Source: a virus
IMG/VR virus record: IMGVR_UViG_3300024267_000020
Span: 1-27,907 of that record
Length of the DNA stretch: 27,907 nt
Strand: one strand, 5' to 3'
The notes under the pieces were generated by a model. It ran no database searches and had not been told where the DNA came from. It was given only the letters and a program-made list of their open reading frames with translations. Position 1 is the first letter of the stretch; every line of letters starts with the position of its first letter. Made by a program: the position numbers and the translations under genes. Shown piece after piece: positions 1 to 27,907 of the stretch.

Positions 1-1
1 T

Positions 2-523
2 ATTTTATTCGCGGTTAGAGGAGTTATTTATGACATCAAGTTTGATGAATACAATCCACAATACCAAATTAAAATAGACAAAATGTACGAAGATGTTGCA
101 TTTGTAAAAAGGTTTTTGATTAAAGGCAGAACTATTAGAGATTTTGAAGGTGCTGACACTAGATACAAGTTAGTTAGAAAAAACATCAAGACCATAGATG
201 AATTTGTAGAAAAAACATATAATGGTGATAATTGGGAAAAGTATCTAGTTGTTGTAGATAGTGTATATTGTTGTAAAACAAGAAAAGAGCAAAGAGACTT
301 CTTTAATAATATACAAACATTCCTTATAGAACAAAATCTTAAAGAATTATATGATATGAGTACCAGAAGCCAATATAGCAAAGGAGAACTCTATTTTCAT
401 ACTAGATTTGATTTCATTAATTCCCTTAAAAAATTCTTAGGAGAAAGGGCTCCAAATAATAAAGCATGGTTTGATAATTTAACTGAAAAACCCAATGTAG
501 AAGATTTAGACAAACATATCTAA
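2..523 (+). CDS. Unrecognised phage protein, 5'-truncated by window edge
   Basis: The reading frame of the methionine at 83 is open back to base 2 with no ATG or GTG upstream, and the upstream codons (AVRGVIYDIKFDEYNPQ and on) look like ordinary protein sequence. The gene therefore very probably starts outside the window and the ATG at 83 is an internal methionine. The visible part is about 173 codons, rich in charged and aromatic residues, with a Cys-Cys pair (VYCCKT) and no membrane segment or signal peptide. I do not recognise the family. It is followed by a 39-base gap holding an inverted repeat and a promoter-like motif, so it seems to end the preceding transcription unit. Being next to the baseplate module makes a tail-assembly role possible, but nothing in the sequence proves it. 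Confidence 0.75.
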   Translation: MLFAVRGVIYDIKFDEYNPQYQIKIDKMYEDVAFVKRFLIKGRTIRDFEGADTRYKLVRKNIKTIDEFVEKTYNGDNWEKYLVVVDSVYCCKTRKEQRDFFNNIQTFLIEQNLKELYDMSTRSQYSKGELYFHTRFDFINSLKKFLGERAPNNKAWFDNLTEKPNVEDLDKHI

Positions 524-524
524 A

Positions 525-544
525 TTTATTAGATATATAATAAA
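525..544 (+). other. AT-only inverted repeat overlapping a promoter-like motif
   Basis: TTTATTA (525-531) and TAATAAA (538-544) are perfect 7-base inverted repeats around a 6-base spacer GATATA. A stem made only of A-T pairs would be weak as an RNA terminator. The right half overlaps the ATATATAAT motif, so it could equally be a symmetric protein-binding site. Confidence 0.3.
533..541 (+). promoter_or_regulatory. Candidate phage promoter core ATATATAAT
   Basis: The core ATATATAAT ends 21 bases before the start codon at 563, in one of the only four gaps of 38 bases or more in the window. The same core occurs in the other three. There is no shared -35-like element, as for T4-type late promoters. 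The assignment rests on recurrence and position only, and AT-rich background weakens it. Confidence 0.4.
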
Positions 545-562
545 AAAATCTTTTATAATTTT

Positions 563-2299
563 ATGGGTTTCTTTGACGATTTAGTATACAAGGCACAGGA
601 AGCAGGAGAATGGATATACACGAATGTTAAAACCGGAGTAGATGAAGCTAAATCTGGAAGAGTTGAAGGTGCTAAAGGAAATCCTGCAAAAAGTAAAGCT
701 GAAAGAGAACGTGCTGCTAATGCTGAATTATTAGGAAACACATCTGAGCTTGCAGATAGTCCATCAGAAAAAGGAGATATTCCTCCTGCTTTTGACCAAC
801 TTAAAAGACCTGCAAAATATAATATCAGTGGTAAAACAAACAAAATAGAGATTTTTCAAGAAAAAGGAACTTCGCCAAGGTCTATAGCTAATAAATGGAG
901 TTTATTTAGATACAGAGGTACTCCAATGCAGGGTATAGGAAATGATGAAGGTATACCAAAAGTTGGTTACACAAAGGCTCAAGTTTTTAGAATAGGAAAC
1001 TCCGGTTCTCCTAAAAACCCAACTGCTAAAGTAATTATTGAAGAATGCGGAAAACTTACAGGTTCTCCAGGATATCAATATCGATATGAGGATTTTATTT
1101 ACACAAAATATTATGGAAAAATACCTAATAACCAGTTGCTTACTCTTAGGAGATTTGCATTTCCAGTTATGGATAATATTATAAGACCTGTTCAATTTAA
1201 TGCAGATGGTAAACCATTTAAAAATTTACAGCCAGCACTTGCACAAGCTGTAACTTTTATGGGTGAAAAGCCTGGAAATAACATGAAAGAAATACTTAAA
1301 TTTACAGTTGGTTTTAAATGGAAAGAAGCTACTTCAGAATTACAAACTATTAATAGTCAACCTAGAGATAGAGGTAAACTTGGCGGTTTTATAGATTCCA
1401 TGCCTTTTTCACAAAATATACAAGGAGGTCTTGCGGGAGAAAGTGCTTCGCAAACTAGAATAAGACAGCAACAAGGTGACGGTTATGACCCTGTAAAACA
1501 AACATATCCTAATCATGAATTTTCACCTTTAAATATAATAAAGAAAGTTAATATGAGAGAGGCTGGTTTAAATTTTAGCCAAGAATTCTCTTTAAAATTT
1601 CAATATGATTTAAAGGGTATTCCTGGTGTAAGTCCTAAACTTGCATTTTTAGATGTTCTTGCAAACCTTTTAATTTTAACATACAATGAAGCGCCGTTTT
1701 GGGGTGGAGCTGTAAGATATACAGGTGGTGGTAAAAAAGGTAAACCTTTTGGAGACCTTAAAAAACTACAAAGCGGAGATATTAAAGGATTTATGGGTAG
1801 TGTTGTTAAAGATTTAGCAGGAACTATTACAAAGGGTGTTAAAGATATTATGAAAGGTGGAGATAGTAAAATATTAAATAATATTTTGGGTGGAGCTATG
1901 ATGGACTTATTAGGAGGACCTCAAGGTGGTACAGTAGCGGCAGCATTCTTAACTGGAGACCCTACAGGACCATGGCACCTTACAGTAGGAAATCCTCTTA
2001 ACCCAATCGCTGTTATAGGAAATTTAGCATGTACTGATACTACATTTGAATTTGAAGGGCCGTTGGGTTACGAAGATTTTCCAACTACACTTAATGTAAC
2101 TATTAAATTAAAACCAGGTATGCCAAGAGATAAAGGTGCTATTGAATCAATGTTTAACGCTGGTAGAGGTAGATTATATTTGGCAGAAGATGGAGTATTA
2201 GATCCTGGTGTAACTTATGATGTAGATGCGTATGGTAAAGTACAGGGAGACAAAAACGGAAACTTAGCTAGAGCTGCGGCAAAATTTGCAAACGGATAA
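563..2299 (+). CDS. Baseplate tail-tube cap/initiator-like protein (gp48/gp54-type)
   Basis: A 578-aa structural protein heading the inner-baseplate gene block. The N-terminal ~80 residues are polar, Ala/Glu/Lys-rich and probably extended or helical. The most informative part is residues 465-541: GDPTGPWHLTVGNPLNP, then IGNLACTDTTFEFEGPLG, DFPTTLNVTIKLKPGMPRDK and an ESMFNAGRGRLY end. This pattern (a GNP turn, an 'F..PLG.DDFPT' strand and a 'GRPRDK..IESMFN' close) is what I associate with the tube-like C-terminal domains of T4-type gp48/gp54, which cap the baseplate hub and nucleate the tail tube. A Gly-rich hydrophobic stretch (about 435-464) precedes it. It is longer than T4 gp48 or gp54 (about 320-365 aa). 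No SD precedes the ATG, and the stop overlaps the next start as TAATG. The structural role is fairly secure; the exact T4 counterpart is inferred. Confidence 0.5.
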   Translation: MGFFDDLVYKAQEAGEWIYTNVKTGVDEAKSGRVEGAKGNPAKSKAERERAANAELLGNTSELADSPSEKGDIPPAFDQLKRPAKYNISGKTNKIEIFQEKGTSPRSIANKWSLFRYRGTPMQGIGNDEGIPKVGYTKAQVFRIGNSGSPKNPTAKVIIEECGKLTGSPGYQYRYEDFIYTKYYGKIPNNQLLTLRRFAFPVMDNIIRPVQFNADGKPFKNLQPALAQAVTFMGEKPGNNMKEILKFTVGFKWKEATSELQTINSQPRDRGKLGGFIDSMPFSQNIQGGLAGESASQTRIRQQQGDGYDPVKQTYPNHEFSPLNIIKKVNMREAGLNFSQEFSLKFQYDLKGIPGVSPKLAFLDVLANLLILTYNEAPFWGGAVRYTGGGKKGKPFGDLKKLQSGDIKGFMGSVVKDLAGTITKGVKDIMKGGDSKILNNILGGAMMDLLGGPQGGTVAAAFLTGDPTGPWHLTVGNPLNPIAVIGNLACTDTTFEFEGPLGYEDFPTTLNVTIKLKPGMPRDKGAIESMFNAGRGRLYLAEDGVLDPGVTYDVDAYGKVQGDKNGNLARAAAKFANG

Positions 2300-3357
2300 T
2301 GGAACTTAGAAGTATATTAGATAAAATAGTTGAGGCTGGTAGATTGATTCTTACTCAGCCTACAATGTTGTTTATAAACAAGGGAAATATTAAGGTTATA
2401 AAAGAACACTATGTTACCAGCGATGAACAAGGTAGAATAGATTTAATTTGTTTAGATTATTATAACACTGATGAACACATGGACTATCTTTTAAAATTTA
2501 ATGGAATATCTGACCCTTTTTCTATAAAAGAAGGTGACATTCTAAAAATACCAGTTATTGGTAATAATTTTAAAGCATTAGAAAGACCTGAAGAATCTAA
2601 AGATAATATAGTTAGGCAAGAATTTTTAGATACTAAAAGATTGACGCCAAAAGACCAAAAAAGAGTAGAATTTCTTAAGAAGAAACATAAACTTAAAGAG
2701 GTATTACCACCTAATGTTCTTAAAACAGGATATAAAACTTTTAAATTTACAGAAAGAGATGGCGAAAAAGCAACTGAGTTTGGAATGGGCGCTATGTTAC
2801 CTGAACCAGTAAAACCTAAAAAAGATAAAATTAGAGTTTCCAAAGGTTTAGGTAATGTTGCTGATGAAAATTGGAAAAAAGTAGATCCTGCAATATTTGA
2901 TAAAGGTATGAAAGATTTAACTTTAAAAGAAGTAGATATACTTAAAAATGCAGGAATACCACTAGAAGAATTTGAAAAAGCAAAAGCTGCTAAATTAGAA
3001 GGTGATAAAAGTATTTCTGGAAAGGCAGATGTTAAAGATGTACTTGATGATAAAGGTAAAGTAATTGGTAAAGAATCTACTAAAAAATCTATAGTATACG
3101 ATGCTGGTAAAAAGACTACAACTACTACTAAAACTACGGTAAAATATGATGGTACTATAGAAACAAGTCAGCAAACTACGTTTTCACTAGCAGGTGATAA
3201 GTCTAATAATTTAGATATTGAAAAGCAAAAGAAAAAGTCTAAGAATACTGAAAAAGGACTAGACGAAAAACTTAAGAATAAAAAGATTCTTAAGAAAAAA
3301 GATATTCTTAAGAAAAAAGAGAGCGATAGAAGGAGTAAACGTAATAAGAAGAGATAA
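2299..3357 (+). CDS. gp53/LysM-like baseplate protein with lysine-rich tail
   Basis: A 352-aa protein starting on a TAATG overlap. Residues 38-85 resemble the LysM-type fold of T4-like baseplate wedge gp53 and other small tail proteins: a D-L-I-C-L-D-Y-Y segment, a helix ending in LLKFNGI, then 'DPFSIKEGDILKIP', the typical LysM finish in which a loop after 'G..L.IP' closes the domain. In gp53 this domain clamps neighbouring wedges. The remaining ~260 residues are low-complexity: charged helices, a Thr-rich stretch (about 250-290) and a very basic end (about 310-352) holding a tandem ILKKKD/ILKKKE repeat. Such a long basic extension is unusual for gp53 (196 aa in T4) and could bind DNA, the tape-measure complex or a neighbouring acidic protein. 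The LysM-like call is moderately secure; the function of the extension is unknown. Confidence 0.5.
   Translation: MELRSILDKIVEAGRLILTQPTMLFINKGNIKVIKEHYVTSDEQGRIDLICLDYYNTDEHMDYLLKFNGISDPFSIKEGDILKIPVIGNNFKALERPEESKDNIVRQEFLDTKRLTPKDQKRVEFLKKKHKLKEVLPPNVLKTGYKTFKFTERDGEKATEFGMGAMLPEPVKPKKDKIRVSKGLGNVADENWKKVDPAIFDKGMKDLTLKEVDILKNAGIPLEEFEKAKAAKLEGDKSISGKADVKDVLDDKGKVIGKESTKKSIVYDAGKKTTTTTKTTVKYDGTIETSQQTTFSLAGDKSNNLDIEKQKKKSKNTEKGLDEKLKNKKILKKKDILKKKESDRRSKRNKKR
3286..3321 (+). repeat. 18-bp tandem repeat, two copies
   Basis: ATTCTTAAGAAAAAAGAT (3286-3303) is followed directly by ATTCTTAAGAAAAAAGAG (3304-3321), 17 of 18 bases identical. It encodes ILKKKD and ILKKKE in the basic tail of the LysM-like protein. 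The near identity at nucleotide level suggests a recent slippage duplication. Confidence 0.85.
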
Positions 3358-4859
3358 TGGCAGAATTAGATAATAATATATTAGTAGTATCTGAACCTTC
3401 TATTAGACCTTATAAAATCGAGGTACCTAGATTAGATGAAGATGAAGGTGGAGATAAGCAAACAAAAACTTTTGGAATTGATGTTCCTACTGTAACAATA
3501 AACGGTTATGATTTTCAAGACCATGATATTATGTCTTTTAGACTTTCAATAACTGATGAAATACCTGAACTTACTGTAAGATTAAAAGATTCTCAAGGAA
3601 CATTTGATACTTCTCAATATCCAAGAGATGGAGACGCTATTACAATATACATTGGTTCAAAAAATGAGGATACATTTAAAAGTATTCACATGGATTTTGA
3701 TATAGTTTCTATAACTTCTCCTAGAAAAGGTTTACCTCATAGTGAAAGAACTTATGGGTTTACTGGAATTGCAAAAATACCTGGACTTTTTACAGAAGAA
3801 TGTAGAGCATTTGATGAAGGTAATAGTTTAGAGCATATTCAGCAGGTTTCTTCTAATTTAGGTTTGGGAATGGCTACAAATATTAATTCAGCAAACGATT
3901 CGCAAGTAAGAATTCAGGCTTATGAAAGAACTGTTGATTTCGTGAAAGGGGTTGTAAACGCTTCATATATAAAAGAAGAAGCATTTCAGACTTTTTATAT
4001 AGACCAGTATTATTATTTGAATTTTATAGAAGTAAACAAAATTTTTAATTCTAAAAATGTTAAAGGAGAAGATGGTCAAGATTTTATAACTTCATTTAGT
4101 AGGTCAGTTTCTCAAGAAAGTACAAATGAAGATAATGACCAAATAACTTCAAAACTATATTTGACTAACAACCACTCAGCAGACGGCACTGGTAATAAAA
4201 TATCTCAATGGGCTTTAAGTAATGATTCTAGCAAAATATCATTAAAGAATGGATATAAAAGAATCCTACAGATGTACGATGAACTTGAGGGAGAAAAGCT
4301 GATAGAATTCGATATTGAATCATATACAAGCACTAATTTAAGAGATACTGAAGAACCTCTTAAAGGTAGAAGAGATGAATTTCACTACGAAAGTCACATA
4401 AAACATAAATATATCGGTAGACAGCAAGACTATTCTTTAAATGGTAATGTGCATTCTAACCACAAATATTCGATGCTTAATAACTATCAAAATTTAAGAG
4501 AGTTAGAAAAAATACAATTAACAGTAGAGCTAGAAGCTTTTAATCCTGGACTTTATAGATATCAAAAAATTCCAGTTATAATGTACAATGTTGAGCCAAC
4601 TAAGGTTGCAATGAATAAAGAGACTGATAAAGTATTAAAAGAAAAAGGGGCAAAGGCAGAAGAAAAAGCCTTTGATTTTAAGGATGAAGGAGAATCAGAT
4701 GAAGGTCAAGAAGTTACACTTGATGATTTTGTTTCTGGTCACTACATCATAGGTGGTATAGAATATATATACAGGACTGGAGAACCATCGATTAGGCAAA
4801 AATTAACTCTTTTAAGAAGAGAATGGCCAGTTTTAGCAAATAGTATTAAATATAAATAA
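3357..4859 (+). CDS. Baseplate hub protein, gp27/gpD-like
   Basis: A 500-aa protein, start on a TAATG overlap. Residues about 42-140 have the layout of the first beta-barrel of gp27/gpD/VgrG hubs: an N-terminal 'TVTINGYDF', 'D.MSFRLSITDEIPELTVRLKD', then 'PRDGDAITIYIG' and a strand entering 'RTYGFTGIAKI'. Residues about 145-230 ('EGNSLEHIQQVSSNLGLG' to 'FQTFYIDQYYYLNFIEV') match the second barrel and the linker in which hubs place a 'fast, ill-fitting reagent' style screening segment. In T4 a gp27 trimer sits between tube and spike gp5. The C-terminal ~100 residues return to beta structure ('VSGHYIIGGIEYIY'), after an acidic insertion around residues 430-458. Its position between tube-like and spike genes supports the hub role. 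Sequence similarity to T4 gp27 is weak, so the assignment is by pattern and order. Confidence 0.6.
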   Translation: MAELDNNILVVSEPSIRPYKIEVPRLDEDEGGDKQTKTFGIDVPTVTINGYDFQDHDIMSFRLSITDEIPELTVRLKDSQGTFDTSQYPRDGDAITIYIGSKNEDTFKSIHMDFDIVSITSPRKGLPHSERTYGFTGIAKIPGLFTEECRAFDEGNSLEHIQQVSSNLGLGMATNINSANDSQVRIQAYERTVDFVKGVVNASYIKEEAFQTFYIDQYYYLNFIEVNKIFNSKNVKGEDGQDFITSFSRSVSQESTNEDNDQITSKLYLTNNHSADGTGNKISQWALSNDSSKISLKNGYKRILQMYDELEGEKLIEFDIESYTSTNLRDTEEPLKGRRDEFHYESHIKHKYIGRQQDYSLNGNVHSNHKYSMLNNYQNLRELEKIQLTVELEAFNPGLYRYQKIPVIMYNVEPTKVAMNKETDKVLKEKGAKAEEKAFDFKDEGESDEGQEVTLDDFVSGHYIIGGIEYIYRTGEPSIRQKLTLLRREWPVLANSIKYK

Positions 4860-4860
4860 C

Positions 4861-6288
4861 ATGGATAAATTTACTAGAAATAAATGGCAAAAGGGCTACA
4901 GATCACACCAATACGGTGACCCAACATATATTAGCTTCTTTTTAATGTTTGATTGGGGAGAATCTCCTCTTTTTAACGGAGTAGCCGAAGATTTTTTAAG
5001 AAATGTTTTATTCGAACCGGAAAGAGCTGATAAACTTGTAAGGTTTACAAAACTTCTACAAAAATTGAATAGAGAAATGCCTTGGTATTTTTATGAAATA
5101 GAGGGTTTTGAAAATGTTTATAAATTTGAAAATTTAAAAGAAGCATATAGAGGTACTGACGACGGTATAAAAATAAAAACCATAGAAACTTTAGATTTAA
5201 TGGTTGCTGGTTTAATGGATATGTATAGAGATGTTGCATTTGATATGGATAGGTGGTGCGAAGTTTTACCACATAATATGACTTATTTTAGTCTTACCAT
5301 AATTGTTTCAGAATGTAGAACTATTGCTAATAGAAAGTTAAATACTAATAAAAATCAAACTAATGATTTTCAAAATGAAGAAAGAGAGTATACTGTAATA
5401 AATCAAGATATTGCATATAGTGCAAAATCACATTTTGCTGTTAAATTAGGAAAATGTTCTTTTCATACAGATTCAGGAGTTGGTATATTTGGAGGATTAT
5501 CGACTTCAGAGCCTAAAATTGCAGAAAATCAAATTCAAATTAAGTATCAAACAGTAAAGTATTACAGTAAACAATACTTGAATGAATTTGAGGGTACTTT
5601 AGCTGAAAATAAACTATCTGAAGTTGGAAGTAATACTCCTAATACTGCAGGAAATGATGAAAATACTACAACGCCTTCAAGTGAGGGTGATAAAAGAAGT
5701 GGCAAAGAAGAATCTAATACTAAATCTAATAATGATACGACCAATGTTACTTTTACCGGTAAAACTGTAGAAAAGGTTGAAGGTTTTGAACAGCAGCCGC
5801 TTGAAGAAGTTTTAAGTACCGAAAGAATAGACGGTTTTGAACAGCAGCCACTTGAAGAAGTTTTAAGTACCGAAAGAATAGACGGTTTTGGAGAAAATCA
5901 AAACACAGAAAACCCCATTGAATTTGGTAGTCCAGGAAGATTAGGAGAAAACTTACTTGCTGATGCATTAGCAGAACTTGAAGGTGCTGGACAGCGTTTA
6001 AAACAAGATACTTTAGCAAAACTTCTTTTAGGAAACGTATATGGTTTAAATGCTGCTTCTAATATACAAGATGCTCTTGCTGCTGGAAGTTTAAACGGAC
6101 TTAGAAATTTAGCAGTAAAAACTGCACAGGCATTAACAGACGATTCATCTCAAAATTCTAATATCGGTGCAAGTGTTGGAGATAATGTATTTCCGGAATC
6201 AATTCCTGAAGTTCCACTTAAACCTACTAACAATATTCAATCACCTCCACCTGAAAAGGATTCTAATTTAGGAAACATACATGGATAA
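4861..6288 (+). CDS. Tail-tube-fold baseplate protein with repeat-bearing extension
   Basis: A 475-aa protein. The N-terminal ~240 residues look folded: 'YGDPTYISFFLMFDW' (18-32), a helical middle, 'NMTYFSLTIIVSECRTI' (about 139-155), then after an inserted loop 'KSHFAVKLGKCSFHTDSG', 'LSTSEPKIAENQIQIKYQ'. The strand-rich 'F.l..C.FD.dS' plus 'N.IKIKY' pattern is what I associate with tube-like proteins (T4 gp19/gp54 class), so it may be a second tube-junction component. The rest (245-475) is polar and low-complexity: Asn/Thr/Ser-rich, a perfect 17-aa tandem duplication (308-341), an Ala/Leu helical segment (about 355-415) and a Pro-rich end. ATAAATA lies at 4852-4858, two bases before the start. 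The last 8 bases overlap the next gene. Structural role likely, precise identity uncertain. Confidence 0.45.
   Translation: MDKFTRNKWQKGYRSHQYGDPTYISFFLMFDWGESPLFNGVAEDFLRNVLFEPERADKLVRFTKLLQKLNREMPWYFYEIEGFENVYKFENLKEAYRGTDDGIKIKTIETLDLMVAGLMDMYRDVAFDMDRWCEVLPHNMTYFSLTIIVSECRTIANRKLNTNKNQTNDFQNEEREYTVINQDIAYSAKSHFAVKLGKCSFHTDSGVGIFGGLSTSEPKIAENQIQIKYQTVKYYSKQYLNEFEGTLAENKLSEVGSNTPNTAGNDENTTTPSSEGDKRSGKEESNTKSNNDTTNVTFTGKTVEKVEGFEQQPLEEVLSTERIDGFEQQPLEEVLSTERIDGFGENQNTENPIEFGSPGRLGENLLADALAELEGAGQRLKQDTLAKLLLGNVYGLNAASNIQDALAAGSLNGLRNLAVKTAQALTDDSSQNSNIGASVGDNVFPESIPEVPLKPTNNIQSPPPEKDSNLGNIHG
5782..5883 (+). repeat. 51-bp tandem duplication, two copies
   Basis: Copies at 5782-5832 and 5833-5883 differ at a single base (CCG versus CCA, synonymous proline codon). 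Each encodes GFEQQPLEEVLSTERID, so the protein copies are identical. A third unit begins (GF) and then diverges. The reading frame is kept. Confidence 0.95.
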
Positions 6289-6433
6289 AGACACTGAAGC
6301 AAGAATAAAAGAAATTTGCGAACATATCATAAATGGTGAATTTGAAAGACTCCGTGAACCTGAATATTTACAATTTTATTTAAACTATAGTACTGAGATA
6401 GAAGATGCTCTCAAGAATTGGTCTAAAAAATAA
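6281..6433 (+). CDS. Small 50-aa protein overlapping the upstream stop
   Basis: An ATG at 6281 inside the final codons of the preceding gene opens a 50-codon frame ending with TAA at 6431-6433; the 8-base overlap (ATGGATAA) is a normal translational-coupling arrangement. The protein begins MDKDTEARIKEICEHIINGE and ends LKNWSKK. It is mostly helical, charged, and has no signal or membrane segment. It fills what would otherwise be a 157-base hole in a region where genes abut, and codon use matches the neighbours. I do not recognise it. Small baseplate or assembly-chaperone proteins are common at such positions, but the role is unknown. Confidence 0.7.
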   Translation: MDKDTEARIKEICEHIINGEFERLREPEYLQFYLNYSTEIEDALKNWSKK

Positions 6434-6445
6434 GATAAATATAAT

Positions 6446-7129
6446 ATGGATTCTAAAGAATTAAATATAGATAATTTAAGAGATAGTCACTGGATAGGTG
6501 AGGTTGTAGATAATTCTGACCCTTTATTAGATGGTAGATGTAGAGTAAGGGTATTTGGAAAATTTGATAATATTCCTACAAGCTCTATTCCTTGGGCAAC
6601 GCCTTCAAATAGAAATACACCAGGAGCCCATGCAGTTCCTAGAGTTGGTGATATTGTTGCTATTAATTTTGATAATGGAGATATTTACCACCCTGAATAT
6701 ATTTACCATGTTAATCAAAATTCTGATTTTAAATCTGATATTTTATCAGAAAGTGGAGCTCCTCAAAATTGTATATCTTTAGTATATGATGCTGTCAGAA
6801 ATTTAAGAGCGTACTACAGTCCTGAAAAAGGATTCATAGTAACTACAGGGGCCGGTGCTGAAGAATCTCCTTTAATTCAACTAGACTCTGAAAATAGAAT
6901 TTATCTTTTTACGGAAAATGAAGTTGAAGTAAAAGCCCCAAGGGTATATGTAAACAGTCCTAATATAGAATTAGGAGAAGCTGCTGCAGAACAAGTAATT
7001 AAAGGAAATACATTCCAAGCGCTGTTTAATGCACATACACATGGTAGTGCATCACCAGGAACGCCAACAACACCTCCAATTGTATTATTAAATGGAGCAG
7101 AATTAAGTCAAGTCACTAAAACACAATAG
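6446..7129 (+). CDS. Central spike, gp5/gpV-like OB-fold protein without lysozyme
   Basis: A 227-aa protein. Residues about 16-93 are an OB-fold as in T4 gp5 N-terminus and P2 gpV: 'WIGEVVDNSDPLLDGRCRVRVFG', 'IPWATPS', 'VPRVGDIVAINFDNGD', then 'PEYIYHV'. The middle (about 94-190) is strand-rich with beta-helix-like repeats. The end has 'HTHG' (His197, His199) followed by 'SASPGTPTTPP', as in gpV-type spike tips where an HxH pair from three chains binds iron. T4 gp5 carries a lysozyme domain between OB-fold and beta-helix; it is absent here and the length is close to P2 gpV (211 aa). The protein would trimerise beneath the gp27-like hub and pierce the outer membrane. GATAAATA lies 4 bases before the ATG, and there is no SD. 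Confidence 0.8.
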   Translation: MDSKELNIDNLRDSHWIGEVVDNSDPLLDGRCRVRVFGKFDNIPTSSIPWATPSNRNTPGAHAVPRVGDIVAINFDNGDIYHPEYIYHVNQNSDFKSDILSESGAPQNCISLVYDAVRNLRAYYSPEKGFIVTTGAGAEESPLIQLDSENRIYLFTENEVEVKAPRVYVNSPNIELGEAAAEQVIKGNTFQALFNAHTHGSASPGTPTTPPIVLLNGAELSQVTKTQ

Positions 7130-7130
7130 T

Positions 7131-7610
7131 ATGTTAAATAAAAACGGATTAAAATCTAAAATAGAAAAAAGAATTAAAGAGTTAGAAGAGCCACTTGCTA
7201 AAAAGCTTGCAGGTGGAGATAGTAAAGTAAGAGTATCTAACTTTGTAACAGATGCATTCGATACTGAAGATTTAGTTATGCCACCTGCTGGTTTATACAA
7301 AGCTCAGAAAAATATTGATAAATGGTATCAAGATAATTTAGAGCCTCCAGGAATAGATCAGAACAGTTTTAAAAAGAAGCAGTGGAAAAACTTTGCAGAT
7401 GAAGTATCGGGACAAATATCAAAAGAGTTAATTGATGTCTTATCAAAAGAACTTTCTAAAATTATAGCCGAAGAGATAGATGCTTATGTAAAAGATGCAG
7501 ATATAAAATTGACAATACCTCCAGGGTTTTTACAATTGCAGAGTCCAGCAGGTCCAGCTACAAATGCAGCACCAATTACACTTAACCCATTGAACTTTTC
7601 GTTTAAATAA
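7131..7610 (+). CDS. Unrecognised 159-aa spike-adjacent protein
   Basis: The start lies one base after the spike stop codon, so the two are almost certainly co-translated. The N-terminal ~30 residues form a charged helix. A middle helical part (about 83-125) ends in 'EEIDAYVKDADIKLTIPP'. The C-terminus (about 127-159) is Pro/Ala/Gly-rich ('PPGFLQLQSPAGPATNAAP') and ends in aromatic residues (NFSFK). No signal peptide or membrane segment. I do not recognise the family. Position directly after the spike suggests a hub or tip partner, or an assembly factor, but that is inference from neighbourhood only. Confidence 0.6.
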   Translation: MLNKNGLKSKIEKRIKELEEPLAKKLAGGDSKVRVSNFVTDAFDTEDLVMPPAGLYKAQKNIDKWYQDNLEPPGIDQNSFKKKQWKNFADEVSGQISKELIDVLSKELSKIIAEEIDAYVKDADIKLTIPPGFLQLQSPAGPATNAAPITLNPLNFSFK

Positions 7611-7618
7611 TTAAAAGA

Positions 7619-7627
7619 ATATATAAT
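7619..7627 (+). promoter_or_regulatory. Candidate phage promoter core ATATATAAT
   Basis: The core ends 21 bases before the S1-like gene start at 7649, the same spacing as the copy at 533-541. It is flanked by a weak AATTA/TAATT symmetry. It would give the S1-like gene its own transcript in the middle of the baseplate block. Confidence 0.4.
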
Positions 7628-7648
7628 TAAACCTTAAAAATATAACAA

Positions 7649-8854
7649 ATGATTAACAAATCTGACGCCGATTGGTTTGATGCCGACGGTAACTTTGATT
7701 GGGATGGCTATGAAGCCACTTGCCCATCAGCAATTAGGAAGGGAAATCCTCACATTAAAACAAACGATCCAAAACACAAAGTATTTTGTAGAGAAAGCTA
7801 CGCACAGGAGCTTTATGATAAGTACAACAAACATGATGAAGACTCAAATACTTTGTCAAAAGTTGAACACGGCGTTCAATACACCGGTACTGTTTATTCT
7901 ACTAAAGGCAGTACATCTACTGTCGATATTGGATATAGACAACTTGTCTTTATTAATCTACAAAAAGAAGACCCTGCATTTAGAGAATTAGGAAAAACAA
8001 TAGGCTCTGAAGTAGACGTTACAATTACTTCTGACCCTTTTGATGATTCAGTATCTCTATACGGTTCATTAACTGAAGGAGCTAGAAAAAAGACATTCAC
8101 TGAAATGCAAGCTGCTATCGAAACACAAGATACGGCATGGAGTGGTAATGTTACTAAAATGATGCAAGAAGCAGGATATATTGTTCGTGTAAATGGAATT
8201 GACTGCTTTATGCCGGGTAGTTTAGCTGGTATTAATAAACTACATGATTTCTCTAGTATTATAGACACTGACATGTATGTTGTTCCAGTAAGTTTTTCTA
8301 AAGAAAAAGGAACTATTGTAGTTTCACATAGAGCTTATTTAAAGACTATGATTCCAGGTACTATTGATAAACTTAAAGAAAATTTAACTCAAGAAATTAC
8401 TGGTACCGTTACAGGTTCAGCCAAGTATGGAGTATTCTGTGAATTTAATGAATGCTTAACTGGTATGATTCATGTAAATGATTTAGATTCTGATTTGTTA
8501 GTAAGACATAAGAATAGAGAAATAGTTCCAGGAGAAGAGATTACATTTAGAATCAAAGATATTATTTCAAATGATAAAATAACTCTTACTCAAAAAGATG
8601 AGGTTGCTGCAAATCCTTGGTTAAAAATCAATGAGAAGTTTAAACCTAATTCTGATGTTTTAGCAACTGTAAAATCATGTAAAGATTATGGATTGTTTAT
8701 TGAAATAGCGGAAGGTATTGTTGGCTTATTACATGTAAGTGAATTTGAAAATACAGAAGCTTTAAAATCGTATAAACCTAAGCATAAAATAAACGTTACA
8801 ATAACTAGAATAGAGGAAGATACAAAGAAAGTTTTCTTAAAACTTGCTGAGTAA
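7649..8854 (+). CDS. Ribosomal protein S1-like RNA-binding protein, four S1 domains
   Basis: A 401-aa protein with four consecutive S1 (OB-fold RNA-binding) domains. Residues about 74-140 are a degenerate first domain ('GTVYS', 'VDIGYRQL', 'IGSEVDVTI'). Residues about 163-232 read 'WSGNVTKMMQEAGYIVRVNG', 'FMPGSLA', 'TIVVSHRAYLK', closely following domain 2 of bacterial bS1, where E. coli has 'GGFTVELNGIRAFLPGSLV' and 'NVVVSRRAV' as I recall. Residues about 246-316 ('GTVTGSAKYGVFCEF', 'TGMIHVNDL') and 333-400 ('ATVKSCKDYGLFIEI', 'VGLLHVSEF') are canonical S1 domains. In cellular bS1 domains 1-2 dock on the ribosome and later domains hold mRNA, so both halves seem kept. The N-terminus (DADGNFDWDGYEA) resembles Bacteroidota bS1. 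No nuclease or other catalytic domain is fused. It is not a baseplate protein despite its location. Likely cytoplasmic, acting on translation, mRNA stability or transcription. The S1-domain call is very secure; true bS1 function is inferred. Confidence 0.88.
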   Translation: MINKSDADWFDADGNFDWDGYEATCPSAIRKGNPHIKTNDPKHKVFCRESYAQELYDKYNKHDEDSNTLSKVEHGVQYTGTVYSTKGSTSTVDIGYRQLVFINLQKEDPAFRELGKTIGSEVDVTITSDPFDDSVSLYGSLTEGARKKTFTEMQAAIETQDTAWSGNVTKMMQEAGYIVRVNGIDCFMPGSLAGINKLHDFSSIIDTDMYVVPVSFSKEKGTIVVSHRAYLKTMIPGTIDKLKENLTQEITGTVTGSAKYGVFCEFNECLTGMIHVNDLDSDLLVRHKNREIVPGEEITFRIKDIISNDKITLTQKDEVAANPWLKINEKFKPNSDVLATVKSCKDYGLFIEIAEGIVGLLHVSEFENTEALKSYKPKHKINVTITRIEEDTKKVFLKLAE

Positions 8855-8870
8855 AATCTATTTTTAGATT
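8855..8870 (+). other. Weak hairpin after the S1-like gene
   Basis: AATCTA and TAGATT pair as a perfect 6-bp stem with a TTTT loop, directly after the stop codon. One G-C pair only and no U-tract, so it is a poor intrinsic terminator, although the placement is suggestive. Confidence 0.3.
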
Positions 8871-8885
8871 ATTAGATTATACGTG

Positions 8886-8894
8886 ATATATAAA
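8886..8894 (+). promoter_or_regulatory. Candidate phage promoter core ATATATAAA
   Basis: ATATATAA with A instead of T at the last place ends 17 bases before the amidoligase-like gene start at 8912. It is preceded by GTG rather than AGA/GAA. It sits in a 57-base gap after a possible terminator hairpin. Confidence 0.35.
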
Positions 8895-8911
8895 GAAAGT
8901 AAATTTATCAC

Positions 8912-10225
8912 ATGCTCACGTATCAAATTATTAATGACGATAGAAAAGAAGACATTCTAGAAATGGGGCTAGTTGGAGTAGAATTCGAATTTTACTCCAA
9001 CAAGTCTTTAGAAGATACTAGAAAAGAAATAGCATCTCTTTTAGGTAAAAAGGTTAGGTTAGAAGATAAAGCGCATAGTGACTTCCAACCAACTAAAAAA
9101 GAGTTTAAATTAGAACCTGACATGTCAGGTGGTAAAGGCTTGGTCGAATTAGTTACTGGAGCCATACCTTATAACGATGCTAGAAAGATGATTATCGACA
9201 TGTTAGCATGGATCGATAAGAATGGATATACTACTGAAAAGTCATCAATACACTTAAATGTAAGTTTTGATTCTGACAAAGTAGAGTACCCTGAATTTAT
9301 TCAAAGAATGGATGCTTTAAAGTTTATATTAGACTTTAACGAGGCTGAAGTTTACAAAATGTTTCCAAATAGAGAAAATAGTGTATACGCAAAATCAATT
9401 AAGTGGGTAGTACCTAAATTAGAATCTACTTATTTTAATGGACAGCATATTAACCCAATGTCATTTGACTTTCCTAATGAAAAGTATTATGGAGTAAACT
9501 TTGAAAAATTACAAAAAGGATATTTAGAGTTTAGATATATTGGCGGTAAAGATTATCAAAAGAAGACTTCAAATATTCTTTATTTATTAGAAAGATTTTT
9601 ATTTCAATTATGGAATACTGCAAAAAGTAAATCATACACTCAATTAAATCTTTTAGAATTAAAGAGAATATTGAATAAAAACAATCCATATATTTCAGTA
9701 CTTAAAGACCATACAAGGTTTAAAGAGTTTTTTCCAGAAATAGAGTTAACCGTTGATTTAAAGAAATCTGATAAAATCATATCTCTTTATTGGGACAAGA
9801 TTAAGTTTAGTGTAGTTAAGTTAATCAGCCATGGCTCTTTGTCGAAAGGTTATATTAACTATGATAGCGACATTGGAAGAGTTCAGGTTAAAGAAGGTGA
9901 ACTATCGAATTGTTTCGATTTGAATAATTACGACTTTATAGACTGCAAGATATCTGGAACTTTTTCTTTTTGTGATATATTTAGATCTGAAATAAAAGAT
10001 GCTAATATGTTAAGGTGTAACCTTTATCAAAACACTATGGTTTCAGGTTCTAAAGTAGAATCTTGTTATGTTAGTAGAGAATGTGAACTTACAAACTGTT
10101 ATGTTTTCCAATGGGATTCAATATTTAAAGGAAGAATGATTGGTGGTATATTTAGACATGGCAAAATAAGCAAGTCTGCAGAGTTTGATAAAACTGAAAT
10201 AATAAATAGTAAAAAAATAGATTAA
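8912..10225 (+). CDS. Amidoligase-like (COOH-NH2 ligase) enzyme fused to Cys-rich beta-solenoid-like tail
   Basis: A 437-aa protein. Residues about 18-216 carry the ordered motifs of the glutamate-cysteine-ligase/glutamine-synthetase-fold amidoligases (Amidoligase_2 type): 'GVEFEFYS' (22-29; the E-x-E metal pair), 'LEPDMSGGKGLVELVTGAIP' (67-86; Asp70, Glu79), 'SSIHLNVSF' (111-119; His114, with Asn instead of the second His), and 'GYLEFRYIGGKDY' (203-215; Glu206, Arg208, the EFR motif that contacts ATP in this fold). Such enzymes join carboxyl and amino groups using ATP. A helical stretch follows (about 217-310). Residues 328-430 alternate short strands and turns with seven Cys (334, 345, 354, 369, 385, 391, 396) and look like a pentapeptide- or hexapeptide-type solenoid, though without a strict repeat. 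The substrate is unknown: candidates are a virion protein, peptidoglycan or a host peptide. It is followed two bases later by the 280-aa gene, so the two are probably co-translated. Confidence 0.6.
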   Translation: MLTYQIINDDRKEDILEMGLVGVEFEFYSNKSLEDTRKEIASLLGKKVRLEDKAHSDFQPTKKEFKLEPDMSGGKGLVELVTGAIPYNDARKMIIDMLAWIDKNGYTTEKSSIHLNVSFDSDKVEYPEFIQRMDALKFILDFNEAEVYKMFPNRENSVYAKSIKWVVPKLESTYFNGQHINPMSFDFPNEKYYGVNFEKLQKGYLEFRYIGGKDYQKKTSNILYLLERFLFQLWNTAKSKSYTQLNLLELKRILNKNNPYISVLKDHTRFKEFFPEIELTVDLKKSDKIISLYWDKIKFSVVKLISHGSLSKGYINYDSDIGRVQVKEGELSNCFDLNNYDFIDCKISGTFSFCDIFRSEIKDANMLRCNLYQNTMVSGSKVESCYVSRECELTNCYVFQWDSIFKGRMIGGIFRHGKISKSAEFDKTEIINSKKID

Positions 10226-10227
10226 AA

Positions 10228-11070
10228 ATGGCAAAAATAAGAACAGGAGAACCCTTAGATTTTCAAAATGAAAGAGACTATGGTGCAGAATGTCTAGCTG
10301 CTTTTTTAGCAGAAATTGGTTCAGAAATTACAGGTGCATGTATGGTACCTTTAAATTTACCAGAGCCTGAAGTTAAAAATATAACTAAAAGGGCTATTAA
10401 GTGGTTTAGAAAAAATTACGAATATAGTTTAAGACAAAACTATTATCATGTTCCTTCTGAAGTTTTTTCATCTGATTATTTTAAAGATAACAGATCAGTA
10501 AATTTTGGACCACAGGAACTTGATGGTTCTGGTGAAGTTTTTTCTATTTATGGAGTTTACGATTTAGCATCTGGTTGGAATTCAGGAGCGTCTGGTTTTG
10601 ACTTAAGATTTACTGAAGGGAATGACTTCGCTATTGATAAAATGTTATTTAGAAATGCATTTGAAGGTTCAGGTGCTTCAGAGTCTGCTGAAGAGTTACA
10701 ATACTATGTAATTAACCAAAGTTACTTTGATATGGCTAGACAAATATTAGAGAATCCTTTAAGTTTCCATTATTCACAATTAACTGGTGAATTGAAATTT
10801 ATGGGAGATACTCCTAAAGGTGATGTTATTTTAGAGCTTTACGAAAGTATTCCTGATTGTGCATTGTATAATGATGAAATCTTTTTTAGATATGTTGCAG
10901 CTAAAGTAAAAGTTGCAATTGGTTCTAAATTATCAGTGTTTAAGTTTTCTCTACCAGGTGGAGTTGAAATAGACTATGATGGTATTTTATCAATGGGACA
11001 AGAAGAACTGGAAGGTGTTAAAGAAGAAATAAAAGGAGATGAAGGAGTAGATTGGATGTTTCACTCCTAA
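10228..11070 (+). CDS. Conserved-looking phage structural protein of unknown role
   Basis: A 280-aa acidic protein starting 2 bases after the amidoligase-like stop. Features: an N-terminal helix pair ('ECLAAFLAEIGSEITGAC', 'KNITKRAIKWFRKNYEYSLR'), a strand-rich middle with 'SIYGVYDLASGW', and a C-terminal part 'DEIFFRYVAAKVKVAIGSKL', 'FSLPGGVEIDYDGILSMGQ' (about 240-258). An 'LPGG...dy..il..G.ee' ending recurs, as I recall, in unassigned virion proteins of T4-like marine phages. This and the position just before gp25 suggest a baseplate or neck-type structural protein. No enzymatic motif is visible. Tight coupling to the ligase gene makes it one possible substrate or partner of that enzyme, which is speculative. 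Confidence 0.45.
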   Translation: MAKIRTGEPLDFQNERDYGAECLAAFLAEIGSEITGACMVPLNLPEPEVKNITKRAIKWFRKNYEYSLRQNYYHVPSEVFSSDYFKDNRSVNFGPQELDGSGEVFSIYGVYDLASGWNSGASGFDLRFTEGNDFAIDKMLFRNAFEGSGASESAEELQYYVINQSYFDMARQILENPLSFHYSQLTGELKFMGDTPKGDVILELYESIPDCALYNDEIFFRYVAAKVKVAIGSKLSVFKFSLPGGVEIDYDGILSMGQEELEGVKEEIKGDEGVDWMFHS

Positions 11071-11089
11071 AAAATAAGATAAATAATCT

Positions 11090-11446
11090 ATGGAATTATA
11101 TGTTAAAACGATAGAAGACCCAAATCACAATGTAAATACGGTTCATATTGAGAATGAGATATCACAACTTATTACTCAAATTGAGACTATGCTTTTTACA
11201 GATAAGGGTACCGTTTTAGGAGAACCTGGATTTGGTGCAAGTTTAGAAACTTTAATATATGAACTGAATGCAAATGAAGAGCAAGTTAAAGGACTTGTTA
11301 AGGAGCAAATAGACATGTATATCCCTTTAGCACAAAAGTATGATACTAGAGTAGATATTACTTTTCAAAGAGGAGAAATAAGAGATATTGCAAACTTAAA
11401 TGTAATAATTGACTCTCAATATTTAGTTGGGGTCAGGATAGAATAA
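11090..11446 (+). CDS. 25: Baseplate wedge protein gp25-like
   Basis: A 118-aa protein of normal length for gp25/gpW/TssE-type wedge proteins (T4 gp25 is 132 aa). The core 'EISQLITQIETMLFTDKGTV', 'LGEPGFGASLETLIYELN', then 'IDMYIPLAQKYDTRVDITFQ' and a closing beta strand follows the family layout: an N-terminal helix, the EPR-type turn, a helix, and a sheet. The usual EPR motif reads Glu45-Pro46-Gly47 here. gp25 forms part of the wedge core with gp6 and gp53 and starts sheath assembly. It lies directly upstream of the gp6-like gene, the order found in most contractile tails. GATAAATA ends 4 bases before the start, and there is no SD. Confidence 0.88.
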   Translation: MELYVKTIEDPNHNVNTVHIENEISQLITQIETMLFTDKGTVLGEPGFGASLETLIYELNANEEQVKGLVKEQIDMYIPLAQKYDTRVDITFQRGEIRDIANLNVIIDSQYLVGVRIE

Positions 11447-11457
11447 TAAATAAAAAA

Positions 11458-13314
11458 ATGGCTGAATTAAAATTTTTAGAAAAAGCAAGAGTTAATGCTA
11501 AGCAAATATATGGCGATGCTTCTAATTATATTGGAAGAGTCTATGGAAGAGCTGGTGACTTTTTTACAACAGCTTCACCATTTGCTCAAATATTAGAAGT
11601 AATGTCTGAGATGAATGAAATGCTTATGTTCTATATAGAAGACTCTACAGTAGAGCAAAACATTTACACTGCACAGCAGCCTGAATCTATATATGGACTT
11701 GCTAGACTTGCCGGTCATGACCCAACAAGAGGGTTTGCAGCAACTGGAGAAATTAGGTTTAGATGGAAACCAGGTGCTAAAGATGATATTGCTGGAAACA
11801 ATTTAATTATACCTGTAAATACTAAAATTACATTTGAAAATAATGGTCTTACTTATTTCTTAAGAACGCAAAAAGATGAGTTTCTTTTACCTAAATCTTC
11901 AAATGGCTGGGTTCAAGCAAGTATAATGCAGGGCGAATTAGAATCTCAAACAGTTACTGGAACTGGAGAAAAGATGCAAAGTTTTAATATTAAAGTACCC
12001 GGAACAACAGACCACAACTATGTTAAAGTATCTGTAAATGGCGAATTATGGACTAAATTTGATAGTCTATATGAAATGAGACCTACAGATAAAGGAGTTT
12101 TGATTAAAAGCGGAATTAGTGGTGGAATTGATATTTACTTTGGAACTGGTAATTTTGGTTCTATACCTCAAAATGGAGCAGCAATAGAAATACAATATTT
12201 AAAATGTGATGGAGCTGCAGGAAACTTAAATCAATCAGGTGATTTAAGTTTTAACTGGATTGAAGAGGGTTCTGATTCAACAGGAGAAGATTATGACTTA
12301 AATGAACTACTAGATTCTGAAGTATTGATTACTCCTTTTATGGGAGCAGATCCAGAGTCTACTGAATTTACAAAAATGCTAACACCAATGGCTAGCAAAA
12401 GTTATGTTTTGTCAAATCCTGACAACTATGAATATTTCTTATCTAAATACGGTCAATTTAGTTATTTAGATGCATATAATACAACAGAAGACGGCTATTT
12501 AGATGATGACAACGTTATTTATATTTTTGCTATTCCAGATTTAGAAAAAAGATTATTGTCTGGTACTGATTATTTTTCAGTTCCGCAAGAAGAATTCTTT
12601 TTCAGCAAAGAAGAAACTGATAGATTTATTGGTGTTATAGAGGATAGTGGTCAACAAATGGTTACAAGTGAAGCTGTATTCGTAGAGCCTAAAGCTATTA
12701 AATATAGAATGGATATATCTATAAGATGGTTTGAAGGATTTAAGCAAGAAGATATTTTTAATGACATCAGAGCTGCGGTTAGTAATTACCTTATAAAAAT
12801 TACAAGAAGGGATAAACTTCCTAAAAGTGATATCGTTGCCTTAATCGAGGATGTTGAAGGTGTTGATGCCGTAAATGTTCAATTTGTTTCAAGTGTTGAA
12901 GAAGAGGCTAGAAGAAATGGATACTACACTTATAAAAAGGTTACAGTTACCCCCACAACGCCTGAACTCCTCGGCAACGACGGAGACCAAAAAAGATTAG
13001 TGTTCTTTAAAAGAACAGAAGAAATTAAAAAAATAACGCTTGACCAGCCAGACATGTTAATTCCTGTTTCAGGAGGAGATAAGGCTATAGAAGATTGGTA
13101 CAATAAAATAGGTTTAGATAAGTATGGTGACATTATTTTAGATAAAGATGAAGTTGCTGTATTTAGAGGAAATTGGGAAGATAGAGATGGGAATCTTGTA
13201 AAAGATACTCCAGCTATTGGTGAAATGAGTTCACTTTCAATTTATTTTGATAATCCACCAGTTCCTAGAACTATTTATAGTAGAATTCAAGCAGGAAATA
13301 GAAGAGCATTGTAA
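11458..13314 (+). CDS. 6: Baseplate wedge protein gp6-like (gpJ family)
   Basis: A 618-aa protein close to T4 gp6 (660 aa). The N-terminus (about 20-95) is helical and ends in 'TAQQPESIYGLARLAGHDPT', the typical 'a..es...lA...G..p' entry of gpJ/gp6 proteins. This is followed by 'GEIRFRW', 'IIPVNTKITFENNGLTYFLR' (about 98-136). Large beta domains follow, then the J-like closing part 'DKLPKSDIVALIEDVEGVDA' with 'VNVQFVSS' (about 451-480). gp6 dimers form the iris-like ring of the baseplate with gp7 and gp25. AATAAATA lies 5 bases before the ATG. Codons for about residues 497-510 are unusually G+C-rich and hold a GNRA-type hairpin (see 12967-12985). The stop overlaps the next start as TAATG. Confidence 0.85.
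   Translation: MAELKFLEKARVNAKQIYGDASNYIGRVYGRAGDFFTTASPFAQILEVMSEMNEMLMFYIEDSTVEQNIYTAQQPESIYGLARLAGHDPTRGFAATGEIRFRWKPGAKDDIAGNNLIIPVNTKITFENNGLTYFLRTQKDEFLLPKSSNGWVQASIMQGELESQTVTGTGEKMQSFNIKVPGTTDHNYVKVSVNGELWTKFDSLYEMRPTDKGVLIKSGISGGIDIYFGTGNFGSIPQNGAAIEIQYLKCDGAAGNLNQSGDLSFNWIEEGSDSTGEDYDLNELLDSEVLITPFMGADPESTEFTKMLTPMASKSYVLSNPDNYEYFLSKYGQFSYLDAYNTTEDGYLDDDNVIYIFAIPDLEKRLLSGTDYFSVPQEEFFFSKEETDRFIGVIEDSGQQMVTSEAVFVEPKAIKYRMDISIRWFEGFKQEDIFNDIRAAVSNYLIKITRRDKLPKSDIVALIEDVEGVDAVNVQFVSSVEEEARRNGYYTYKKVTVTPTTPELLGNDGDQKRLVFFKRTEEIKKITLDQPDMLIPVSGGDKAIEDWYNKIGLDKYGDIILDKDEVAVFRGNWEDRDGNLVKDTPAIGEMSSLSIYFDNPPVPRTIYSRIQAGNRRAL
12967..12985 (+). other. GNRA-capped hairpin inside the gp6-like gene
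   Basis: CTCCTCG-GCAA-CGA(C)GGAG folds into a seven-pair, G+C-rich stem with one bulged C (12981) and a GCAA tetraloop, which belongs to the stable GNRA class. It sits in a short patch using CCC, CTC, CTC, GGC, AAC and GAC codons, quite unlike the AT-ending codons around it. It may be a real mRNA structure or only a side effect of a transferred patch. Confidence 0.4.
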
Positions 13315-13583
13315 TGGGACTATACGACGATTTATATAGATATAAAAGAGAAAAAAGATATAATTACCAGAAGGTACGAAAAGACAATAGACTTAATTTA
13401 GGTTATGACTATTCTGATGACCTTATTAGGAATAATATCTCTAGTCATATTTTTAGAAATGACACTATTCGAGATTTTATAGGTTTTTGTACAGATTATT
13501 ATATGAATACAATAAAACAAATCCGTAAAATGAAAAATTGGAAAAACTTTACGGTCGATAAAGATGATAAAAACGTAAGATAA
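13314..13583 (+). CDS. Unrecognised 89-aa basic protein between gp6 and gp7-like genes
   Basis: The start (TAATG) overlaps the gp6-like stop, and its own stop overlaps the gp7-like start in the same way, so it is translated within the wedge operon. The protein is basic and Tyr/Lys/Arg/Asn-rich: 'MGLYDDLYRYKREKRYNYQK', then 'YDYSDDLIRNNISSHIF' and an aromatic helix 'IRDFIGFCTDYYMNTIKQI'. No secretion or membrane signals. I do not recognise the family. It is plausible as a small wedge component or assembly factor from context alone. Confidence 0.65.
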   Translation: MGLYDDLYRYKREKRYNYQKVRKDNRLNLGYDYSDDLIRNNISSHIFRNDTIRDFIGFCTDYYMNTIKQIRKMKNWKNFTVDKDDKNVR

Positions 13584-16372
13584 TGGCAGAATATCCTTAT
13601 TTAAGATTTTTTAATGGTGTAGAAAATGAACTAAATTTAAAAGAAGATTTAGTTTCTGGAGTTTTAAAAGGTTCAATCTTTTTACCAGAAGTTTCTACAG
13701 GTTTATATGAATCTGCAAACCTTTTTATTCTTGAAGAGCAAAAAGATGCTCAAGGAAACCCAGTATGGGGTACTCCAATTGGGGAATCCGGATCAACTCA
13801 ATTTAAAGTTGAATGGGTTGATGATGTTTATTCAAGCAATGACTTGTTTTTCTATGGTACTAGAATAGAAGATGAAACTGTAAAAATTCAAGAATTAGAT
13901 ACTTTAACTTTAGATACTTTAGACCATACAAACCTAGTATCTACTGACGTTACAGGTCTTAAAGAAGTTTCTGATTATATTAATAGTGCTATGCAAATTA
14001 ATATTGGTTTATCTTCTGCAAATGAAGGTAGACATGATAAAGTTTTAAGAATATCTGATACCTTTGATGATACTGTTTTGGCTGAAATATTAGTGTATGG
14101 CGAAACTATCGGCGAAGATGAAAGATTAAGAGACCTTTTACAAAATTTAGGAGGCACATTAGATGATGGTGATTTTATTATGTTTAAAGAGCATGATATT
14201 AATGAGTATGGAATTGATTGGAAATTAATGAACCAAAAAAGAAGAGAACTTCTTTTAGAATTACATAATATAAAACCATTTGTAGGAACATATAAAGCAG
14301 TGTTGAATGCAATTGACTTTTTTGGATATAACAATATCACATTAAAAGAATATTGGTTAAATATAAATCAAGAGAGCGGAGCTTTTGGAAAATTACAAGC
14401 AGTTCCAGTACCTGATACAAATAGTGGTTTTTCATATAAGAAACGAAAAAAGTTTAATTTACCAAATTCTAATTTAAAGAAGACTTCTAGATTTTCTTTA
14501 GTTTACAAATTAAATAACCCAACTGGTGGGTTTGATAATTGGGATATTCCAGAAGTGGAAGAGGCTTTTGATTTTACACCTGAAGAAGTATTAATAAAAT
14601 TATATGGTCTAAAGAGTAAATTACAAAGAGACTATTTACCATTACAGGCAAAGATTGTAGATATTACCGGAGAAGGAGACTTTTTTGACCAAAAAAACAT
14701 AAACACTTGGAATAATCAAGAGCCTATTGCTCTTTTTAATGAAGGAAAAGATGTTGATTTTAAAGTTTTTCCGGAAAATAAACAATTGTACATAGAAGAC
14801 TATAAACTATTAACAGACTCTAATATACTTATTGGAACTTCTCCTGGTTCTATTATAGGACTGGAAGAATTTGATGACATATCTCAATCAGATAGAGAAT
14901 TACTTCTTTCTGACTTTGAAAATTTCTATTTAAAATATTACGAAGAAGATAAAGATAGTTTCAACAATAGTGTTCTTGGGTACTATGACGTACCTGTTGG
15001 TTCTCCATTAATTTTAGAATGTACTTCATTACCACAAACTTGGGAAGATGCTGATTTTCCATGGGCAGATGCAATAGACCCTCAAATTACATGGAATAAC
15101 TGGTGGAAAAGAAATGTTTATGAAATTGAATGGAAAGTAACTGGTCCTAGAGGATATTCTCAATCTTTTAAAGGAGACATTGGATATTGGGAAACTAATG
15201 GTCTTACTTCACCTGATGAAATTTTGACATGGCATCCAGAAATGCTAAAACTTGCAATTATAGTACCATATACTGGAGATTATGCAGTTGAATTAAGACT
15301 TACTGACTTAAATGGTTTTACAAGTTTCCATAAAAAACAAGATGTATTTAACGTTAAAGTTAAACCTATTGAATTGTATGGAATTTATCAATGGAAAGAA
15401 AATACTGATTGGAGAAAATGGAAAACTTCATGGGATAATACTGGAGGATATTGGGATTTGCCTACTGAAAATTTAGAAAAAGTTAGAGATAGTTTTCAAA
15501 GTTTATATCTTACAATGGATAGAAATAATTATCTATATGATGAATCTCAAGGAAAGCAATTTTCAACGGTTAGAAGATTTATAGACAATGACCCTTCTAA
15601 TTTAACAGGTTATGGAGAAACTACAGGACCATATACATGGGATGCAATTGATGAAGTAAGGTGGAATGATTTTAAACATGCTTGGTGGAATTCAACTAGA
15701 ATAGGTTCAGATTTAGCAGCTAGTTTTAAAATATCAGATGCTTATCAAGGTAATGTTTTAACAATAAAGCATTTCGATCCTATTACAAAAGAAAATAAAA
15801 TTGGATATCATACTATTGTTTCTTCCACACCAACCGGTACTGGAGACATTGCTGGATGGCAAGCAATTGCTGATGAATTAAACGCATCAACAGATGAAAT
15901 AATTTCTAAATTTAATTACAATCCAGTATTTGAAGATACTAATAACGACGGTGCGGTAGATACTTTTAATTTTATGTTAGGTGTAGGTAAAAACTATTCT
16001 TATTCATATGACTTTGATAGTGTATATTTCAGCATAGGTTCTGGTACGGCAAATGGTCTAATTATAGGTGAAGTTCATTTTACTTCTTATAACCCAACAT
16101 TTGATAGTGTTCGTATTATAAATGGCAGCGCTGATATTGAAAGGTCTACACATGTAACTATTTCAGTTGATAAAACTCAGATGCCTGGTATTAAAAATCC
16201 AGTATGGAAAATATATAAAGATACTAACGCAGATTACAGTGATATATATTATGATAATATGTGGTTACCATACTTATTTCAAAAACAAGGTTCTTATAGA
16301 ATATCCTTAGAATTGGAAGACAGTAACGGTAATAAGAATAGTATCGAAAGAAATATGATAAACGTAAAATAA
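13583..16372 (+). CDS. Large baseplate wedge protein, gp7/gpI-like with PKD-type domains
   Basis: A 929-aa protein placed right after gp6, the T4 order for gp7 (1032 aa). Residues about 180-265 ('LRDLLQNLGG', 'KRRELLLELHNIKPFVGTYK', 'LNAIDFFGYNNITLKEYW') resemble the helical domain of tail protein I/gp7, in which a '..R..L......K..GT..ai...i..fG' motif contacts gp6. Residues about 474-660 and the last ~70 residues look like immunoglobulin/PKD-like beta-sandwiches ('YEIEWKVTGPRG', 'YTGDYAVELRLTDLNGFTSF'; end 'KQGSYRISLELEDSNGNKNS'). The segment 487-702 is extremely Trp-rich (17 Trp) with two related 'W.DAID...W' modules. Start by TAATG overlap. Confident as a structural baseplate protein; the gp7 equivalence is from order and motif. 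Confidence 0.65.
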   Translation: MAEYPYLRFFNGVENELNLKEDLVSGVLKGSIFLPEVSTGLYESANLFILEEQKDAQGNPVWGTPIGESGSTQFKVEWVDDVYSSNDLFFYGTRIEDETVKIQELDTLTLDTLDHTNLVSTDVTGLKEVSDYINSAMQINIGLSSANEGRHDKVLRISDTFDDTVLAEILVYGETIGEDERLRDLLQNLGGTLDDGDFIMFKEHDINEYGIDWKLMNQKRRELLLELHNIKPFVGTYKAVLNAIDFFGYNNITLKEYWLNINQESGAFGKLQAVPVPDTNSGFSYKKRKKFNLPNSNLKKTSRFSLVYKLNNPTGGFDNWDIPEVEEAFDFTPEEVLIKLYGLKSKLQRDYLPLQAKIVDITGEGDFFDQKNINTWNNQEPIALFNEGKDVDFKVFPENKQLYIEDYKLLTDSNILIGTSPGSIIGLEEFDDISQSDRELLLSDFENFYLKYYEEDKDSFNNSVLGYYDVPVGSPLILECTSLPQTWEDADFPWADAIDPQITWNNWWKRNVYEIEWKVTGPRGYSQSFKGDIGYWETNGLTSPDEILTWHPEMLKLAIIVPYTGDYAVELRLTDLNGFTSFHKKQDVFNVKVKPIELYGIYQWKENTDWRKWKTSWDNTGGYWDLPTENLEKVRDSFQSLYLTMDRNNYLYDESQGKQFSTVRRFIDNDPSNLTGYGETTGPYTWDAIDEVRWNDFKHAWWNSTRIGSDLAASFKISDAYQGNVLTIKHFDPITKENKIGYHTIVSSTPTGTGDIAGWQAIADELNASTDEIISKFNYNPVFEDTNNDGAVDTFNFMLGVGKNYSYSYDFDSVYFSIGSGTANGLIIGEVHFTSYNPTFDSVRIINGSADIERSTHVTISVDKTQMPGIKNPVWKIYKDTNADYSDIYYDNMWLPYLFQKQGSYRISLELEDSNGNKNSIERNMINVK

Positions 16373-16386
16373 AAAAACAATAAAAA

Positions 16387-16917
16387 ATGGCAGTTATAGA
16401 AATTTTAGGAACAGATTCATTATCTTCGTCAAGAACGACACTTAATGATAACTTTAATGCTTTACAAGATGAGATAGTAGACATCAAAGCATTATTAGAT
16501 CCGACAACAAACACATTAACGGGAGTTAATGCAAATTTACTTTCATTAGTTGTATCTGGTGCTACTACTCTAGCAACATTAAGTTCAACTTCACTTGACA
16601 ATACTGGCGAAAGTAATTTGGGAGGAAGCGTAATAAAGTCTGGTTCTTATCAGGATATCGCAACACCTTCAGCAACCTTACCAGCTACATTAACAGATTA
16701 TAACTATTTTGTTGATTGTACAGTCGCATTAACATTAGTTGCAGGTTCAGAAGGTCAAGAAATTACATTAATAGCAGGAGTTGCAGGAGATGTAGATGCA
16801 ACAAGCGTCGCAGCAGCTACTAATATTACATTAAACAGCGTAGGGAGTACATTATCACTAAGATACTTAGGTTCTAGTTGGTATGTTGTAGGTTCTCATG
16901 GCGTTACAATATCTTAA
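16387..16917 (+). CDS. Small fibre-like baseplate/tail protein
   Basis: A 176-aa protein. The N-terminus contains DSLSSSRTTLNDNFNAL (residues 10-26), a short motif shared with the collagen-like fibre at the window end and probably an anchoring or trimerisation segment. A helix follows (about 24-38), then Thr/Ser/Ala/Leu/Val-rich sequence typical of trimeric beta-structured fibres, with no charged core. The end 'STLSLRYLGSSWYVVGSHGV' looks like the terminal beta-hairpin seen in small phage fibre or decoration proteins. The Asn/Thr-rich, Lys-poor composition differs from the wedge genes upstream. A-rich leader (AACAATAAAAA) without SD. The role is inferred from composition and from lying between gp7-like and larger fibre genes. 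Confidence 0.5.
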   Translation: MAVIEILGTDSLSSSRTTLNDNFNALQDEIVDIKALLDPTTNTLTGVNANLLSLVVSGATTLATLSSTSLDNTGESNLGGSVIKSGSYQDIATPSATLPATLTDYNYFVDCTVALTLVAGSEGQEITLIAGVAGDVDATSVAAATNITLNSVGSTLSLRYLGSSWYVVGSHGVTIS

Positions 16918-16933
16918 TAAAAACAATAAGTAA

Positions 16934-18853
16934 ATGGCTACACCGTTAGTAAGAATACCACAAGTACAAGGAGGCACAATGTATGCCTTCGCAAATGGAA
17001 CAAGAGATTTAACAAGGGCATTTAATAATGCAGACCTTGAATTTGACTTTTCAAAGTATGCTCTTTTAGATTTGCCTAATTTTCAAGCACCTTCGAGTGG
17101 AGAAAATACAATTCAGTTTGATTCATTAATAGATTATTCAGGAGCGGCTTACGTTCCTTCTTCTAACGCTGCTGTAGAATTTGCTAAAACTTTTCAAAAT
17201 TATGCACTTAACTTGGAAGATTTACTTTTACAAGATGATGATTTTGATTCTACTCTTTTTAGTTCAGATGCAGAAAAGATATTTTTTAAATGGATGGAAA
17301 AAACCGGAGCAATTAGATTCAAAACTGCCGATTCTAATGAAGCTGCAAATGTTGGTTTTTCTACAGAAGAATTTAATGCTTCTGGAACTGGGACAGATTA
17401 TGAAAGAGTAGTAAAATATTTAGGTACTATTGATGTTGGAAATGATATCAACTATAAAGGACAAGCATATCAAGAAGTTTTTATAAATGTACCATCTAGC
17501 ATAGGTTACACACCAACTATTTTATTCAATAATACAAACTATAATACTACACAAACTTCTATTCTAGGAGAGGCTGATATTAATGGTAGAGCTGGAACAA
17601 CGCATCCAGATATAAACTTAGATACTGAAACTCTTGCTGATGTCGCTTCTGGTGAATATTTAGTAGGACCAACATCTTCTAATTATGGAATTGATTGGGA
17701 GGCTGATAACTATGCTAATATTGTAAATTCTTCAACATTACAAACTTTAGAAGATTTTGCAAAAACTGGTCAAGATTTTAGATTTAATGCTGTATTAATT
17801 TATTATGACCTTTATAGCAAATCAGTACCTTCTAACAGGTCAACAAATCTTTATGGTATCTTAATACTAGATAACCCACAAGATAATCCAGGTGCAGCAA
17901 GTAGTTCATATATTCCTGAAATTGTAAAATACAAACCTAATGAAATTACTGGTTTAAATGGTAATGCATTTGGTCTTAAATTAAATCTTAAATTTAATTC
18001 ATCTTTAGATAATGTTGGGGTTGAAGTAAACGTAAATGACTTTACGACATTCTCAATGGACTTATTTATGGATACGACAAGTTCATTAGAGCAAGCAACT
18101 AAGATTTTAAGAGATGCTAATATTAGATATAACACAATTTCTTCAAGAGTTGATGAGGTTGAAAACTTAATAGCAACAACAGAAGGAACTGATTTAATAA
18201 TTAGCAGGTTAAACGAATTAGAATCTTCTTTAGAAAATGCTTCACTAAACCTTGCTGATGCAGATAGTTTACTCAGCTTAATCACAAGTGCTAACAATAG
18301 AATCAATCAGATAGTTGATGGAACTATTCCTACAGAGGTTCAATATAACACTGATGTATTGGCTGCTGGAAATGGAATTCTTTTAGATAAAAGTATACCA
18401 AATAAAATAAAAGTCAATAATAATTTAAAAGGATATTCTTTAAATAGACCTTATAGATTTAACGAAAACACATTGACAAGATATACTGAAATTTCAGCGG
18501 CGTCTCAATACGATCCGACACAATCTTCAACTTATGGTATTTGGACTCAAATTAAAGATTTTTCAAATCAGTTAAGATTAGCAGGAAAAGTTACTTCCGG
18601 AAGTGCTGATACAAATATCAATATATACTTAGACGATAAACTTATTAAATGGTCAGATGGTCAAAGTTTTAAAGTTGTTTTTGAAAATTTAGATTTGAAT
18701 GGATATTCAATAAATATTTGGACAAATTACTTAAACAATTATAATACACAAATTGGAAGTTTATCAGATGCTCAATTGAGCGATAACCCTTATTTTGAAA
18801 TAGTATGCGTAAATGCTGCTAGTTATGATTTCGAAATTGATATAATAAGATAA
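16934..18853 (+). CDS. Large tail/baseplate structural protein with coiled coil
   Basis: A 639-aa protein of unrecognised family. The N-terminus starts 'MATPLVRIPQVQGGTMYAFA', followed by mixed alpha/beta sequence to about residue 380. Residues about 383-462 form a heptad-like helical stretch ('EQATKILRDANIRYNTISSR', 'ISRLNELESSLENASLNLAD') fit for a trimeric coiled coil. A beta-rich C-terminal domain (about 475-639) contains 'NGILLDKSIPNKIKVNN', a pattern often seen before fibre tip domains. A domain-coiled coil-domain layout suits a fibre or peripheral baseplate spoke (gp8/gp10-type position), though I see no specific match. The start is preceded by AATAAGTAA and has no SD. Six bases separate it from the next gene. 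Confidence 0.5.
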   Translation: MATPLVRIPQVQGGTMYAFANGTRDLTRAFNNADLEFDFSKYALLDLPNFQAPSSGENTIQFDSLIDYSGAAYVPSSNAAVEFAKTFQNYALNLEDLLLQDDDFDSTLFSSDAEKIFFKWMEKTGAIRFKTADSNEAANVGFSTEEFNASGTGTDYERVVKYLGTIDVGNDINYKGQAYQEVFINVPSSIGYTPTILFNNTNYNTTQTSILGEADINGRAGTTHPDINLDTETLADVASGEYLVGPTSSNYGIDWEADNYANIVNSSTLQTLEDFAKTGQDFRFNAVLIYYDLYSKSVPSNRSTNLYGILILDNPQDNPGAASSSYIPEIVKYKPNEITGLNGNAFGLKLNLKFNSSLDNVGVEVNVNDFTTFSMDLFMDTTSSLEQATKILRDANIRYNTISSRVDEVENLIATTEGTDLIISRLNELESSLENASLNLADADSLLSLITSANNRINQIVDGTIPTEVQYNTDVLAAGNGILLDKSIPNKIKVNNNLKGYSLNRPYRFNENTLTRYTEISAASQYDPTQSSTYGIWTQIKDFSNQLRLAGKVTSGSADTNINIYLDDKLIKWSDGQSFKVVFENLDLNGYSINIWTNYLNNYNTQIGSLSDAQLSDNPYFEIVCVNAASYDFEIDIIR

Positions 18854-18859
18854 GAATAA

Positions 18860-21800
18860 ATGGACACACAAAACTCATTAAATAGCGTTATTAGACAGTT
18901 CACTCAAATGAACACAAATGCTTTAGAAACTTTTGAAAGAATTAATCAAGCAGTAACAACTCAAGATGAATCAATAACAGTTTCCATAGATTTATTTGGT
19001 ACTCCAGACGAGGATGGTAATACTACAATAAAGACTTATCAAATACCTTCTTTTGGTTTCTTAAATAAAGAAATGAAAAGACTTGAAAACAATATCAAAG
19101 CGCTTAGTGGTGTTGGTACTTCAAATGCAACAGTTCAATTACCTGATGGCAGCTTTCAAAGAGTTATCACTAAAAAACTAAAGACACCTGCAAATGATTT
19201 AGAGGTTATTGATTTACCAACTTCTTTTGAAACTACAGATAATGACTTTTTTGAAGATTTTCTTAACCCTTTATTAACTGTAAAATTTAATGTTAGTGGT
19301 CAAATTGACACTGATACTGAAAGGGTTTTAGTTAAAAGATTTATATTTCCAGCTGAAGATGATTTTGCACCTTCTTATTTTGATGACAATTACAAAAATT
19401 TAGAAGAGTTAGATTATGAAACTGCTCTTGGTGATATTATTTCAGATGGTGTAAATATAACAATTGATGAGCAAGTAAGAGATTTACCTTTTAAATCTAC
19501 TCAATATTATGGTGGGTTTGATGTTATCAATGTAGAAAATGTATCTAGAACTTTTCAAGTTGATGGAGAAGATGTTACTAGAACCGTAAAACTATTTACA
19601 CTTAATAAATTAACATATAATGATGGGGAAAAGTCACTAAAAGATACCGAGCTTTTAAGTATAGGAGATAATCTTCTGGTTAATTCTGGTAACAATAGCA
19701 CAAGGTATGAGATAACTAACATTTATTCAGGTACAAGTCAACTGGAGTTAAAGCTGATAGAAGGATTTGACTCTGTATCTATTGGTGCTGATGTTTTAAA
19801 AATTTATAAAAATTTAGAAGATTCAGTAAGCCTAAGTATTAATGTAGGTTTTAATGAAAGACAAATTGTGTTCTTTAAAGCAATTGACCCTTCTTCTAAA
19901 ATTATAGCAGAAAACTGGTCACCTGGTGTTGGGTTCTATTCAAACGAATTAACAATTGAAGAGGTTGATGGAAGTACTTCAACTTTAGCAGCATATTATA
20001 GAAATAATGTAGCTGATTTCGGACAATTTATTAAATCACTTAAAGAAGATTTCATTCCACCTGCAACTGTAGGAATTGTTCCAGATCCAGTTGAATTATT
20101 ACCAGGTAATTTTTCAGTAGTTCAAGTAAATACTCACTTAACATCTAATGATGCATTCGATTCTATCAAAAAACTATCAAGTGATAAAGTTACTGTTTTA
20201 GAATCAATTAAAAAATTAGATGATACTATTTCAAATAAAAGATCCGAGATAGCAACTAAGAAATACACTTCTAAAATAGAGCAAAATAAAGATAAAAATA
20301 ATCTTAACTCTCTAATTGAAAAAAGAAGTGGAGAAGCAAAACTTTATACTTCAATAGTAAATCAAATTCAAAGTATTAGTACTGACCAAGGTATAGCTGA
20401 TATCAGTGCAAAATATAGAGTTAGAGGTTTTTGGGCTATTCCAGAAGCAAAAGATAACGAAGACACTTTACCACAAGAAATAGTTCAATTTAAGATTCAA
20501 TATAGATATGTTTCATCTAGCGGAAAAACTTCTAACATAGAGCAAATTCCTTTTGAAACAAATGGACAAACTACAACAGCAAGTTTTTCTAATTGGAATC
20601 AATATGAAACCCCTGTTAGAAAAAGACTTAGAGATTCTGTAACAGGTAAATATGTTTGGGTTTCTGAATCAGTTGAAGATGGACAAGAAATAAACTTTAA
20701 CCAATTAGATATTCCAATTAATTTAGGAGAAAGTGTAGAAATAAGAATAAAATCTATTTCTGAAGCAGGATATCCTTCTAACCCTTTAGAATCTGATTGG
20801 AGTGAAATTACTAAAATTGATTTTCCAGAAGGTCTTTTAGATACTACAAATATAGTTAATTTAATTGAAGAAAATTCTAAAGAAACTACATTTGTAAAAT
20901 TATTAGATGAATTAGAATCTAAAGGTTTTTATGAGCATATTGCACAATCTGTTATTGCTAACGAAAAATACTTTGCGCATGGTGCTAAAGATATTAATTC
21001 TGGATTCTTATCTGGAGAGCAAACACCAATAACATTATTTGATAAATTAATAGACCTTCAAAAAGAAATAGAAACTCTTAGAGGAGTTATAGAAAATGCA
21101 GAAGGAGAATTAACAGTTACTTTAGTTGATGAAGAAGGAGCTACTACTCAGATAGAAGCTAACCAAACAGCAAAAGTATTTGCTGGATATTATGTTGATG
21201 AGGTTGCAGACTTAAATATTAAAAAAGGTCATATTGTTACTAAGACTTTTAAACTTTTATTAGAAAATACAAAAGCGACAGATTTAGAATTAGTTGCTAG
21301 AGTTATTGGTAAAAGATCCGATGCAGTTTATCATTCTTCTTCTACTGGAACTGAAGTTGATTTTGAAATGGGAACAAATGATTTTGCTGTTACACCATCA
21401 CCAACACTAGCATCAAGAGTTGAAAATGATACTTATTATACAGTAGAGGCTAAATATGACTTAGTGCCAATACAATATCAAAATATGTCAAGTGCCGAGG
21501 CAGCTGCTGAAATTTTCAATAATGCATCGCCTTTTCAATCAGCACAGAGAAAAGGTCAATTTATTTATAGCAGATATATGGATGTTTCTGGTGAAAACCC
21601 ACTTTATGCAGTTGCTCCTTTAGATTATCTTAATGGAACAGACCTTACTTTAACTAATAACTCAAATAGATTCGAATACTTTGGTATTGCAGGAGCTGGT
21701 TCTGTAGGAGCACCAAGTTCTGACTTTATATGGGACGGTTCAACTGGAGTTGTAACACTTGGGTCACTAACATCCGGGGATTATGATGATAGTCTTTATG

Positions 21801-22402
21801 TTCATATAGACCATCCTCAAATAGGAACTCCAGGTTTCGCTCCAGGAAATACTAATATGAGTCAATTAGCGACTTTACAAGAAAGTGAAGCATTCTCTAA
21901 TTTACAGAACGCATATAGATATGATAATGACTCATCATACCAAAGAAGTATGAAAATGTCTTTTAGTGACAATGACCAATATCTTCTAGGAGGTAAATCG
22001 TGCGGTGCATATCTTTTTGTATCTCCAACTAGAATTGGAAGTTTAGAAGTAGATGGTGATAATAAATTCGGTAAAAGAAAAATAGGTAAATTAGATGAGA
22101 AGCAAGTAAATTCTACAACTGCTAAAGCTCCTAATCTAACTTTAGATGTCGTCTTTCAATATAGAATGACAGATTATTTTGGTACTACATCTGCAGGAGG
22201 AGTTGATACTTCAAGTGGTAGAATTGGTGGTTTAAATACTTCTCAAATAAATAACTTGACGTATTCAAAAACAATTGGTATAGATTTATTTGATTCGAAT
22301 GAAAACCAATTTTCTTTCGATGTTGAAGTTTTTGCTAAGTACAAACCTAAAGGATTTAATCTTAATAATATCAAAGCTGTAACTCTTAATAAGACTATAT
22401 AA
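18860..22402 (+). CDS. 1180-aa tail structural protein with coiled coil and FN3-like region
   Basis: Unrecognised family, clearly virion-type. The N-terminus (about 1-90) is helical and ends in 'NKEMKRLENNIKALSGVG', followed by 'ATVQLPDGSFQRVITKKLKT'. Beta-rich domains extend to about 430. A charged helical hairpin spans about 433-507 ('KKLDDTISNKRSEIATKKYT', 'NNLNSLIEKRSGEAKLYTSI'). Residues about 515-660 look like a fibronectin type III-like sandwich ('AKYRVRGFWAIPEA', 'VQFKIQYRYVSSSGKTSNIE', 'SVEIRIKSISEAGYPSNPLE'). The C-terminal third is again beta-rich and may be a peripheral or receptor-facing part. The 65-base gap after its stop holds the strongest promoter-like sequence of the window, so it may end a transcription unit. 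It probably belongs to the outer baseplate or fibre network. Confidence 0.5.
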   Translation: MDTQNSLNSVIRQFTQMNTNALETFERINQAVTTQDESITVSIDLFGTPDEDGNTTIKTYQIPSFGFLNKEMKRLENNIKALSGVGTSNATVQLPDGSFQRVITKKLKTPANDLEVIDLPTSFETTDNDFFEDFLNPLLTVKFNVSGQIDTDTERVLVKRFIFPAEDDFAPSYFDDNYKNLEELDYETALGDIISDGVNITIDEQVRDLPFKSTQYYGGFDVINVENVSRTFQVDGEDVTRTVKLFTLNKLTYNDGEKSLKDTELLSIGDNLLVNSGNNSTRYEITNIYSGTSQLELKLIEGFDSVSIGADVLKIYKNLEDSVSLSINVGFNERQIVFFKAIDPSSKIIAENWSPGVGFYSNELTIEEVDGSTSTLAAYYRNNVADFGQFIKSLKEDFIPPATVGIVPDPVELLPGNFSVVQVNTHLTSNDAFDSIKKLSSDKVTVLESIKKLDDTISNKRSEIATKKYTSKIEQNKDKNNLNSLIEKRSGEAKLYTSIVNQIQSISTDQGIADISAKYRVRGFWAIPEAKDNEDTLPQEIVQFKIQYRYVSSSGKTSNIEQIPFETNGQTTTASFSNWNQYETPVRKRLRDSVTGKYVWVSESVEDGQEINFNQLDIPINLGESVEIRIKSISEAGYPSNPLESDWSEITKIDFPEGLLDTTNIVNLIEENSKETTFVKLLDELESKGFYEHIAQSVIANEKYFAHGAKDINSGFLSGEQTPITLFDKLIDLQKEIETLRGVIENAEGELTVTLVDEEGATTQIEANQTAKVFAGYYVDEVADLNIKKGHIVTKTFKLLLENTKATDLELVARVIGKRSDAVYHSSSTGTEVDFEMGTNDFAVTPSPTLASRVENDTYYTVEAKYDLVPIQYQNMSSAEAAAEIFNNASPFQSAQRKGQFIYSRYMDVSGENPLYAVAPLDYLNGTDLTLTNNSNRFEYFGIAGAGSVGAPSSDFIWDGSTGVVTLGSLTSGDYDDSLYVHIDHPQIGTPGFAPGNTNMSQLATLQESEAFSNLQNAYRYDNDSSYQRSMKMSFSDNDQYLLGGKSCGAYLFVSPTRIGSLEVDGDNKFGKRKIGKLDEKQVNSTTAKAPNLTLDVVFQYRMTDYFGTTSAGGVDTSSGRIGGLNTSQINNLTYSKTIGIDLFDSNENQFSFDVEVFAKYKPKGFNLNNIKAVTLNKTI

Positions 22403-22431
22403 TTTCTGAACTTAAGGCGTATATTAAAGAG

Positions 22432-22440
22432 ATATATAAT
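22432..22440 (+). promoter_or_regulatory. Candidate phage promoter core ATATATAAT
   Basis: GATATATAATTAG lies in the largest gap of the window (22403-22467). Its core ends 27 bases before the start at 22468. Downstream, TATAAATA at 22456-22463 ends four bases before that ATG and matches the T4 late promoter string, so two candidate elements stand in tandem before this gene. Confidence 0.45.
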
Positions 22441-22467
22441 TAGTAAAACTAAAAATATAAATAGTTA

Positions 22468-25400
22468 ATGCCTAGAAGTATTCGAACGGATATTGAAGTT
22501 AATAATGGATCTGATTTTATATCTAGACCCATTCTAAGAACAAACCCAAAACTTTCTACTAATGTTAAGATTGTAGTAGAGGATGATGAATTATTCTTAG
22601 AAAGCTTTGATGCATCTGAACAGCTATCTGATTTTAAATATAAGAAGAAGAGAGTCAGCAAAAATGGCAAGTATTCTTATGACCTTTCTAGATTTTGGAT
22701 AAAAAACTCAACACCTTTAGAGTTAGCATTTAATGTAAAAAGAGAGTACAGTGATTTTTCTATACTTGATGATTTTTCTAAGCAGTTTGAAGAAACTTAT
22801 AATTATGGAACTAGTTCTAACTTTTCTAAACTATATGATTCAGAGTTTAAAATATTTGCACCTATATGGTTAGATAAAAAAGTACCTTCTAAGTTTTTAA
22901 TTTTTAGAATAAAAGACCCTTTAGATGCAGACTCCATAAATTATTCTAATAATGCAGATAGAATAAATGACATCATGACTAATGCTACTCTAATAAAAAC
23001 TATAGATTTATCAGAAGACAGTAACATAGGTACATACGTAAGAAATCACGTTAATTCCGAAGATTTTCCAAAATCGCCATTAACAGTTTCGTTTGAACAA
23101 GATGAAAAAACTTTATATAATGGAATTGATTTAGAGAAAGGTGGGTTTGTAAGTAAGGGTGAATATCAATATAGAGATACTTTAGATACTGATAAACCAG
23201 TTATAGAATACAATGATTTCATTACTTCAGGTTTTTCTAGAAATGGTATTGCATGTGCAAATCTACTCAATCTTGAGTTTATGTTTAATGATGACGAAGC
23301 TGAAGAGTATTCTATCAATAGATATTTTGGTTTATATGTCGACTCTCATGATATAGGAGAAGGTAAAGTAAAAAGATTAATAAATGATACTGTTACTTTT
23401 TCAGAAATAAGCCATAACTTAGACTTTACAACTAATGCAGATTATTGGTCACTTCCTTATTCTGAATTTTTTAAAGATAAAGCAATGTTGGGCTGGGTAA
23501 AAACAGCAAGAGGATATCATAATGTTAAAAATGGAGTTGATTGGGATATATCTAAACTAGAAATAAAAATAGACTCTAACAATCAAGATTATTCTGACTT
23601 TTTTGGAATCAAGAGAACTGATAGAAATGTAGAGTCTTTTATAAATGATTCAGCAGAAGGAGATTTCCTAAAATTAAAAGTTGTTGGAACTCCAAATCAC
23701 AACGATAATTTTACTCTTGTAAATTTAAAGAAACAGTCTTTTTCTATATTTATAAATAAAAATACAGCTGGAGAAATAATAACAATTGAAGATAATCTTT
23801 CAAATTCTTTTACAGCAGTTTCAGGAGCTACTTCTGAAGAGACTTCTCTTAATATTATAGCAGCATGGCCTTCAATAGGAACTTTTGCAAAATATTCTTT
23901 ATTGCAAAAATATAATTCTAAAGATAATATATGGTATATAGATGTATTTGAAGATGTTGTTAGTATGGAGGAAGACCATAGTTTTATAAGTTTAAATAAT
24001 ACTCCTACATTTTTATCGATACAAAGAAATGTTTATCCAGTAAATACTGCAGCAAATACATTTTACGCAGATAACACGATATTAAAGGCTAGAACAAATG
24101 TTAAGTCTTTTTCTAATTTAGGAACTAATAAGAATATTGCTAATGCTATTTCAGAAGTTATAACTGAAAATACTAGATTTGAAACTTTAATAGATGGTGA
24201 AACAATATACGTTAAGTCACCTATAAAAGGATATAAATTAAATAATTTTGGATTCTTTTTTACAGATTCAAATGCTCCATTCTTAGAAATAGAATTTGGA
24301 GAAGACACTTCTAATATTTTAAATATTGGTTCTAGCTTTTTAAGTACCAAGACTGCATATTATTTACAGGGTGGAAACGAAAAAAACAAATCTATTTATA
24401 TTAATTTAGATGATGAAGACCAAGTTTCAATCGGAGAGTATTTCATAGATGGTTCAGGAAACTACAATAAAGTTATAGACAAAGTAACAGATTCTAGAAC
24501 GATTAATTCCGAATATAAGAAGATTATTTTAGAACATAAGATTAAAAATAAACTTTCTGGTGTTTTAAGCATTTATTCGGAATTTAAACTTTCTTGGGGT
24601 TATTTTAGTGGATATGATATCTATGATTTTAACTTTGACTTCTTTGATAATTCAAATTCTGACTTGAAAGAATTAAATAGAGATAGAACTTCTGGATATC
24701 CTGGTAGTATACCTTCTCCTAAAACTGCATTCTCAGAAGAGAATTTAGAAGACTTATATTTAGATCCAGAAAAATATTATGCAAATCTTATACCTTTATT
24801 AAAACAAGAATCTACTGAAGACGTTGAAAATGAAACTATAGAAAATGAACTTGACAGGTTAAAAGAGAATTTTACAACTGAATTTGCTACCAAATCTAGA
24901 GTTGTTCCTAGTATTAATAAATGGTCATTAATAAACTCAACTAACGTTAGAGAAAATCCTTACTACTTAAATGTTTCAGAAACTTTTGGCGAAACTAACT
25001 TTTCACCAAGTTTAGAAAGTTTAGAAAGAGATCCGAAAAAAATGACACATGAATGGTTTTATTTAGATAAAAGACCAGACTACTATATGACACCTTTAGA
25101 AGAATTTAGTTATTTAGAGAATGCGAGTGATTTACCTATAGAATTTGATGATTTTAAAAGTATAGATTTTGATTATTTTAAATCTTACTTTTTATTGCAA
25201 GGTAATTTAGCCAATAGATGGAGTCATTTACCTAAAAAGAGAAAATATACTTTTATAGAAGAGGGTACTAAAGAAAATTTCGCGTCTACTATTTTTAAAG
25301 GTTTGAAATTCTCTATGAAATCTAGAAAGAAAGCAGAAAATTCAATAACTAAAGAATTTATTAAATCTACTGAGTTTAATGGTTATAGATTTACAGCTTT

Positions 25401-27210
25401 TATGAAAACTAAGTTTGATGATTCTAAACCAAATCATTTAGGTGTAAGAGTTATTAGAAATAAGAAATTTAAGTATGTTGTTTTAATGTTAGAATTAGAA
25501 ATGTCTGATTCTAATTATGATTGGTTGAATAGGAGATTATTGTATGAATTAGACCATAAATTAGAAAGTGGAGATTATGCAGATGCCCAAGTAAGTGGTG
25601 CTTTAGATTTATCTTCAGTTTCGCTTCCAGTTTCTGGTTTTACTACATTAAGTTCAGTACCACATGCTGATGGTTCAACTACAGAATTTCTACACCAGAT
25701 ATTAAAAGATCCGACTACTGGTTTATATGGAGTTTTAAAAATAAAAATAGGGATTATTGAATATGGTATTCAGATCGCTAGTGTTATTAATAATACTACA
25801 ATTCAGTTAGAAGGTGCAATGTATGAACTTTCTACTGGAATTGTTCAACCTACTGGTTTTTATACAAGTTCACAATATAAGTCTGCTGAATATAGTTATG
25901 AGGGTGGAGGAATATTTGCACATAGGGAGCTTTTAAATCAATTGTCAGCAGGTAACGTTGCTGAAATATTAAATAAGTCTAACGCCGCAGAATATATTAC
26001 AGTAGAGTCAGATGGTACTATAGTTGAAAATAATTTTGTTGTAAATATAGATGACGGAAATGAAGTCATAAAAACTTCTAGCTTAACTGCAGATGTAGAC
26101 ACAAATAAGCCTAAGGCATTTAGTCTTACGAATTCAGTTATAGGATATGAGATTCAAAAAGCACAAAATGAGTATTTTACATTCTTAAAAAGACATAACG
26201 GTAGATATTCTCCAGCTATGAAATCTATAGTAACTTTTAGAGAACCTTTTTCTAGACATAAAATAGATACAGATTGGACTACAGAAACTCCGGCTATGCC
26301 AAGTTCTACTTATGATTATAGCAACCCTGAATTAAATGAACTTACAAGTGCTCTTTATAAAAAATTAAATGATTTAGGAGTATTTTACGATTTAACATTT
26401 ATTAGAGATAGTGAATTTAGAGAATCTTATGGAAGAATTAAAAATTATTTTTATCACAAAGTAAATGAAATAGACACAGAGGGTGTTATTAAACTTTCAG
26501 AGTCAGATTCACTTTTGCCTAAATATAGTTTAATTGATGAAATTGCTATTGATAAAAGAGACATTAATATATTTAAGTCAAGATGGGAACATGAATACTA
26601 TGTTAGAGCAGAATCTGCTTCTAATAAAACATTGGTTCCTGGAACTAAAAATATAATTGAAGAAAAAAGTTATCTTTCTTCAAATACTCCTAAAATTGGA
26701 ACTTCATATCAGATATTTGATTTTACTTCTGAATACTTTGATACTTTAGACATTTTAACAGATGCTAAAATATCAGATAATGTTGAGAGTGAAGTTGCTT
26801 TTACAGAGACTAAATCACAATTAATCATAGACTTTTATCTAGAAAAAAGTGCAGTTCGTTTCTTTAAAAATGAAGGTATCAAAGACACTATAACAAAACA
26901 TGTTGCATTGGAAGATAGTTTTGGTAGAATAGATTCATTAGATGACGATATTGAAGAATATGTTTCTAATAATATCCTACCTCTTTTTTCTATAAGTTCA
27001 ATTGATTTATATGTTCTTAGCAGTAAAAAGATTACATCATCAATTGAGTCTTCAGCAAGCATTGCAGATGTCGAAAATGGTGGTTATGAATTAGACAACA
27101 ATTACAGCTTTGTATTAGACCCTAGAAACCCACTTAATTTTAGACTAATATATAATAAAAAAGCAGGTTTAAAAGCAAAGCTTAGACCTGTTATAAAAAT
27201 AAAGTCATAA
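22468..27210 (+). CDS. 1580-aa giant virion structural protein of unknown family
   Basis: The largest gene of the window. The N-terminus ('MPRSIRTDIEVNNGSDFISR', 'IVVEDDELFLESFDAS', 'PIWLDKKVPSKFLIFRIKDP') looks like a structured domain. The whole protein is a succession of Asp/Asn/Ser-rich, aromatic alpha/beta domains without signal peptide, membrane segments or recognisable enzyme motifs. A cluster around residues 730-900 has Tyr/Pro-rich patterns ('WFYLDKRPDYYMTPLEEFSY'). The last ~70 residues ('NGGYELDNNYSFVLDPRNPL', 'GLKAKLRPVIKIKS') form a compact end. I do not recognise it. Similar giant proteins stand between baseplate wedge and fibre genes in Bacteroidota phages as I recall, so a peripheral baseplate or fibre-anchoring role is plausible. 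It is preceded by two promoter-like motifs and may start a new transcript. Confidence 0.5.
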   Translation: MPRSIRTDIEVNNGSDFISRPILRTNPKLSTNVKIVVEDDELFLESFDASEQLSDFKYKKKRVSKNGKYSYDLSRFWIKNSTPLELAFNVKREYSDFSILDDFSKQFEETYNYGTSSNFSKLYDSEFKIFAPIWLDKKVPSKFLIFRIKDPLDADSINYSNNADRINDIMTNATLIKTIDLSEDSNIGTYVRNHVNSEDFPKSPLTVSFEQDEKTLYNGIDLEKGGFVSKGEYQYRDTLDTDKPVIEYNDFITSGFSRNGIACANLLNLEFMFNDDEAEEYSINRYFGLYVDSHDIGEGKVKRLINDTVTFSEISHNLDFTTNADYWSLPYSEFFKDKAMLGWVKTARGYHNVKNGVDWDISKLEIKIDSNNQDYSDFFGIKRTDRNVESFINDSAEGDFLKLKVVGTPNHNDNFTLVNLKKQSFSIFINKNTAGEIITIEDNLSNSFTAVSGATSEETSLNIIAAWPSIGTFAKYSLLQKYNSKDNIWYIDVFEDVVSMEEDHSFISLNNTPTFLSIQRNVYPVNTAANTFYADNTILKARTNVKSFSNLGTNKNIANAISEVITENTRFETLIDGETIYVKSPIKGYKLNNFGFFFTDSNAPFLEIEFGEDTSNILNIGSSFLSTKTAYYLQGGNEKNKSIYINLDDEDQVSIGEYFIDGSGNYNKVIDKVTDSRTINSEYKKIILEHKIKNKLSGVLSIYSEFKLSWGYFSGYDIYDFNFDFFDNSNSDLKELNRDRTSGYPGSIPSPKTAFSEENLEDLYLDPEKYYANLIPLLKQESTEDVENETIENELDRLKENFTTEFATKSRVVPSINKWSLINSTNVRENPYYLNVSETFGETNFSPSLESLERDPKKMTHEWFYLDKRPDYYMTPLEEFSYLENASDLPIEFDDFKSIDFDYFKSYFLLQGNLANRWSHLPKKRKYTFIEEGTKENFASTIFKGLKFSMKSRKKAENSITKEFIKSTEFNGYRFTAFMKTKFDDSKPNHLGVRVIRNKKFKYVVLMLELEMSDSNYDWLNRRLLYELDHKLESGDYADAQVSGALDLSSVSLPVSGFTTLSSVPHADGSTTEFLHQILKDPTTGLYGVLKIKIGIIEYGIQIASVINNTTIQLEGAMYELSTGIVQPTGFYTSSQYKSAEYSYEGGGIFAHRELLNQLSAGNVAEILNKSNAAEYITVESDGTIVENNFVVNIDDGNEVIKTSSLTADVDTNKPKAFSLTNSVIGYEIQKAQNEYFTFLKRHNGRYSPAMKSIVTFREPFSRHKIDTDWTTETPAMPSSTYDYSNPELNELTSALYKKLNDLGVFYDLTFIRDSEFRESYGRIKNYFYHKVNEIDTEGVIKLSESDSLLPKYSLIDEIAIDKRDINIFKSRWEHEYYVRAESASNKTLVPGTKNIIEEKSYLSSNTPKIGTSYQIFDFTSEYFDTLDILTDAKISDNVESEVAFTETKSQLIIDFYLEKSAVRFFKNEGIKDTITKHVALEDSFGRIDSLDDDIEEYVSNNILPLFSISSIDLYVLSSKKITSSIESSASIADVENGGYELDNNYSFVLDPRNPLNFRLIYNKKAGLKAKLRPVIKIKS

Positions 27211-27211
27211 G

Positions 27212-27907
27212 ATGGCATTAAATTTAAAAGAAATATTCGAAAGCGATTCTGAAATTATCAGAATAAGCAAGTTAAATTATAATTTCGATCAATTATTATC
27301 AAATGGTGGAGGACCTCAAGGTCCTCAAGGAACTCAAGGTGTTACAGGTATTGCTGGACCAGTAGGTTCAACTGGAGCTGCAGGACCTCAAGGACCTGCA
27401 GGAGCAGATGGAAGTAACGGAGTATCTTTAAACGTATGGGACACAGATCAAGAATATGACGATGGTGGTGGAGCAACCCCATCTGACTATTATATTATTA
27501 GACCATTTAATTTAGACGGGTCTCCTACAACAGACTTAAAAACTAGAATGATTTTAGGAGATGAAAGCGCATTTAATGCTGCTGCAAATTTACCTAATTT
27601 TGAACCACTTGCTCTTTTAAATCTAATAATACCACAAGACCCTTCTGGAAATACAGAAGTTTCTAACCATATTGAAATACTTCATTCATCAACAGGTGCT
27701 GCTAAATATGCTATAAGAAGTGAATTTGTCGGAGCTGATACAACTTTTAAAATTACAGGAAATTCTACACCAGGAGAAACTAATTTCATAATAGATATTC
27801 CAACAACGATTTCATTGAGTTCAGGAAATGCTAGTATTACAACAACTTCAGGTGACATAAATATAACAGGAGCTGCTGATATCTATACAAGTGCTGATGG
27901 AAATATA
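27212..27907 (+). CDS. Collagen-like tail fibre protein, 3'-truncated by window edge
   Basis: ATG at 27212, one base after the previous stop; the frame is open for 232 codons to the last base, so the gene continues outside. The N-terminus has DSEIIRISKLNYNFDQL (residues 12-28), aligned without gaps to the motif of the 176-aa fibre-like protein. Residues 34-69 are 12 uninterrupted Gly-X-Y triplets (GPQ GPQ GTQ ... GAD GSN), which form collagen-like triple helices in phage fibres. A beta-rich, Thr/Ser/Ile-rich region follows ('NVWDTDQEYDDGGGATPSDY', 'ITTTSGDINITGAADIYTSA'), which looks like the start of a repeating beta-helical shaft. A trimeric host-recognition fibre is the natural reading. 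Confidence 0.75.
   Translation, partial: MALNLKEIFESDSEIIRISKLNYNFDQLLSNGGGPQGPQGTQGVTGIAGPVGSTGAAGPQGPAGADGSNGVSLNVWDTDQEYDDGGGATPSDYYIIRPFNLDGSPTTDLKTRMILGDESAFNAAANLPNFEPLALLNLIIPQDPSGNTEVSNHIEILHSSTGAAKYAIRSEFVGADTTFKITGNSTPGETNFIIDIPTTISLSSGNASITTTSGDINITGAADIYTSADGNI
27311..27418 (+). repeat. Gly-X-Y collagen-like repeat, 12 triplets
   Basis: Twelve consecutive Gly-X-Y triplets with Pro often at X and Gln/Ala at Y. The nucleotide repeat GGACCTCAAGG recurs within it (27311, 27320 with GGT, 27389), so the tract is prone to slippage and length change. Confidence 0.9.

Follow-up and report, generated by a model that had tools for sequence, protein, structure and literature searches.

A bS1-type protein of a marine, probably very large phage and its possible role in steering host ribosomes

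The window analysed here (the whole stretch of DNA, a 27.9-kb fragment of a virus record with contractile-tail genes aboard) encodes a protein that is bS1-type, in that its first two S1 domains, OB1 and OB2, are of the kinds found as domains 1 and 2 (D1 and D2) of cellular bS1. Judged from its sequence, this phage S1 probably helps the virus to steer host ribosomes to its own messages. We propose, with a probability of roughly 0.56, that it represents a bS1-type protein of very large Bacteroidota phages, which docks at the exit side of the 30S subunit and captures phage mRNAs there. Its contacts with the host 30S subunit would be made by the N-terminal segment together with OB1, on the side where mRNA exits, and there it would either replace the host bS1 or sit beside it; OB3 and OB4 would capture the A-rich mRNAs of the phage, which lack Shine-Dalgarno (SD) sequences; and, in many of these phages, a phage bS21 would be swapped in at the adjoining site. 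That the protein binds ribosomes and prefers phage mRNA is inferred, as are its timing and the genome size of the window's phage, the last of these because the marine contigs are incomplete (205 kb or less). The features of the locus are collected in Table 1.

Table 1. Features at and around the S1 gene (positions in the window; residues in the S1 protein)
Feature	Position	Strand	Basis or remark
gpV/gp5-OB-like baseplate protein	6446..7129	+	profile matches, neighbourhood
Promoter-like AATATATAA (RATATATAA), 31 nt before the S1 start	7618..7626	+	
Viral bS1-type protein, four S1/OB domains	7649..8854	+	profiles, structure model, Foldseek, domain test
N-terminal FDWDGYEA motif, residues 15–22, common to Bacteroidota bS1	7691..7714	+	
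Predicted helix ESYAQELYDK, residues 49–58, candidate uS2-docking helix	7793..7822	+	AlphaFold2 model, low pLDDT
OB1, residues 73–142, bS1 domain-1 type; Arg97 at the position of E. coli Lys43	7865..8074	+	
OB2, residues 159–229, bS1 domain-2 type; Tyr177/Phe187 at the positions of E. coli Phe120/Phe130	8123..8335	+	
OB3, residues 245–317, RNA-binding-type S1 domain	8381..8599	+	motifs in 59/59 marine S1
OB4, residues 330–400, RNA-binding-type S1 domain	8636..8848	+	motifs in 59/59 marine S1
Amidoligase-like protein (PF12224, 27.1 bits)	8912..10225	+	first window homologue after S1 in the marine clade
gp6-like baseplate wedge protein, lineage marker	11458..13314	+	profile matches

Domain architecture of the viral S1 protein

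The S1 open reading frame starts with ATG, is free of internal stops and encodes 401 amino acids. The Pfam S1 family matches the product in two stretches (3.2e-19; best match, residues 332–397), and the AlphaFold2 model shows four OB folds together with helices (mean pLDDT 78.7, pTM 0.52, with pLDDT mostly below 50 at residues 24–54). The four S1 domains described in an earlier note are thus present in the model, and the strings that it quoted, FDWDGYEA (residues 15–22), VNGIDCFMPGSLA and VVSHRAYLK, were all found in the translation. A series of four falls within the range expected of a bS1-type protein, the S1 domain being repeated ‘4 to 6 times’ in bS1 (PMC6375957). For comparison, we assembled 59 distinct full-length marine S1 proteins from two marine scans, the window's own among them. 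Every one of these carries the OB3 motifs [KR][YF]G[VI]F and TGMIH and the OB4 motifs [DE]YG[LI]F and GLLH[VI]SE. One marine contig, recorded twice (L063, in its 6006 region, and L237), has an S1 gene interrupted by an in-frame stop after the N-terminal helix and ahead of OB1, which is either a sequencing error or a broken copy. In one subclade of S1 (L027–L081; for example, L044:9860–9920), an N-terminal extension of 30–40 residues opens with a basic K[RK]xR[ILVA] motif. Such a start was found in 34 of the 59 full-length S1 proteins as against two other proteins, both gp6-like, among 841 open reading frames of at least 100 amino acids; the extension may perhaps serve RNA or ribosome binding.

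Eight rpsA models of NCBIfam match the window's protein with E-values of 4.6e-41 to 1e-30, most of them colinearly over approximately residues 55–399 (about 340 amino acids). The scores of 107–141 bits lie far below the cut-offs of 368–918 bits (TIGR00717, 134.8 versus 577; the best model, NF004952, 140.8 versus 524), and we therefore file the protein as a bS1-type viral family and not as an rpsA equivalog. Its best PDB match by sequence is E. coli bS1 (1e-37), and the top Foldseek match in the PDB is 9gut_B, the bS1 of a 30S mRNA delivery complex (E 6.5e-27). VIA-align, too, ranks bS1 highest, pairing residues 48–401 of the model with residues 1–349 of the bS1 chain 9guv_B (Z 14.2, rmsd 14.4, 326 residues aligned). 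It also returns many single-OB matches with Z of about 10–11 (Tex, eIF2alpha, Spt6 and NusA), which were set aside as evidence of membership since they reflect generic S1 folds.

The domains of 33 viral rows were scored against profiles of bS1 D1–D6, each made from 40 cellular sequences or fewer, and against the non-ribosomal S1 profiles of PNPase (five sequences), RNase R (two) and Tex (one), the last two of which are thin. As the earlier note had claimed for the window's protein, the first two domains follow domains 1 and 2 of bS1: the best profile for OB1 was D1 in 31 of the 33 rows (D5 in two), and that for OB2 was D2 in 31 rows (D1 in two). In the window's protein, OB1 scored 17.5 bits with D1 versus 2.2 with the next model, and OB2 scored 44.7 bits with D2 versus 10.3. 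Grouping of these domains with non-ribosomal S1 proteins was not seen against the PNPase, RNase R and Tex profiles, none of which was favoured by any OB1 or OB2 of the 33 rows. Pfam and NCBIfam detected, over their cut-offs, none of the catalytic or accessory domains typical of PNPase, RNase R and Tex in the 401 residues. Of the 31 rows in which OB4 was scored, 21 had D4 as the best profile, followed by D5 and D6 (five each); OB3 gave a mixed outcome (D5 in 13 rows, D4 in eight, PNPase in seven and D6 in five).

This resemblance of OB3 to generic S1 domains, with PNPase preferred in 7 of 33 rows, fits an alternative in which OB3 and OB4 hold phage mRNAs to protect, unfold or localise them off the ribosome, without the protein joining the 30S subunit. 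The invariance of the OB3 and OB4 signatures in all 59 marine proteins, while the docking helix goes unrecognised by profile (see below), points the same way, and Al-Shayeb et al. left action ‘on or off the ribosome’ open (PMC7162821). A free RNA binder, however, would need neither a D1- nor a D2-type domain, and OB1 and OB2 are still of these types and have not been swapped for generic S1 domains; nor would it need the basic OB1 residue that is conserved. We consider such off-ribosome binding unlikely, although it deserves serious weight.

Candidate docking residues and RNA pocket

D'Urso et al. (PMC10123108) named F5, Q7, F9, E10, K43 and F79 of E. coli bS1 as contacts with uS2, and K117, F120 and F130 as its OB2 mRNA pocket; OB1 of E. 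coli bS1 also contacts bS21. K43 lies in loop 2 of OB1 and enters a pocket of uS2. Its column holds Lys in all 42 bacterial-type rows and Arg in all 25 marine rows; of the eight huge-phage rows, six have Lys and two, both Lak, have Ser. Arg occupies this position in all 59 distinct marine proteins (53 by pattern, the other six by reading). In the OB2 pocket, the F130 column is Phe in every aligned row, including the 33 viral ones, and the F120 column is Tyr or Phe in 33/33 viral rows. Lys at the K117 column is found in 41 of the 42 bacterial-type rows, in none of the 25 marine rows and in two of the eight huge-phage rows. At the F9 column, Tyr or Phe occurs in 25/25 marine rows; the F5 column is a gap, and F79 is not conserved even among the bacterial rows.

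Just before OB1, all 59 marine proteins have the helix motif YAQ..[YF][DN], and in the structural overlay by VIA-align the model from residue 48 onwards sits on bS1 from residue 1. A profile of the docking helix (13 columns, from 42 bacterial-type N-termini) was run against 33 viral N-termini, each compared with 2,000 shuffled versions of itself, and gave p values of 0.005–0.85, mostly at chance level, with scores that were mostly far under the bacterial ones. The E. coli docking helix, compared with six viral N-termini, gave p values of 0.03–0.87. Conservation of the docking helix by sequence was dropped in view of these mostly chance-level scans. Considering the residues and the model, docking of the phage S1 on the ribosome appears plausible. 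Against our proposal weigh the helix scans, the change at K117, the low model confidence at residues 24–54 and the two Lak rows without the basic residue, as do the six huge-phage rows without the FDW motif, the three huge S1 records without bS21 and the small effect of bS1 at rpsU described below.

A protein with D1/D2-type domains might also take the place of bS1 on the 30S subunit chiefly to block host initiation, rather than to recruit phage mRNA. Such a decoy would suit the four domains, as against six in E. coli bS1, and the loss of K117 from the OB2 pocket in the marine proteins aligned. A pure blocker could, however, do without the S1 signatures, which are invariant in OB3 and OB4, and without the OB2 aromatic pair, which is kept, and we hold this explanation to be improbable.

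Taken as a whole, the window's protein resembles cellular bS1 (of E. coli and of Bacteroidota) in the colinear order of OB1–OB4, the D1/D2 types, a basic OB1 residue (Arg in place of Lys) and the OB2 aromatics, and Bacteroidota bS1 also in the N-terminal FDW motif. The viral proteins differ from cellular bS1 in having four and not six domains, in their identity of only about 24–30% among the matches listed and, in the marine proteins, in the lost K117.

Viral lineage, hosts and genomic setting

We built a tree of 75 rows, 33 viral and 42 cellular-type. The viral rows comprise the window and 24 chosen marine loci, seven named huge-phage loci and L095; the cellular-type rows comprise 37 loci hand-picked from the 79 of L096–L174, together with L083, L084, L085, L093 and L265. 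L106, L137 and L157 were kept out for truncation or a wrong frame, and 39 further loci of that series went unused. A branch with 100/100 support sets all 33 viral rows apart from the cellular-type ones; branches are very long, and the phages were not nested within Bacteroidota in the unconstrained tree. In the AU test, a grouping of phages with Bacteroidota was not rejected (p 0.562), the constrained tree being even 1.96 log units better, and the test cannot place the source lineage of the viral S1. Cellular S1 matches were 24–30% identical, the best about 30% among the matches listed. The dN/dS of the window's S1 against its relatives L005, L006 and L007 was about 0.07–0.11, indicating purifying selection. 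The viral S1 is an old gene of this virus family and not a recent capture.

L095 (ONCO01000010.1) has a 35% identical S1 near its contig end and is labelled as an Erysipelotrichaceae bin; it groups with the viral S1, and is probably a phage contig misbinned into an Erysipelotrichaceae genome. Two other phage-labelled records were observed to carry S1 of a different kind. In a Microcystis phage record (L093, MW495066.1), the ribosomal genes stand in a bacterial-looking run of fliA, ispH, rpsA, rplU and rpmA, and the S1 encoded there falls, on a long branch, among the cellular-type rows and outside the viral family. A gut ‘Bacteriophage sp.’ scaffold (L094, MT835643.1) has a full-length Bacteroidales-type rpsA, which is probably host DNA.

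In a search of the first 140 residues, the N-terminal motif in the strict form F[DN]W[DEN] was found in 53 of 58 Bacteroidota bS1 rows, as against none of 15 rows from other named phyla and one of five without a phylum; these rows are the best 80 of one genome scan and not a random sample. Among the 59 distinct marine phage S1 proteins, 34 have the strict form and all have the loose form F.W..[YFLI], while shuffled phage N-termini yielded the strict form in 42 of 29,500 cases. Of the eight huge-phage rows, two, both Lak, have the loose form and none has the strict one. The earlier note had likened FDWDGYEA to host-lineage bS1 and read it as a sign of capture from a Bacteroidota host. The likeness stands, as the motif is specific to Bacteroidota among the rows compared (53/58 versus 0/15), but a simple capture from the host, as written, is not supported: the viral clade is single and deep, cellular S1 is only about 24–30% identical among the matches listed, and the AU test places no origin. 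A recently captured Bacteroidota rpsA that is still in flux and has yet to acquire a fixed viral function could draw on the same motif and on the AU test, which does not reject phage plus Bacteroidota. Against it are the identity of at most about 30% to cellular S1 among the matches listed, the 100/100 support of the viral clade, the low dN/dS and the presence of S1 in 21/21 huge records of the lineage described next; this reading was already disfavoured and we give it hardly any credence.

The gp6-like protein served as a marker of the phage lineage. Relatives of it (E <= 1e-20) were found in 31 public phage records, namely 15 of Lak phages (host given as Prevotella), six uncultured, five of Tenacibaculum, two of Chryseobacterium, one of Flavobacterium and two of phage PAU. 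The named hosts are all Bacteroidota, except that PAU is given as a phage of Sphingomonas. The window's virus is marine, probably very large and probably grows on Bacteroidota hosts.

Within this lineage, the window's S1 is homologous to that of the huge phages, and tblastn detected S1 in 21/21 records of at least 462 kb and in 0/10 of 168–235 kb. The records include duplicates: 15 of the 21 huge ones are Lak, and the ten smaller ones represent seven phages (pT24, PTm1, PTm5, MaF61, PAU, MA9V-1 and MA9V-2), all without S1. A profile search likewise found S1 in 5/5 huge records and in 0/5 smaller ones. With the records collapsed to about five lineages on each side, a count that is our own judgement, the size split gives a Fisher p of 0.008. 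In the Lak phages, gp6 requires read-through of two to six TAG codons per piece (L089 and L092). Shortening of the Lak S1 through TAG read-through was ruled out, as the two Lak S1 genes have no TAG and both end in TAA; they have truly lost OB4, and the basic OB1 residue as well.

The setting of the gene is fixed in the marine clade. Among window homologues, the amidoligase gene comes right after S1 in 80/80 loci of the first marine scan; with the two scans taken together, in which many contigs are counted twice, this holds for 153 of 155 loci (the two misses are L063/L237). A gpV-like gene lies upstream of S1 in all 131 loci that have 3.5 kb there. The C-terminal half of the amidoligase-like protein is repetitive, with the look of a beta-helix by eye. 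The window contains a further tail gene, for a weakly gp25-like protein. The 462-kb phage (L086) has a baseplate block with S1 as in the window, and in L090 and L091 the S1 gene lies just downstream of homologues of the window genes at 18860 and 22468, about 1–2 kb from the latter, which is structural-looking. In L087, L088, L089 and L092, no window homologue besides S1 shows up out to 12 kb from that gene, and S1 is more than 100 kb away from gp6 in six of the seven named huge phages. The S1 gene thus tracks the phage lineage, and the structural block only partly.

The constant place between the gpV-like and amidoligase genes in the marine loci, the same block in L086 and the structural-looking neighbours in L090 and L091 would also be expected if the protein were a virion or baseplate component, possibly injected, and we weighted this explanation up, and our main reading down, for the S1 genes of L090 and L091 that lie beside homologues of window structural genes. 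It has to contend with the four of seven huge phages that lack any other window match near S1, with the distance from gp6 in six of the seven, with the ten smaller records (five of them re-tested) that have gp6 but no S1, and with domains that are bS1-type throughout. A virion role seems to us a slim chance.

RATATATAA occurs at 532, 7618, 8885 and 22431 of the window, 27–37 nt before the open reading frame at 563, S1, the amidoligase gene and the open reading frame at 22468, respectively. Its count in the window alone (6 versus 4.0 expected) is not significant. The motif was picked after viewing the window and its position was tested on the relatives: in 15 of these, 25 of 41 sites of ATATATAA lie at −42 to −22 of an open reading frame, where 0.7 are expected. 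RATATATAA is probably a phage promoter element. A scan for sigma-70 promoters and terminators gave no excess over shuffles.

The bS21 partner, translation context and meaning

A bS21 gene (PF01165 over the cut-off) was found in 11 of 13 chosen partial marine S1 records, in all 11 at 17–30 kb upstream of S1 on the same strand; of the two records without it, one begins only 15.5 kb upstream of S1 and the other holds 23.5 kb. It was found in four of the seven named huge S1 records; the other three, two Lak phages and the phage of 462 kb, gave no match. In five smaller gp6-lineage records without S1, a search for bS21 was also negative. One marine contig (L260, contig G011) encodes an S1 identical to that of the window and, 17 kb upstream of it, at 4933–5130, a 65-residue Bacteroidota-type bS21. 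The open reading frames around this bS21 gene are, we presume, DnaJ-, PhoH- and RNase HII-like. With this bS21 as the tblastn query, 5 of 50,697 phage records matched, all of them S1 records, which are related phages and not independent events; the query reaches this type of bS21 only, other published phage bS21s (PMC6375957) being unmatched at E 1e-3. One aligned bS21 column is Tyr in 11 and His in one of 12 phage loci, Tyr in five and His in one of six Bacteroidota sequences, and Arg in one Nitrospirota sequence. This column appears to correspond to Tyr54 of F. johnsoniae bS21, a sequence that stood outside the alignment; the role of Tyr54 is treated in PMC9723584 and PMC9976891.

SD-like 4-mers precede 0/17 starts of the window genes, the starts being taken as the first ATGs of mechanical open reading frames. 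In the relatives, they precede 3.9% of 439 starts versus 4.4% in shuffled sequences, with no enrichment, as against 11.1% of 63 starts versus 5.9% for Bacteroidota loci and 26.9% of 26 starts versus 10.5% for Proteobacteria and Bdellovibrionota loci. Bacteroidota ribosomes do not recognise SD sequences, and addition of bS1 in F. johnsoniae gave about 2-fold more initiation on one SD-less mRNA, while it hardly affected initiation at rpsU (PMC9976891). As the hosts apparently belong to an SD-poor phylum, the association of S1 with missing SD sequences in huge phages, reported in PMC7162821, may partly reflect the host phylum.

Homologues of the window's S1 form a family, by tblastn, in uncultured records of 462–735 kb and in Lak phages. 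The LR huge-phage records among these matches are presumably those of Al-Shayeb et al. 2020. These authors proposed redirection of translation by the S1 of huge phages, noting that huge phages with S1 rarely have SD sequences and that confirming a true rpS1 is difficult (Al-Shayeb et al. 2020, PMC7162821), and Mizuno et al. excluded the S1 domain as functionally ambiguous (PMC6375957). The marine clade differs from the huge-phage S1 by its fixed place in the baseplate block, its F.W..Y motif and, in one subclade, the basic N-terminal extension. The closest viral models in BFVD are A0A8D9CG03, a ‘30S ribosomal protein S1’ of an uncultured marine phage (E 4.4e-33, 30% identity over 375 columns), and A0A7S9STL2, an S1-motif protein of Virus NIOZ-UU157 (E 5.6e-39, 34% over 370 columns); both are further from the window's S1 than its IMG/VR relatives (51–100% identity). 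On the S1 of Virus NIOZ-UU157, the available literature text yielded one table entry, for another protein. The bS21 of Bacteroidota phages (Chen et al. 2022, PMC9723584) represents the same proposed strategy in the same host phylum with another ribosomal protein, and those phages are described as being without further ribosomal protein genes. No report of an S1–bS21 pair in marine Bacteroidota phages was found in the literature covered, which excludes most subscription papers. Thus, huge-phage S1 and the idea of redirection (2020) are already known, and viral relatives are labelled ‘30S ribosomal protein S1’ in databases; the present analysis adds the identity of the domains, a viral family that is single and deep, the genome-size split, the bS21 pairing and the fixed marine locus.

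More tentatively, at less than even odds, bS1-type S1 and bS21 would form a kit of very large Bacteroidota phages that remodels the mRNA exit site of the 30S subunit, giving phage-specialised ribosomes for SD-less mRNAs; S1 would mark the giant-genome branch, as it was not found in the 168–235 kb relatives, and its gain may go together with gigantism. The domain test, the viral clade, the bS21 partner and the Bacteroidota motif make the question of phage S1 a testable claim, in bacteria that select their mRNAs without SD recognition (PMC9976891).
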